Positions 1 to 64,000 of a DNA stretch of 64,000 nucleotides are shown here, piece by piece. Every line of letters begins with the position of its first letter. The first letter of the stretch is position 1. This DNA is from an uncultured Chitinophagaceae bacterium (GTDB lineage: Bacteria; Bacteroidota; Bacteroidia; Chitinophagales; Chitinophagaceae): NCBI GenBank assembly GCA_903883945.1, contig CAISCV010000051.1:1-64000 (forward strand). Direction: 5' to 3'. The position numbers and the translations under genes are program-made. The notes under the pieces were generated by a model. The model made no database searches and was not told the DNA's origin. It saw only the letters and a program-made list of their open reading frames with translations.

Positions 1-264
1 GGAATTAAACGAAGACTATCCGTAGGTAGTTGTTGGGCAACAGTTTGCTTTTGAGCATTGCCGCTAGCAAGTATTATTAAAAGAAAAACGATCAAACCCA
101 AATATCTCATACTTCTTGTGTTGTTGATAGCAAATATCCGTTTAGATAAGCAAATAGATACAATTAAAAACCAATTTTCAAAAAAAGAAAAGGTTTCAAG
201 TACTTAGTTATGATGAATAACTAAGTACCTGAAACCTAACAATTAAAACTGATATATTAATTTC

Positions 265-1437
265 TTATTTTACAAACTGAGAAACTGCTTTCTCACCATT
301 GTTTTCTATAGTAACAATGTAACTTCCTTTTTTAAGTTTGCTTACATCAACTGTTGTTTGAGAAGCACCTGTTTGTAAGTTAGAAACAGAAACTGTTTTA
401 CCAGCAGCATTTACAATTTTAATAGAAGCACCAGCTAAAGCCTGAGCGTGACTTAAAGTAATGTTGTTAACAGCAGGGTTAGGGAATACAGTTAATTTCT
501 TAGAAGAAACAGCAGTATTCAAAACTACGATAGCGCTGTAAGAGAAAGCACCATTTTTGTCAACCATTTTCAAACGATAGTAAGTAGTAGTCGCAGCAGC
601 TGCCGTTTCAAATGAATAGCTGTTCAATCCTTTTGTATTTTTAGCAGTAACTGAACCTACAGTAGAGAAATTCTTTCTGTCTGTGCTAGCTTCAACTACA
701 AATTGTTTTGCGTTGATTTCATTTACAGAAGTCCAATTAAGTTTAGCTGTATTGTTAACGATTGAACCGTTGAAAGACTGTAAAGAAACAGCAAGCGTAA
801 TTGGGTCTCCGTTTACTGATAGATTATGGTACCTGTCATTACCACCGCCAGTTTCAACATAATTTGTTTGAATTTCAAATAATGGATTGTCATTAGCACC
901 TTTAATATTAGAAAAATCCAACACTATTTTATCCATTGGTGTACCTGTAGTATTAGTGAGGTTATAGGTACCAACACCAGTTAAAGTAGTTGTTGCTGCT
1001 GCTGTTCCATTGTCAACATGTGTCAACACCATTCCTGTTGAATCCCATGTTTTACCACCATCTAAGCTGTAAGAAATGGTATTTGTCTTAGACCCTTTGC
1101 TACTTGCAAACTCAGCATATTCAACTACAATATTCTTGTAGCCAGTTGTAGGTAAAGTCCATATAAATGCAGAATAAGGTGTTGCAATCTTCATGTAATT
1201 TGTGGCTCCTTTAGGAGTAACTTGTTGATTGATAGTGTCTGTTGTAGGATAGTTGCCAGTCACTACACTTGCTCCAGCTAAAGATAATGACGCGCCACCA
1301 ATAGTAAAATCGGGAGTAAATAAATCAGTCTGAGCACCTGAAGCTGCATCAAAGCTCCAGAAATACAATAACTTACTAGATTGTGCAGTTGCACCTAAAC
1401 TAATAACTACAAATAAAAGTGTAAATAATTTTCTCAT
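265..1437 (-). CDS. Secreted protein with T9SS type-A C-terminal sorting domain
   Basis: ORF with signal peptide (MRKLFTLLFVVISLGATAQ; start refined from 1458 to 1437). C-terminus KLTVFPNPAVNNITLSH...GSYIVTIENNGEKAVSQFVK is a typical T9SS type-A CTD. Confidence 0.85.
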   Translation of the reverse strand: MRKLFTLLFVVISLGATAQSSKLLYFWSFDAASGAQTDLFTPDFTIGGASLSLAGASVVTGNYPTTDTINQQVTPKGATNYMKIATPYSAFIWTLPTTGYKNIVVEYAEFASSKGSKTNTISYSLDGGKTWDSTGMVLTHVDNGTAAATTTLTGVGTYNLTNTTGTPMDKIVLDFSNIKGANDNPLFEIQTNYVETGGGNDRYHNLSVNGDPITLAVSLQSFNGSIVNNTAKLNWTSVNEINAKQFVVEASTDRKNFSTVGSVTAKNTKGLNSYSFETAAAATTTYYRLKMVDKNGAFSYSAIVVLNTAVSSKKLTVFPNPAVNNITLSHAQALAGASIKIVNAAGKTVSVSNLQTGASQTTVDVSKLKKGSYIVTIENNGEKAVSQFVK

Positions 1438-1841
1438 AATGTTTATTTTTTGCAACATTAAAATTGTCTACACTAAAATAGCTATTGATAACAATTTGAT
1501 AATATTAAGATATTAATAAATGTATTTAAACGAAACCCAATACCGTTAAGGATTTTGGCATATTATTAAGATATGATTTTTAATTAAGGCTTAACAATAT
1601 GATAATATTGATAAAGTATTCAAGCTTAAATAAAGACAAGGATCTTTAGAAATTGTTACAGGATAAATTTAAATGGAATGAACGGTTTAAAAATAAGCAT
1701 AATTAACCCTTTACTTTCATACTACAGTCCAAGATTGAAGCATTATATATAATAGCCCATGTTCTGAATGACCTTTACCTTTATCTTGAAGTTGAAGTGA
1801 GGATGACAGATTAGCTTAAACATTAATACACATAATTGGTA

Positions 1842-2186
1842 TTAATAATCATAGGGGGATGTAATCATCATCTCATTGTAATATAAATTGTAAATTATTC
1901 CAAAGCTGATTATAACAGCCATTAACAACCCATAAATAACAAACATTACCCTTGTAGGTGGATGATTTAGGTTTACAAATTTTAGCTTTATCACTTTGTC
2001 ATTGGTAAGCTTCAGTCCACGCAATATGTATAGTACAGCAAAAAAAATCCAGAAAACATAATAAAAATTGGCCTTATTATCTTCTGCATTTAGATATGTT
2101 TTTCCTATGCAAAAAATAACCATAAACCATCCAATTGACTGTAATATCTGTTTTCTAGCGTTTAATGAGACTTCTGTGTAGCGCAT
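1842..2186 (-). CDS. Small hydrophobic membrane protein, unknown function
   Basis: 114-aa ORF with three predicted hydrophobic segments; no family recognised. Confidence 0.55.
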   Translation of the reverse strand: MRYTEVSLNARKQILQSIGWFMVIFCIGKTYLNAEDNKANFYYVFWIFFAVLYILRGLKLTNDKVIKLKFVNLNHPPTRVMFVIYGLLMAVIISFGIIYNLYYNEMMITSPYDY

Positions 2187-2475
2187 AAGGCTATAAATTT
2201 AATTTTTATAAAACGAACAAGTAAAGATTAGACACACACTGATAAATTAATGCTGCACCTTTCAATTATTTTTTAAAGTTTTTGTTATATTTATTTATCG
2301 TTTTATAATATTTATTAATGTATAAGGCTTAATTATTAAAATACTTTGAAAACTTTAAAAGGAAGTATAATATATATACAAATCATCAAAGAATTGCTAA
2401 ATTTATTAGTGTTGATAACTAAATACTATTACCTTCGCTGCGTCGTTAATTTTGAACAATAAATAATTAGATATT

Positions 2476-3510
2476 ATGTTGAATGCAGAAAAAATGAAAG
2501 CCCTCAAGCTTACCATGGATAAGATTGATAAAGACTATGGCAAGGGAAGTGTGATGCTGATGAATGAAAAAAGCAAAGACCCTATTGAAGTAATTTCCAC
2601 AGGATCTATCGGACTGGATGCAGCATTAGGCGTTGGAGGTATACCAAGAGGAAGAGTAGTGGAAATATACGGACCAGAAAGTAGTGGTAAAACCACCTTG
2701 GCAATACACATCATAGCAGAGGCACAAAAGAAAGGGGGTATGTGTGCCATCATAGATGCCGAGCATGCCTTTGATAGTTCTTATGCACAAAAACTAGGAG
2801 TAGACGTAGACAACCTACTTATTTCGCAACCAGATTATGGCGAGCAAGCCCTTGAAATAGCCGACAGGTTGATCTTGTCTGGCGCATTAGATGTAGTTGT
2901 AATAGATTCTGTTGCTGCATTGGTACCCAAAAGTGAGTTGGAAGGTGAAATGGGTGATAGTAAAATGGGCTTGCAAGCACGTTTAATGAGCCAGGCATTA
3001 AGAAAGCTAACAGCTACCATCAATAAGACCAATACCATCTGCATCTTCATCAATCAGTTAAGAGAAAAGATAGGCGTTATGTTTGGCAATCCCGAAACAA
3101 CAACCGGTGGTAATGCCCTTAAATTCTATGCCTCTATCCGTTTGGATATCAGACGATCTGCACAGATAAAAGATGGTGATGAAGCTATTGGTAATCACGT
3201 AAAAGTTAAGGTTGTTAAAAACAAAGTAGCACCGCCATTCCGGGCAGCGGAGTTCGATATTATGTTTGGAGAAGGTATCAGTAAGCTTGGAGAAATAATA
3301 GATATGGGCGTAGAGCTTGGCTTTGTAAACAAAAGTGGTAGCTGGTTTAGCTACGAAACTACTAAGTTGGGTCAGGGTAGAGATGCCGTAAAAAACTTAT
3401 TGAGAGATAACCCAGAACTAGCAAACGAGATAGAAGGAAAGATTAGAGCAAAAATATTCGAATCTCAAACTGCAGGCTTAGGTATCAAAGAGACAGAAAC
3501 TGAAGAATAA
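2476..3510 (+). CDS. recA: Recombinase RecA
   Basis: GPESSGKTT Walker [13 protein letters not shown], and [46 protein letters not shown] are diagnostic for RecA. Confidence 0.98.
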
Positions 3511-3526
3511 TTATTACATGCTAATC

Positions 3527-3561
3527 AAAAAGCCCTTGGAGAAATCTTCAAGGGCTTTTTT
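3527..3561 (+). terminator. Rho-independent terminator of recA
   Basis: AAAAAGCCCTTGGAGAAATCTTCAAGGGCTTTTTT hairpin just after the recA stop. Confidence 0.85.
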
Positions 3562-3609
3562 GTCAAAACAAAAAACAACGGATATTGGAAATAAATTAGT
3601 AATTCCTTA

Positions 3610-4029
3610 CTAGTTAATTGTACTGTTATCTACAAAGAAATGAGCAATAGCAGGATTTGTTTTTATCTCAATACAGGTTTCCACATTTAGTGCCTTTTCA
3701 TAAAAGCCAATTACCTGTGGATACCTGCTAGCACGCTCTTTATCCATTTTGTCTACAGATGAAGTAACCAAGGCAACAAATACTTTATCTGAAATAGGCG
3801 ACACCTGCAAAGCATTTAATAAATCCCACCCATTCATTACAGGCATATTTATATCTAAGAAAATAAGGAATGATGCATCATCTTCCTTATTGCCAACAAT
3901 AGATTCCAAAGCAGATTTTCCATTATGATGTATCTGAGGATTGTCGGCAATGCTACTCATCTTCACTTTAAGCTTGTGCATCATTACAAAAATTGGGTCG
4001 TCATCAACAATCAAAACATTTAAACTCAT
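3610..4029 (-). CDS. Response regulator receiver-domain protein
   Basis: LNVLIVDDDPIFVMMHKLKV...FLIFLDINMPVMNGWDLL...ALVTSSVD is a CheY-like receiver fold; start refined to MSLNV. Confidence 0.85.
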   Translation of the reverse strand: MSLNVLIVDDDPIFVMMHKLKVKMSSIADNPQIHHNGKSALESIVGNKEDDASFLIFLDINMPVMNGWDLLNALQVSPISDKVFVALVTSSVDKMDKERASRYPQVIGFYEKALNVETCIEIKTNPAIAHFFVDNSTIN

Positions 4030-4262
4030 CATCATATCTATTGGTACAAAACAATCTAGAGATATTCTTTTATCATTTGAGAACAAAGATGAATTTAAGA
4101 TTTAATATTAAACTCCCCTAAAATGGGGGGGATACAAATGAATCACAATATAGATACTCTTATACCAAAATATGGGCAGATACACAAAAAACAGTTAATT
4201 CGCCTATAGATTTCATAACTATACCGGATACTCCCTTAATATTACCTTTTAAAGAACATATT

Positions 4263-5030
4263 TTGATAAAAAGTTTCATTTACTTCATTTGCCTACTTCT
4301 TTTTGCAGTGGTTTATCTGCCGGCAAAAGCACAATTTGTAACAGTAAGTGGTTCAGTTTATGATGTTACGGGTAGAAATCCCATAGAAGCGGTATTGGTA
4401 AGAAGCACTTCCGGTAGAGGAACAATAACAGACTCTTTGGGACGATATAGTTTTACGGTAAGAAATAAAGATTCAATCTGGTTTTCTATGTTGGGAAAGA
4501 ATACGACCAAGTATGCCATAGATACAATTACCGATTTGAATAATTTCGACATCAGTATTCACTTAAAAGTGTTTGATTTGCCTGCTGTAACAGTTCGAAA
4601 TAGAGATTATAGGCTAGATTCAATTCAGAACAGAAAGGATTATCAGAAATACTTCGACTTTCAGAAGCCTGGCTTGAAACTAAGTGAAAACCAAGGATAT
4701 AATCCGGGAGGTGTTACGGTTGGTTTAGATCTGGATGAGCTGATAAATGTATTTAGGTTCAGACGAAACAGAAACTTAATGTTTCTCCACAACAGATTGA
4801 TAGAGCAGGAACAAGATAAATATATTAATTACAGGTTCACAAAGTTGTTGGTACATAAGATTACTAAACTAAACAGCCCGGAAATAGATACGTTTATGAG
4901 AAAGTGTCGACCGGATTATTATTTACTACAAAACTTTAACGACCTCGAACTTGGTTATTATATAGAAAGACATTTTGAAGAATATAAAAAATTAAGAAAC
5001 AAAGAAAGCTTACAGAAAAAAGAGGAATAA
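4263..5030 (+). CDS. Exported protein with carboxypeptidase-regulatory-like N-terminal domain
   Basis: Signal peptide then VSGSVYDVTGRNPIEAVLVRSTSGRGTITDSLGRYSFTV. Confidence 0.75.
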   Translation: MIKSFIYFICLLLFAVVYLPAKAQFVTVSGSVYDVTGRNPIEAVLVRSTSGRGTITDSLGRYSFTVRNKDSIWFSMLGKNTTKYAIDTITDLNNFDISIHLKVFDLPAVTVRNRDYRLDSIQNRKDYQKYFDFQKPGLKLSENQGYNPGGVTVGLDLDELINVFRFRRNRNLMFLHNRLIEQEQDKYINYRFTKLLVHKITKLNSPEIDTFMRKCRPDYYLLQNFNDLELGYYIERHFEEYKKLRNKESLQKKEE

Positions 5031-5107
5031 CGATAAAATAAATGAATATTCCCTTAATCTTTTGCTTACTTTATAAATCTGTACTTAATAAACGATAAAA
5101 GACAAAT

Positions 5108-7573
5108 ATGAAAAGAAATTTTACCCTGCTCGCCGTATTATTAGTAGCAATTACCTACCAGCTCCATGCTCAGAAAATAGATTCCATGATGGAGAAATAT
5201 GCAGAGGAGTATCCACAAGAAAAAATACATATCCACTTCGATAAGGGTATTTACAGCAAAGGAGAAACCGTTTGGTTTAAGGCTTATGTTTTAACAGGAA
5301 CAGACTTATCAGACTATAGTAAAAACTTTTATGTAGACTGGTTCGACGACAGAGGCAATCTATTGCAACATTCAACATCCCCTATGTTTGAAGCAAGTGC
5401 CAGAGGTCAATTTGCTATTCCTGCAGACTATAAAGGAAAGTTCCTACACGTAAAAGCCTACACCCAATGGATGTTAAATTTCGATTCTACCTTTTTATAT
5501 AATAAAGATATCAAGGTAGATCAGATTCCTGGAAGCACTTTGGTTAAAGTAGAAACATCCAAGAAAACGTCAAAGGCTAACCAAGATGCAACAGCTGTTT
5601 TAACGCTTCCTAAAACACACACAGCTACCATTCAGTTCTTTCCAGAAGGGGGCGTAATGTTAAATGGGGTGGTAAATAGAATTGCCTTTTTAATAAACAA
5701 CGAATTCGGTTTACCCGTAAGCGCAGTAGGTGCACTAAGAAATAGTAAAGGGGAGTTTATAGACTCTTTTATTACCGAACACGATGGCATGGGAAGCTTT
5801 ACGCTACAACCCGATAGCATACAACCCATCACTGCAACATGGTTGGATGATTATGGAATAACGCATACCAACCAGTTGCCAATTGGGGCGCCAACCGGTG
5901 CTTCCTTACAAGTAGAACCAACAAAGAGTAAATCTATCTTTTTTGTAAGTAAAAGTCAGGATGCGGGCGAAAACATGAATACCATGTATGTAATCGCCCA
6001 CATGCACCAACATGAAGTGTATAAATCTAAAATCAACTTAAGTACTCGTTTGTCTGCGATAGGAGAGATACCAACAACAGACTTGCCTACCGGTGTATTG
6101 CAGATTACCTTATTTGATGCCAACTATACCCCCATCGCCGAAAGAGTTGTTTTTGTAAATAACTACAAGTTCTTGTTTACGCCTGAGGTTCGAGTTACCA
6201 AACAAGGATTAAATAAAAGAGAAAGAAATACTATCGAAATAGAAGTAGACGATTCAGTGCTGTCCAACATGTCTGTTGCTGTTACCGATGCCAATTTATT
6301 AACCGATGCTAGTAGCAACATCGTATCAGACTTATTATTAAGTGGCGATATTAAAGGTAAAGTTCACAATGCCTCTTATTATTTTGCCAGTAAAGAAGAT
6401 TCTGTTTACAGACACCTAGACCTTGTAATGCTTACCCATGGTTGGCGCAGGTTTAACTGGAAAGAGGTTACTAATGGCAGACTACCCTATATCATCAATC
6501 CAAAAGAAACAGATTACATGCAGTTGAAGGGAACTATTTATGGTAATCTCAACAGAAGTTCTATGCAAAACCAGACAATATTCTGTATGTTACAAGCAAA
6601 GGATAGTAGCAGGCAGAACCTGATGCTACCCGTAGATAGAACAGGCAACTTCTCTCAAAAAGGAGTAATGTTTTATGATACAGTACACGTATTCTATCAA
6701 TTAACAGGTAGCAAAAGTGTTACTGACAGAGTTGAGATACGCTTTCAGAACGGACTCATGCAAGCCCCTTCCAAGAAATATAGTACCGTTACTGCTTCCC
6801 CTTTTTTGTTTAATTACGACATAAAAGATACGACCCTATTAGAACGTAGCAGGATGTTTTATAATGAAAAAGTTCGACTGGAAAAACACCTGGCAGAACA
6901 CCAGCTTGCAGATGTAGTTGTAAATACTAAAGTAAAAAAAGCAGTAGATGTATTGGATGAAAAATATACGACGGGCTTATTTGCCGGGGGCGACAGCAGA
7001 CAGTTCGATGTAACTTCCGACCCTTTTGCTGCAGCCGCAACCAGCGTATTTCAGTATTTGCAAGGACGGGTAGCAGGTCTCCAGATTGTTGAAAATGGAG
7101 CAGACGTATCTCTTAGCTGGCGTGGAAGTAGCCCCGAATTATATCTGGATGAAGTACAAACAACCGTAGACCAGTTGCAGATACTTTCTATGAATGATGT
7201 GGCCTATGTAAAAGTGTTTCCTCCTCCCTTCTTTGGTCCTTCAAGCGGGGGGGCTGGTGGTGCCATTAGTGTATATACCAGAAAAGGATCAGATGTGAAA
7301 TTAAATCCCGGCACGGGCTTAAACTACCAGTTACTAGCCGGATATACACCGTACAAAGAGTTCTATAACCCTAATTACGAAAATTCAACCCCCGACTATA
7401 CAGAAGATGTAAGAACAACCTTATACTGGAATCCATTTATACTTACGAGTGCTAAAACAAGAACCGTTCAAATTCAGTTCTTTAACAATGACATCTCCAA
7501 GAAGCTGAGACTGATATTAGAAGGCGTAAATACAGATGGTAAACTAACAAGGGTAGAGAAAATTATAGAATAA
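5108..7573 (+). CDS. Exported MG2-like / TonB-plug-domain protein without a beta-barrel
   Basis: Signal peptide; KIHIHFDKGIYSKGETVWFKAYV (macroglobulin MG2-like). C-terminal LQGRVAGLQIVENGADVSLSWRGSSPELYLDE...VYTRKG is plug-like; no barrel follows. Confidence 0.75.
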   Translation: MKRNFTLLAVLLVAITYQLHAQKIDSMMEKYAEEYPQEKIHIHFDKGIYSKGETVWFKAYVLTGTDLSDYSKNFYVDWFDDRGNLLQHSTSPMFEASARGQFAIPADYKGKFLHVKAYTQWMLNFDSTFLYNKDIKVDQIPGSTLVKVETSKKTSKANQDATAVLTLPKTHTATIQFFPEGGVMLNGVVNRIAFLINNEFGLPVSAVGALRNSKGEFIDSFITEHDGMGSFTLQPDSIQPITATWLDDYGITHTNQLPIGAPTGASLQVEPTKSKSIFFVSKSQDAGENMNTMYVIAHMHQHEVYKSKINLSTRLSAIGEIPTTDLPTGVLQITLFDANYTPIAERVVFVNNYKFLFTPEVRVTKQGLNKRERNTIEIEVDDSVLSNMSVAVTDANLLTDASSNIVSDLLLSGDIKGKVHNASYYFASKEDSVYRHLDLVMLTHGWRRFNWKEVTNGRLPYIINPKETDYMQLKGTIYGNLNRSSMQNQTIFCMLQAKDSSRQNLMLPVDRTGNFSQKGVMFYDTVHVFYQLTGSKSVTDRVEIRFQNGLMQAPSKKYSTVTASPFLFNYDIKDTTLLERSRMFYNEKVRLEKHLAEHQLADVVVNTKVKKAVDVLDEKYTTGLFAGGDSRQFDVTSDPFAAAATSVFQYLQGRVAGLQIVENGADVSLSWRGSSPELYLDEVQTTVDQLQILSMNDVAYVKVFPPPFFGPSSGGAGGAISVYTRKGSDVKLNPGTGLNYQLLAGYTPYKEFYNPNYENSTPDYTEDVRTTLYWNPFILTSAKTRTVQIQFFNNDISKKLRLILEGVNTDGKLTRVEKIIE

Positions 7574-7669
7574 TGATTAATGTTTAATGATTAATAAAGA
7601 GAATAGCCCAAGCTTATATAAAACACTAATCATTAAACATTAATCACTAAACATTAAACATTAATCATT
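7571..7669. repeat. AT-rich inverted repeat between convergent genes
   Basis: TAATGATTAATGTTTAATGATTAAT (7571-7595) pairs with ACTAATCATTAAACATTAATCACTA (7624-7648), two mismatches; a further partial copy follows to 7669. Confidence 0.8.
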
Positions 7670-7673
7670 GGTA

Positions 7674-9194
7674 CTAGTGCTTAAAATGCCTCAACTCGGT
7701 AATAACCATTGCTAAGTTATTTTGAACGGTGTACTCTATACTGTCTTTATCACGGATAGAACCTCCCGGTTGAATAAAGGCTTCAATACCTTCTTCATGT
7801 GCCATCTGCACACAATCGTTGAAGGGGAAGAAGGCATCACTTGCCAATACCGCACCTCTTAAATCTATATCAAATTGCTTTGCTTTTTCTATTGCCTGAC
7901 GCAAAGAATCTACACGGCTCGTTTGTCCACAACCTTTTCCTACCAGGCGCTTGTCTTTTATCAAAGCAATGGCATTACTCTTCAAATGCTTACAGATAAT
8001 GTTGGCAAACGCAAGGTTCGCTTTCTCGTCTTCGGTGGTTTCTCTTCCGCCCACTTCCTTCCAGGCGGCAAAGTTTCCACTGTCTGTACCTTGATGAAGC
8101 GTACCGCCTAGCAACGATTTAAACTGACCATTATTTCCTTCAACTCCTTCGGCTTTCAACTCCAGCAATATCCTGTTCTTTTTACTCTTCAATACCACCA
8201 ATGCGTCTTCATCAAAGGCAGGAGCAATCAATACCTCAAAGAAAATCTCGTTGATGGCTTCTGCGGTGTCCTTCCCTATCGTTCCGTTGCTTACCAATAC
8301 GCCACCAAAAGCACTCTCGGGGTCACCCGCAAGCGCTGCATCCCAACTCTCTTTTACGGTAGCTCTTTCTGCAATGCCACATACGTTGGTATGCTTGATG
8401 ATGCCAAATACAGCAGCGTCACTTCCCTTAAACTCACCAATCAATTGGATGGCTGCATCTACATCTACTAGATTATTATACGATAATTCCTTACCATTCA
8501 ACTGCGTGAAACTAGTGGATAAGTCACCATAGAAAGTCGCTTGTTGGTGTGGGTTTTCGCCATAACGCAACACTTGCTTTTGCGAGCTCGTCTGAAAGGT
8601 AGTATTAGTAGGATTGAAGTAGTTGCTGATGGCAATATCGTAGTTCATCACTACTTCAAAGGCTTTGGCAGCAAATGCTTTACGTTGTTCGATGCTAAGG
8701 GCGCCCGATTGTTCTCTCAACAAAGTTTCCAATACGCCATAGTCTGCTTTGGCAGCTATTACGGTTACGTCTTTATAATTCTTAGCCGCGGCACGTATCA
8801 TGGATGGGCCACCAATGTCTATCTTTTCTATAATTAATGCTTCTTCCGATGTGTTCTTTAAAGTCTCTTCAAAAGGGTATAAGTCAACAATTACTAAGTC
8901 TATTTCGGGTATGCCATATTGCTTCATCTCCGCTAGGTCCTGCTCTACATATCTTCTTCCGAGTATGCCCCCAAACACAGATGGGTGTAAAGTCTTCACG
9001 CGCCCACCCAGGATAGAAGGATAGGTGGTAAGGCTTTCCACGGGCACACAAGTGATGCCTTCGTTTTCTAGAAACTGCTGTGTTCCTCCGGTGGAGTAGA
9101 TGGTAATCCCTTGCGCTTGCAATTCTTTACCTAACGATGCCAATCCATCTTTGTAGAAGACAGAGATGAGGGCGGATTGTACTTTTTTATTCAT
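7674..9194 (-). CDS. purH: Bifunctional AICAR transformylase / IMP cyclohydrolase
   Basis: ALISVFYKDGLASLGKELQAQGITIYSTGGTQQFLE...GGRVKTLHPSVFGGILGRR...LRYGENPHQQATFYG are PurH motifs. Confidence 0.97.
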   Translation of the reverse strand: MNKKVQSALISVFYKDGLASLGKELQAQGITIYSTGGTQQFLENEGITCVPVESLTTYPSILGGRVKTLHPSVFGGILGRRYVEQDLAEMKQYGIPEIDLVIVDLYPFEETLKNTSEEALIIEKIDIGGPSMIRAAAKNYKDVTVIAAKADYGVLETLLREQSGALSIEQRKAFAAKAFEVVMNYDIAISNYFNPTNTTFQTSSQKQVLRYGENPHQQATFYGDLSTSFTQLNGKELSYNNLVDVDAAIQLIGEFKGSDAAVFGIIKHTNVCGIAERATVKESWDAALAGDPESAFGGVLVSNGTIGKDTAEAINEIFFEVLIAPAFDEDALVVLKSKKNRILLELKAEGVEGNNGQFKSLLGGTLHQGTDSGNFAAWKEVGGRETTEDEKANLAFANIICKHLKSNAIALIKDKRLVGKGCGQTSRVDSLRQAIEKAKQFDIDLRGAVLASDAFFPFNDCVQMAHEEGIEAFIQPGGSIRDKDSIEYTVQNNLAMVITELRHFKH

Positions 9195-9456
9195 AAAAGA
9201 GCTTTTTTGGTTGATGTTATCTCATCAACTACCATTAAAAAAAATTGAGCCGCAAATGTAGGAGTGTTTAGTGATTCGTGTTTAACGTTTAGTAGTATGC
9301 TTTTGAGTTAAAACGGTTTTTATGCGTAATTCAGTAACAGGTATTTTTTGGGCATGTTTGGGTTATGTAAATGATTGCGCCCTCTTTTCCAACCGATAGT
9401 CCAACTTGATTTGTATAGATATCTATGATTCTTTTTCGCATCTGGTGTGCCTACTA

Positions 9457-9680
9457 GCAGACAGACGAGTACACACCAACAGACCCGTGTGTGTAGGTGG
9501 GCACACAGACGAGTGTGCATTGGCACACAGGTGAGTGCACACTAGCACACAGGTGAGTGTTCATTGGCACACAGACGAGTGCACACTAGTACACAGACGA
9601 GTGTGCATTGGCAGACAGGTGAGTGCCTGTTCATACACAGACGTGTGCCTTTGTGTACACAGCAGTCTGCACAGAGGCAC
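9457..9680. repeat. 22-bp-period tandem array (array 1), core gCACACAG(A/G)(C/T)GAGTG plus 7-bp spacer
   Basis: Units start at 9501, 9523, 9545, 9567, 9589, 9611, 9633 and 9655, exactly 22 bp apart. Spacers alternate TGCATTG/CACACTA. Degenerate flanking units from 9457. Confidence 0.95.
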
Positions 9681-9704
9681 TCACTGATGGTGGTTGCAGG
9701 AAGC

Positions 9705-9742
9705 AAAAAAGGCTATCAACCTGTATGGTGATAGCCTTTTTT
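9705..9742 (-). terminator. Rho-independent terminator downstream of the 9767-10471 gene
   Basis: AAAAAAGGCTATCA-N10-TGATAGCCTTTTTT perfect 14-bp stem. Confidence 0.85.
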
Positions 9743-9766
9743 GAGTTATTGTGACTGTCTAATTCC

Positions 9767-10471
9767 TTATTTCAGGAATATATCGTAAGCAGCGACTTCA
9801 GTGGTACTGAGGTTGGTGATGACGATGTTTACCCATTTATCGGGGATAAGAACACCAGAAAAAGGGTTTACTAATATGGTACTGGTAACAGCGCCACCAA
9901 CTACTAAAATAGAAATCACTGCATTTGATTTATTGGTGAACATTTTGCCTGTGATAGCGCTCTGCGTGATGTGTGCACCAATTGGCAGAGACATGGCAGA
10001 AGGCTTGAGGTGCATCCCATTCTGACTGAAATAGGTGTCTGTGATTACTTTTACTGAATCTGCAAGTCCTTTGTCCTCGGCTGCCAAAACGCGTGCATTG
10101 TTGAGTACAAGGTTCATTTTGTACATTACATTATTTTCCTGTATCTGCACCAAGGTATCCATTTCTTTATTTTGGGTGAATAGTATTACTTTTCTTTTTC
10201 TCAGGTTTTCGAGGTATACCAAATCTGCTTGGAGGGTTGGAATATCAACCGCTTCTGGAACTGAACCTGGGTGTCCTATTACAATATACTTATTAATGTC
10301 TGCTATTTCGCTTTCTCTGACTACAGAAACTGCTAGCATTGACTTTATCTGTGAGCTAGTGAGGGGCACTTTTGCGAGATCGAGAATGACTTGATTACTG
10401 GTGTTATTGGTGTCGATGGTGGTGAACTGAATTGTTGTGATGGGTGTTGTAACCGGAATTTTTTGTGGCAT
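9767..10471 (-). CDS. Hypothetical protein, no family recognised
   Basis: 234-aa ORF with no signal peptide or known motif; followed by a good terminator, which supports it being a real gene. Confidence 0.65.
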   Translation of the reverse strand: MPQKIPVTTPITTIQFTTIDTNNTSNQVILDLAKVPLTSSQIKSMLAVSVVRESEIADINKYIVIGHPGSVPEAVDIPTLQADLVYLENLRKRKVILFTQNKEMDTLVQIQENNVMYKMNLVLNNARVLAAEDKGLADSVKVITDTYFSQNGMHLKPSAMSLPIGAHITQSAITGKMFTNKSNAVISILVVGGAVTSTILVNPFSGVLIPDKWVNIVITNLSTTEVAAYDIFLK

Positions 10472-10856
10472 TTGTAATAATTTAAAAGTTAATGAAATAA
10501 AACTAGAAAGCGAAGGAGGAGTTGCTTTGTTTTAAGTGATTGCCATTGTAGGCAATTGTTAACTTTAAACTATATTACAAATCAAGCGGGCAACAGCAAG
10601 ACGTTTTGTTATTTGCTATCGATGCAATGATAGACTAATGCAATGAAAGCGGTTGTATGATTATAGTCATCTTTCTTTCGTTGGAGGAATATACTGATGG
10701 AAAAGAGGAAGTTATGAGGCGTAAGGCGTAAGGCAGAAGCAAGTATTATGTTGTAAGTAATAAGTTTTAGGTAAAGAAAGAGGTTGAGGGTTGGAGGTTG
10801 TGAGGCTGAAGGCTTTTGACCTTTTTTTGTGATTTAATACTGAATGTTGAATTTGT

Positions 10857-11612
10857 TTAGTATTCTAATTTCTTCCAATATTTTAAAATTGAGATAACGC
10901 CAAGAAGCATAAAAACAATCCCCGCTCCATTTCCTAATGCAACAAATACATCTAAAATATGGTGGCGCCTATTGTAATATAGTTGATCGAAACAAAAAGT
11001 AACATTGGTTAAAATAATAAATAATACACTTATTGCAAATAAAGCACGGTAATTCTTTAGCGGTTCATATCCCCACATATTAAAGGTTACCGAAGTCATG
11101 AGGCAGATGATAAACGAGTGGAAATATAAACACCAATGATAAAATTCAACACCAAGACCCACAGCTTTCCATAACACCAAAAGGGCAATTGTTGCTGATA
11201 AAATAAAACCAGGAAGTATTCTTTTTACATAAAAAATTAATTTCTTTTCTTCATTGGCTCTTTTCACTACCTCTATTAACAGTAGCAGGTATAAAAAATA
11301 ACTAACCATATACAACAACAAGTACGTATACAAAACAAAGCCATTCCATGAAATAGCACAACAATCCGATACAAAAAACAGTATCAGCATAGAATAAGTA
11401 CAAAAAAGGATATAAAATGATTGTGCCGGTAGTCTCATTTTCAAAGCTGTGTTTCGATGAAACCATAGGACTAAAAAAATCATTAAAATGGGTTTTGAGT
11501 ACAATCTGGAATTATAATTGCCTTTATCTAAAAAATAGCAATCCAACCCAAGGAAAAACAGATAGATAAGCAATAGAAAATGTTTAGAAAAGAAGGTCAT
11601 ATTATTTTTCAT
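10857..11612 (-). CDS. Multi-pass membrane protein (7TM-like), unknown function
   Basis: 251-aa ORF rich in hydrophobic helices. Confidence 0.6.
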   Translation of the reverse strand: MKNNMTFFSKHFLLLIYLFFLGLDCYFLDKGNYNSRLYSKPILMIFLVLWFHRNTALKMRLPAQSFYILFCTYSMLILFFVSDCCAISWNGFVLYTYLLLYMVSYFLYLLLLIEVVKRANEEKKLIFYVKRILPGFILSATIALLVLWKAVGLGVEFYHWCLYFHSFIICLMTSVTFNMWGYEPLKNYRALFAISVLFIILTNVTFCFDQLYYNRRHHILDVFVALGNGAGIVFMLLGVISILKYWKKLEY

Positions 11613-11849
11613 AGTGCAAATTTATAGGGGGCTTATTTATTTTTTTATCTACACTCTAATTTCATAATAAATTAAAATGACTTATCTGAGTAATTTTTAT
11701 GAAATGTTTATTTTGTATCTCCTTATTTATTTTTATTATTTTATTCATACAATTTGCCTAATGTTAGATTAGCTCTATGTTTTAGAAAATTATCATTAGA
11801 AATAAGTATTTTATTTGATGAACTCAAACTCAAATTAAAGGTTTATAAG

Positions 11850-11916
11850 TAACAATTTGATAATAAAACAATAACATTGAACCTATAAAAACTTGCAGTA
11901 CGCCGATTATTTTTGC
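11850..11916 (+). promoter_or_regulatory. Regulated promoter: three 11-bp direct repeats plus Bacteroidota -7 box
   Basis: TAACAATTTGA|TAATAAAACAA|TAACATTGAAC (11850-11882), then CGCCGATTATTTTTGC (11901-11916) containing TATTTTTG (= TAnnTTTG). Near-identical block at 16414-16480. Confidence 0.75.
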
Positions 11917-11948
11917 GCCCACTCTAAATGCTTTAAAAAAATATTTTT

Positions 11949-14891
11949 ATGCTTAAAGGCTTAATTGCGATTGCTACCTCTTCGATTATTATAACATTAG
12001 GAACGCCGAACTATAAACTAATAACTTCCAGATTGGTAAACGATAAGGAAAAATGGACACTTGCCAATGCTGTTTTCACCAAACTGCCCATAGGCAATAT
12101 AGATACGACTCCAAAGTTATTAGCGGAAGGAAAAGGAAAGTCGGTGGGGGTGTCGGGTAAAATTACCGGAAAGATAATGAATGCTAAGACAGGAGAACCC
12201 ATTTATGCAGCAAATATTACTATCAAAAGTAGCGTAGTAACCAGAAATACTAGGTCCGACTATAATGGTATGTATACCGTTAGTGAATTACCTGAAGGAA
12301 TCTACACCATTAATGTTTCTCACTTAACGTATGGCAAAAAAACACTAGAAGATATTAAAATAGCTAATAAAGATGTTACAACCCAGGATATTGTATTACA
12401 AGAAACGAAGGGAAAAAACCTAGATGAAGTTGTTGTTACCACAAAAGGGGTAGGGAGAGTAAAGGAGAGTGTTGCTGCTATATTGATTCAACAGAAGAAT
12501 GCAGCAAGTGTAAGTGATGGAATTTCTGCTGAAGCCATTAAGCGTACACCAGATAAAACCACATCCGACATTATGAAACGGGTGAGTGGAGCAAGTATTC
12601 AAGAAGATAAGTTTGTAATAATCAGAGGGTTGAACGATAGGTATAATGCGGCTTTCATTAATAATGCACCATTGCCAAGTTCTGAAAGTGATCGGAAGGC
12701 ATTTTCATTTGATGTTTTTCCCGCTAATATGTTGGACAACTTGATTATAGTTAAAACAGCTACGCCTGATATGAATGCAGATTTTGCAGGCGGTACCATA
12801 TATATTAATACCAAGGATATTCCGGCTAAAAGCTTTCAAAGTGTCTCTTTTGGTGTAGGATATAACACGGTTGCAACTTTTAAAGACCGCAAATATGAGA
12901 AGGGTGGTAAATCGGATTGGATTGGTTTAGATGATGGAACACGTAAATTATCTCTTCCTTCAACAGATATAAAACAGTTAACTTCAGAAGAGAAGGCAAA
13001 TCTTGGTAAGACACTTCCTAATAATTGGGCTGCCCAATCTGGTAATACTCCTCTTAATTATAATTTTCAATATGTAAAAGGATTGAACATTCAAAGACAT
13101 AAAAAAGATTTTTTAGGTGTACTATTAGCTGCTACCTATAATAAAACTTACAACTTGAGAGAAGGTGAGAAAAAATCTATTACAGGAATTGACCCAACTT
13201 ATGTAGATGAGACCACTGAAAAAGTGTACACTTCTCAGGTCCTAGGTGGCTTCATGGGAAATGTATCTTTGAAATTGAATGAAAATAATAAATTTAGTTT
13301 TAAAAACTTAATAAGTGTCAATAGTGATGACAGGGTTTTTGATAGATTTTTTCAAGGAACCTTTTCAAAAGCTCAATGGTTTACTTCCAATACAATTTTA
13401 TCCTCACAATTGTCTGGAGAACATTTTTGGAAACAACCCAAAATTAAAATAAACTGGACAGGTGGTTACACTTCTTCTGATAGAGAAATCCCTTATTTAA
13501 GGAGAACAAGTTATTCATTAGCTTATGGCGATTCTACCAAAGTACAACAAAATGTTGGTCCTGAATATGGTATTTCTAATTATGATGCTAGTGGGACTAT
13601 TTTTACCTCTGCTACAAAAGAAAATATAAGAAGTTTTGGAGCAGATATATTGCGTAAATTCAGTATTGATAATTACAATTCTGTACAAGTAAAAGCAGGT
13701 GCTTATTTTCAAGGGAGGAATAGAGATTTTACAGCAAGAAATTTATCTATTGTTCAAATAGGTTCTACTTATCAGTTTGATAGACCTTTACTAAAATATC
13801 ATGACGATTCAGTATTCGCTCCACAGAATTTTGGGGTACAAGTAAATGGCAAAAATGGTTTTGGTTTGAATGAAGATTTTAAAGGAGACAATACGTACAG
13901 TGCTTCTTCTACATTGGCTGCCTATTATTTGATGTTAGATGCAAGAATTCTTAAGTTTATTAGAATTAATGGTGGAATACGAACAGAGAAATTCAATCAA
14001 AGACTTAACACTGCTAAATCTGGAATTGACACTGTAAATACGACTATAATTGATAATCTTCCATCTGTAAACCTTATTTTTTCACTTAATTCAAAACAGA
14101 ATTTACGGTTCTCATATTCACAAACCCTTAATAGACCTGAATATAGAGAGTTAGCTCCTTTTTTATTCTATGATTATGTGACTAAACTTTCTATTGGTGG
14201 TAATCTTGCTACAGAAAGAGTGAAAATAGAAAATTATGATTTTAGATATGAGTATTATCCAAGTGGGGGACAACTGCTTTCATTATCCTTATTCCAAAAA
14301 AATATACCTAATCCAATTGAATTGGTAATCACTCCAAATACAGATGCAAAGTATATTAACGCTGTGAATGGCAAAATTAGAGGGGTAGAATGTGAATTTA
14401 GAGCAAATATTGGTTCTACAATTAAGGCAAGTTCTTCTAGTTTCTTATCAAACACTACTTTGTTTGGTAACGCTTCTTTTATTCATTCGGAGGTTTCATT
14501 TGGAAGAGATTCTTTGAAATTTGGCCGCACTCGAACTTTACAAGGTCAATCTCCTTATATCTATAATGCAGGGTTAATGTACCAAGATCAAAAGGGATAT
14601 TCTGGAAGTTTGCAAGTAAACTATTCAGCCCCACGTATATACATTGCAGGAGATATGGATAATCCTGGTATTTTGGAAAATGGAAGAACCGTTATGGATC
14701 TTCAGTTAGCAAAAACATTTGAAAAACAAAATTTAGAACTTAAATTAAATGTAAAAGATATTTTAGCCGATGATTTTTTACGTTTTTATGATATTGATGG
14801 TAACGGAAAATATGATTCAAATAAGGATAGAATATTTCAAAGAGGGACAATGGGAAGGGTTATTTCACTAGGGTTGACTTATAAGTTCTAA
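11949..14891 (+). CDS. TonB-dependent receptor with carboxypeptidase-like N-terminal domain
   Basis: GKIMNAKTGEPIYAANITIKSS...; plug region VSGASIQEDKFVIIRGLNDRYNAAFINNAPLPSSESDRKAFSFDVFP...DFAGGTIYINTKD; barrel ending in GLTYKF. Confidence 0.92.
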   Translation: MLKGLIAIATSSIIITLGTPNYKLITSRLVNDKEKWTLANAVFTKLPIGNIDTTPKLLAEGKGKSVGVSGKITGKIMNAKTGEPIYAANITIKSSVVTRNTRSDYNGMYTVSELPEGIYTINVSHLTYGKKTLEDIKIANKDVTTQDIVLQETKGKNLDEVVVTTKGVGRVKESVAAILIQQKNAASVSDGISAEAIKRTPDKTTSDIMKRVSGASIQEDKFVIIRGLNDRYNAAFINNAPLPSSESDRKAFSFDVFPANMLDNLIIVKTATPDMNADFAGGTIYINTKDIPAKSFQSVSFGVGYNTVATFKDRKYEKGGKSDWIGLDDGTRKLSLPSTDIKQLTSEEKANLGKTLPNNWAAQSGNTPLNYNFQYVKGLNIQRHKKDFLGVLLAATYNKTYNLREGEKKSITGIDPTYVDETTEKVYTSQVLGGFMGNVSLKLNENNKFSFKNLISVNSDDRVFDRFFQGTFSKAQWFTSNTILSSQLSGEHFWKQPKIKINWTGGYTSSDREIPYLRRTSYSLAYGDSTKVQQNVGPEYGISNYDASGTIFTSATKENIRSFGADILRKFSIDNYNSVQVKAGAYFQGRNRDFTARNLSIVQIGSTYQFDRPLLKYHDDSVFAPQNFGVQVNGKNGFGLNEDFKGDNTYSASSTLAAYYLMLDARILKFIRINGGIRTEKFNQRLNTAKSGIDTVNTTIIDNLPSVNLIFSLNSKQNLRFSYSQTLNRPEYRELAPFLFYDYVTKLSIGGNLATERVKIENYDFRYEYYPSGGQLLSLSLFQKNIPNPIELVITPNTDAKYINAVNGKIRGVECEFRANIGSTIKASSSSFLSNTTLFGNASFIHSEVSFGRDSLKFGRTRTLQGQSPYIYNAGLMYQDQKGYSGSLQVNYSAPRIYIAGDMDNPGILENGRTVMDLQLAKTFEKQNLELKLNVKDILADDFLRFYDIDGNGKYDSNKDRIFQRGTMGRVISLGLTYKF

Positions 14892-14902
14892 TAATAATAA
14901 AC

Positions 14903-16030
14903 ATGAAGAAGTACTTGGTTATTTGCATTTTGTTTACTTCATTGTTCCTTTTACAATCGAATGTGAAAAGAGTAACGAGTTCAAATTTCCCCCCAACAAA
15001 TTGTACAGGCGCACCAAATGCATATACCTGTCAGTTTTGTCATAGTTCTTATTCTGCAAACAAAACTGGTGGAGGAATTAGCCTTTTAGGTATTCCTTCC
15101 ACTTTTACTGTTGGTCAATCTTATCCTTTTAGTATCAATATTAAACACTTTGCCAGTGATAGAAAAAAATTTGGATATGATGTAGCTGCATTGGATGCAT
15201 TGGGCAATCCTTATGGAACATTTAGTACAGTTAATTCGGCTTCTACTATAAATGCCGGTGAACTAACTTCTCATCTTCCGCTTGATTTAGCAGCTACCAA
15301 TCAGACTACCATCAGTGGGTTTACATGGAATGCCCCTGCAACAGCCCCAACTAGTAACCAACTACCCATCACCTTTTATTTTTGTGGGAATGCTTGTAAT
15401 GGCGATGGGACTGCCAAAGGAGATTATGTATATAATGATTCTGTAGCTACTACCATTGGGGCTTTGCCAATTGAACTAAATCATTTTAGTGTTACCAGAA
15501 AACCAGATACAGAGGTTCAATTAGATTGGTCTTATGGCAATGAAGTGATGCTTAGTAGTTTTATTATTCAAAAGAAGTTAAATGAAGGAGTGTTTTTAGA
15601 TTTGGATACCATACTAGTAAAGCTTGCATCAGTATCTTCAAATAAATATACTTATTTAGACAAAACATCAGGTAGCAATGCAACGGTTTCTTACCGTATT
15701 AAGTATATTGAAAAGGATGGGTCAACAAGTTTTAGTGGTATAAAAGTAGTAGCTCCCGCTACGCTTATTGTTGGTGTTAAGATGTACCCAAATCCAATTG
15801 CAAAAAATAGCAACATGACCTTAGTCTTTTCAGCTAATCAATACAAGTCTTGTTCTATTGCGATAGTAGGTGTTACCGGTAATTTGTTATGGAAAAGAAA
15901 ACAAGAAGTAGTTGCTGGAAATAATGTTTTTTCTATTCCTATGGGGAATAGTATTCCTGAAGGATCTTATTTTTTAATACTTTCATCCGAACATTTTATA
16001 CTATATAAACAGGCTTTTATCATTAGGTGA
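14903..16030 (+). CDS. Secreted T9SS type-A protein with CxxCH motif (choice-of-anchor V-like domain)
   Basis: TGAPNAYTCQFCHSSY (CxxCH) near the N-terminus, Reeler-like domain (FTVGQSYPFSINI), C-terminal VKMYPNPIAKNSNM...GSYFLIL sorting domain. Confidence 0.75.
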   Translation: MKKYLVICILFTSLFLLQSNVKRVTSSNFPPTNCTGAPNAYTCQFCHSSYSANKTGGGISLLGIPSTFTVGQSYPFSINIKHFASDRKKFGYDVAALDALGNPYGTFSTVNSASTINAGELTSHLPLDLAATNQTTISGFTWNAPATAPTSNQLPITFYFCGNACNGDGTAKGDYVYNDSVATTIGALPIELNHFSVTRKPDTEVQLDWSYGNEVMLSSFIIQKKLNEGVFLDLDTILVKLASVSSNKYTYLDKTSGSNATVSYRIKYIEKDGSTSFSGIKVVAPATLIVGVKMYPNPIAKNSNMTLVFSANQYKSCSIAIVGVTGNLLWKRKQEVVAGNNVFSIPMGNSIPEGSYFLILSSEHFILYKQAFIIR

Positions 16031-16413
16031 ATCAAATTATATGCATAATGATTAATTTTCCATAAGTTTTAAAGTCTAAAAAAGCATTACATTTCACTTA
16101 GGCAATCTGTTTTACATAGCAAAATAAAGCAGGTGCCAGATTGGCATAAAAAAATCAAGTCCTTGTATAAAATCCTTAAATATTTTAATAATTAGCCAAT
16201 CATTCTAGCTACGTAAGAATTGAATTAGGTTTAATTTTAAATTAATTATTTGGTATTAAAAAGGTAAGTAGCCAAAATAATCGGTAAAACAATGTCTAAT
16301 TGGCTTCTGTGTCAAATAAATCATCCAATTAAGAAAACAAATGTGCAATAGGCATATGTTTATCAACAATTAGTCTTTATTATTTAAATATTCTTTAATT
16401 ACCTGACATTTGG

Positions 16414-16480
16414 TAACAATTTCATAATAAAACGATAACATTACAATTCCGCTATTCACCGATTCGCCGATTATTTTTGC
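16414..16480 (+). promoter_or_regulatory. Regulated promoter, second copy of the 11-bp direct-repeat/-7 block
   Basis: TAACAATTTCA|TAATAAAACGA|TAACATTACAA (16414-16446) and CGCCGATTATTTTTGC (16465-16480); offset of 51 bp between elements is identical to the 11850 copy. Confidence 0.75.
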
Positions 16481-16505
16481 ACCTCAAACTAAATTATTAA
16501 TTAAA

Positions 16506-19500
16506 ATGAAAAGAAATTTTCTTGGCTTCGTGCTTTTGCTAGCAGCAATCAGCAGCAACGCACAGGTGCAGTTCCTGAAATCGGTTAACTACCGTGGAGC
16601 ATTTGCACCGTCTCCCACAGAAATGTGGACAAATGGTTGGGCTAACTGGGATCCTAATTCCACAGTTTACCCTAGTACTGATGTCACTATTAGTGGTAAC
16701 ATTACCTCTAATACCAAGTGGACAAAAAATCACACTTACCTTTTACAAGGTTTAGTGTACGTTACTAATGGTGCTACCTTAACAATTGAGGCAGGTACTG
16801 TTGTAAGAGGTGATGCAACTATTGCAAACACCTCTTTAGTGGTTACTCGTGGTGCTAAATTGTATGCAGTAGGTACTGCAAATGCACCCATTGTTTTCAC
16901 TTCAAACAAGGCTGCGGGTAGTCGTAACCCAGGCGATTGGGGTGGAATCATTTTGTTAGGTAAAGCTCCTATTAATGTAAAAGGTACTAAAAAAGCTTCA
17001 ACAGTTCCTGGTGCGGATTCTGTTACTATTGCTGACGGTACGAACTACATTGAAGGTATCGTCGAAAATGACAATACCCTTTATGGTGGTACTGATGCAA
17101 ATGACAACTCTGGTACTTTGAAGTATGTACGTTGCGAATTTGGTGGTTACGTTTTCCAGCCTAACAAAGAAATCAATGGGATTACTTTTGGTGGTGTTGG
17201 TCGTGGAACTACTATTGATTATGTACAATCTTCTTATGCTAATGATGACGCTTTTGAGTGGTTTGGTGGTACAGTAAACTGTTCACACCTTATCTCTTAC
17301 AGAGGTGTTGATGATGAATTTGATACTGATAACGGCTTTAGCGGAACTGTACAGTTTTGTTTAGGCGTTCGTGATCCACAAATTGGTGATTTAACTTGGA
17401 ACGTTTCTGGTGGTTCTACTTCAGAAGGTTTTGAATCAGATAATGATGCTAATGGATCTGCAAATACGCCATTAACAAGTGCTATTTTCAGTAACGTAAC
17501 ATTTGTAGGCCCATTGCGTGGTCATAACACTACTGCTTATGCTTATAATCCTGATAATCTTTATCCAGCATTTAGAAGAGTTGCACGTATCCGTCGTAAT
17601 TCAAGATTGCGAGTTATTAACTGTATCATGACAGATTACCCTACTGGTTTATTTGTGGATGATAATGGAACTGTTCCTACTACTCAAGCTGCTTCTAATG
17701 GTAGCATGGTTTTCGCTAACAACATTATCGCAGGTGTACTTCCTGGTCACGTACTTGAATGGGGTGGTTTTGCAAATCAATATGATTTAACTAAAATCCA
17801 AACTTGGGTTGATAAATCTAAGTATTCAAGTGCTTATACTTGGTTTGCTGCAAATAATAACGATTCAGTTGCAACTACTACCGATATATTAACAACTCCT
17901 TACAGCTATACAAGTCCTGATTACCGTCCAAAAGCTGGTTCTATCGCAGTTTCTGGTGCTGATTTTACCAATTCTTTAATTGCTCCTTATGTAATTGCAG
18001 AAGCAACAAATAAGAATTTAGTAAAGAAAGTAGATTACCGTGGTGCCTTCGCTCCTGCTCCTACAGCAATGTGGACTACAGGTTGGGCTAACTGGGATCC
18101 TAACAATACTGTTTATCCTGCAACGGATGTTAATGTTAGTGGTAATATTACTTCTAATACAACTTGGACTAAAAACCATACGTATAAATTACAAGGATTG
18201 GTTTATGTAACTAACGGTGCTACTTTAACTATTGAAGCAGGTACTGTAATCCGTGGTGATGCAACAATTGCAAACACTTCTTTGGTTATTACAAGAGGTG
18301 CTAAATTAAATGCAGTTGGTACTGTTTTGAATCCAATTGTATTCACTTCAAACAAGGCTGTTGGTCAACGTAATCCTGGTGATTGGGGTGGTATCATTTT
18401 GTTAGGACAAGCTCCTATCAATGTAAAAGGTACTAAAAAAGCTTCAACAGTTCCTGGTGCTGATTCTGTAACTATTGCTGATGGTACTAACTACATCGAA
18501 GGTATCGTCGAAAATGATAATACGCTTTATGGTGGTACTGATGCAAATGATAATTCTGGTACATTGAAATATGTACGTTGCGAATATGGTGGATACGTGT
18601 TCCAACCAAACAAAGAAATCAATGGGATAACTTTTGGTGGTGTTGGTCGTGGAACTACTATCGATTATGTACAATCTTCTTATGCTAATGATGACGCTTT
18701 CGAATGGTTTGGTGGTACAGTAAACTGTTCACACTTAATTTCTTACAGAGGTGTTGATGATGAATTTGATACTGATAATGGTTATTCTGGTACTTGCCAA
18801 TTTTTATTGGGTGTTCGTGATCCACAAATTGGTGATTTAACTTGGAACGTTTCTGGTGGTTCAACTTCAGAAGGGTTTGAGTCTGACAATGATGCTAATG
18901 GTTCTGCAAATACACCATTAACAAGTGCTTTATTTACAAACGTAACTTTTGTAGGTCCATTACGTGGAAATAACACAACAGCTTATGCTTACAATCCTGA
19001 CAACCTTTATCCTGCTTTCAGAAGAAGTGCACGTATCCGTCGTAACTCAAGATTAAGAGTTCTTAACTGCGTAATGATGGATTACCCTACTGGTTTATTT
19101 GTTGATGATAATGGAACAGTTCCTACTACTCAAGCTGCAAGTGATGGTTCTATGCGTTTTAGCAATAACCTAATGGCAGGTAACCTTCCTGGTCATGTAC
19201 TAGAGTGGGGTGGTTTTGCTAATCAATATGATTTAACAAAAATTCAAACTTGGGTAGATAAAACCAAATATGCAAGTGCTTATGCATGGTTTGCAGCTTG
19301 TAATAATGATTCATTGGTATCTACAACAGGCGTATTGACTAGACCTTACGATTACACTAATCCTGATTATCGTCCGGCTACTACTTCTCAAGCATTAGTA
19401 AATTACAACTTTACTGATACTGTGTTTAATGGTTTGTTGAGTACAACTACTTATGACTTGTTTGTTGCAACTGGTAACAGTTCTGTAGTTTCAAGTGATA

Positions 19501-21518
19501 TTACTTACAATGATGTATCGTTGAATGGTGGTACTTTAACTATTAATTCAGGTGTGACTTTGACTGTTAACGGTAACCTTTACTTGAATGCGGGTTCTAT
19601 CATCAACAATGGTACAATTGTTTATGGTAATGGTTTAACTGTAAACTCTGGTAATACAGTAAACTTAAGTGGTTCTTTTAGTAATGATATCATCAATAAT
19701 GGTACTATTAACTTAACTGCAAACACAACTTTCAGTGGTGGTTTAACAAACAACGGTATCATTACAGGTGCTGGTACTTATTTAACTGCTAAGAAATTAA
19801 CTTTGGCTGGTACAAGCGTAAACTTAGCTGGTAACGGTTCAATCGGTGTTTTAGAAATCAATACTACTGGTACTATTTCTAACACTGGTTCTGATTCATT
19901 GAAAGTAGTTAACAAATTAATCTTGACTAAAGGTACTTTGGCATCTAACGGTAAATTAACTATCAAATCTACTTCATTGGATAGTACTGCTATCGTTGAT
20001 GTAGTTGCTAATGGTAGTGTTTCTGGAAATGTAGTAGCTGAGCGTTTCATTCCTGCTGGTTTCCGTGCGTATCGCGATTTAACGCCAGGTGTTAACACCA
20101 ATGGTGGTACAATCTTTACAAACTGGCAAGAAGGTGGTAACAAAACTGCTGGTTACGGTGTGTTCATTACAGGTGCTGCTGGTACTGCTGGTACTGCAGA
20201 TGCTACTTCTGGTTGCGATTATACTGGTGGTGGTGCAGCTTCTGCCTATACTTATAGAAGCTCAACTTGGAATACGTATAGCAAAGCAGCTAATTATACT
20301 AAGTCTGGTGCATTAGCAAATTTAGATTACCACTACGGTTACCGTGTGTTGGTAAGAGGAGATAGAGGTTACAATATTGCACAAGCTGGTTTGTCACCAT
20401 ATTTCATGGTAAACAAAACTACTATAAGAGCTACAGGTACTTTGGTTACGGGTAATGTTACTTATAGTCCAGTTACGCACTTGAATACTGCTTTAAACAG
20501 CTTTAGCATGATTGGTAATCCTTATTTATGTCCAATAAATTGGGATGACATTTACAATGATGCAGCAAATGCAACTGCTAATTTAACATCTACTTACTAT
20601 TTTATTACTCGTAATGATTCTACAAATCATGATGGTCCAACAGGAGCACTAAGTTTCTATGGTACTTATGATGCATTATTTGGTTCTGTAGCAGATGGTA
20701 TGATTTCTATCATTCAACCAGGACAAGCAATCTTTGTTCAAAACAATGGTTTAGCTGCAACAGGTTCATTAACAATCAAGGAATCACACAAACTACCTAG
20801 TCAGTCAAGAAAACAATATGGTATTTTTGGTGCATCTGCTTCAAATAAACTCTATATTTCTTTATTGAAGAATACAGATTTAGGTTACCAAACAGCTGAT
20901 GCTATTAAGGTAGTTGAAACGAATTCTTTGGCTGCTAACCGTGGTGTAAACAAATTTGTTAATGCTACAGACAACCTTTCTATCATAGAGGGTAATAAAG
21001 ATTATGCAATAGCGGGTTATAAAAAATTAACTGTTGCTGATACTATCAATCTTTCTGTTGATCAACTTACAGCAGGTACTTCTTACCAATTAAAAGTTAA
21101 TGCTATTAGTTTTAAAGCTGAAGGTCTTACGCCTTATTTGTTAGATAAAACAAACAATACTACAACTGAATTGAAGGGTGATAATACAAAAGTAACTTTT
21201 GTTGCTACCAATGCAGATGCTAAGCGTTTTGCAATTGTGTTTGGTTCAAAAGCTGCACCTTTAGCTCTAGCTAAAGTAAGTGTATACCCTAATCCTTTGG
21301 TAGGTAACACGTTGCACCTTTCTACTGGCAATCTTGCTGCAGGAAAATACAGTGTAGTAGTTTACAATGTATTGGGTGGAAAAGTATTTACTTCTCAAAT
21401 CAACGGAGCAACAGGTATCCAGAGTTTAAAAGTAGGTTCTTTATCTGCAGGTAACTACAATGTAGTGGTAAGCAACAACAGTAAAGTGGTTTACAGTACT
21501 GTTTTACAAGTTAAATAA
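16506..21518 (+). CDS. Giant secreted surface protein: two tandem 482-aa beta-helix-like domains, repeat-rich middle, T9SS type-A CTD
   Basis: Signal peptide MKRNFLGFVLLLAAISSNAQ. LTIEAGTVxRGDATIANTSL...NPGDWGGIILLG...NDNTLYGGTDANDNSGTLKYVRCE occurs twice. Ends VSVYPNPLVGNTLHLSTGNL...YSTVLQVK. Confidence 0.9.
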   Translation: MKRNFLGFVLLLAAISSNAQVQFLKSVNYRGAFAPSPTEMWTNGWANWDPNSTVYPSTDVTISGNITSNTKWTKNHTYLLQGLVYVTNGATLTIEAGTVVRGDATIANTSLVVTRGAKLYAVGTANAPIVFTSNKAAGSRNPGDWGGIILLGKAPINVKGTKKASTVPGADSVTIADGTNYIEGIVENDNTLYGGTDANDNSGTLKYVRCEFGGYVFQPNKEINGITFGGVGRGTTIDYVQSSYANDDAFEWFGGTVNCSHLISYRGVDDEFDTDNGFSGTVQFCLGVRDPQIGDLTWNVSGGSTSEGFESDNDANGSANTPLTSAIFSNVTFVGPLRGHNTTAYAYNPDNLYPAFRRVARIRRNSRLRVINCIMTDYPTGLFVDDNGTVPTTQAASNGSMVFANNIIAGVLPGHVLEWGGFANQYDLTKIQTWVDKSKYSSAYTWFAANNNDSVATTTDILTTPYSYTSPDYRPKAGSIAVSGADFTNSLIAPYVIAEATNKNLVKKVDYRGAFAPAPTAMWTTGWANWDPNNTVYPATDVNVSGNITSNTTWTKNHTYKLQGLVYVTNGATLTIEAGTVIRGDATIANTSLVITRGAKLNAVGTVLNPIVFTSNKAVGQRNPGDWGGIILLGQAPINVKGTKKASTVPGADSVTIADGTNYIEGIVENDNTLYGGTDANDNSGTLKYVRCEYGGYVFQPNKEINGITFGGVGRGTTIDYVQSSYANDDAFEWFGGTVNCSHLISYRGVDDEFDTDNGYSGTCQFLLGVRDPQIGDLTWNVSGGSTSEGFESDNDANGSANTPLTSALFTNVTFVGPLRGNNTTAYAYNPDNLYPAFRRSARIRRNSRLRVLNCVMMDYPTGLFVDDNGTVPTTQAASDGSMRFSNNLMAGNLPGHVLEWGGFANQYDLTKIQTWVDKTKYASAYAWFAACNNDSLVSTTGVLTRPYDYTNPDYRPATTSQALVNYNFTDTVFNGLLSTTTYDLFVATGNSSVVSSDITYNDVSLNGGTLTINSGVTLTVNGNLYLNAGSIINNGTIVYGNGLTVNSGNTVNLSGSFSNDIINNGTINLTANTTFSGGLTNNGIITGAGTYLTAKKLTLAGTSVNLAGNGSIGVLEINTTGTISNTGSDSLKVVNKLILTKGTLASNGKLTIKSTSLDSTAIVDVVANGSVSGNVVAERFIPAGFRAYRDLTPGVNTNGGTIFTNWQEGGNKTAGYGVFITGAAGTAGTADATSGCDYTGGGAASAYTYRSSTWNTYSKAANYTKSGALANLDYHYGYRVLVRGDRGYNIAQAGLSPYFMVNKTTIRATGTLVTGNVTYSPVTHLNTALNSFSMIGNPYLCPINWDDIYNDAANATANLTSTYYFITRNDSTNHDGPTGALSFYGTYDALFGSVADGMISIIQPGQAIFVQNNGLAATGSLTIKESHKLPSQSRKQYGIFGASASNKLYISLLKNTDLGYQTADAIKVVETNSLAANRGVNKFVNATDNLSIIEGNKDYAIAGYKKLTVADTINLSVDQLTAGTSYQLKVNAISFKAEGLTPYLLDKTNNTTTELKGDNTKVTFVATNADAKRFAIVFGSKAAPLALAKVSVYPNPLVGNTLHLSTGNLAAGKYSVVVYNVLGGKVFTSQINGATGIQSLKVGSLSAGNYNVVVSNNSKVVYSTVLQVK
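16572..19440 (+). repeat. Internal tandem duplication, unit 1446 bp (482 codons)
   Basis: TACCGTGG at 16590 and 18036 (offset 1446). The antisense ORFs at 16998 and 18444 have the same offset. Confidence 0.95.
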
Positions 21519-21528
21519 TTTCAATTTG

Positions 21529-21564
21529 CCAACAGCAGCTGCTCAAGCTGCTGTTGGTTCTTTT
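21529..21564 (+). terminator. Rho-independent terminator
   Basis: CCAACAGCAGCT-GCTCA-AGCTGCTGTTGG perfect 12-bp stem followed by TTCTTTTTT. Confidence 0.92.
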
Positions 21565-21591
21565 TTACTAAAAATCTCAAATTAATAAAAA

Positions 21592-21840
21592 ATGAAAAAA
21601 ACAATTTTAAACTTTGCTAAAGTAGCTGTAGCTACTTCATTGATGATTGCTACTGCAACCATAGCAAATGCACAAGGTAATAATCCACAAGGAAATTTAA
21701 ATGGTACAGATGGTGCATTGAGTGATGCTGCTCCTGCTGTTCCTTTAGATCACAACATGACATTGTTGTTTGTTGCGACTGCACTATTATTTGTAACGTA
21801 CAAATACAAAAAAGGAGAGCTTAGTCTTCTTAGCAAATAA
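21592..21840 (+). CDS. Small exported protein with tripartite sorting-signal-like C-terminus (candidate exosortase substrate)
   Basis: 82 aa: signal peptide (...ATATIANAQ), short G/N linker, then AVPLDHNMTLLFVATALLFVTYKYKKGELSLLSK (P-L-D + hydrophobic helix + basic tail). Confidence 0.65.
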   Translation: MKKTILNFAKVAVATSLMIATATIANAQGNNPQGNLNGTDGALSDAAPAVPLDHNMTLLFVATALLFVTYKYKKGELSLLSK

Positions 21841-21893
21841 TAGCGTACACTATAAATTGTAAGGTTTAATTACAACAACAAGGTTTTAGTTAT

Positions 21894-21934
21894 GCGTACA
21901 ATAAACTTCAATTGAAGTTTATTGTACGCTTTTT
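21894..21934 (+). terminator. Perfect 36-bp palindromic terminator
   Basis: GCGTACAATAAACTTCAA/TTGAAGTTTATTGTACGC followed by TTTTT. Confidence 0.92.
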
Positions 21935-21978
21935 ACTAGAATAAATTATTTTGAATTTCACTAAATAAAACATAAATA

Positions 21979-23112
21979 ATGAAAATATTAATTACAAAAT
22001 TTACATTGCCTTTTACAATCTGCATTGCTTTGGTTCTGTTTTGTACCACCACCATCCTTGCACGAAATGCTATCAAAAGCACCCCTTTAACAGCACTAAA
22101 GAGCGCGTCTGTAAAAACGCCAAGTTCTCTTAAAAGTCCTATGGCAGCCAACCTTCTAAACATTAATTTATTAAAAAACACCACATCCGGATATGGCAAA
22201 GCAGATCAGGTTACTCTCATTGTAAACCCAGCTTTAGCCTCCAATGGGGTAGGTTCTAATAAGTTGCTGAATGGTGCAGATAATATAGCCTTCATAGAAG
22301 GTAGCAAAGTGTTGGCTAATGATGGCTATAAAACAGTATCACCTACCGATACCATTTCTATTTCCATCTCCGAGCTTACTCCCGGAACGGCATATCAATT
22401 GCAAATATTATCTGCTAAGTTTAAGGTTAGTGGTATAGTTCCGATGATTTTCGATAGAATCACTAAATCGGTTACTCAATTTAGTACTGATACTACTTTA
22501 ATTAATTTTACGCCAACAGTTGCCGACACAGCCACTTATCGTAGTCGTTATAAAATTGTATTTGTTTCTAGTTTACCGGTAAGGGAAGTAATGACTTCAG
22601 CCGAAAGTCAAAGCAATGGACAGATAAAAATTAACTGGAATTCTTTTACCGAAACAAACCTTGTTTCCTATACAATCGAAAAATCGGTTAATGGTAAAGA
22701 ATACAATACACTAGCTACTGTTAGAGCAAAAAATACAACTACTGCCAGCTATTCATATACAGATGCAAATGCTACAAAGCAAGCTTCATACTATAGGATT
22801 AAAGCATTAAGTGCCGACGGTACTTATATTTATAGTAATGTAGTTTTTGTTGCTTCAAAAAGTTCTTTTACTAGCGTATATCCCAATCCACTAGTGGGAA
22901 ATACGTTGCACCTTGCCACAAACAATCTTATCGATGGCAAGTATATAGTTAATGTTTATAGCACTTTGGGTACAAAAGTGTTTACAACCACTATTGATGG
23001 CAAATCGAACAAATACGAATTGAATTTAGGCAAACTAGCTACCGGTAATTACAATTTGGTAATCAGGTCGGAGGGTGCAATTGTTTACAATACATCTTTG
23101 CAAGTAAAATAA
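21979..23112 (+). CDS. Secreted protein with T9SS type-A CTD; paralogous to the C-terminal module of the 16506-21518 product
   Basis: NLLNINLLKNTTSGYGKADQVTLIVNP...GADNIAFIEGSKVLANDGYK parallels the giant protein's C-terminal region; ends VYPNPLVGNTLHLATNNL...YNTSLQVK. Confidence 0.85.
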   Translation: MKILITKFTLPFTICIALVLFCTTTILARNAIKSTPLTALKSASVKTPSSLKSPMAANLLNINLLKNTTSGYGKADQVTLIVNPALASNGVGSNKLLNGADNIAFIEGSKVLANDGYKTVSPTDTISISISELTPGTAYQLQILSAKFKVSGIVPMIFDRITKSVTQFSTDTTLINFTPTVADTATYRSRYKIVFVSSLPVREVMTSAESQSNGQIKINWNSFTETNLVSYTIEKSVNGKEYNTLATVRAKNTTTASYSYTDANATKQASYYRIKALSADGTYIYSNVVFVASKSSFTSVYPNPLVGNTLHLATNNLIDGKYIVNVYSTLGTKVFTTTIDGKSNKYELNLGKLATGNYNLVIRSEGAIVYNTSLQVK

Positions 23113-23127
23113 TATAATGTAAATCTA

Positions 23128-23175
23128 ATTGGGGTTGATGGTTACAAATTGTAACGGTCAATCCCAATTTCTAAA
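23128..23175 (+). terminator. Stem-loop between the two T9SS genes
   Basis: ATTGGGGTTGA ... TCAATCCCAAT with an inner GGTTACAA/TTGTAAC pairing. Confidence 0.55.
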
Positions 23176-23184
23176 TCAATTAAT

Positions 23185-23847
23185 ATGCAAAATATAATTA
23201 CTAAATTATTAAGAACAACATTTCTGATAGTTGTTTTAGTTTCATCAACAACACTTCTAAGGGCTCAAAACCCCGGTGGTCCTTTAGATGGTGGCGGCAG
23301 CGATACAGCTGTAGTACCTGTAAAAACAATCATCCTTTCAGTATATCAAGATAATAATAACGTTACTATTACTTGGAATACGATTGGTGAGACACAACTA
23401 GCGTCATTTACAATCGAAAAATCAGAAAATGGTAAAACCTTTTCTGCATTTTACACCATAGTAGCTAAGAATCAATCTGCTGCATCTTATCAAACTTTCG
23501 ATAAGACTACCACAGCCGCTTACTATCGCATAAAAGCAACAGACATTAAAGGAAGTTATACCTACAGTGCTATCAAATATTTTGGAGGAAATAAAAGTTT
23601 AAGCATTAAAGTTTTTCCAAACCCATTAGTAGGTAATACGTTACATATTTCAACCGGTAATTTAACTAGTGGAACTTATCAATTAGTTGTAATTAATGGT
23701 CTTGGTCAAAAATGTTTTTCTTCCCTAATAGAAGGAGCCTCAACAACCACCGATGTAAAAATTGGAAACTTATCTTCCGGAAACTATACTGTTATTGTTT
23801 TCTCTGGAAATACAATTGTTGATACAAAGACACTACTTGTTAAATAG
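23185..23847 (+). CDS. Small secreted protein with fibronectin-like segment and T9SS type-A CTD
   Basis: SFTIEKSENGKTFSAFYTIVAKNQSAASYQTFDKTTTAAYYRIKATD...IKVFPNPLVGNTLHISTGNL...VDTKTLLVK. Confidence 0.85.
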   Translation: MQNIITKLLRTTFLIVVLVSSTTLLRAQNPGGPLDGGGSDTAVVPVKTIILSVYQDNNNVTITWNTIGETQLASFTIEKSENGKTFSAFYTIVAKNQSAASYQTFDKTTTAAYYRIKATDIKGSYTYSAIKYFGGNKSLSIKVFPNPLVGNTLHISTGNLTSGTYQLVVINGLGQKCFSSLIEGASTTTDVKIGNLSSGNYTVIVFSGNTIVDTKTLLVK

Positions 23848-23998
23848 GTATATTATTGCTGATTAATTTCTTAAAGGAATCTTCAAGCTAAACCTATAAT
23901 AAATTCATTTTATAGTTTAACTAATACCTGGATGAAAGTTGTGTTTTTTAATACGCTCATATATCAAATTAATTATCTTCTTAACTTCTTACTAAGAA

Positions 23999-24550
23999 AT
24001 GATAAAAAAATGGTCTAGTCTCAGCCCTGCCTTACAATTCATCATAAAATCTGTGTTGATTGTTGGCACCTGGCGTTTGATGTATATTTTTATTTTACAA
24101 CCAATTAGATTTCCCGATAAGCTATTAACGAAATTTATTGGGGAAGGCACTACCATCTTCATTAATATCTTTGGAAGTAATAGCCTTCCCAAAGTATATT
24201 GTATAGATAGTAAATTTATTGGCGAAGTAGTATTGATTCGTGGAACACACGCAATCCTTCACATTGGGGACGCTTGTAATGGACTAGAATTGATGCTTAT
24301 CTATGCAGGAGTCATTGCTTTGTTGCCAGGAAATAAGAAAAGAAAGACATCCTATATAGTTGTTGGCCTTTTGCTTCTTTTAATTGCAAATATGCTTAGA
24401 TGCACAGGTCTTGAATGGGTTTATGAATTCTATCGTCCATTATTCGAAACAACCCATCACTATATTTTTACGCTTGTTATGTATATTTTTATTTTTATTG
24501 GGTGGACTCTCTACATAAATAAAATAAAAAAATCGAATCCGACAGGGTAG
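23999..24550 (+). CDS. Exosortase/archaeosortase family protein
   Basis: Multi-pass membrane protein with conserved C/R/H: GDACNGLELMLIYAGVIALLPG (Cys), NMLRCTGLEWVY (Arg), TTHHYIFTLVMYIFIFIGW (His). Confidence 0.88.
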   Translation: MIKKWSSLSPALQFIIKSVLIVGTWRLMYIFILQPIRFPDKLLTKFIGEGTTIFINIFGSNSLPKVYCIDSKFIGEVVLIRGTHAILHIGDACNGLELMLIYAGVIALLPGNKKRKTSYIVVGLLLLLIANMLRCTGLEWVYEFYRPLFETTHHYIFTLVMYIFIFIGWTLYINKIKKSNPTG

Positions 24551-24582
24551 AACTTTCAAATACAAATGGTATCAAATTTAGT

Positions 24583-24609
24583 AGAGCCGTATAGTTTCTG
24601 TACGGCTCT
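24583..24609 (+). terminator. Rho-independent terminator after the exosortase gene
   Basis: AGAGCCGTA-N9-TACGGCTCT perfect 9-bp stem. Confidence 0.8.
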
Positions 24610-24726
24610 CTTGTATATATACACACCCATGTTTGTGTCTCACTCAATTTTGCAAGTCCATGTAGGTTTAGTTGCCACTATACACGTATCCCCTGCTATG
24701 TTGCATAAGATGTTTTCTGTTTTTTA

Positions 24727-25134
24727 TTGTTGCGAATGTCCCACACCCTAGGCCATATAGCACCCTCTTTGAGGGTACATATACCGCAAAATACCTTATA
24801 TACCTATCCAGATATCACGATAGTTTGTGGCAAGATAGAAACGTTAGATCATTCATTTGACACCATTACCAACCCCTCGGTTATTATTGAAATATTATCT
24901 GCCTCTACCCGCGATTATGACAAAGGAGGTAAATTTACTTTGTACAGAGACATTGTCTCTTTGCAAGAATATCTATTGATAGATTCTGAAAGAGTCTCTA
25001 TCGAAAAGTTTATTCGTAATGCAGATGGTAGTTGGCAGCTAACAGAATATAAATTACCCCAACAAAGTGTTCTTATAGAAACCGTTGATGTAACCATTTC
25101 TTTATCCGAGGTTTATGAGGATATTTTTTTTTAA
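24727..25134 (+). pseudogene. Uma2-family (DUF820) putative endonuclease, N-terminally truncated
   Basis: YTYPDITIVCG...NPSVIIEILSASTRDYDKGGKFTLYRDIVSLQEYLLIDSERVSIEKFIR is the C-terminal half of the Uma2 family; the N-terminal half is absent in all frames upstream. Confidence 0.7.
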
Positions 25135-25515
25135 TGGAAGTTGGTTAGCAATAGGTGGTAGGTTACCAACTAGTCCATGATTGTCGGCGTCTAGTTAATG
25201 ACTCCCGTCATGGACTGCCCGTTACTAAAGTTTACACAAAGAAATGTACAAAATAGTTCACGGCACTCACTACAATCTACAAACTTGTAGCGGTTTTATG
25301 CTGTTTGGTCTTCTTTTCCCACTTAGCCCTTATCTATTAAATAACCAGTAACTCGGGTATGCGCTATAACCTGTCCATAACTGCTATTTCGTTTTGAATA
25401 GTAAGATGCACCAAGAAAGGCCTCGCTGGAGCGAAAGCTTCCTTACAAAACGCAAAGTTGTTCCTTAAAAATCTTTAAAAGGACTTAATGCTTTATCAAC
25501 ATTAAAAGATCTCCC

Positions 25516-28089
25516 CTACAACACAAACCCTTTCTCCCCACCCTTTATAGACAAGTGTGTTCTTCCATCAGCAGTTGTGCTAAAGCTTATTTCTTGCTTT
25601 TCGCCATTACTCCATTTCACAGTCAGCTTGGTGTGGCTACCATTCCATGAGGTTTTGGGTAGTTCATCGCCATTGCGGTAAGGGTATAGCAGCACTTTAT
25701 AATCTGGCGAAACTGCATCGGCAGGCAGTACAAGCTTTCTGATATTACTCTCCAAGCTTTTGGGGTTATTGCTACGCCACTCCTCTATGTTTACCGTGTT
25801 GGCAGCGAGGGTATTGTTTCTATTCAGCACTTTCACCAACAACATCGGTTGCTTGGCAGGCACAGTTCCTGCATACTTAGCGGGCAGCGAGTCTTTGTCC
25901 CAACCACTCTTTTGTTCCGGGTCGTTACCCGTAAGGATAATGTCCAACTCGTGGTCGTTTATCTTGGTGGAACTTACTATCTGTATGTCGTGTTCAAGTG
26001 TCAATATCCAATCGTAGTGATGCACCTGTTCATCTTTGGCAATATCATCCACCACAATGGCATACGGTTTTGTAGCCCTTACAATGCCCGCAGTACGGAA
26101 TGCCTTTAGCACCGGATAATTTACCTGGCGCAAGAAAGGACGCACCGCACCTGTAGGTAATATCCAATGCGGTGTTTCGCTGCGGGGAACATTCAGGTAG
26201 GCATAAGGTAGTTTCAGGTAACTGAAATGATTCACCGTATTTGGTTCTAACTCCCAGTTTCCTGTCTTCGGCATCTCTACTTTGCCTGTACGCACATCGG
26301 CAGCCGTATAGTAGCCCTTCTTCCGCTCCTGTTCCTTGTTATTATAATCCCACGCATATTTGGTATCGCCAACCGCAAACGTAGCAAGGGGTTCATCTTT
26401 AAAGTCCACCATAGTAGCAGGCGAGTGTTCATCCTGCGAATGTTTATCAATCACTACCACACTTTGTTTAAAATTATCAAAAGCACGTCCTCCCTGAATC
26501 GGACTCCAGACCCTGCCTGCGCCAGCTACCATAATACAGTTTCTATCAGAAGATGGATGCCCACCATTTGCCTGACGGGTATGCAGGTTCAGCATCAAAG
26601 CATCTTTTGTCCAGCTACTTCTAGTCATCATCAACGCACGTTCGCCACAAAAGAAAGTGTTGCCAAGGTTTAGTTTAGAGGGGTCGTTGTTGTCCTTATC
26701 AAAGTCAGTTGCAAAGATGGAAAAGAACAATAAAGCATTAAAGTATCCATCAGGCCGGTCAGGCACATTGCTATAATCGTCGTGCATGCCTTTGTGATAC
26801 ACCCAATCTAACTTTTTATCATTCGGGAACATATACTTCAGACCCAACAAATCGCTGATGTTTGCCCCGCCCGACTTACCATGACAACCCCCCAATAAAT
26901 CGTATTTAATAAAGCCATCTTCTTGTGGAATAATGCTATGTGGCAAGAAGCTTCTGGCATAAGCCTGCAGATAAGGATGCCCAGAAATGTCTTCGAAGCC
27001 ATACATCTTAGTGCGCTTTGCAAAGGTTACGATGCCATCCATGCCCAACTGGTTCTTGGCTTCTCCTTCAAACGTAGCCCCCGATTGAAACCAGCCATAC
27101 GTCATCAGGTTATGCCACCCACGGTACATTCCCTTCACTTTAAGGTCGTTAAAGCCTGGCTCACCCTCAATGGCCAATACTTCGAACAACCAATAAGAGA
27201 ACGTAGCCCAGTTACTTCTCGAAGCTTCTGCCGTATTGAAAGTGCCATAGTTATCATGGCTCCAGGTATTCTCAGCAAGTTCATCGTGCATGGCTTTCTT
27301 CTGTTCGGGCGTTAACCAGTTAAAGATAAAGTCGTAGATAAATGCCAGTTGAAACCTACCAATAGGCTGCTCATTTGGTTTGGTAATGTTCTTTGCTGCG
27401 CGAATAGAATCTCTTTTGGCTTCATCAATCTTCAACGCAGTCATTGCAGCGTTGGCTAGTTTCTCAGCCCCTGATTCATCATTCTCAACTAAACATCTAA
27501 AGGCTTCCAAAGAGAAAGCATCCCAATAAAACTCGGGGAAAGACGTAGCAATTCCCTTGGCCAATCCATCGTATATATCCCTTGCTAATGTATTGTGGTT
27601 GTATGCCATCCCATTTGCACGAGGCACACCCAATCTAAACAACGGCACCCTTCCATGCAGGCCACCAAAATTTCCATTCCATACATCGGGCTTCGCATAC
27701 TCTTTGGTATCATCATAATTGCCTTTCATCATCTCTGTCCACGAAAGGATATTCTTCCAACAAGCCTGTCCACATTGGGTTTCCTTGAGGTTTTTACGAA
27801 TCTCAGGCAAATCATCCGGCCCAAAATAAATGCGGGGGTGGATGCCCGGCGCAGGCACTTGATTTACCTTACGTACTCCCTCATAATTAAAGGTAACCGG
27901 GCGGCTTCCAAAGTCTTTAGGGTTAGCTGCCCCCCAAAGCAGTACGCCGGGCTTACCATTTTCATCTTTATAATTACTGTAAGAATCACAAGGCTTATCT
28001 GCAAAGGGAGATTGATTGTTTACATACTGACTCCTACATAAAACAGAGAGTGTAAGAGAAGCAAAGGCCAGCAAAATAGATTTATTCAT
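25516..28089 (-). CDS. Exported heparinase II/III-like or related polysaccharide-lyase protein
   Basis: Signal peptide from MNKSILLAFASLTLSVLCRSQ (start refined to 28089); HPRIYFGPDDLPEIRKNL...TRQANGGHPSSDRNCIMVAGAGRVWSP; (alpha/alpha)-barrel lyase-like organisation. Confidence 0.65.
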   Translation of the reverse strand: MNKSILLAFASLTLSVLCRSQYVNNQSPFADKPCDSYSNYKDENGKPGVLLWGAANPKDFGSRPVTFNYEGVRKVNQVPAPGIHPRIYFGPDDLPEIRKNLKETQCGQACWKNILSWTEMMKGNYDDTKEYAKPDVWNGNFGGLHGRVPLFRLGVPRANGMAYNHNTLARDIYDGLAKGIATSFPEFYWDAFSLEAFRCLVENDESGAEKLANAAMTALKIDEAKRDSIRAAKNITKPNEQPIGRFQLAFIYDFIFNWLTPEQKKAMHDELAENTWSHDNYGTFNTAEASRSNWATFSYWLFEVLAIEGEPGFNDLKVKGMYRGWHNLMTYGWFQSGATFEGEAKNQLGMDGIVTFAKRTKMYGFEDISGHPYLQAYARSFLPHSIIPQEDGFIKYDLLGGCHGKSGGANISDLLGLKYMFPNDKKLDWVYHKGMHDDYSNVPDRPDGYFNALLFFSIFATDFDKDNNDPSKLNLGNTFFCGERALMMTRSSWTKDALMLNLHTRQANGGHPSSDRNCIMVAGAGRVWSPIQGGRAFDNFKQSVVVIDKHSQDEHSPATMVDFKDEPLATFAVGDTKYAWDYNNKEQERKKGYYTAADVRTGKVEMPKTGNWELEPNTVNHFSYLKLPYAYLNVPRSETPHWILPTGAVRPFLRQVNYPVLKAFRTAGIVRATKPYAIVVDDIAKDEQVHHYDWILTLEHDIQIVSSTKINDHELDIILTGNDPEQKSGWDKDSLPAKYAGTVPAKQPMLLVKVLNRNNTLAANTVNIEEWRSNNPKSLESNIRKLVLPADAVSPDYKVLLYPYRNGDELPKTSWNGSHTKLTVKWSNGEKQEISFSTTADGRTHLSIKGGEKGFVL

Positions 28090-28312
28090 TCGTAAACTCT
28101 TAGAAATGTTATAAAACGTAAGCAAAGACTTGGAGGGAAGAAGAAAGTTTAGTAACAAATTGACCACTTTTTGTTTCTGATGTTGCAAAATGCTACTACA
28201 AAATGAGATTTTACCATCGTAGGACAATTATGAAATTTGAATTTGGAGTTATAAAGAATTATGCGGGTGGGTATGGTTCAACAATTATCTTTACGGCTTA
28301 AAAAAGCTAGAT

Positions 28313-29257
28313 ATGAAATTTCCGTCACCTGTTTCTTTGTCGTGGATTGCTACCTTAATAAATGCTGAAATTATTGGCGATGGTGCTGCTAATGTTACTG
28401 GCATAAATGAAATTCACAAAGTAGAAACGGGTGACCTTGCCTTTGTAGATCATCCAAAATACTATGATAAATGCTTGCAAAGTGCGGCTACTTTTATCAT
28501 TATTAACAACAAAGAAGTGGATATTCCAGCTGGAAAATCGCTTTTGGTGGTGGATGCTCCCTTTGAAGCGTATCAAACAATTACCCATCATTTCCGTCCT
28601 TTTAATCCTTCCAATCAAAGTATCAGTTCTAGTGCCCTAATTGGAGAAGGCACCGTAATAATGCCACATGTGTTTATTGGAAATCATGTTCAGATTGGGA
28701 AGAATACAGTCATCTTTCCAAACGTTACGATAATGGATTACAGTATTATTGGTGATAATGTAGTGATACAGGCAGGCACAGTAATAGGCGGCGACGCCTT
28801 TTATTATAATACAAAGAAAAACCGTGAAGTGTGGTTTAAAAAAATGAATAGTTGCGGAAATGTGGTGATTGAAGATAATGTGGAGATTGGTAGCAATTGT
28901 ACCATAGACAGGGGCGTAAGTGCCTCTACGGTTATTGGAAAGGGTAGTATTCTCGACAATTTGATACAAGTAGGGCATGATGTAGTGATTGGCAAGAACT
29001 GCATCATCGCTGCTCAGGTCGGAATTGCGGGTGCCACTACCTTAGAAGATGGTGTAACGCTTTGGGGCCAAGTGGGGGTAAATAAAACCATTACCATTGA
29101 ATCGGGTGCTGTAGTGATGGGGCAAGCTGGCGTAACGAGAAGTATTGAGGGAAATAAAACCTATTGGGGTACTCCTGCAATTGATGCCAGAGAAAAATAT
29201 AAAGAAGGTGTTTGGATGAAAAGACTACCTGAGTTGTGGAAGAAAATAATGGAATAA
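28313..29257 (+). CDS. lpxD: UDP-3-O-(3-hydroxymyristoyl)glucosamine N-acyltransferase-like protein
   Basis: N-terminal LpxD-like domain followed by left-handed beta-helix hexapeptides (IGDNVVIQAGTVIGGDAFYY..., VIEDNVEIGSNCTIDRG, LDNLIQVGHDVVIGKNCIIAAQVGIAGATTLEDGVTLWGQVGV). Confidence 0.85.
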   Translation: MKFPSPVSLSWIATLINAEIIGDGAANVTGINEIHKVETGDLAFVDHPKYYDKCLQSAATFIIINNKEVDIPAGKSLLVVDAPFEAYQTITHHFRPFNPSNQSISSSALIGEGTVIMPHVFIGNHVQIGKNTVIFPNVTIMDYSIIGDNVVIQAGTVIGGDAFYYNTKKNREVWFKKMNSCGNVVIEDNVEIGSNCTIDRGVSASTVIGKGSILDNLIQVGHDVVIGKNCIIAAQVGIAGATTLEDGVTLWGQVGVNKTITIESGAVVMGQAGVTRSIEGNKTYWGTPAIDAREKYKEGVWMKRLPELWKKIME

Positions 29258-29354
29258 AAAGTAATTATTTTAAATGATGTATTTTGCATTTTAAGTTAAA
29301 CGACAATAATGCATCTAATTTAAAACTTAAATTTACAATTCAAAATAGTTCACG

Positions 29355-29603
29355 CTAGTTTTTATTAAAAATAAACACAAAAGGCTTGATATTTCTTTCT
29401 CGAATAATTTGATGAATTAAATGTGGTTTTCTGATAATCTTAAACTTATTTACATTTATTATCTCATTAACAATGCAATAAGTATGAATATTTTCTACAG
29501 TAAAAAGCAATTTATTCAAGAAATCAATCTCTCTTTCCATTGCCACAGGGTCCGGAACCTCATATTTAGTAAGTACTAGCAAATCGCGATTTACAGATTT
29601 CAT
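29355..29603 (-). CDS. Small hypothetical protein
   Basis: 82-aa ORF immediately downstream of, and in the same orientation as, the 29630-29761 lipoprotein ORF. Confidence 0.5.
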   Translation of the reverse strand: MKSVNRDLLVLTKYEVPDPVAMEREIDFLNKLLFTVENIHTYCIVNEIINVNKFKIIRKPHLIHQIIRERNIKPFVFIFNKN

Positions 29604-29629
29604 TATAAAAGATTATTTTTTATTAAATC

Positions 29630-29761
29630 TTAATTATTTGGTATTCTCACTGGGCACATACATTGTTTATCGTGTTTAGATTTCGAAAAAACACTGCAAG
29701 AAACCGAAACAACTGTGACAACTAACAATAAAATAATCATTCGGTTTAATTGCTTAATCAT
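29630..29761 (-). CDS. Small lipoprotein (43 aa), not in the supplied ORF track
   Basis: Translation MIKQLNRMIILLLVVTVVSVSCSVFSKSKHDKQCMCPVRIPNN* has a short hydrophobic signal ending in a VSVSC lipobox-like cysteine. Confidence 0.7.
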   Translation of the reverse strand: MIKQLNRMIILLLVVTVVSVSCSVFSKSKHDKQCMCPVRIPNN

Positions 29762-29827
29762 ACTAATTTTAAATTTGAACGAAAAATAGACTTATAAGCT
29801 CACTGTAACATTAGCAAGAATCGTTTT

Positions 29828-30913
29828 ATGCAAAATTTTAACAATAAAAGAATTCTAATAGCTCCTTTAGATTGGGGGCTTGGTCATATAACCAGATGTA
29901 TCTCAATCATCAGATTTTTCTTAGACAATGGTTTTTCGGTAATTGTTGCATCCAATTCCGAACAAAAAGCCCTTTTACAAAAAGAATTTATAAATGTTGA
30001 ATTTATTGAACTTATTGGGTATGAAATTGCATACAGTAAGCACAAAAATTGGTTCCCATTAAAACTAATTGCTCAATTGCCAAAGATTACCTCACGTATT
30101 TATTCGGAACATCGTTGGTTGCAAAAAACAATTGATGACTTTAAGATAGATGTAGTTATCAGCGATAATCGTTATGGTCTATTTACATCCAAAGTTCCTT
30201 GTATTTTTATTACCCATCAGCTTACTATTAAAGCTCCTTTTGACTGGCTCGAACAGTTGTTACAAATCATCAACTATAGCTATATCAACCGTTTTACCCA
30301 ATGTTGGGTACCAGATTATGCAGGAGAAAAAAATATTGCAGGGGTGTTGTCTCACCCTATAAAGTTACCCAAAACTCCAGTGCATTACATCGGGCTATTG
30401 GCAAGGTTTAAGAAAGAAGATAAAGCAGTTATTAGTTATCAATGTTGCATTATTCTTTCGGGCCCAGAGCCACAACGAACCCTGTTGGAGGAGATTATTC
30501 TACAGCAATTGCCTGCCCTTAAAGGAAACTTTCTTTTGGTAAGGGGGAAACTGAATGCTCCAACGTTGGATATTTCCCTCCCAAATGTTACTGTAAACAA
30601 TTATTTAAATGGTATGGAGTTGCAAGAAGCCATTAATACCTCCGCCTTTGTAATCACGCGTAGCGGATATACTTCTGTAATGGAACTGTTGGCCTTACAA
30701 AAGAAATCAATTCTAATTCCTACACCTGGGCAAACGGAACAAGAATACTTAGGCAAACAATTGATGCACCATCATTTGGCTTATTGTGTGGATCAGGACG
30801 ATTTCAATTTAACTGATGCGCTTATCATCGCCAAGGAGTTTACTTACCATTTGCCATCACCTGAAAATAGCACATTGAATAGTGTTTTGGATGGATTACT
30901 TACGACTATTTAG
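29828..30913 (+). CDS. Glycosyltransferase (MurG/GT28-like)
   Basis: RILIAPLDWGLGHITRCISIIRFFL...TRSGYTSVMELLALQKKSILIPTPGQTEQEYLGKQL. Confidence 0.8.
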   Translation: MQNFNNKRILIAPLDWGLGHITRCISIIRFFLDNGFSVIVASNSEQKALLQKEFINVEFIELIGYEIAYSKHKNWFPLKLIAQLPKITSRIYSEHRWLQKTIDDFKIDVVISDNRYGLFTSKVPCIFITHQLTIKAPFDWLEQLLQIINYSYINRFTQCWVPDYAGEKNIAGVLSHPIKLPKTPVHYIGLLARFKKEDKAVISYQCCIILSGPEPQRTLLEEIILQQLPALKGNFLLVRGKLNAPTLDISLPNVTVNNYLNGMELQEAINTSAFVITRSGYTSVMELLALQKKSILIPTPGQTEQEYLGKQLMHHHLAYCVDQDDFNLTDALIIAKEFTYHLPSPENSTLNSVLDGLLTTI

Positions 30914-30940
30914 CAATAAACAAGCTCTTATTGATTTACT

Positions 30941-31594
30941 ATGACTCAAAATTTATTGCTAGAAACGATACCCTTAACCCATACTTCTGTATCATTATAT
31001 GTTCCCGAACCCACTCATGTAAAAGCCTTGTATCAATTGCAATTAAATACCGATACCTCTACGCCTTTTCCGTATTGGTCACAAGTATGGCCGGCAGCGA
31101 TAGCAATGGCAGAGTTTTTAGCATTAAATCCTTGTTTTATACATAATAAAACGGTGTTGGAACTTGCTGCTGGGTTGGGTTTACCTTCTTTAGTGGCGGC
31201 GAAGGTGGCAAAGGAAGTATATTGTACCGACTATCTACCCGAAGCCATATCTGTTATCGAACAATCTATCACTCATAATCAACTTAAGAATATGAATGGT
31301 GGTTTGTTGGATTGGAATAAACTGCCCACCCCCCTTCCCCAAGCAGATATAGTGTTGCTGAGTGACATTAATTATAACCCTGCCGATTTTGATAGATTGC
31401 ATCAGGTACTAAAAGCCTTTTTACAGCAAGGGAGTACACTACTGCTTACTACGCCACAACGCCTGCTAGCAAAACCTTTTATTGAAATGTTGCTACCTTG
31501 GTGTAGACTGAAAGAAGAGGTGGAAGTAGTGCGCAATAGGGCTGTTGTTTCTGTAACGGTTCTAGTATTAGCGTTGGAATTCAGTAAAGAATAA
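30941..31594 (+). CDS. Class I SAM-dependent methyltransferase (METTL/methyltransferase-16-like)
   Basis: FPYWSQVWPAAIAMAEFL...KTVLELAAGLGLPSLVAAKVAKEVYCTDYLPEAI...DIVLLSDINY. Confidence 0.8.
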   Translation: MTQNLLLETIPLTHTSVSLYVPEPTHVKALYQLQLNTDTSTPFPYWSQVWPAAIAMAEFLALNPCFIHNKTVLELAAGLGLPSLVAAKVAKEVYCTDYLPEAISVIEQSITHNQLKNMNGGLLDWNKLPTPLPQADIVLLSDINYNPADFDRLHQVLKAFLQQGSTLLLTTPQRLLAKPFIEMLLPWCRLKEEVEVVRNRAVVSVTVLVLALEFSKE

Positions 31595-31831
31595 GATTTA
31601 CAATCGACAAAAAGATTGTAAGTGTTAAAAGAATAAATTTATCCAATTAAGTGTAGCTCCATTTTGCTGCCTTAATCAATAAGAACTAAATGGAGAGAGT
31701 GAACAGAAGGCACAAACTATAAGTATACTTAATATTGTAACCAATACTAAAGACTTTAAAGCACCTAATTCCTAATTCTTAATTCCTAATTAATTCCTCT
31801 CCTTAGATTTGCTTCCTAAAAAATAACGAAC

Positions 31832-32728
31832 ATGAGTAAGCACGCTTTTATTTTTCCGGGTCAGGGATCGCAGTTTAGTGGGATGGGCAAAAGCCTTTAC
31901 GATAACAATGAAACAGCTAGAGAATTATTTGAAAAGGCAAATGAAATACTTGGTTTTAGAATCAGCGATATAATGTTTGAGGGGACTGATGAGCAGTTGA
32001 AGCAAACTAATGTAACGCAACCTGCTATTTTTATTCACTCAGTAATTGCTTATAAAACATTGGCTGAAGCAAAACCAGACATGGTTGCAGGACACTCACT
32101 AGGAGAGTTTTCTGCGTTGGTAGCCAACAATACTTTGAGCTTTGAAGATGCTTTGAAACTAGTTAGCATCCGTGCAAATGCCATGCAGAAAGCTTGCGAG
32201 ATAGTACCGGGTACGATGGCAGCGGTTTTGGCTTTGGCAGATGAAATAGTAGAGAAAATATGTGCTGAAATACAAGCTGAAACGGGTGAAACAGTGGTTG
32301 CTGCCAACTATAATTGTCCCGGACAATTAGTAATTAGCGGCACCGTTGCAGGCATAAACATTGCTTGCGAAAGAATGAAAGCTGCAGGTGCCAAGCGTGC
32401 TTTGGTATTGCCGGTAGGAGGCGCATTTCATAGTCCATTAATGGCTAGCGCTAAAGAAGAACTGGCAGCAGCTATTGCAGCAACAACTTTTAATACTCCT
32501 ACTTGCCCAGTTTATCAGAACGTTGTTGCCAAAGCAGTGACTAATCCTTTTGAAATTAAATTAAACCTAGAGGCGCAACTAACAGGGGCTGTGCGTTGGA
32601 CACAAAGTGTGGAAGCGATGGTAGCAGATGCTGCAACTGAATTTACAGAAGTGGGTCCAGGGAAGGTATTACAGGGTTTGGTGCAGAAGATATATAGGGA
32701 AGCGGTGATTGTAAATAGGAGTGTTTAG
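31832..32728 (+). CDS. fabD: Malonyl CoA-acyl carrier protein transacylase
   Basis: FIFPGQGSQFSGMGKSLY, MVAGHSLGEFSALVA (GHSxG), GGAFHSPLM. Confidence 0.96.
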   Translation: MSKHAFIFPGQGSQFSGMGKSLYDNNETARELFEKANEILGFRISDIMFEGTDEQLKQTNVTQPAIFIHSVIAYKTLAEAKPDMVAGHSLGEFSALVANNTLSFEDALKLVSIRANAMQKACEIVPGTMAAVLALADEIVEKICAEIQAETGETVVAANYNCPGQLVISGTVAGINIACERMKAAGAKRALVLPVGGAFHSPLMASAKEELAAAIAATTFNTPTCPVYQNVVAKAVTNPFEIKLNLEAQLTGAVRWTQSVEAMVADAATEFTEVGPGKVLQGLVQKIYREAVIVNRSV

Positions 32729-32868
32729 TTACAGGTTGCTAATTACTAGTTATTTGTCGTAAGATAACAGTAACCTGAAACCTGCAACCTGTAACTCGTA
32801 TCTTGTATATTTGCAGCTTTCCGAGTCGGTATGCGTTGAGAATATATCGAAAACAATACTTCCCTAGC

Positions 32869-34716
32869 ATGAGTGATGAAATAAAACATGAATGTGGTCT
32901 TGCTTATATAAGGCTTCGTAAACCATTTTCCTACTACCTACAACAACATGGAACCGTAATGTATGGCTTGAACAAGTTGTACTTGTTGATGGAAAAACAG
33001 CACAATCGCGGGCAGGATGGAGCAGGTATAGCAGCTGTAAAACTAGATGTAGAACCGGGCTACCCCTTTCTTTCGAGACTTCGAAGTAATGAGAAACAAC
33101 CCATCGTAGATATTTTTAGTAAGGTAAACGGAGAAGTTCAGGAACTGGTAAAATACCAGAAAGACATCCTGAAGCATCCTGGTTTAATGAAAGGGCATGT
33201 TCCGTATTTAGGCGAATTATTGATGGGGCACCTTCGTTATGGAACACAAGGGAGAAACAGTGTAGATTTTTGCCATCCATTTTTAAAACGAGATATCCAA
33301 CCTGGAAGAAATATTGCATTGGCAGGGAACTTCAACTTGGTTAATACGGATGAGTTATATGAACAACTGGGCATTAACCCAGGTGAGTTTCAAAAGCAAA
33401 GCGACTTGGCTGCTATGATGGAGGTAATCCATCACTTTCTTGTAAAGGCCGATGAACATAATCCAGATAATGCCAATCTGGTAGACGTACTTCAACAAGC
33501 AATCCCCATGTTTGATGGTGGCTTTACGGTTGGCGGCCTGGTGGGCAATGGTCATAGTTTTATCTTTAGAGATGCACATGGCATTCGCCCTGCTTACTAT
33601 TATATAAATGATGAAGTAATTGTTGCAGCTAGTGAAAGGGCTAGTATCCGTACGACTTTTAATGTAGGTGAGAATGAAGTTGAAGAGTTGATGCCGGGCA
33701 ATGCATTGATAGTAGATAACAAAGGAAATTTTAGTATTCGCCAAGTAGTCCCTGCCAAAGAACGGAGGGCTTGTAGCTTTGAACGAATCTATTTTAGCCG
33801 TGGCAGCGACGAAAAGATCTATAGAGAACGAATTGCGCTTGGGTATCACTTGAGTAAAAGGATATTAGAAAGGATTAATTATGATTTAAAAAATAGTATC
33901 TTCTCTTATATTCCCAATACTGCCGAAGTTGCTTTTTATGGCTTGGTGAAGGGGATGGAGGATTACCTGAATCAGATAAAAGTAAAAAGAATTCTTAGCT
34001 GGGGTAATGACTTTAATGAAGAGAAGTTGCAGGAGATGATTACCCGTAAGATTCGCCAGGAGAAGATTGCGATAAAGGATGTAAAAATCAGGACATTTAT
34101 AACCGAAGATAGCAGCCGTAATGAGATGGTGCAACACGTGTACGACATCACTTATGGTACAGTTCGCAATCACGAAGACACGTTGATAGTGATTGATGAC
34201 AGCATTGTACGAGGTACTACCCTAAAGGAAAGTATTGTACGGATGCTAGCCCGTTTGAAACCTAGAAAGATAATTGTAGTTTCTTCTGCACCACAAATTC
34301 GTTATCCGGATTGCTATGGGATTGATATGAGCAAATTGGGCGACTTCATTGCCTTCCGTGCTGCCATTGCTTTGTTGATAGAAAGAGGGATGGAATCGGT
34401 ATTGACAGATGCACAGGAGAAAATACTTAAATTGGAACAGAATAACCAGCTTCACACAGAAAATGTGGTTCGCTATATTTATAAACCTTTTACACCAGAG
34501 GAAATATCCGATAAAATTGCTCAACTCATTACACCTGAGGGCATTATTTTCCCTGTAGAAGTGGTGTATCAAACCATAGAAGATTTGCACGAAAGCTGTC
34601 CGACCAATACAGGTGACTGGTATTTTACGGGTAACTATCCCACACCAGGGGGTAATAGGGTTTGTAATAAAGCCTTCTTAAACTATATGGGAGGAAAAAA
34701 TGTGCGGGGGTATTAG
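32869..34716 (+). CDS. purF: Amidophosphoribosyltransferase-like class II glutamine amidotransferase (long form)
   Basis: IKHECGLAYI (Cys nucleophile after a short propeptide), KQHNRGQDGAGIA, MGHLRYGTQG, PRPP-binding TLIVIDDSIVRGTTL. Start refined to 32869, downstream of a TATATTTG box at 32806. Confidence 0.85.
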   Translation: MSDEIKHECGLAYIRLRKPFSYYLQQHGTVMYGLNKLYLLMEKQHNRGQDGAGIAAVKLDVEPGYPFLSRLRSNEKQPIVDIFSKVNGEVQELVKYQKDILKHPGLMKGHVPYLGELLMGHLRYGTQGRNSVDFCHPFLKRDIQPGRNIALAGNFNLVNTDELYEQLGINPGEFQKQSDLAAMMEVIHHFLVKADEHNPDNANLVDVLQQAIPMFDGGFTVGGLVGNGHSFIFRDAHGIRPAYYYINDEVIVAASERASIRTTFNVGENEVEELMPGNALIVDNKGNFSIRQVVPAKERRACSFERIYFSRGSDEKIYRERIALGYHLSKRILERINYDLKNSIFSYIPNTAEVAFYGLVKGMEDYLNQIKVKRILSWGNDFNEEKLQEMITRKIRQEKIAIKDVKIRTFITEDSSRNEMVQHVYDITYGTVRNHEDTLIVIDDSIVRGTTLKESIVRMLARLKPRKIIVVSSAPQIRYPDCYGIDMSKLGDFIAFRAAIALLIERGMESVLTDAQEKILKLEQNNQLHTENVVRYIYKPFTPEEISDKIAQLITPEGIIFPVEVVYQTIEDLHESCPTNTGDWYFTGNYPTPGGNRVCNKAFLNYMGGKNVRGY

Positions 34717-34793
34717 TAAGGAATTGCTAATTGAATTTTTTGCCAAAAAGACGCTAATAGGCAATGAAACCCAAAGGAATAAAGAAACTAAGT

Positions 34794-34845
34794 AAAAAAG
34801 AGCGTGGATTAATTCAAATTTTAGAATTAATCCACGCTCTTTTTT
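34794..34845. terminator. Bidirectional terminator with 22-bp stem
   Basis: AAAAAAGAGCGTGGATTAATTC-AAATTTTA-GAATTAATCCACGCTCTTTTTT between convergent genes. Confidence 0.95.
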
Positions 34846-34870
34846 GTACCACCCATCTTTTTCTTATTTT

Positions 34871-35530
34871 CTATCTGAAACTAAAGGATACTCCTCCCTG
34901 AAGAATATACTTACCATAACCTGCTTCTGCAAAGAAGGCGGTATTTTTTGAAATATCGAATTTTGCCCCCACCCCCAATTGATAAGCAAGCGTATTGGAT
35001 TCTATTGGAGGAATATTTCCAGTAGAAACCTCTGTGCCAATATTAACTCCAATTGCTTCTCGGAAGTATACAATTGCCGTATTGCTAAGGGGTGAATATT
35101 GCATAAAGTTGGCCATTACCGACCAATTTTCCAGGCTAGAATTTCCTTGAAGATTATTGCTTCCGTCATAATAAGGTAAGTTCACTTTGCCATAAGTAGT
35201 AAGGATACCAATGCTAGCATAGCGGCTATACCTATAATCTATAGATCCGGTTACAGGCCCTGTTTGCGTTAGCGAACCTTTGTATAGCCCATAATAGTCA
35301 GAAAACTGGTTGGCATCAAGATTTGGAAAACCATATCCAACATTTAAATAAACCACGGGTTTATAGGCAGGTTGCTTTTCTCTTTGTTTAGATGTCAATC
35401 TCCTACTCGTTCTGTAATGACCATATCCATAGCCGTACCCTCTCCCTATTCTTCCTCTAATAATTACTTGAGCATAGGTGGTAGTCAAAAACAAACCACA
35501 CATAAATAGTAAATAGTATTTCTTTTTCAT
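34871..35530 (-). CDS. Outer-membrane beta-barrel protein
   Basis: Signal peptide (KKKYYLLFMCGLFLTTTYAQ), alternating strands, C-terminal GGVSFSFR. Confidence 0.7.
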   Translation of the reverse strand: MKKKYYLLFMCGLFLTTTYAQVIIRGRIGRGYGYGYGHYRTSRRLTSKQREKQPAYKPVVYLNVGYGFPNLDANQFSDYYGLYKGSLTQTGPVTGSIDYRYSRYASIGILTTYGKVNLPYYDGSNNLQGNSSLENWSVMANFMQYSPLSNTAIVYFREAIGVNIGTEVSTGNIPPIESNTLAYQLGVGAKFDISKNTAFFAEAGYGKYILQGGVSFSFR

Positions 35531-35655
35531 ATCCTTTATTTCGGAATAGGCTATAGCATAGTCCGTTCCTAAAAAAGTTAAAGGCAGTTAAATGAGGGCA
35601 AACAAATAGGTATAATCGGCAGATATAAAGAAGATCTATTGGGGAAACATAACTA

Positions 35656-36876
35656 TTATTTTAGTAAAACAATAGCAGAATTGCCCCTTTGATAAAGAAA
35701 AAAGGTTGCTTTTTCACTCGGAAATTTATTAAAAAATGCTTCTTTAAACTTAATATAATAATCATCTTCCGGTGAAGGAGGCGAATTAATTTCTATCATG
35801 GCCCAATTTTGTAAAATAACTTGTCTGCTATTTTTATTTGCCCAGGTATATCCCCTTTTTTCTTCGAAATAAGGTTCGAAAAGATGAATGTTTTCCGAGT
35901 TTGCCTCAAATGAAATTACGAGTTGCTTTGCTTTGTATGAATACAAACTAAACGAAAAAAAGTAGGGCCATTTTTCTATAAAACCAAAAAGGGGCATTAC
36001 GAAAAGTAAGATTAACATAGGAAGATTTACAAGAAATTTTCTAGAAAGGATCGATTTCAATGGCACACTTTGCTGCCCGAATCCTATTAAAAACAGATAT
36101 ACCATCATCACCAGATTCCACGACCAAACTGTGTTGTTATAATTAATACCAAAAGGTCCCAAAATAAGTAACGTAAATAGGTGCATTAGTATCAAAAGAC
36201 CCGCACCTAGCCTTTTGGTTCTATCAAAAACAATCAAAATCCCACCCAATATTTCAATACCCGGCAAAGCGTATCCAAATTGGTGCACCAGTCTATTGTT
36301 GACGATAAGTGTGGGGACATGTAAAAGGTTTTGTAAGATGGTTATTTGCCAGAAGGTTTGTACAAACACAGGATTCCATTTGCAAATACCACTATAAATA
36401 TAAGTACAGCAAAGGAGAAATACAATCAAAGAAATGATCCTGTCGCTCTGTTTCCAGTTGGTTAAAAAAATAACCAGCATTAATACATATTGGTATTCCC
36501 AAGCTTGCAAACGTGTTTGATCTAGCAAGCAACTAGCAACTTCTATCACAAATAATACTAGGTATAACTGCCATTTGTTGGGTTTTAGGTACAAAAAAAG
36601 TATCGCTATCAAGGACCCAATATAAAAGATAGTATGCACAATACCAGGTATTTGAAAACCAAATTCAATGGTAGGTACTATTGGATAAATCCTATCCGAA
36701 AGCCATAGCCTGTAACAAAGAAGTTTTGATATAAACCAAGCAATAAGCGTAAATCGCAGAATGATTGTTGGAATACTATCCAGATTCAGTTTTAAAAAAG
36801 AAGTCGGGTTTAAAGTTTGAACCTTTTTATTAATAGTTAAAAATAAATTCATCATTAAAGTTAATACGTAAAACAA
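35656..36876 (-). CDS. Multi-pass membrane protein, HTTM/DoxX-like
   Basis: Several TM helices; WNPVFVQTFWQI, FGYALPGIEILGGILIVF, LGAGLLILMHLFTLLILGPFG resemble HTTM-type proteins. Confidence 0.5.
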   Translation of the reverse strand: MFYVLTLMMNLFLTINKKVQTLNPTSFLKLNLDSIPTIILRFTLIAWFISKLLCYRLWLSDRIYPIVPTIEFGFQIPGIVHTIFYIGSLIAILFLYLKPNKWQLYLVLFVIEVASCLLDQTRLQAWEYQYVLMLVIFLTNWKQSDRIISLIVFLLCCTYIYSGICKWNPVFVQTFWQITILQNLLHVPTLIVNNRLVHQFGYALPGIEILGGILIVFDRTKRLGAGLLILMHLFTLLILGPFGINYNNTVWSWNLVMMVYLFLIGFGQQSVPLKSILSRKFLVNLPMLILLFVMPLFGFIEKWPYFFSFSLYSYKAKQLVISFEANSENIHLFEPYFEEKRGYTWANKNSRQVILQNWAMIEINSPPSPEDDYYIKFKEAFFNKFPSEKATFFLYQRGNSAIVLLK

Positions 36877-37050
36877 AAGCCTTGGATTAATAAATTCATT
36901 CCCTTTCTTTCTATGTTTGAGCCTTGTTGTTGATAAAAAATTTATGTCCTATTATTGACAAATAAACAATTATTTAAAAAATATTTGGAAACTATCTTTT
37001 ATTTTCTATTATTGCAGCCCTACAAAAGAAAGTAGTTAAAGTAAAAAAAG

Positions 37051-37434
37051 ATGAGTAAAAGACAATTATACACCCTAGAGTTCCCGGTAAGGTGTTCTCC
37101 AACAGTTCTTTGGGACTTTTTATGCACTCCTGCCGGATTGCAAGAATGGTTTGCAGACAAGGTAGATGAGTGGGAAGGTGTTTTTAGTTTTGCTTGGAGT
37201 GGTGAACCCACCCAAAAGGCACAAATTGTAGATTCGGAAGAAGAATATTTTATCCGTTATAGATGGGAAAAGTTTGAGAAAGATGAGTATTTGGAGTTTC
37301 GTATCAATCAAACAGAAATCTCTCACTCTACCGTATTGGTAATCTCTGATTTTGCTGAAAAAGAGGAAATAAAAGACCTCACTCAATTATGGAAATACCA
37401 AGTAAAAGAACTTTTTCACCGTTTGGGTGCTTAA
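37051..37434 (+). CDS. START-like/SRPBCC (AHSA1-type) domain protein
   Basis: YTLEFPVRCSPTVLWDFLCTPAGLQEWFADKVDEWEGVFSFAWSGEPTQKAQIV. Confidence 0.85.
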   Translation: MSKRQLYTLEFPVRCSPTVLWDFLCTPAGLQEWFADKVDEWEGVFSFAWSGEPTQKAQIVDSEEEYFIRYRWEKFEKDEYLEFRINQTEISHSTVLVISDFAEKEEIKDLTQLWKYQVKELFHRLGA

Positions 37435-37458
37435 TTTTTTTGACTTTTAAATAAATAT

Positions 37459-37488
37459 ATCCCACTCTAGTTAGTGGGATTTTTTTTG
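37459..37488 (+). terminator. Rho-independent terminator
   Basis: ATCCCACT-CTAGTT-AGTGGGAT followed by TTTTTTTT. Confidence 0.9.
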
Positions 37489-37570
37489 CTAGTACCCTAT
37501 CTTTTATAAAGGAAAAATAAAGGCTTTTTACGGCTAAAAAGCTTCCTACAATCTTGCCCAATTTCCTTCT

Positions 37571-37738
37571 GGGCAAGTAGAATATTCTTCTGGGCATACC
37601 CACAACAATTTTGGGCAAACCATAAATTTTTCAGGGCAAACCAAATATTACTGTGGGTAAACCATTTTTCATTAAGGGTATGCCGTATTTGGCTGCGGGT
37701 ATACCGCCAAACAATCAGGGCAAAAAAAATAGGGTTGC
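37571..37738. repeat. 21-bp-period tandem array (array 2), core GGG(C/T)A(A/T)(A/G)CC plus variable AT-rich spacer
   Basis: Unit starts at 37571, 37592, 37613, 37634, 37655, 37676, 37697 and 37718, all exactly 21 bp apart. Confidence 0.95.
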
Positions 37739-37758
37739 TTTATTACCAATAATCCCTG

Positions 37759-38496
37759 TTATTTATAACTATCTAGCTTTGCAGCAGCTTTTTCTAAGTC
37801 TTCGGGAGTATCTATTTCAATTCCCATATAGTCGGTAACAACCATTTTGATAGGCACGCCATTTTCTAGATAACGCAAACATTCAATTTTTTCAATGGCT
37901 TCCAAAGGGGTCATACTCCAGTTGGTAAACCTAATAAGCGCAGGTTTCCTAAAAGCGTATACGCCAATATGCTCGTAATAAGTAGGGGTTATTTTACCAT
38001 CCCTGTTGTAAGGTATCACCGATCGGCTAAACATCAGTGCATTCATATTTCTATCTACCGCAACCTTTACATAGTTGGGGTCGGCAATTAGTATTTCGTC
38101 TGTAAGCACTTGCATCAGCGATGCAACCTGTACATTGTTTGTTGCATCTTCTTCAAACAAATTAATTAATCTTTCCAAGGGTTCCCGCTTCACAAACGGT
38201 TCATCACCTTGCACATTCACAATCACATCCACATCAATTACTACAACTGCTTCGGCAATACGGTCGCTACCACTTTCGTGTTGCCCTTTACTCATCACCG
38301 CTTTGCCGCCATTATTTGTTATTTCATCGTATATTATTTCACTATCCGTTACCACAAATACATCGTCGAACAAGCCCGTTGCAAGGGTATTGTCGTGCGT
38401 ATGACGTATCACCGTTTTATCGCCCAACAACTGCATCAGCTTTGCAGGGAAGCGGGTGGCAGCATAGCGTGCAGGTATCATAGCAACAATCTTCAT
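37759..38496 (-). CDS. kdsB: 3-deoxy-manno-octulosonate cytidylyltransferase
   Basis: IPARYAATRFPAKLMQLLGDKTVIRHT...VNVQGDEPFV...HIGVYAFRK. Confidence 0.96.
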   Translation of the reverse strand: MKIVAMIPARYAATRFPAKLMQLLGDKTVIRHTHDNTLATGLFDDVFVVTDSEIIYDEITNNGGKAVMSKGQHESGSDRIAEAVVVIDVDVIVNVQGDEPFVKREPLERLINLFEEDATNNVQVASLMQVLTDEILIADPNYVKVAVDRNMNALMFSRSVIPYNRDGKITPTYYEHIGVYAFRKPALIRFTNWSMTPLEAIEKIECLRYLENGVPIKMVVTDYMGIEIDTPEDLEKAAAKLDSYK

Positions 38497-38656
38497 GTGC
38501 AGGTTTAATTTATTTCAACAAAGATTAAGAATAATAGGGTTAGAAAGTATGGGGTCTATGAATAATTTGCAATTTTCATAAGTGATACTAAAGAAATGCA
38601 GATTAATAATGAGAAAAGCTTCCTTTATTTAATAGATAACCTTTCTTAAATCGGGA

Positions 38657-38664
38657 TACCTTTG
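38657..38664 (+). promoter_or_regulatory. Bacteroidota -7 box (TACCTTTG) five bases upstream of an ATG
   Basis: TAnnTTTG match; ATG at 38670. Confidence 0.5.
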
Positions 38665-38669
38665 CCGAA

Positions 38670-39281
38670 ATGGCATTATTTCTAAACATACACCCCATTA
38701 ATCCCAATCAGCGGCATATAGACACCGTAGTAGATTGTTTGCTTTCAGGCGGCGTAATTGTATATCCTACCGATACCATCTATGGTTTGGGATGCGATAT
38801 TTTTCAGCATAAAGCTATAGAACGGATTGCTCGTATAAAGCAAGTAGACCCCGCAAAAGCACAGTTGAGTTTTGTATGTAATGATTTGAGCGATTTGAGT
38901 AAATACACCAAAAGCATTGATACCCCCCTTTATCGTATGCTGAAAAACTATCTGCCCGGCGCTTTTACCTTTATTTTGCCGGCAAGCAAAGAGGTTCCTA
39001 AGATATTACAAACAAAAAAGAACACTATAGGATTGAGAATTCCCGATAATTTGATTGTTCAAACTATTACTAGACAACTTGGTCATCCTATTTTATCGGC
39101 GTCCCTGCCTGGCGAAATGGTAGAAGAGTACACAGACCCCGAATTGATTTACGAAAACTTTAAAAATCTAGTTGATATTGTGATTGATGGTGGCATTGGC
39201 GGAATGATTCCTTCCACCGTTATCGATTGCACCAAAGAAGAGTATGAAGTGGTACGGATGGGTGCGGGTGAATGGCCTTAA
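38670..39281 (+). CDS. L-threonylcarbamoyladenylate synthase (Sua5/YciO/YrdC family)
   Basis: GGVIVYPTDTIYGLGCDIFQHKAIERIARIKQVDP...NTIGLRIPD...PILSASLP. Confidence 0.92.
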   Translation: MALFLNIHPINPNQRHIDTVVDCLLSGGVIVYPTDTIYGLGCDIFQHKAIERIARIKQVDPAKAQLSFVCNDLSDLSKYTKSIDTPLYRMLKNYLPGAFTFILPASKEVPKILQTKKNTIGLRIPDNLIVQTITRQLGHPILSASLPGEMVEEYTDPELIYENFKNLVDIVIDGGIGGMIPSTVIDCTKEEYEVVRMGAGEWP

Positions 39282-39285
39282 AATA

Positions 39286-40149
39286 TTAATCTTCTTCTAC
39301 TGGGCGGTTTTTGGCTGCGATAGCAGCCTGTTCATCTAAATAGTCCAATATCTTACTATCTATATTGCCTTCAAACTTTCTTGCAAACAATTTACCACTT
39401 TGCAACAACATTTCTGCATCATCGACAGTCAAACTCTTATTGGAAGAAGCTACTGTAAACCGAAGATTATCGTTTACCATATCTGTAGTATAATCTGAGT
39501 TTTGCATTAATGTCTGAAACAAAAATTCATTACTACAACGGGTATTTTTAAAGAAATTGGTAACACTATTAAAATCCAATAGATAATCGGTAATAATATT
39601 GGCATGCAACGAAGAAATAGTGAACCATTTAGAACCTCCAAAAGCTTTTAAGTTCTTAGGAAGTTTACGGCTAGGTAAGAAGGTACTAGCAAGTGCAGCC
39701 AACAATTTGCTTCCAAAAAAAGGATTATAGCCAAAGAAATACTTTTTTATATTGGCATTAGCTTCCTTCCATTCCTTACTAACCGCCCTAGACTCCATAA
39801 ATATCTTACCCGGATTTTCCTTAAAAAATTGATGAATCTCGTAAACATCTTTCAAAGGATAGTCCCGCCCACTCAAAATATTAAAATAATCGTATTGCTT
39901 ATGTGTTTGAAGAATATAATCAAAGCCATTCAAGATTGCCTCAGCACTACTAAATCCGTTTTTATAAATGGCAACTCTTGGTCGGATAAAATGTACCTGA
40001 CCCAAATTCTCCAAAGATAAAAAGGGGGTAATATTTGTTTTAAGATCAATATGGATAAAGAAATCCGCTTCGGGATGCTGTAATCTTTTAATGAGTCTCT
40101 CTAGCTGTTCGGGGGCATCATGGGCAAGTATCAAATGGGCAATTCTCAT
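39286..40149 (-). CDS. Core-2/I-branching-type beta-1,6-N-acetylglucosaminyltransferase family protein
   Basis: AHLILAHDAPEQLERLIKRL...FFIHIDLKT...FNILSGRDYPLK...GGSKWFTIS. Confidence 0.85.
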   Translation of the reverse strand: MRIAHLILAHDAPEQLERLIKRLQHPEADFFIHIDLKTNITPFLSLENLGQVHFIRPRVAIYKNGFSSAEAILNGFDYILQTHKQYDYFNILSGRDYPLKDVYEIHQFFKENPGKIFMESRAVSKEWKEANANIKKYFFGYNPFFGSKLLAALASTFLPSRKLPKNLKAFGGSKWFTISSLHANIITDYLLDFNSVTNFFKNTRCSNEFLFQTLMQNSDYTTDMVNDNLRFTVASSNKSLTVDDAEMLLQSGKLFARKFEGNIDSKILDYLDEQAAIAAKNRPVEED

Positions 40150-40302
40150 GTATCGTTTGTTTTTTACCCTTGTTTTATGTTGAACAGGCTAAGGCACAAC
40201 AAATAAAAATATTTAGTTGTATTACAATCAAATTATAAATCAAACTAAAAGTAGGGTACGTATGGGGTGTCGTAAACTTTTGGGGCAAATAGCCCTATAA
40301 CA

Positions 40303-41058
40303 TTATATGGTTACGCCCACACTTTTGATGGCGTCACTCAATTCTTTCATCAATGTAAAATCTTTTTCTATTGCATTGCCAACAACTATCACATCGGCAC
40401 CTGCTTTACAGTTAAGGTAAGCTTTCTCGGGGGTTGTAATACCACCACCAACAATCAATGGGCTTTCTATGTGGCTTGCCACTGTTTGTATCATAGCCTC
40501 TGTAATTGGTTTTTTGGCACCACTACCGGCATCCATATAAATGAGCTTCATACCCAACATTTCGCCTGCCATAGCTGTACACATCGCTATCTCATTTTTA
40601 TCAGCGGGAATCGGGCTAGCATTCGAAATATAAGAAACTGTCGTTGGTGCACCCCCATCAATAACCATATACCCCGTAGGCATTATCTCCAAGCCACTCT
40701 TTTTTACGTAAGGGGCAGAGATTACGTGCTGACCAATCAGCAATTCGGGGTTACGACCAGAAATGAGTGACAAATACAATAATGCGTCGGCATAACGGCT
40801 TACTTGCGAAGGAGAACCAGGAAAAAGTACCACAGGAATATCACAATTGGCTTTAATCTGTTGGATACATTCATCTAAATGATTGGAGATAACCAAGCTA
40901 CCTCCTACAAAGAAATAATCAACCATCGCATCAATACCAAGCGAAACCAATTGATCAATACTTTGAGGAGTAACTTTATCGGGGTCAATTAAAACAGCGA
41001 AAGATTTTTTCCCTTGCTTTTTATTCTCCGTAAATGTTTTATACAAGGCTTGCTTCAT
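40303..41058 (-). CDS. Geranylgeranylglyceryl/heptaprenylglyceryl phosphate synthase family (PcrB/GGGPS-like)
   Basis: FAVLIDPDKVTPQSIDQLV...YFFVGGSLV...VVLFPGSPSQVS...LIYMDAGSGA...LIVGGGITTPEKA. Confidence 0.9.
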   Translation of the reverse strand: MKQALYKTFTENKKQGKKSFAVLIDPDKVTPQSIDQLVSLGIDAMVDYFFVGGSLVISNHLDECIQQIKANCDIPVVLFPGSPSQVSRYADALLYLSLISGRNPELLIGQHVISAPYVKKSGLEIMPTGYMVIDGGAPTTVSYISNASPIPADKNEIAMCTAMAGEMLGMKLIYMDAGSGAKKPITEAMIQTVASHIESPLIVGGGITTPEKAYLNCKAGADVIVVGNAIEKDFTLMKELSDAIKSVGVTI

Positions 41059-41286
41059 GCAATGTTTTGTAATTAATTAGTGCAAAAATGCAAAAAAGAA
41101 ATGGGTAATCTGACTTTATTTTAAAATATTATTTTACTAGATAGATAAACCATTGTCTATGCTGCACCCTGCAATATAAAAAAGCTTTTGAAACAAGAAG
41201 AAAATACTTTGTTTATTGTTCAATTTCTCTTAAGAAAGTGCTTGAAGAGTGCATTTTTGTAACCCCCTATTTATAATAAAATGCTA

Positions 41287-42957
41287 CTACCGCTTTTTCC
41301 TTTGTTCTAGTACAAAGGCTTCAAACTGTTGTAAAGAAAAACTACTCAGGTTTTGTGGGGCAGATAACCCTGCTTTTTGCGCCACCAAAACGCCATATCT
41401 GCAATCGGCATATCCTTCAATACTATGTGCATCGGGGTTGATGGACAGCAGTACATTTTTATCTAATGCCGCACGCACCCAACGCCAATCTATATCCAAA
41501 CGACGGGGGTGTGCATTTATTTCTATCACCACATTATTAGCCGCACAAGCATCTATTATCTTCTGATGATTTACGGGATACCCATTTCTACTTAACAATA
41601 ATCTTCCTGTTAAATGACCCAAGATAGACGTATACGGGTTTTCTATGGCAGTAATAAGGCGCATCATCGCCTTCTCTTCCGTCATTTTTAAATTGGAATG
41701 GATAGAAGCAATCACTACATCAAACCGTTCTAGTATATCTTTCTCATAATCCAAGCTCCCATCATTCAAAATATCACTCTCAATACTTTTAAATATTTTA
41801 AAAGGCGCAAGCTGCGCATTTATCTCCTCTATTTGCTGGTGCTGTGCTAATACTTTTTCTTCATACAATCCCTGTGCGTAGAAAGCAGTTTTAGAGTGAT
41901 CACTTATCACCAGATATTCATACCCCTTTTCTATTGCCGCCGCAGCCATTTCTTCTAGGGTATTGTTGCCATCACTCCATTTGCTATGACTATGTATAAT
42001 ACCCTTGATGTCTTTTGTTTGAATAAGGGCTGGTAAACAATTTTCTTTTGCTTGCGCAATTACAACGGAGTCCTCCCGCAAATAAGGTGGTATAAAGGCC
42101 ATGTTATTCGATGAAAAGATGGCCTCCTCAATTGAGTAAGTTCCTTCATTTAACCCAATGGTTGTCTTCCACACCTCTAAGAATTCCTCACTACAACTAG
42201 TTTCGAACAATTTCGTAGCAATAGCAGTGGTTTCTACGGCATAAAAGCCAAGTGTTACATTCTCTTGTCCCACTACAGAAACGTATTGGTCTTTATCATC
42301 TACCAAAGTATATCCATTTTGAACAAAAAAAGAAGAGATTGTATGCTTGGGTGTAGTCGTTACCCAATCTAGCTTGTCTATAACTTCCATCTGCCGCCTA
42401 AACTGCCCTGTAAGATGAAATTGTGGGTTATTGAATAACGCTTTTAGTTTGGCTTCTACATTAATAGCAAAGCTTTCTATCTGTTGGTACAAATAACTTC
42501 CCTGCGAACCCATATAAAACAAAATGCCTTCTTTTATATTTTGTTGGGTTTTCTCCCCGAAACCTTTATAAAGGGTAAGTCTGTTTTCTTCGCAAGCATA
42601 CAATAGTTCACCCATTGTTTCTATCCCTAATTCTTTCCAAACAGTAAAGATTTTTTTCGGTCCTAATCCTTTTATGTTCATCATTTCCAATATACCGGCA
42701 GGTGTATTAGCAATATAATCATTCAATTGGGGTAGTTGGCCAGTTTCTAGTTGTACCAGTATCTTTTTGCCAATAGCATCTCCAATACCCCTCAATCCAA
42801 AGATCTTATCCTGAGGTAAATCTTTTAATTCTGTGGGTAGTTTCTCAATCGTAAAGGCAGCAATAGAATAGGTTTTAGATTTAAAACTATTTTCTCCGTG
42901 TATATCCATCAACTTCCCCAATAAGGAGAAATTATCAGCAATCGCATTATTGGTCAT
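41287..42957 (-). CDS. polX: DNA polymerase/3'-5' exonuclease PolX (helix-hairpin-helix + PHP)
   Basis: GIGDAIGKKILVQLETGQLP, GLGPKKIFTVWKELG, KGIIHSHSKWSDGNNTLEEMAAAA, LVISDHSK, SIHSNL, INPDAHSIEG. Start refined to MTNNAIADNF. Confidence 0.92.
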   Translation of the reverse strand: MTNNAIADNFSLLGKLMDIHGENSFKSKTYSIAAFTIEKLPTELKDLPQDKIFGLRGIGDAIGKKILVQLETGQLPQLNDYIANTPAGILEMMNIKGLGPKKIFTVWKELGIETMGELLYACEENRLTLYKGFGEKTQQNIKEGILFYMGSQGSYLYQQIESFAINVEAKLKALFNNPQFHLTGQFRRQMEVIDKLDWVTTTPKHTISSFFVQNGYTLVDDKDQYVSVVGQENVTLGFYAVETTAIATKLFETSCSEEFLEVWKTTIGLNEGTYSIEEAIFSSNNMAFIPPYLREDSVVIAQAKENCLPALIQTKDIKGIIHSHSKWSDGNNTLEEMAAAAIEKGYEYLVISDHSKTAFYAQGLYEEKVLAQHQQIEEINAQLAPFKIFKSIESDILNDGSLDYEKDILERFDVVIASIHSNLKMTEEKAMMRLITAIENPYTSILGHLTGRLLLSRNGYPVNHQKIIDACAANNVVIEINAHPRRLDIDWRWVRAALDKNVLLSINPDAHSIEGYADCRYGVLVAQKAGLSAPQNLSSFSLQQFEAFVLEQRKKR

Positions 42958-43064
42958 AATAAAATTATTTGTCAGCAAACTTAAAACAAAAAGCCCCGAC
43001 ATCAGTTGGAGCTTTAGAAACGGTATACTAGTAATGTAGTTACTTTTTTGACGTGCTATAAACA

Positions 43065-43099
43065 AGAATAGCGGTTGATTGAATCAACCGCTATTCTTA
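43065..43099 (-). terminator. Perfect inverted repeat downstream of rpmA
   Basis: AAGAATAGCGGTTGATT-G-AATCAACCGCTATTCTT. Confidence 0.8.
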
Positions 43100-43116
43100 C
43101 TATTAGTATAAAAAAA

Positions 43117-43389
43117 CTACTCAGCTATTGCTACTTCAGGTGCAGCAACAGACACAATTGTTTTATCTTCCTTTGTTCTTCTGAAATGAACTAAACCATC
43201 TGTTAAGGCAAATAAAGTAAAGTCTTTTCCAAGACCTACATTCTTACCGGGATGAAATTTAGTACCTCTTTGACGAATGATGATGTTACCAGAAATCGCT
43301 GGTTGACCACCAAATATTTTAACGCCCAAACGTTTGCTGTTTGAATCTCTTCCGTTTTTTACCGAGCCTTCCCCTTTCTTGTGTGCCAT
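43117..43389 (-). CDS. rpmA: 50S ribosomal protein L27
   Basis: [62 protein letters not shown]. Confidence 0.98.
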
Positions 43390-43451
43390 CTTATTAAGAT
43401 TTGAATATTTTAATATTTAATTGAACTGTCTATCTTTATTGAAACTGCTAA

Positions 43452-43757
43452 TTAAGCAATGCTTTCAATCACAATACGCGTATAATGCGTACGGTGTCCG
43501 TGTTTCTTACGGAAACCCTTCCTACGTTTCATTTTAAAAGCTATCACCTTATCTCCTTGTACAAGGCTTTTAACGATTTCTGCAGTCACAGTTGCTTTTA
43601 CAGCTGCACCCGTTGTAAGAACTCCGTTATTGTCGACTAACAATACATCACTGAATTGTACCTTGTCGCCAGTGTTTCCTTCGATATGTGGAACAAACAA
43701 GTTATCACCTGCTTTTACCTTGAATTGCTGACCTGCTATTTTTACGATTGCTAACAT
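43452..43757 (-). CDS. rplU: 50S ribosomal protein L21
   Basis: MLAIVKIAGQQFKVKAGDNLFVPHIEG...KMKRRKGFRKKHGHRTHYTRIVIESIA; start refined to 43757. Confidence 0.97.
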   Translation of the reverse strand: MLAIVKIAGQQFKVKAGDNLFVPHIEGNTGDKVQFSDVLLVDNNGVLTTGAAVKATVTAEIVKSLVQGDKVIAFKMKRRKGFRKKHGHRTHYTRIVIESIA

Positions 43758-43881
43758 AATAAACCAAAATTTGGTCGGCAAAAGTAAGGGTATAACATCA
43801 AAGTAATACACATAAGTGCAAAAAAATCTTCCTTTTTTTTTATTAGTCCTGAAAGGGCGTGAAATTGGAAGGTGAAAATGT

Positions 43882-45189
43882 TTATTTAGCAGGTATTACC
43901 ACGGTTTGGTAGGCCGTATCTGCACAGCCATTACCCGTAACAATTAGCCTTACAGGATAGCTTTGCGTACCAGTACCTGTAGCACCTCGTTGGTATCTTG
44001 TTTCGGTAAAGGCGTTGAAGTCATTATCTGTTTTTCCGTTGCCGAAGTCCCAATAATAACCATTAATACCACCACCTCCAGCAGGTGAAATAGACGTGTT
44101 CTTAAAAGAAACCAACACATCAGTAGGATATTCTTTTACCCAAGTGAAGTCGAAAGCAGCCTTTGGCGTTGGACTAGGCCCTTTCGCATGAATAATTTTA
44201 TGTACCGTATAAATAATCCTTCTATTTAGTATGACCGTCATAATAACATCGTAGTCGTTCATATAATAAAAGGAATATTGCATTGGACTGCCTGTGGTAT
44301 CGCCTGTACCGTTTGACCAATGCCACGAATAAACCGAACCCGTAGGAACATTGGCAGCTGCTGGCGTAAAAACAAAATACTCGCCCGAGCAAGTATTATA
44401 AGACACTGCATCGAAACTGCCCGAAATGGAATAAGTGCCGGGTACATTTACACTCAAAGTAGTATCGGCTGTACAACCTGCGTCTGTAGTAATGGTAAGT
44501 TTAACAGTATAATTTACATCTTGAACCGCAGTTGGAAAAGCATGCCTAGTGAGTGCGGTAGCAATACTAGACGTTGTACCATCGCCCCAATTCCAATGGT
44601 AATTAATAATAGACCCATGGTTTACACTCGATGCACTATTGAACGTTATATAATTGGGATTGTTTGAAAAATCGTTTTTAAACGAAAAAATGGCAACAGG
44701 TTTCAATTGTTGCCCCCACGCAGTTACCGCAATAGTGGTGGAGTAAATGATGGTACCATTACTGTTTTTGATATCCAATTGCACCACATAAGGGGCTGCC
44801 CTGTTATACCCGTGTTGTACCTCATTGCCCGTATCTCCGTAACCATCTCCATAATACCAGTTTATACTTTCGGCACCCTTTATCTTAGAAGCATCTGCTT
44901 TAAAGGTAAATAGCTCTGTAGAAGGGTAGCAAGGAGAAGTCTTTGTAACGGTTACATTCAAATTTTCAAAAGTATAAACCGTAGTATCCCCTGTAACTGA
45001 TACTGTTTTATTACCTATTATCGTATTGTTGTTAATAATAGTCGTATCGTTTTTAGTACAAGAGTTTAAGGTAGAAACAAACAAAATAAACAAAGCAATG
45101 GCTAGGTGAACCCTTCTTTTATGATTAATATAATTTACTTGTTTGTGCTTCATTGCTAACTTTTTCATTAAACCCTTTATCATTAACAA
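43882..45189 (-). CDS. PKD-domain lipoprotein
   Basis: Lipobox LFVSTLNSCTKND; repeated WxWGDGT/YYWDFGNG PKD signatures. Confidence 0.85.
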   Translation of the reverse strand: MLMIKGLMKKLAMKHKQVNYINHKRRVHLAIALFILFVSTLNSCTKNDTTIINNNTIIGNKTVSVTGDTTVYTFENLNVTVTKTSPCYPSTELFTFKADASKIKGAESINWYYGDGYGDTGNEVQHGYNRAAPYVVQLDIKNSNGTIIYSTTIAVTAWGQQLKPVAIFSFKNDFSNNPNYITFNSASSVNHGSIINYHWNWGDGTTSSIATALTRHAFPTAVQDVNYTVKLTITTDAGCTADTTLSVNVPGTYSISGSFDAVSYNTCSGEYFVFTPAAANVPTGSVYSWHWSNGTGDTTGSPMQYSFYYMNDYDVIMTVILNRRIIYTVHKIIHAKGPSPTPKAAFDFTWVKEYPTDVLVSFKNTSISPAGGGGINGYYWDFGNGKTDNDFNAFTETRYQRGATGTGTQSYPVRLIVTGNGCADTAYQTVVIPAK

Positions 45190-46491
45190 TTAGTAGGTGT
45201 ACTGTCCAAAAATGGGGATAGTTATTACAGCAGAAGCGGTATCCTTGCAGCCACTATTACTCGTTACCACTAGTTGCACCTTATGTGTAGAAGTTGATTG
45301 TAATTTGCTGTAGCCTTGCGTTTCGTACGTATCATTGGAGTTGGGATCAATCGAGACATCATCTATGGTCCACTTGCGCCCCAATATATACCCATGTGGA
45401 ATATTTGATTGATCGTAGAAAGCCCATTTTACATAACCAGAATCTTCATAAGCCGTATTCTTTAAAAAGAGCGCCACGGGCTTAATGTTTTGTCCGAAAG
45501 CGGTAACGCTTGTTCGAGGAGAAGAATATATTATTTTACCATTCAGGCTGATATACATCGTAACGCCATAGTTATTCTGGTATGCATACGCATGGCTGAT
45601 AGGATTACCTGAGGGCAGGTTGCTTACCGGAATACCGCTTACATTATCCGAAAAGTCCCACAAATAAACCGCTCCTGCAGGAACATTGCTTGCAGTAGAC
45701 GTAAACTGAATAGATTCAGCCGTACACACATTAGAACTAGAGGTAGTAAAGCTTCCCGAAATATTGGTATAAATTGCATTGATGGCTACCGGCACAATAG
45801 AGGTATCACTACAACCCCCACTAGAGGTTACAATCAACTTCACCGGATACGTCATATCCTTTGAAAGCTGTGGAAAATTGTGCGGCAAATTGTCGCCACT
45901 TACCGAAATACCCGTAGTACTATCTCCCCAAACCCAATTAAACTTGGTAATAGTACCTCTAGGAACCGAAGAACCATTCCCATTAAAGTTAAGGTTGTTG
46001 GGATAGTTAATATCAAACAACTGCGCATAAAAAGAAGCATGCGGCGTAACTTGTTGCCCATAGGCCTGCACATTTACGGTTGTAACAGCCAGACTATTCT
46101 TTTTTGCATCGGTAATATTGAGTGTAACTGTATAATAACCTGCATCCTGATAAATATTCCCTACAACATTGGTACTTGTTGCACCATTAACTGTGTGCCC
46201 ATCGCCAAAGTCCCAGTTATAAAGCGCTCCAGAAGGAAGTCCGGTAGCGGTCGCACTAAAAGCAAATATCTCATTACTTGGATAGCATTGGTTGGTTCTG
46301 CTATACTTGATGGTGACATTGTTGGCAACAACGGTTATCGTATCCAAATAAGCCGACGTTGCTCCACCAACTACTTTAATGGTATCGGTAGTGCTACCCC
46401 CATTTGTGGTCGTATCGGCTGTTTTCTTACAAGAAGTAAAAAGCACGGTCAGAAACAAAACCAATGCGATGTATTTAAAAAGTATTTTCAT
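45190..46491 (-). CDS. PKD-domain lipoprotein, tandem paralogue
   Basis: Lipobox LFLTVLFTSCKK; YNWDFGDGHTVNG, FNWVWGDSTTG, YLWDFSDN. Start refined to MKILFKY. Confidence 0.85.
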   Translation of the reverse strand: MKILFKYIALVLFLTVLFTSCKKTADTTTNGGSTTDTIKVVGGATSAYLDTITVVANNVTIKYSRTNQCYPSNEIFAFSATATGLPSGALYNWDFGDGHTVNGATSTNVVGNIYQDAGYYTVTLNITDAKKNSLAVTTVNVQAYGQQVTPHASFYAQLFDINYPNNLNFNGNGSSVPRGTITKFNWVWGDSTTGISVSGDNLPHNFPQLSKDMTYPVKLIVTSSGGCSDTSIVPVAINAIYTNISGSFTTSSSNVCTAESIQFTSTASNVPAGAVYLWDFSDNVSGIPVSNLPSGNPISHAYAYQNNYGVTMYISLNGKIIYSSPRTSVTAFGQNIKPVALFLKNTAYEDSGYVKWAFYDQSNIPHGYILGRKWTIDDVSIDPNSNDTYETQGYSKLQSTSTHKVQLVVTSNSGCKDTASAVITIPIFGQYTY

Positions 46492-46596
46492 TATATAAGT
46501 ATCAAGTTCTGTTGTATACAAAAAGAAATAATCCTACAAAGATACCGGTAACACATTCCTCGCAAACCCCTCAAATGGGGGAATAACTTCTACACA

Positions 46597-46800
46597 CTAT
46601 TTCTTTTTACAAGTATTGATGCGCAACAAAGCATAGATCGGACAAAATTTCATTATCCCGGTAAACATAATCAAACCACCAATTATAATGGCAGCTTGTG
46701 CAAAACCATTGGTAATGGTGTGTGTAATAAACAAAGCCGAAATAATAAGGGCTATGATAATTCGGATGATGGCATCTATTTTTCCAACATTACAATTCAT
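46597..46800 (-). CDS. DUF2892 / YgaP-like inner-membrane protein
   Basis: MNCNVGKIDAIIRIIIALIISALF...GLIMFTGIMKFCPIYALLRINTC. Confidence 0.85.
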   Translation of the reverse strand: MNCNVGKIDAIIRIIIALIISALFITHTITNGFAQAAIIIGGLIMFTGIMKFCPIYALLRINTCKKK

Positions 46801-46989
46801 AATTCTAATTTAATCAAACTTATAAAACGCAAACTGCATTTAATACCGAGTATTTTCTACATTTTTGTATGTAAACGTAAAATATATCTATTTAGTGTTA
46901 TGAAGGAATCTAAAAGAAATTTTTTACTTAAAAGGAACACTTATTTTTGAAGGCTATAATCCACAAAAAGTATAAATAAAAAACAATAA

Positions 46990-47751
46990 ATGAATCTTGT
47001 TATCGAGGCTATATCAGATAAAGGGGTTGTTAGAACCACCAACGAAGACCTTGTTTTGGTGGGTAACGATACCCTTCGTAACACCGCCAAGCGTTACGAA
47101 TTTGATTTTAGCACTTATGAACATCCCTTCATTATTGCTGTTGCCGATGGATTGGGGGGGCATAAAAGCGGTGCTGTTGCCAGTGAATTTGTTATGCACA
47201 ACATGGCTAAAGCCGTTAACCAGTTGCCGCTGAATCTTACCAAGAATATTGTTAGAAGTTATTTTAATGCTACGTCCAAAACTATTCATGATTGCATTTT
47301 AGACGAAGGTAATGCCGACGAAAACAAGAAAGGAATGGCATCTACTTTCTCGGGAGCGCTGTTTTATGGAAATAAAATCTATTTGTTGCACGTGGGCGAT
47401 ACACGCATTTATCATTACAATACGCACAAAAATCAATTAAACCGCTTATCCCGCGATCATTCTTTGCAAGAACTCAATGGCAATGATGGCGCCCTGAAGA
47501 CTGCCATCGTAAATGCCTTTGGTGCCAATAAAGACATCTTTATCGATTTTAATGAAATAACCCACAAGCTTCAAGATACCGATCTGTTGCTCATTTGTTC
47601 TGACGGACTCACCAAGGAACTTCCAGACGAGGAGATTGCAAAACACCTAACCCTTCCAAATGGTTACCTGAAACTTGCAGAAGAAGCCAATAGACTAGGG
47701 GGCAACGATAATATTTCTCTGGCAGTGGTTAGGTACATGAAATATTGGTAA
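46990..47751 (+). CDS. PP2C-type serine/threonine protein phosphatase
   Basis: SDKGVVRTTNEDLVLV, IAVADGLGGHKSGAVAS, LLHVGDTRIYHY, LLLICSDGLTKELPDEEI, GGNDNISLAVV. Confidence 0.92.
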   Translation: MNLVIEAISDKGVVRTTNEDLVLVGNDTLRNTAKRYEFDFSTYEHPFIIAVADGLGGHKSGAVASEFVMHNMAKAVNQLPLNLTKNIVRSYFNATSKTIHDCILDEGNADENKKGMASTFSGALFYGNKIYLLHVGDTRIYHYNTHKNQLNRLSRDHSLQELNGNDGALKTAIVNAFGANKDIFIDFNEITHKLQDTDLLLICSDGLTKELPDEEIAKHLTLPNGYLKLAEEANRLGGNDNISLAVVRYMKYW

Positions 47752-47808
47752 GCTAAATAAAATAAACACATTGGTACATAGGTAATCTGTTTTCCAACAC
47801 AAAAAAAT

Positions 47809-47959
47809 AACACATAGGTACATAAGCACATAGTACAGATAGAGTGAATTCAGAGGTTTTATCTAGGTGCTTTATGTTTCTATGTGTTAACCCCCTTTTT
47901 CACTAATAAATAATTGGGAATCATCTCTATGTGCACTTTGTACCTATGTTTCTATGTGT
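47809..47959. repeat. Inverted repeat built from about 8-bp CACATAGG/TACATAAG units between convergent genes
   Basis: AACACATAGGTACATAAGCACATAG (47809-47833) opposite CTATGTGCACTTTGTACCTATGTTTCTATGTGT (to 47959). Confidence 0.75.
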
Positions 47960-47967
47960 AAAAACCC

Positions 47968-48606
47968 TTACTTCACCAACAAATACATCGCCACACACAG
48001 CCCGATAGCTATTACCATGGCCAAGGCAAGTTTATACCGGTTCCAATAGTGAAGCCTCTTTTGCAGCGTCGTATTCTCTTCAATCCTCATCTTCAACATT
48101 GCATCTTCTTGCACCAATAGCCACAAGCTTTCATTCACTTTCAGCAGGCTTTCATAGGGCAATAGTTGTGTACAATAAAGCACAGCAGTAACCAATGTTG
48201 TAGTCAACTCCTTATCGTTGGCTTGTTGTATAACGGTAAGATTATAGGCAGATAATATAGCCATTATCTGATCATAAAGCCCCTCTTCATTAATGCGGTA
48301 AGGGTCTAAAACCTTGGCAAAAGCAGCGAGGTTCTTCGCTTGTTCGGCAATCAATTCGGCGGTAACAACAGGTTGTGTTTTAAAGTCTTTGTAGAAGTGT
48401 TTGTAGTGATATTGTTGCCTCGTTTTACTATTCCCCAATACATCATAGGCGGCTTTTATGGCTCTAAATTGTTCTGCATAAACTTGGTTATCTCCCGCAA
48501 CATCCGGATGATATTTCATGGCAAGCTTCCGATAGGCTTTCTTTATTTCTTCTGCCGATGCATTTGGAGAAACATGTAGGGTAGTATAATGATTTGTTTC
48601 AATCAA
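47968..48606 (-). CDS. DnaJ-domain membrane protein
   Basis: NHYTTLHVSPNASAEEIKKAYRKLAMKYHPDVAGD (HPD motif); C-terminal TM segment. Confidence 0.9.
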   Translation of the reverse strand: MIETNHYTTLHVSPNASAEEIKKAYRKLAMKYHPDVAGDNQVYAEQFRAIKAAYDVLGNSKTRQQYHYKHFYKDFKTQPVVTAELIAEQAKNLAAFAKVLDPYRINEEGLYDQIMAILSAYNLTVIQQANDKELTTTLVTAVLYCTQLLPYESLLKVNESLWLLVQEDAMLKMRIEENTTLQKRLHYWNRYKLALAMVIAIGLCVAMYLLVK

Positions 48607-48679
48607 ATTGCGTTATTTAATTCACTCGAAAATAAGAAGGGGCTTTCATTAATTGCCAACTTTTTCCTTTAACACATGG

Positions 48680-48846
48680 TTAGATATCTTCTATCGTAAG
48701 AATGACGACACCCAGATTTTGAAAGGTTCCAGTAAAATAATAATTAAATCTCTCATTATCCAAGCTCATCGCTAACTCTGTGCCTTGAAAGAGCGGATCC
48801 GTTACTTTAAAACAATCCCCTACCGATTGCGAAACCCAATGATAGT
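48680..48846 (-). pseudogene. Probable eroded C-terminal coding remnant
   Basis: Minus-strand translation YYHWVSQSVGDCFKVTDPLFQGTELAMSLDNERFNYYFTGTFQNLGVVILTIEDI*; upstream in-frame TGA and no full-length start. Confidence 0.45.
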
Positions 48847-48931
48847 ATCACTTTCATCAGCTTCTTGACATTACAAGGTTGCTGTTTTACGATACACCTA
48901 CCATTGCTTTTGTCAACATTCTAAAGCTTTC

Positions 48932-49115
48932 AGTCTCGCAGTTAATCTTTGACTGCTAACAGTAAACGTTCCACTGCTAGCAGTTATTAGCTCACTGCAA
49001 ACAGTAAATTATCTACTGTTAACAGTTATTCGTTTACTGCAAGCAGTAATTTGTATACTGTTAACAGTTATTCGTTCACTGCAAGCAGTAATTTGTATAC
49101 TGCTAACAGTTCCCC
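48932..49115. repeat. 21-bp-period tandem array (array 3), core ACTGNNNNCAGT plus 9-bp AT-rich spacer
   Basis: ACTG starts at 48953, 48974, 48995, 49016, 49037, 49058, 49079 and 49100 (exact 21-bp steps). ACTGTTAACAGT and ACTGCTAGCAGT are perfect palindromes. Confidence 0.97.
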
Positions 49116-49192
49116 ACCATACGCAAGATTTTTATGAGAAATTTTTCATTAGAGGTCATTCAAAGTATTTATTCATTTTTAAAGATTAAAAT

Positions 49193-49855
49193 ATGTCTTA
49201 CAGTAAAGATTGGGTGCCAGAAGGACTTCCAGAGTTTAAAATTTTTGCAGACACCTTTTGTGCAGAAGTAGCCAACAACAAAACCCCCTGGAATATGGAT
49301 TCGGATGATGCAAGGACCATCGCCCTTGAGCATAAAACGTTTAACGACGATTAGTCCATTTCATCGGTTAAGGACAACCACACGTCTTTAGAAATTAAAG
49401 CTACCAATATTGCACGTATACCCTTAGAAGCAAGAATCAGGAAGATGGGTATACCCATGAAAACAATTTCCAAAATGACTGTTGTAGAGCGTAAAACTTG
49501 TGGTGTACACAACGATAGCGACACGCATACACAGTCTCCTGTGGCAGAAGTGGCGCTACCCGTACTCTATGAAAGGGCAGGAAATTTGGGTGGTAAAATG
49601 ATATTTGGTATTCCGGTTGGCGGCGAACCTGCTGGTCAGGATGGGATTTCGGTAACCTTTGGCTTTTATGTTATGGGCACCTTGCCTCCCAAAGAAGCAG
49701 ATTGTACGCAAACGATTATGTACAAAACAAAAGGTAGCCACGTGGTTTTTTCGGATACCCATTTTGGGATGGCTTTTATAGCCTTTGCCCGTTATTTTAA
49801 CACCCGTGCAGTGTTGGGTAAATTGGCAACTAACTTCGATGGAATCGTATCTTAG
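49193..49855 (+). pseudogene. Hypothetical protein gene interrupted by a single in-frame TAG
   Basis: ATG at 49193 and the ORF at 49445 are in the same frame (252 nt = 84 codons). Only the TAG at 49352-49354 separates MSYSKDWVPEG...HKTFNDD* from SISSVKDNHTSLEIKATNIARIPLEARIRKMGIPMK.... Confidence 0.75.
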
Positions 49856-49956
49856 TTATCTATAAGTAGTGATGGGTATTGAATGATGTATCCTTCAATT
49901 TAACTGTTTGCACACATAACTTATCCCTCATAAATCAGCACTAACCAACATTCTAT

Positions 49957-49964
49957 TATATTTG
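49957..49964 (+). promoter_or_regulatory. Bacteroidota -7 box TATATTTG upstream of the pseudouridine-synthase gene pair
   Basis: TAnnTTTG match 35 bp upstream of the 49999 ATG. Confidence 0.5.
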
Positions 49965-49998
49965 TACCACCTGTTGCAAAACAGCAAAACAAAATAAT

Positions 49999-51231
49999 AT
50001 GGCAAAACACGCATTCGACAAGTTTATGGGCAATGAGCCCAAAGGGGCAAAGAAGAAAGAAATGTTTAAGGTAGAGAAGCGAAATGCAAAGAAAGCGGCA
50101 CAAGCACAAGGGGAGAAAATACGTAGAGAAAAGTGGGAAAAACAACACGGAATTACCCCTACAACTCCTGCTCCTAAAGCAGAAAGACCCGCAAAACCAA
50201 CCCGCAAAACAGAGGTTCCTCCTACCGAAAACAGACCTCGTTTTGGGAAACGTCCCATCAACAGAAAGCCGTTAGAAGAGGGTAATACAACCCCAAATGC
50301 CACTACTATTCCTCCAAAAGAGAATAATAAGAAAACCGAAGAGGCTCCCAAAAAGTTCTCTAAGAAGTATGTAACAAGTAATAGCGATAAATATTTTAAA
50401 GGCGATCAGGTGTTGAATGCCTCCGCACCCAACCCTCGTAAAAAGAAAGAGGGAGAAGAAGATGCAGAAGAGATTCCTTTGAACAAATTTGTGGCGCATG
50501 CAGGTGTTTGTGGCAGAAGAGAAGCCGCACAAATGGTAAAAGATGGGTTGGTTACCGTAAATGGAGACATTGTTTATGAACCGGGTTACAAAGTTTTAAA
50601 GACCGATGAAGTGCAAATAAAAGGGCAGAAGCTGTTTTTGAAAAAGAACTTGGTCTATCTGTTATTAAATAAACCAAAGGACTATATCACCACTTCCAAC
50701 GACCCCGAAGGAAGGAAAACAGTGATGGATTTGTTGAAAGATGCCACCAAAGAACGCATTTATCCGGTGGGCAGATTGGATAGAAACACCACCGGCGTAT
50801 TGCTGTTGACTAATGATGGCGAACTGGCACAAAAGTTAACGCATCCCGGGTATCAGATAAAGAAAGTATATGCTGTAAAACTAGATAAACCTTTAACTAA
50901 AAAGGATTTTGAAAGTATATTATCAGGCCTTACCCTCGAAGATGGTAGTGTGCAGGTAGATATGTTGGCTTATGCAGATAATAAAGACAAAACGCAACTA
51001 GGCATAGAGATTCATAGCGGTCGCAATCGTATTGTACGTAGAATATTCGAGCATTTAGGGTATGAAGTAAAAACCTTAGACCGGGTAATGTTTGCGAACC
51101 TCACTAAAAAGAATGTGGAAAGGGGGACGTGGCGCTTTTTACAACCAAATGAAGTGCGTTTGTTGAAACACATGAACCAAAGCTTCTTAAAGAAAATTAA
51201 GGATATAGAAATCCCAGATTTAGACGCATAA
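49999..51231 (+). CDS. rRNA pseudouridine synthase (RsuA/RluB family) with long basic N-terminal extension
   Basis: LNKFVAHAGVCGRREAAQMVKDGLVTVNG (S4), YPVGRLDRNTTGVLLLTNDGELAQKLTHP, Lys/Pro-rich first ~150 aa. Confidence 0.92.
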   Translation: MAKHAFDKFMGNEPKGAKKKEMFKVEKRNAKKAAQAQGEKIRREKWEKQHGITPTTPAPKAERPAKPTRKTEVPPTENRPRFGKRPINRKPLEEGNTTPNATTIPPKENNKKTEEAPKKFSKKYVTSNSDKYFKGDQVLNASAPNPRKKKEGEEDAEEIPLNKFVAHAGVCGRREAAQMVKDGLVTVNGDIVYEPGYKVLKTDEVQIKGQKLFLKKNLVYLLLNKPKDYITTSNDPEGRKTVMDLLKDATKERIYPVGRLDRNTTGVLLLTNDGELAQKLTHPGYQIKKVYAVKLDKPLTKKDFESILSGLTLEDGSVQVDMLAYADNKDKTQLGIEIHSGRNRIVRRIFEHLGYEVKTLDRVMFANLTKKNVERGTWRFLQPNEVRLLKHMNQSFLKKIKDIEIPDLDA

Positions 51232-51239
51232 TAACCCTT

Positions 51240-51953
51240 ATGAAACTGGATATTTTAGTAGAAAACGAATGGTTTGTAGCCATCAATAAGCCTTCGGGCA
51301 TGCTTTCTATTCCCGATAGAATGCAGAGCGAAGTTTCTTTAAAAGATTTATTGATAGAACGGTACGGAAACATCTATACGGTTCATCGGTTGGATAAAGA
51401 CACCAGCGGCATTATTGTATTTGCAAAAGATGAAGTTACTCATAAGCAGCTTTCCCAACTATTTGAGGGTCGCGAAGTACAGAAATTCTATGTGGGTTTG
51501 GTAAATGGAAAACTCTTTAATACCCAAGGAAGCATTGATGCCGCCATTATGGAACATCCTGCCAAAAATGGAACGATGGTTATCCATGCCAAGGGAAAAC
51601 CATCGCTTACAGACTATGAAGTACTAGAAGATTTCGGCATTTATTCGTGGGTACAATTCCAGATTCATACAGGTAGAACCCATCAGATACGCGTACATAC
51701 CAAATATTTGGGTAACAGCATTGCTTGCGATAGTTTGTATGGTGATGGAAAACCGGTATTGATTTCTTCGCTAAAAAAGAAATTTAACCTGGCTAAAAAA
51801 GAAGAAGAGGAGCGACCCATACTAGCACGTTTAGGGCTACATTCTTATCGTTTGCAGTTTAGTTTGAATGGCGAAGACTTTACGATAGAAGCAGAACCAC
51901 CCAAAGATTTGCGTGCTTTGTTGCAACAACTAAGAAAGTGGAAAGGAAAGTAA
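51240..51953 (+). CDS. RluA-family pseudouridine synthase
   Basis: WFVAINKPSGMLSIPDR, YTVHRLDKDTSGIIVFAK, VQFQIHTGRTHQIRVHTKYLG. Confidence 0.92.
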   Translation: MKLDILVENEWFVAINKPSGMLSIPDRMQSEVSLKDLLIERYGNIYTVHRLDKDTSGIIVFAKDEVTHKQLSQLFEGREVQKFYVGLVNGKLFNTQGSIDAAIMEHPAKNGTMVIHAKGKPSLTDYEVLEDFGIYSWVQFQIHTGRTHQIRVHTKYLGNSIACDSLYGDGKPVLISSLKKKFNLAKKEEEERPILARLGLHSYRLQFSLNGEDFTIEAEPPKDLRALLQQLRKWKGK

Positions 51954-52110
51954 GAAGATTGTTTTCTTGAGCCGGCAAAACAATCTCCTTATCAACCTAG
52001 TACCAACTATAAACGTTTACTGGCCTTTGTTTAGAAACAAATTGAGGCTGACTATCTTTATATTAAAAGCTTTTCTAGCCATTTATCAGTATTAGTAAAG
52101 TATTCCTTAC

Positions 52111-53199
52111 CTAGAATGAAAATACTGCAGCGATTACCAATTGTGTGGCCTTATCTGTTGCCTTAGAATTCTTATCTAAATAAACTGTATTCAGGTTGCC
52201 TTTGTTTGTATTATCAAACTTCACTTCTTCTTTCAAAGCAATTGGCCCAAGTTTTTCATTTAAGGTAAGCGTGAGAATACTATAATAACCCGGCAAATAA
52301 GTAAACGTATTGATGCCATTGGGGGCTTCCGTTTTGTCCATATACTCATACCGGCCACCAATGGTAAATATGTCATTAAGCTTTTCTTGCGCATACAATA
52401 CCACACTCGTATACGAGTTTACGGCAGCAAGTGTATCTGCCTTGTATTTTGTGGCATCCAAGCAGAGTTTCAATCTTTTATTTACCTGATAACGTGCCTG
52501 AAAGTTGGTGTGTGAACCGTTTACAGTTTGCGCTTCACGCCAATAAGCAGCGCTTAATTGTAAGTCCTTTATAGGATTCACAAATAGCTGCGTAACAAAG
52601 TCCGAAACCCCATAAGAAGGAGTTGATGATACGTTGTCGGCAGGAGCTTTGGGGTCAACCGTGTTGTAAAAACCAGCAGAGAGGCTCACTTTATCCGAGA
52701 AGATATAATTAGCCTTTATGCCAGCTGCCCTAGGATTGGTGAGAAAGTTTTGTTCCCACGATTTAGACATAGAATAATTGAAATTATCAATGGGGGTTAT
52801 CTTCTCGAAACTTTGGTACTTATACATGGCACCAGCAGCAAATGATAGTTTTTTGTTTACCTGGTAAGAAACATATAAGTTTTGTAGATGATAGGAATTT
52901 TGAGGATCTACGGGCTTTACATCGGGACGAGGACCAAAAGCAAGATCAGTAAAAAAAGTAGCTTTACCATACGACTTCTGAATTTTGAGGTCAAACAGAC
53001 CAAAATCCAGGGAATTTTGTTTGGTACCCACAATATCTTGTGAAGGGATATTGGTTTGACTTTGTGCAAAGTCGTACTTGTAATAGATATCGGCAGAACC
53101 AGCTATTTTTAGAGTAGAGGAATCTTTATGATGCTTTTGGGCATGTAATGCACCCGCAAAAACGAATGAAAGAACAATATAAAACAGACTTTTTTTCAT
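52111..53199 (-). CDS. Outer-membrane porin-like beta-barrel protein
   Basis: Signal peptide; LKIAGSADIYYKYDFAQSQTNIPSQDIVGTKQNSLDFGLFDLKIQKSYGKATFFTDLAFGPR; ends VIAAVFSF. Confidence 0.8.
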   Translation of the reverse strand: MKKSLFYIVLSFVFAGALHAQKHHKDSSTLKIAGSADIYYKYDFAQSQTNIPSQDIVGTKQNSLDFGLFDLKIQKSYGKATFFTDLAFGPRPDVKPVDPQNSYHLQNLYVSYQVNKKLSFAAGAMYKYQSFEKITPIDNFNYSMSKSWEQNFLTNPRAAGIKANYIFSDKVSLSAGFYNTVDPKAPADNVSSTPSYGVSDFVTQLFVNPIKDLQLSAAYWREAQTVNGSHTNFQARYQVNKRLKLCLDATKYKADTLAAVNSYTSVVLYAQEKLNDIFTIGGRYEYMDKTEAPNGINTFTYLPGYYSILTLTLNEKLGPIALKEEVKFDNTNKGNLNTVYLDKNSKATDKATQLVIAAVFSF

Positions 53200-53250
53200 A
53201 AAAAACATTTATTATTTGAAGAAAAAATTAATAGAATCAACCACCAATTA

Positions 53251-54354
53251 CTAGAAAGAGAAGATAGCTGCCAAAACAAATTGAATGTCTTTGTTAGTAG
53301 CAGCACCGTTGTTGTCTAGATAAGGGGTATTGAGATTGCTATTATCTGTCATATCATATTTTATTTCTTCTTTTAAAGAGATACCGCCTAATTTTTCCTT
53401 TCCTGTAAGGGTAATGATATTGTAGTTTTCTTTTACAAAAGATTTAGTCACGATATTTTGTTGCGTTTGTTCATGCTCAATTCTTGCACCCAAAGAGAAG
53501 ACTTTAGTAATAGATTTTTGTGCATATAATGCCACACTTGTAAAATTGTTAAAGGCATTGGCAACCTGTGTAGTGCTGTCGTTTCCAGTATAATTATTAA
53601 AATCTAGTCCTAGTTTCAAACCTTTTGCTACATGATAATGCACTTGCAGGTTTTCGTGTGTACCCTTATTGCTTTGCCCTTCTTTCCAAATGGCAGCACT
53701 CAGGTTCAAGTCTTTGATAGGGTTCACAAACAGCTGTGCTACCACATCAGACAAGCCATAGTTTGGGTTACTAGCAACCGCATCAGCACTGTTTAAGCTA
53801 GTTGCATCGATAGAATTAAATAATCCGAGAGATAAAGAAACCCTATCAGAGAACGCATAATTTGCTTTTACGCCCACACTTCTGGTAGGAATCTTCCTAG
53901 ACTCCAAGAAAGCATTGGAAGCTAGGTAACTAAAGTTGTCTGACGCAGTAAGCTTCTCAAACATATCGTAACGATACATGATACCTGCAGAAGCTGAAAG
54001 CTTTTTATCTATCTGATAAGAAAAATAAAGATTTTGAAGGTAATAAGACAAAGGCGAAGAGCCATTGTTGTCGATAGTAGACGCAGCACGTGCCCCAAAA
54101 GCAAGTTCTGAAAAGACAGAGGCTTTGCCAAAGTCTTTTTTAATACGCAAATCGAGCATGCCAAAATCGATAGAATTTTGTTTGGTTCCTAAAGCATCTT
54201 GCAGTGGAATAGTGGTTTTGCTTTGAGCCAGATCATACCGGTAATAAATATCTGCCGAACCAGATATTTGAAGAGAAGTGTCTTTTGTGGTTTGTGCATT
54301 TACTAAACCTAGGCAAGAACAACCTAGAAAAACGGAGCATAATAATTTTTTCAT
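53251..54354 (-). CDS. Outer-membrane porin-like beta-barrel protein, paralogue of the adjacent ORF
   Basis: LQISGSADIYYRYDLAQSKTTIPLQDALGTKQNSIDFGMLDLRIKKDFGKASVFSELAFG; ends VLAAIFSF. Confidence 0.82.
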   Translation of the reverse strand: MKKLLCSVFLGCSCLGLVNAQTTKDTSLQISGSADIYYRYDLAQSKTTIPLQDALGTKQNSIDFGMLDLRIKKDFGKASVFSELAFGARAASTIDNNGSSPLSYYLQNLYFSYQIDKKLSASAGIMYRYDMFEKLTASDNFSYLASNAFLESRKIPTRSVGVKANYAFSDRVSLSLGLFNSIDATSLNSADAVASNPNYGLSDVVAQLFVNPIKDLNLSAAIWKEGQSNKGTHENLQVHYHVAKGLKLGLDFNNYTGNDSTTQVANAFNNFTSVALYAQKSITKVFSLGARIEHEQTQQNIVTKSFVKENYNIITLTGKEKLGGISLKEEIKYDMTDNSNLNTPYLDNNGAATNKDIQFVLAAIFSF

Positions 54355-54411
54355 ACTAGAGCAATTTTTGTTTAAAAAAGTTAGAAAAAGGTTTTAGTGT
54401 TTACGTATCAC

Positions 54412-54445
54412 AAAGCCTAACAGCAATAAAGTACTGTTAGGCTTT
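54412..54445 (-). terminator. Rho-independent terminator
   Basis: AAAGCCTAACAG-N10-CTGTTAGGCTTT. Confidence 0.8.
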
Positions 54446-54465
54446 GTAAATATTTTATGAATGAA

Positions 54466-56124
54466 TTATTTTATAACCAAAGGCATTCTTTGTACCGATT
54501 GATTATTTTCAAGAACATTTAAGTAATAAACACCTGCAGAGAGGTTTCCAACACCTAGGGTAAGTGTATTGCTTCCAACATTTACTGAAAGGGTTGAATT
54601 TGCAACTTTCTGCCCTAGACCATTTGTAATCTGAAAAGTTGCTTTATCTCCCTTTATAGAGTTGTAGGTAACCATTAAATCTTGACCTGTCTTTAATGGA
54701 TTGGGGTATACGTTTGTAACGGAACTCTTGGTAAGCTTAAGATCAATAGCCTTTATACTAGAATAAGAGAAAGAACCATTTCTGTCAACCGATTTCAACC
54801 TATAATAAATAGTACCGCTCAGTGCACTTACATTGTCAGAATAGGTGTAATGATTTGAAGAAGAAGAATTACCAATAGCACTAACAACGCCGCTTTTCAC
54901 AAAGTTTTTACCATCCCTGCTTCTTTCAACTTCAAAATGGTTGGAGTTAAGTTCTGTAGCAGTTGTCCAAGAGATAGATACCTTATTACCCACAAAAGCG
55001 GCCTCAAAAGAAGCTAGTTTTACGGGTGTAACAACCGCATTGATTGTTTGAGGATATTTTAGTTTCCAGGTTTTTTGGAAGAATGTCTTCATAGAATCAC
55101 TTATTTGTGGAATATGGCCAGGACAACCATGTGTTTCACCAGGAATTTCCCACCAATCGTGTGTAGCTCCCACTGACGTAAGGGCAGCATCCAATTGTAT
55201 TCCATTACTTACAGGAACCGTTTGGTCGGCAGAACCTTGCACCATATAAGCAGGAAGAGCGTTTGCATTTAGACTAGAGAAATTATACAACCTATCTCCA
55301 GAACCTGAAGAAGACATAGTTGGAGAAGAACCCCAACAGTCTGCAAAGGCAATTACATTTTTAATATTAGGCGTATATCCATTGTACCAGGAGTTACCAT
55401 CGGCAAAAGCAAAGTTGCAAGAGAGGTGTGCTCCCGCAGAACCTCCACCAAAGTACAACATCTCGGGGTCGTATTTATACTTAGCAGCTGTGGATGTATT
55501 TCTAATCCAGTTTAAACAAGAGTCAGCATCTTTTAAAGCAGCTAGATTTGCAACAGCAGTATGTCCCCCACCTTCTGTGTAATTAGGGGCAAAACAAACA
55601 AAACCAAGTGTTGCAAAATATTTACAGAAGCTAACTACATACGACTCTGTTTTGGTTCCACTTGTTTGAAAACCTCCTCCATGCAAGAACATCAGAATGG
55701 GACGTTGGGTATTGGTATCGCCAGAAGGCAGATAGACATCCACATTGTTATATTTAGTGGATGCACCGTATTGAACAGTTGTTGCGGCACTTGCAGAATA
55801 CTTTACTGTAAAGTAACTATTGGGATCGGGAATTACATTTAAATTATATGAGCCTGTATTAGTACCATCTGTTACAGTTAACGTATAATGTCCTACAGCA
55901 ACTGTTGCATCCCAACCGATTTGACCAGTAGCTGCATTGATAGTGATACCACCGGGAGCACCAACTAGTGAAAAAGGTCCGGCACTACCAATAGGTGCTA
56001 CAGAATATTGCGCCTTACCGTGATAAGCAATACCACTAGCTGGCGAATATGCAAATTGAGCCAAACAAAAAACTGGCAAAGCCAAGATAATTATGATTAT
56101 TAAAGCTGAAGTAGCATTTTTCAT
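54466..56124 (-). CDS. Secreted alpha/beta-hydrolase (esterase) with Ig-like and T9SS type-A C-terminal domains
   Basis: ILMFLHGGGFQTSG oxyanion motif, YFGGGSAGAHLSC nucleophile elbow, GETHGCPGH; C-term VTNVYPNPLKTGQDL...QRMPLVIK. Confidence 0.85.
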   Translation of the reverse strand: MKNATSALIIIIILALPVFCLAQFAYSPASGIAYHGKAQYSVAPIGSAGPFSLVGAPGGITINAATGQIGWDATVAVGHYTLTVTDGTNTGSYNLNVIPDPNSYFTVKYSASAATTVQYGASTKYNNVDVYLPSGDTNTQRPILMFLHGGGFQTSGTKTESYVVSFCKYFATLGFVCFAPNYTEGGGHTAVANLAALKDADSCLNWIRNTSTAAKYKYDPEMLYFGGGSAGAHLSCNFAFADGNSWYNGYTPNIKNVIAFADCWGSSPTMSSSGSGDRLYNFSSLNANALPAYMVQGSADQTVPVSNGIQLDAALTSVGATHDWWEIPGETHGCPGHIPQISDSMKTFFQKTWKLKYPQTINAVVTPVKLASFEAAFVGNKVSISWTTATELNSNHFEVERSRDGKNFVKSGVVSAIGNSSSSNHYTYSDNVSALSGTIYYRLKSVDRNGSFSYSSIKAIDLKLTKSSVTNVYPNPLKTGQDLMVTYNSIKGDKATFQITNGLGQKVANSTLSVNVGSNTLTLGVGNLSAGVYYLNVLENNQSVQRMPLVIK

Positions 56125-56301
56125 GGTAGCAACTAATTTGAGAGTAATTGTTAATAGCGTTTCTTAGTTCAATTACTAAACTTCTACCAAAAAGTATAGC
56201 ATTGAGTTATAACATGGACAATGCTTAACAAAAATACCCTTACTGCCTTGTGTAAATTATCGGTGAATTGGATAAATAAATAGTATTTATCTCTACTTAG
56301 T

Positions 56302-57540
56302 TTAAAATGAACATGGACTATTTAAGAATTTGATGGTATTTATGTTGTGGTCACTAAAAAACTGATGGGCAGTAGTGACACAATTAAGTTGCTCATACAA
56401 AACATTTAATTGTGCGGCATTAAGCGCAGCCGTAATAGGGAAACCCTGTGGATTTGCTTTGACAGCAGCAGTTAATCGAGAATAGTATCCAGAGAAATGG
56501 TTCTTGGAATCTAGTAGATTATTCGCTTTTATTTCTGCAAATATCTGTTGAGACAATGCTACACTGATAACATTGTTCCTTGCAAACCTCTCAGGATAAA
56601 GTGGCGATAGAATATTTGTAAAATACGCACTACAGATACCTTTACTTTTAAGTGTTCCAGAATTAGCAATGGCGTTGGCATCGCCGGCTTGCCCCATCAG
56701 GCTATTGTTATCTAATTGTTCCAAACAAAATAAAATAGGGGTGTTGGTAGCCGATAAAGCTGAACCAGCAGCACCACCGGCAGCACAATAAGCCACACCA
56801 GCCTTGAAACCAAAATAAGAAGAAAATGCAATAGAAGCACTACCACCATTGCTTTGCCCTATAGAATACCTGGATAAACTATGATTAGTAAGACCTCTGT
56901 TACAAAGAGTATCCGTTATAGCTATTAAGTTGGCAAAGTCGGCATTGGTATTACTGTCTAAAGAGGCAGTATTCCATCTAGGTGTACTTCCTCCACTTTG
57001 CAAAGACACTTCTTCTGCTTCGGTAATAATTACCCCAAAACCATTAGCAATTAAATCTTTTATCATAGCCACTGGCTCATAATTATCTACCCAATAACTC
57101 GCGGAACCTCCAGCACCATGAAATAAATAAACAATGCCCTTATTGGTGGGGGAAAGGTTATAATAAACATTCTTAAGAATATTCTTACCCATTATCTTTT
57201 CATGAATCATACTATAATTTACAAATTGAAATCCGGCAGTTACAGTAACGTTTTGTGCAGGCATAATAAACCAGGTATGCCATTCATTCTTTCCTGCAAA
57301 AGAAGCCGTATCTCCAGACCACTTTGTAAAAGTTTGACTATTGTTACACTCTCTGCTCCATATATGTACCGTATCCCCTGTGGTGTAAGTGGCACTTCCA
57401 TAACCATTATTTACCGTAACAGTATATGGGCCACTATTTGCTAAAGGATTATTAACTGTTGTGGGGGTACAAGAAACAATAAATATAAGTGTAAATAAAC
57501 AAATAACTAAAATGGATGCAATCGACTTCATACGTTTCAA
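56302..57540 (-). CDS. Lipoprotein with alpha/beta-hydrolase (esterase)-like domain
   Basis: Lipobox LFTLIFIVSC; GIVYLFHGAGGSASYWVDNYEP; SIGQSNGGSASIAF nucleophile elbow. Confidence 0.75.
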   Translation of the reverse strand: MKRMKSIASILVICLFTLIFIVSCTPTTVNNPLANSGPYTVTVNNGYGSATYTTGDTVHIWSRECNNSQTFTKWSGDTASFAGKNEWHTWFIMPAQNVTVTAGFQFVNYSMIHEKIMGKNILKNVYYNLSPTNKGIVYLFHGAGGSASYWVDNYEPVAMIKDLIANGFGVIITEAEEVSLQSGGSTPRWNTASLDSNTNADFANLIAITDTLCNRGLTNHSLSRYSIGQSNGGSASIAFSSYFGFKAGVAYCAAGGAAGSALSATNTPILFCLEQLDNNSLMGQAGDANAIANSGTLKSKGICSAYFTNILSPLYPERFARNNVISVALSQQIFAEIKANNLLDSKNHFSGYYSRLTAAVKANPQGFPITAALNAAQLNVLYEQLNCVTTAHQFFSDHNINTIKFLNSPCSF

Positions 57541-57645
57541 AAGTATACTATTTATAAATATAATAGAAAGAGAAGAAGCAGATAGATAACATGTTCTTCC
57601 TGCTTCTTATGCCTTCTTTTTTTAAATGATTTTAATTTCGTTATA

Positions 57646-59256
57646 TTAATACAACACTTTAGGTGCAGCAGCAATAATCTCTGCACTGACACCTGCTGCA
57701 TACTTTTCGAAATTATGAATAAATTGAGAGGCTAAATCCTTTGCCACTGCATCATAAGCTGCTTTGTCTGCCCAAGTTCCTCTTGCATCTAAAATTTCAG
57801 AGGGTACATTAGGGCAAGAGGTTGGCACTTCCATTCCAAATACCGGATGCGCCTGATATTCCAATCCATCCAACTCGCCATTTAAAGCAGCAGTAATCAT
57901 TGCTCTGGTGTAAGGGAGTTTCATTCTTTTACCTACCCCATAGCCACCCCCACTCCAGCCAGTATTTACCATCCATACATTCACTTTATGTTCCCTTATC
58001 TTTTTGCCGAGCATCTCAGCATAAAACCCAGGATGCAATGGAAGGAAAGGTGCACCAAAACAAGCACTAAAAGTAGCTTTGGGCTCAGTAACACCTGCTT
58101 CAGTACCTGCAACCTTTGCGGTATAGCCACTGATGAACTGATACATAGCTAACGCAGGCGACAGCTTACTGATTGGAGGCAAAACACCATACGCATCACA
58201 GGTTAAAAAGAAAATGTTCTTGGGTAATCCACCAATACTTGGCTCAGCAGCATTACTGATAAAGTTCAACGGATAGCTGACTCTTGTATTTTCGGTGATG
58301 GATTTATTGGTAAAATCAATGGTTGAAGTCCCTTCTTTAAAAACAATATTTTCTACTAGAGCACCATGGCGTATAGCATGAAATATCTCCGGTTCTTTCT
58401 CTTCACTCAGGTCGATACACTTAGCATAACAACCTCCTTCGAAGTTAAAAACTGAATTATCTGTCCAACCATGTTCATCATCACCAATTAGCATACGCTC
58501 TGGGTCTGCGCTCAGCGTTGTTTTTCCTGTGCCACTCAATCCAAAGAAAACAGCAACATCACCATCATTGCCAATGTTTGCACTACAGTGCATGCTTAAT
58601 ATATGTTTTTCGTAAGGAAGGATATAGTTAAGAATCGTAAATATTCCTTTCTTCATTTCACCGGTATAACCAGTACCCCCAATCAAGATTATTTTGTGAG
58701 TGAAGGAAACGATAGAGAAATTATTTGCTTTTGTGCCATCTACAGCCGGATCAGCCAAAAATGAAGGTGCTTGTATAATGTGCCAATCGGGTATAAAATC
58801 TTCTAGCTCTTTTTCATCGGGGCGAAGAAACATGTTATAGCAAAAAAGATTGCTCCAAGGGTCTTCATTAATGACCCGGATGTTTAATTTGTGACTTTTA
58901 TCAGCACAAGCATAAGCATCTCTTACCCAAATAGTTTCTTTATGACTTAAATAAGTGAGCAATTTAGTTTTCAGTTTAATGAAATAATGCTCATCAATTG
59001 GATTATTGAATCCACCCCAATCAACAGTCTTTTCTGTTCTTTCATCTTTTACAATAAATTTGTCTTTCGGGCTACGACCGGTAAACTTACCAGTATTAAT
59101 ACACAAAGCACCTGTGTCATTTAACACACCTTCGCCTCTCAACAACGTTTGCTCAACCAACTCTTCGGGGGCAAGTTGATAATTAATACCTTCATTTTTA
59201 ACACCGATGCGCTTTAATCCTTTTAAAAGGGCATCAACTTTACTTGTAACTTCCAT
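57646..59256 (-). CDS. pckA: Phosphoenolpyruvate carboxykinase (ATP)
   Basis: NTGKFTGRSPKDKFIV, MHCSANIGNDGDVAVFFGLSGTGKTTLSADPERMLIGDDEHGW, NTGWSGGGYGVGKRMKL. Confidence 0.98.
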   Translation of the reverse strand: MEVTSKVDALLKGLKRIGVKNEGINYQLAPEELVEQTLLRGEGVLNDTGALCINTGKFTGRSPKDKFIVKDERTEKTVDWGGFNNPIDEHYFIKLKTKLLTYLSHKETIWVRDAYACADKSHKLNIRVINEDPWSNLFCYNMFLRPDEKELEDFIPDWHIIQAPSFLADPAVDGTKANNFSIVSFTHKIILIGGTGYTGEMKKGIFTILNYILPYEKHILSMHCSANIGNDGDVAVFFGLSGTGKTTLSADPERMLIGDDEHGWTDNSVFNFEGGCYAKCIDLSEEKEPEIFHAIRHGALVENIVFKEGTSTIDFTNKSITENTRVSYPLNFISNAAEPSIGGLPKNIFFLTCDAYGVLPPISKLSPALAMYQFISGYTAKVAGTEAGVTEPKATFSACFGAPFLPLHPGFYAEMLGKKIREHKVNVWMVNTGWSGGGYGVGKRMKLPYTRAMITAALNGELDGLEYQAHPVFGMEVPTSCPNVPSEILDARGTWADKAAYDAVAKDLASQFIHNFEKYAAGVSAEIIAAAPKVLY

Positions 59257-59430
59257 AATGTTTCATTTTACGGTTAATAAAAAAGTTTGATGGCAAGCAG
59301 CTATTACGTTAACTAATAAACCGTTCTGTTCAGGCAAATAAGTAACCATCTGGATCAGATTACACATCTGCCATTACCATGAACAAGCTAAAATTTATGA
59401 ATTAATTATTCTCTAAGCTGTTTTATAATT

Positions 59431-60216
59431 CTAAGGTGCTGTCGGAGAACCAATATTTGTAAAATCCCAAACCTTGTCTAGAGACATTCTCCATTGAGAA
59501 TTACCAACTGCATTAGAAATATTCCAATCAGATTGAGGACCAGTCACAGAAGATTTGCGCCAGAATGTTCTGTTTCTAGTATCATTAGTTGTATCTGCAA
59601 CAGCCCACATAATATTAGTTCGGGTACTTGTTTTACCTGTTGTATTAACTCTTGCTACCAATGGGCTACAAAAAACATCAATAATTTTATATTTATTTCC
59701 AGACAAAGTGAAAGTTCCAGCGGCATCTTTTTTCAGTAAAGCAATAGCACTATTACCTGAAAGTTGCAAAGGCAAACTACTTACTCCAGTACCAGTAGTA
59801 AGACTTGTTCCCCAAGTAATATTGCTCTTTACTACTGCAGTATCAGCAATAGGAGAAGCTATTACATAGCACTTACTTTTAGCTAAAGTACCACTTAAGG
59901 CTACGAAAAATGAATCGGGAAAGTTCCATGCAGCGAGCGTATTGGTGTCTGTAACAGCTTGATAACCTATTGCGTAATTAGACAAATCAAGACTTCCGTT
60001 AGTGCCATTATATACTTCTACATAATGGTTTCTATCTTTCGCACCAGTTGGGCCAGTATACGTATTGATTGCAGTTGAAAGCTCGGAAATTATCAAATCA
60101 GAGTTGCCGTTACTTGGTGGAATAACAGGAGTAGAAGGTGTGCTAAAATCTAGTTTTGAAGTACAACCAGCTAATAAAAGGAACGCAACTGTATATGTTA
60201 TTATATTCTTTTTCAT
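59431..60216 (-). CDS. Lipoprotein with lamin-tail-like domain
   Basis: Lipobox AFLLLAGC; DLIISELSTAIN...NHYVEVYNGTNGSLDLSNYAIGY. Confidence 0.7.
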   Translation of the reverse strand: MKKNIITYTVAFLLLAGCTSKLDFSTPSTPVIPPSNGNSDLIISELSTAINTYTGPTGAKDRNHYVEVYNGTNGSLDLSNYAIGYQAVTDTNTLAAWNFPDSFFVALSGTLAKSKCYVIASPIADTAVVKSNITWGTSLTTGTGVSSLPLQLSGNSAIALLKKDAAGTFTLSGNKYKIIDVFCSPLVARVNTTGKTSTRTNIMWAVADTTNDTRNRTFWRKSSVTGPQSDWNISNAVGNSQWRMSLDKVWDFTNIGSPTAP

Positions 60217-60228
60217 AATTGTGTTTGT

Positions 60229-61515
60229 TTAGAAAATTAATTGAATTGCAAGATTGCCTGTAAGCATCTTCTTTAGTAGTACCGAATTATTGTCTTGAAT
60301 ATAGTTTACATTCAAACCAATTTTTAATGCATTACCACTTAAATATTTATTGATACCTCCTGTAAACCAGGTTTGATTGTGTACTAACGAAGTAGCTATA
60401 TAATTTTCAGGAGTTATATGAGCATACCTAACATTGAATGCCCATCCATCTGTATTAATATAAGAACCTTGTACATTAAATGCACTACCCGTATTATAAA
60501 GAGAACTTGCAATTTGTGTAGTTAATTGTTTTGTACCAATTGCATTGGTATATAAGTTTTTTCCAGCTATTGTTCCGTTTATGTATTCACCAACCAATGC
60601 AAAACCATTGCATTTAAAGATGGCATCCGCAACTAGTTTTCTATAGTTTGCACCAGTAGCTACTCCCCCCTTATAAATACTTGCAATAACACCATTGTCT
60701 GAACCTATAGGGCTATTTGCCTGAACATTATAACTGCCAGCAACTCCAATAGACAATTTTGGTTTAGGCTCTCTGTAAATATCATCTGCAACAAATGCCC
60801 CATTCTTTTTGAAATCACCTAAAGGCATCACATCAATACGACCTCCATACTTAAATCCGGGGGCAGATTGTGTTACAAAGAAATTTTGTCCTTTGCCTGT
60901 TGTAATAGAAACAGATGGATAGATACGCCATTTGTTGAGGTTAAAGTTTGTTTCGAAGAAGATACCACCTTCCCTTGTAGACCCTACAAAGTTTTGCATC
61001 AATCCACCATAAACAATCCCATCGTTTGATTTTCCTGCAATAGATTGAGCCATAACAGAAGCATATCTTTCATCTGCCATTGCTAACCTGTTGTTGGTGT
61101 TGGTTTGTCTTTGACCTAAGGTTAATTTACCATGATTATTTAAAACCGATATACCAACCCAACCCTCTAAAAGGCCTGATGAACCTGTAAAATCATTTAT
61201 AACTCCTAAAGAAACTTTATCGCTAAGCCCTGATGCTGTGAAAGATATCCGGACTAAGTTTAATGACAATCTGTTTGTATTAGATTTACTGTTTGCTGAA
61301 TCCAACTGGTTAAATTGAAACCCAGATTGAATAGTAGATGCCAAATTAAAAGTTGCCCCTTCTCTTTTACCTAGTCTTAAAAAGGTTCCTTCTCCATTAA
61401 TATAAAGTAATGTAGAATCTTTAGGAACCAGTTTACTAACACTTTGTGCGCCAACTATAGTTGAAACCAATAGTAATGTACATACATAAATAAGATTCAT
61501 TCTTTTCGCAATCAT
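60229..61515 (-). CDS. OprO/OprP-like porin
   Basis: Signal peptide; SLGVINDFTGSSGLLEGWVGISVLNNHGKLTLGQRQTNTNNRLAMADERYASVMAQS; C-terminal AIQLIF. Confidence 0.8.
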   Translation of the reverse strand: MIAKRMNLIYVCTLLLVSTIVGAQSVSKLVPKDSTLLYINGEGTFLRLGKREGATFNLASTIQSGFQFNQLDSANSKSNTNRLSLNLVRISFTASGLSDKVSLGVINDFTGSSGLLEGWVGISVLNNHGKLTLGQRQTNTNNRLAMADERYASVMAQSIAGKSNDGIVYGGLMQNFVGSTREGGIFFETNFNLNKWRIYPSVSITTGKGQNFFVTQSAPGFKYGGRIDVMPLGDFKKNGAFVADDIYREPKPKLSIGVAGSYNVQANSPIGSDNGVIASIYKGGVATGANYRKLVADAIFKCNGFALVGEYINGTIAGKNLYTNAIGTKQLTTQIASSLYNTGSAFNVQGSYINTDGWAFNVRYAHITPENYIATSLVHNQTWFTGGINKYLSGNALKIGLNVNYIQDNNSVLLKKMLTGNLAIQLIF

Positions 61516-61526
61516 CGTTTTAAATT

Positions 61527-62849
61527 TTATAAATTAACACTAAACATTAGTTGACCAATACAAGTACCCTTTGTTGTTGTACTTTGTAAATCTGTTTGTA
61601 ATTGACTATAATCAAATTCAGCTTGTACTTTTAGATTATTTCCAGATAAGTACTTAGTTAGAACCACACTATAGTTTTTATTAAAGCTTGCAAATGAAGC
61701 AGTATACACATCGTTATTTAAAAAAGAATACCTACCACTCAAACTCCAGTTAGATTTAAAAAGATAACCCGCTTGAAAACTAAATCCAGTACCAAGGTTG
61801 AGATAAGACCTCACAGTTGAATCTATTTGATGTGAAGAAAGCCCGGTAAATGGAGTAAATGCACCAGAAACTTTATAAGAACCAGTAATACTTGTTGGAA
61901 CAACTGCAGAAGTATTTACAATATTACCCATTGAGTAGAACCCTCTATATTTAAACAGATAATCAAAGATGCACTTTGTGTATTCTGGCAAAACAATGTT
62001 CTGGTTAACATCTCCGTATAAATACCTTCCCCCGTTTACTCCAGCAGCTGAACTAGCGCCTTTATTAATACTACAAACAGCACCAATTACTAATTTCGGA
62101 GTTGGCTCTCTTTCTTCATCGATAGCACGTGCATCTCCACCGTGAGAAAAATCATCAAAAGGATAATAATCCAGACGCATACCATATTTAAGCCCCCCAT
62201 AGTTCTTTTGGAGTCCAGCCCTGCTTTCACCTGTTGTCAGCGATAAATAGGGTTTTAGAATTTGCCTGCCTCCAATGTTATATTTCCCTACATAACGAAT
62301 TCCATAGTCAAAAACTGCATCAAAGGCAGAAGAAGTTGCACTTCTGCTTATAAAATCTTGGTCTTCTCCTTCAATCCTTATCTCACGAGTATCGATATAG
62401 TCCGCCCTCAATCCGATGTTGAAAGTATGCGTTGGACTGGGACTATATTGTATTAGTGCCTCCTCCAATTCATTATTAAAAGATCTGGAACCTGTTGTAG
62501 CACTCGCATAATTACTCGAAAGATTTACCCTAGCATTAAAAGTTATGCTTTTATCAAAGATATTTCCTCTGATGGTTAACCTTGCCCTCTTATAGCTAAA
62601 ACCAGTATTGTTATTACTAAATCCATTGTTAGAACTATCTATAAATGCAGTCTGTATACTTTGGTTAAAAGTGATACGACCAACGGAAGAACGTATCAGT
62701 AGCCCCTCCCCTAATCTATAACTCTTTTGTAACCTTAAAATGTGCACATTACCAGAAACCGCAAGGGTAGAGTCAATCTCCTGTGCCATAATATTGTTTC
62801 CGAGCAAAAAGCCCACAATTGCAAATAATGCCATTCTCTTTCTCATCAT
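61527..62849 (-). CDS. OprO/OprP-like porin, paralogue
   Basis: RLGEGLLIRSSVGRITFNQSIQTAF...NELEEALIQYSPSPTHTFNIGLRADYIDTREI; shares the DYYPFDDF...EEREPTPKLVIG block with its neighbour. Confidence 0.8.
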   Translation of the reverse strand: MMRKRMALFAIVGFLLGNNIMAQEIDSTLAVSGNVHILRLQKSYRLGEGLLIRSSVGRITFNQSIQTAFIDSSNNGFSNNNTGFSYKRARLTIRGNIFDKSITFNARVNLSSNYASATTGSRSFNNELEEALIQYSPSPTHTFNIGLRADYIDTREIRIEGEDQDFISRSATSSAFDAVFDYGIRYVGKYNIGGRQILKPYLSLTTGESRAGLQKNYGGLKYGMRLDYYPFDDFSHGGDARAIDEEREPTPKLVIGAVCSINKGASSAAGVNGGRYLYGDVNQNIVLPEYTKCIFDYLFKYRGFYSMGNIVNTSAVVPTSITGSYKVSGAFTPFTGLSSHQIDSTVRSYLNLGTGFSFQAGYLFKSNWSLSGRYSFLNNDVYTASFASFNKNYSVVLTKYLSGNNLKVQAEFDYSQLQTDLQSTTTKGTCIGQLMFSVNL

Positions 62850-62881
62850 GCTTTCTCAAATTAATCGTTAGAAATTATGTA

Positions 62882-64000
62882 CTATAAAGCCTTACTGATA
62901 GCTTCTTGTGTTAATGGAAAAACATTAGACTTTCTTGGTGTTTTCCCCTCAACAACGCTGTTATATATATCCATATCCAATAGGTTCTCATTTCTTGCTA
63001 TCACTACTGTAGCTACAGCGTTACTGATAGTATTTGTTATTGCCCTACCTTGACTCATAAAACGATCTATACCAATTAATAAAGCCAATCCTTCCACAGG
63101 TATTACTTTAATAGCAGCTAAACTAGAAGCTAACACCACAAATCCACTTCCCGAAATACCACCTGCTCCTTTACTGGTAACCATCAGTATACCAATGATA
63201 GTAACCTGTTGCCAGAAATCGAGCGGAACATTAAATACCTGAGCTATAAAAACGACAGCCATACTTAGGTAAATAGAAGTGCCATCCAAGTTAAAGCTAA
63301 ATCCAGCAGGTATAACCAATCCTACTACCGCAGGTGCACACCCTGCTTCTTCCATTTTATAAATCAGATTAGATAGTACAGATTCACTACTAAATGAACC
63401 CACCACAATTAGTATCTCTGCCTTAATAAAGGCTAGTAGTTTGAAGATATTCAACTTGTAGTACCACATCACCAACCCCAAAACAAGGAAAACGAAAATG
63501 GCAGCAGCCAGATAATAAGTAAGTAATAGTTTGCCTAAAACAATTAAAGTAGTAAATCCAAACTTACCAACGGTGTACATCATTCCACCGAAGGCACCTA
63601 GTGGACTCAACATGGTTATCATATTCAATATTTCAAACAATACCTTGTTTATCTTATCGAAAGTTACAACAACTGATTGACCAATTGCCCCTAACTTACC
63701 TAAGCCAATACCAAACAAGATAGAGAATACTAATACCTGCAAGATTTCTCCTTTAGCAAATGAATCAACAATATTGCTTGGGATGATATGCATGATAAAA
63801 TCGCTCCATTTTATATCCTTCCCAGATTGTACATAACCATCTATACTGCTTGTGGAGAGGTTTTGTGTAGAAACACCTGCTCCTGGATGCAGTAGATTTA
63901 CGACTACAATACCCAAAATCATGGCAACACCTGATGCTATCTGAAAATAAATGATTGCCTTCCCTCCTATTCTACCAGCCTCGCCCATATCGCCAGTGCC
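62882..64000 (-). CDS. Dicarboxylate/amino acid:cation symporter (DAACS family), 5' end outside window
   Basis: LSPLGAFGGMMYTVGKFG, GLVIPAGFSFNLDGTSIYLSMAVVFIAQVF, SKGAGGISGSGFVVLASSL. The reading frame stays open (GTGDMGEAGR) to the window edge. Confidence 0.93.
   Translation of the reverse strand, partial: GTGDMGEAGRIGGKAIIYFQIASGVAMILGIVVVNLLHPGAGVSTQNLSTSSIDGYVQSGKDIKWSDFIMHIIPSNIVDSFAKGEILQVLVFSILFGIGLGKLGAIGQSVVVTFDKINKVLFEILNMITMLSPLGAFGGMMYTVGKFGFTTLIVLGKLLLTYYLAAAIFVFLVLGLVMWYYKLNIFKLLAFIKAEILIVVGSFSSESVLSNLIYKMEEAGCAPAVVGLVIPAGFSFNLDGTSIYLSMAVVFIAQVFNVPLDFWQQVTIIGILMVTSKGAGGISGSGFVVLASSLAAIKVIPVEGLALLIGIDRFMSQGRAITNTISNAVATVVIARNENLLDMDIYNSVVEGKTPRKSNVFPLTQEAISKAL

Follow-up and report, generated by a model that had tools for sequence, protein, structure and literature searches.

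Predicted PHO-box-like repeat arrays upstream of a TonB receptor gene and a giant beta-helix surface protein gene in an uncultured Chitinophagaceae bacterium

Two promoters of the same design

The DNA considered here, hereafter the window, is a stretch of 64,000 nucleotides from a Chitinophagaceae metagenome-assembled genome of 4.09 Mb. It carries a gene for a TonB-dependent receptor and, downstream of it, a gene for a 1670-aa surface protein, each preceded by its own array of direct repeats. The relevant features are as follows.

11850..11882, + strand: three 11-bp direct repeats, TAACAATTTGA TAATAAAACAA TAACATTGAAC, predicted PhoB operator (PHO-box-like array) of the TonB receptor gene (exact pattern match; 11-bp periodicity upstream of homologues)
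11908..11915, + strand: -7 box TATTTTTG (TAnnTTTG), in the 11-bp register of the repeats (pattern match)
11949..14891, + strand: 980-aa TonB-dependent receptor (CarboxypepD_reg, plug, barrel), homologue of the phoB-adjoining receptor of other Bacteroidota (Pfam, synteny; NCBIfam TIGR01782 below cut-off)
14903..16030, + strand: 375-aa choice-of-anchor V / T9SS-sorted protein, 11 nt past the receptor gene (Pfam, NCBIfam; conserved in genus mates)
16414..16446, + strand: three 11-bp direct repeats, TAACAATTTCA TAATAAAACGA TAACATTACAA, predicted PhoB operator of the giant surface protein gene (pattern match; periodicity; genus mates)
16472..16479, + strand: -7 box TATTTTTG in register with the repeats (pattern match)
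16506..21518, + strand: 1670-aa secreted protein composed of two ElpS/FII-like beta-helix domains in tandem, a middle region and, at its C-terminal end, a T9SS sorting domain (Por_Secre_tail; tandem domain homology; AlphaFold model)
29723..29777, + strand: weaker candidate site, TAACAATAAAA TAATCATTCGG ... TAAATTTG, in register (relaxed pattern, overall no commoner than control)
29828..30913, + strand: PF04101 glycosyltransferase, of the family of Fjoh_0541 in the F. johnsoniae phoBR cluster (Pfam; a relative adjoins phoR-phoB-receptor-helix in the genome L177)

The gene of the 375-aa choice-of-anchor V protein is probably in one operon with the receptor gene. Directly 3' of the giant gene, at 21979-23847, two further T9SS-sorted proteins are encoded, the first of which has part of the giant's C-terminal region, and a weak exosortase-like match (PF09721, just below cut-off) lies at 23999-24550. 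At the other end, two TAACAATWTGATAATA sites are found at 1489-1607, between genes 265-1458 (-) and 2476-3510 (+), with no TAnnTTTG box within reach.

A 29-bp repeat block, TAACAATTTSATAATAAAACRATAACATT, has two exact matches in the window, at 11850 and 16414, and none in 100 dinucleotide shuffles. A second block, CGCCGATTATTTTTGC, is matched exactly at 11901 and 16465, the offset between the blocks being 51 bp at both promoters, just as the original prediction had claimed. The linkers that separate them are indeed diverged, with 5 of 22 positions identical (chance level), although they measure 22 bp and not the approximately 18 bp first given. Read in 11-bp units, the first block consists of three direct repeats TAAYANNNNNN spaced by exactly 11 bp (TAACA-N6, TAATA-N6, TAACA-N6), which at 16414 are TAACAATTTCA, TAATAAAACGA and TAACATTACAA. 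The second block includes the -7 box of Bacteroidota, TAnnTTTG, here TATTTTTG. This box falls inside the sixth 11-bp unit counted from the repeats, at 11908-11915 and 16472-16479, and is therefore in register with them. Two repeat-free units lie between the array and the -7 unit at the window promoters; the array abuts the -7 unit in many relatives.

No TTG lies 18-22 bp upstream of the -7 box at either window promoter, in keeping with dependence on an activator. A sigma-specific promoter working without an activator was rejected, as it leaves the 11-bp period unexplained, and sites of the AraC or LytTR type were set aside because their repeat spacings differ from those of the window. From the known position of TAnnTTTG at -12 to -5 (PMC9723704), transcription of the giant gene is predicted to start near 16484-16486.

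Recurrence of the array in the genome and among relatives

In the 4.09-Mb genome, a strict three-repeat pattern has five matches (against 0 for the control): the two window sites, a phoB-like gene and two TonB receptors. The phoB-like gene, which encodes an OmpR-type response regulator, has its match directly upstream and is followed by a histidine kinase gene. The 16-bp core TAACAATTTNATAATA is also present upstream of a divergent receptor/metallophosphoesterase pair (C280), a YncE-like propeller protein (C184) and a DUF5689 T9SS protein (C85), and on C88 a two-unit site, in register, belongs to an Oar-like receptor. Many homologous promoters escape the strict pattern. A relaxed two-repeat pattern showed no enrichment in the same genome (30 matches, and 30 in the control), so that the site at 29723 is only a candidate; among the relaxed matches, only those in register before plausible genes were followed.

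We searched 399 genomes of the order, making no use of gene content, for a pattern whose gap before TAnnTTTG could take any length from 6 to 36 bp. This search recovered 116 distinct sites, compared with 18 matches of the same pattern read backwards. In the window's family, the total length of the site is exactly 44, 55 or 66 bp in 49 of 52 cases, where three of 31 lengths are what chance would give; orthologous loci are non-independent, so quoted probabilities overstate this result. The genes downstream of sites found in this way from the DNA include phoB-like genes (L058, L068, L242), OprO/P porins (L066, L067), beta-helix proteins (L243, L244), metallophosphatase or phosphoesterase genes, a lamin-tail protein and many receptors of the window kind.

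The same periodicity appears upstream of the homologues of the window receptor. In the 250 bp upstream of 88 of them, 153 pairs of TAAY words lie 11 bp apart, compared with 9±3 in shuffles, and further pairs lie at 22 bp (95), 33 bp (42), 44 bp (29) and 55 bp (22), where shuffles give about 7-9 each. Arrays of at least three TAAY units occur in 44 of the 88 regions (0.1 in shuffles), and the 11-bp periodicity far exceeds both the shuffles and the reverse strand. In one genome (G281) a run of six consecutive units extends up to the -7 box. Members of the Flavobacteriales and Bacteroidales carry the array as well; in Chryseobacterium it is rarer. TAAY words are common at 37% G+C, and one might thus see here only chance or ordinary AT-rich promoter sequence. 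We regard this as hardly credible in view of the lack of any shuffle match, the 11-bp periodicity and the excess of sites over control matches in the 399 genomes.

Phylogenetic footprinting, proposed as a check in the original prediction, finds arrays conserved at genus-mate promoters as well as upstream of homologues, the counterparts of each window promoter carrying their own conserved array. The counterpart promoters of genus mates do not show the CGCCGA just 5' of the -7 box, which leaves the repeats, the register and TAnnTTTG as the only elements with phylogenetic conservation. Upstream of phoB, most of the genus keeps TAACAATTTGATAATA or a closely similar sequence (TAACA with a second unit 11 bp away); the distance from the repeats to the -7 box is near-constant there and the linker has diverged. 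The phoB promoter is therefore a third case of the type of conservation seen in the window, but its sites are one base out of register.

The window promoters had originally been described as one duplicated block. Their repeat spacer positions and CGCCGA are near-identical, beyond the genus-wide consensus, as would be expected if a promoter segment had recently been duplicated or gene-converted and the likeness reflected shared descent more than regulation. However, the linker and both flanks are without similarity, the 16-bp core is also present at phoB and C85, and genus mates carry a separate conserved array at each of the two promoters. As the core TAACAATTTGATAATA stands at phoB and most of the genus keeps it there, much of the likeness could be due to the consensus of a shared regulator. 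The sequence likeness itself is clear, and a recent duplication or gene conversion as its origin seems to us rather unlikely; even so, such an event would be compatible with Pho control.

Two side observations came from the related genomes. A second class of 11-bp TAACA arrays, with the unit TAACARSTNNN and a -7 box that in most cases is shifted by one base from the register (56 or 67 bp), occurs in other families of the order (L233-L241, L245), upstream of genes for an FKBP isomerase, PDZ, TonB-C-like and small cysteine-rich secreted proteins, and probably belongs to another OmpR-family regulon. In addition, the record CP034120.1 (L179), labelled Glaciecola amylolytica, has genes and promoters closely like those of Fluviicola (L187) and may be a mislabelled Bacteroidota genome.

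The receptor-helix pair and its putative regulator

The 1670-aa protein ends in a C-terminal sorting domain (PF18962, 28.7 bits for a cut-off of 27), which identifies it as T9SS cargo. Domain homology indicates two domains of about 490 aa, arranged in tandem, in its N-terminal part. An AlphaFold model of the tandem domains is a parallel beta-helix (pTM 0.80, mean pLDDT 71.5) whose structural matches in the PDB are beta-helix tailspikes and pectate lyases; their TM-scores are low, so that the model supports the fold class only. A sequence search of the PDB with the giant protein gave no match. The likeness to FII and ElpS, namely a parallel beta-helix protein with an adjoining TonB receptor, is accordingly one of fold class.

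The pair formed by the receptor and the beta-helix protein is conserved across the phylum. It often adjoins phoB-phoR, from which it is divergently oriented in many named genomes (Chryseobacterium, Kaistella and others), and in L177 a PF04101 glycosyltransferase joins the phoR-phoB-receptor-helix cluster. This gene order is the one published for Fjoh_0541-0546 of F. johnsoniae (PMC8115612). Judged by gene order and family rather than by direct alignment, the window pair would be homologous to Fjoh_0545/0546; its link to ElpS likewise runs through gene order and through the statement that the FII family is reportedly related to a low-phosphate lipoprotein of Caulobacter (PMC8115612). Upon phosphate depletion, the F. 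johnsoniae receptor, FII and glycosyltransferase are induced with log2FC of 8.0, 9.9 and 5.4 (PMC8115612). Caulobacter ElpS is a phosphate-starvation protein linked to extracellular phosphatase activity, and its gene adjoins that of a TonB receptor, CC0171; the receptor is reportedly constitutive and ElpS is induced (PMC2996285).

The best candidate for PhoB is the gene G000:C100:16611-17288, next to a histidine kinase gene. The candidate has a receiver and an OmpR-type domain (PF00072, PF00486), and its neighbour has HisKA and HATPase_c. It is the best match of the PhoB model in the genome (about 219.9 bits, the next reaching 193), and PhoB is in turn its best-scoring family. It lies below the equivalog cut-offs of TIGR02154 (219.9 for 296.2 bits) and of NF053854, the Bacteroides PhoB model (212.4 for 270); only 2 of 14 control genomes pass that of TIGR02154. 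No PstB over the curated cut-off was found in this genome, nor in 12 of 13 genus genomes, the exception being G009. Pho control in the genus may thus run without the usual Pst transporter.

The genome encodes four more OmpR-like regulators, with 144-193 bits to the PhoB model, and the TAACARSTNNN arrays seen in other families stand before a set of genes that are not phosphate genes. One could thus imagine that another OmpR-family response regulator binds the window repeats. Against this, the unit and register of the window match the class found before phoB, porins, phosphoesterases and ElpS-like proteins, an array is present at the phoB-like gene itself, and the receptor-helix pair adjoins phoB-phoR in many genomes. 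We therefore consider a regulator other than PhoB quite improbable, and PhoB the likely regulator of the pair, for which the original prediction had named none.

Direct repeats with an 11-bp period and a position upstream of phosphate-starvation genes and of phoB are two of the marks of a PHO box, and both were found here. We put at roughly 85% the probability that the two window promoters are activator-dependent phosphate-starvation promoters under a PhoB-type regulator. Since the array stands before phosphate-scavenging genes and the regulator gene in many relatives, exhaustion of phosphate most probably turns on the surface protein jointly with its partner receptor. The functional constraint and the co-regulation of the two genes, as originally proposed, are supported by the footprinting, the conserved gene pairing and the phosphate-depletion data of F. 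johnsoniae (PMC8115612).

In the mechanism that we suggest, a PhoB-type regulator would be phosphorylated at low phosphate and would bind the TAAYA repeats head-to-tail, on one face of the DNA. It would then recruit RNA polymerase to the TAnnTTTG box, whole helical turns downstream, without a -33 TTG, and the receptor operon and the T9SS-exported beta-helix protein would be turned on jointly. The pair, which is CC0171/ElpS-like and Fjoh_0545/0546-like, would probably capture phosphorus compounds or support extracellular phosphatases. The binding of PhoB, activation, induction at low phosphate and the role of the pair are what we infer from the repeats, their register and phylogenetic conservation, the content of the regulon, the gene pairing and the site at phoB, all of which are observed in the DNA.

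Wider meaning and comparison with known systems

Bacteroidota play a major part in the recycling of organic phosphorus, and it is through proteomics and mutants that their phosphate-starvation genes are known. It is tempting to suggest, with a little less than even confidence, that the phylum as a whole uses a PHO box in which two to six TAAYA units follow one another at 11 bp, locked in register with TAnnTTTG, and that spacer and register (mostly 0 for Pho, +1 for TAACARSTNNN) separate Pho from the second OmpR-family regulon. If so, Pho regulons could be predicted from DNA alone, in genomes and metagenomes of this phylum, including a genus in which 12 of 13 genomes have no PstB over the cut-off. 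Such a readable operator would suggest the signal to which abundant TonB receptors, and a giant surface protein whose function is unknown, are likely to respond; it would also open helical-phase control of activator-dependent TAnnTTTG promoters to direct testing.

A close relative in gene content is the phoBR cluster of F. johnsoniae (PUSIV, Fjoh_0541-0546; PMC8115612), which shares the glycosyltransferase, OprP, PhoR, PhoB, the TonB receptor and the beta-helix protein FII. There, however, the genes form one cluster and FII is a lipoprotein, whereas here phoB is on another contig and the helix protein is a tandem-domain, T9SS-sorted protein with its own promoter; the PUSIV paper mentions no promoter or PHO box. 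The CC0171-ElpS pair of Caulobacter (PMC2996285) is similar in that a TonB receptor adjoins an extracellular phosphate-starvation protein, related to FII according to PMC8115612. It differs in that ElpS is a T2SS-dependent lipoprotein with which the receptor is reportedly not co-induced (PMC2996285).

On the side of the operator, PhoB of B. fragilis binds the pst promoter, for which no box is given (PMC3547664). We found no paper defining a Bacteroidota PHO box among open-licence papers, and the nearest is the DAP-seq motif TTTAACA of PhoP from Riemerella anatipestifer (PMC9603813). This system is alike in phylum, in its OmpR-family Pho regulator and in the TAACA core, and it too has a site at the regulator's own operon and another at a TonB receptor. 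The motif is there likened to that of ArcA, and the text searched gives no 11-bp repeat period, -7 box register or phosphate-scavenging regulon (PMC9603813). PHO boxes are direct repeats of 11 nt whose core varies by species (PMC4415409), and the layout of the window promoters, 11-bp repeats with an in-register -7 box, is that of such a box, the operator of PhoB-type response regulators; we thus describe it as a predicted operator. The PHO box of E. coli PhoB consists of two 11-nt direct repeat units with a CTGTCAT core (PMC4415409), and it resembles the present arrays in its 11-bp period, its place upstream of the core promoter, the site at phoB and its phosphate-acquisition targets. In contrast, the core is here TAAYA and not TGTCA, the arrays comprise two to six units, and a TAnnTTTG -7 box takes the place of the -10 element, with a register that is held over 44, 55 or 66 bp.
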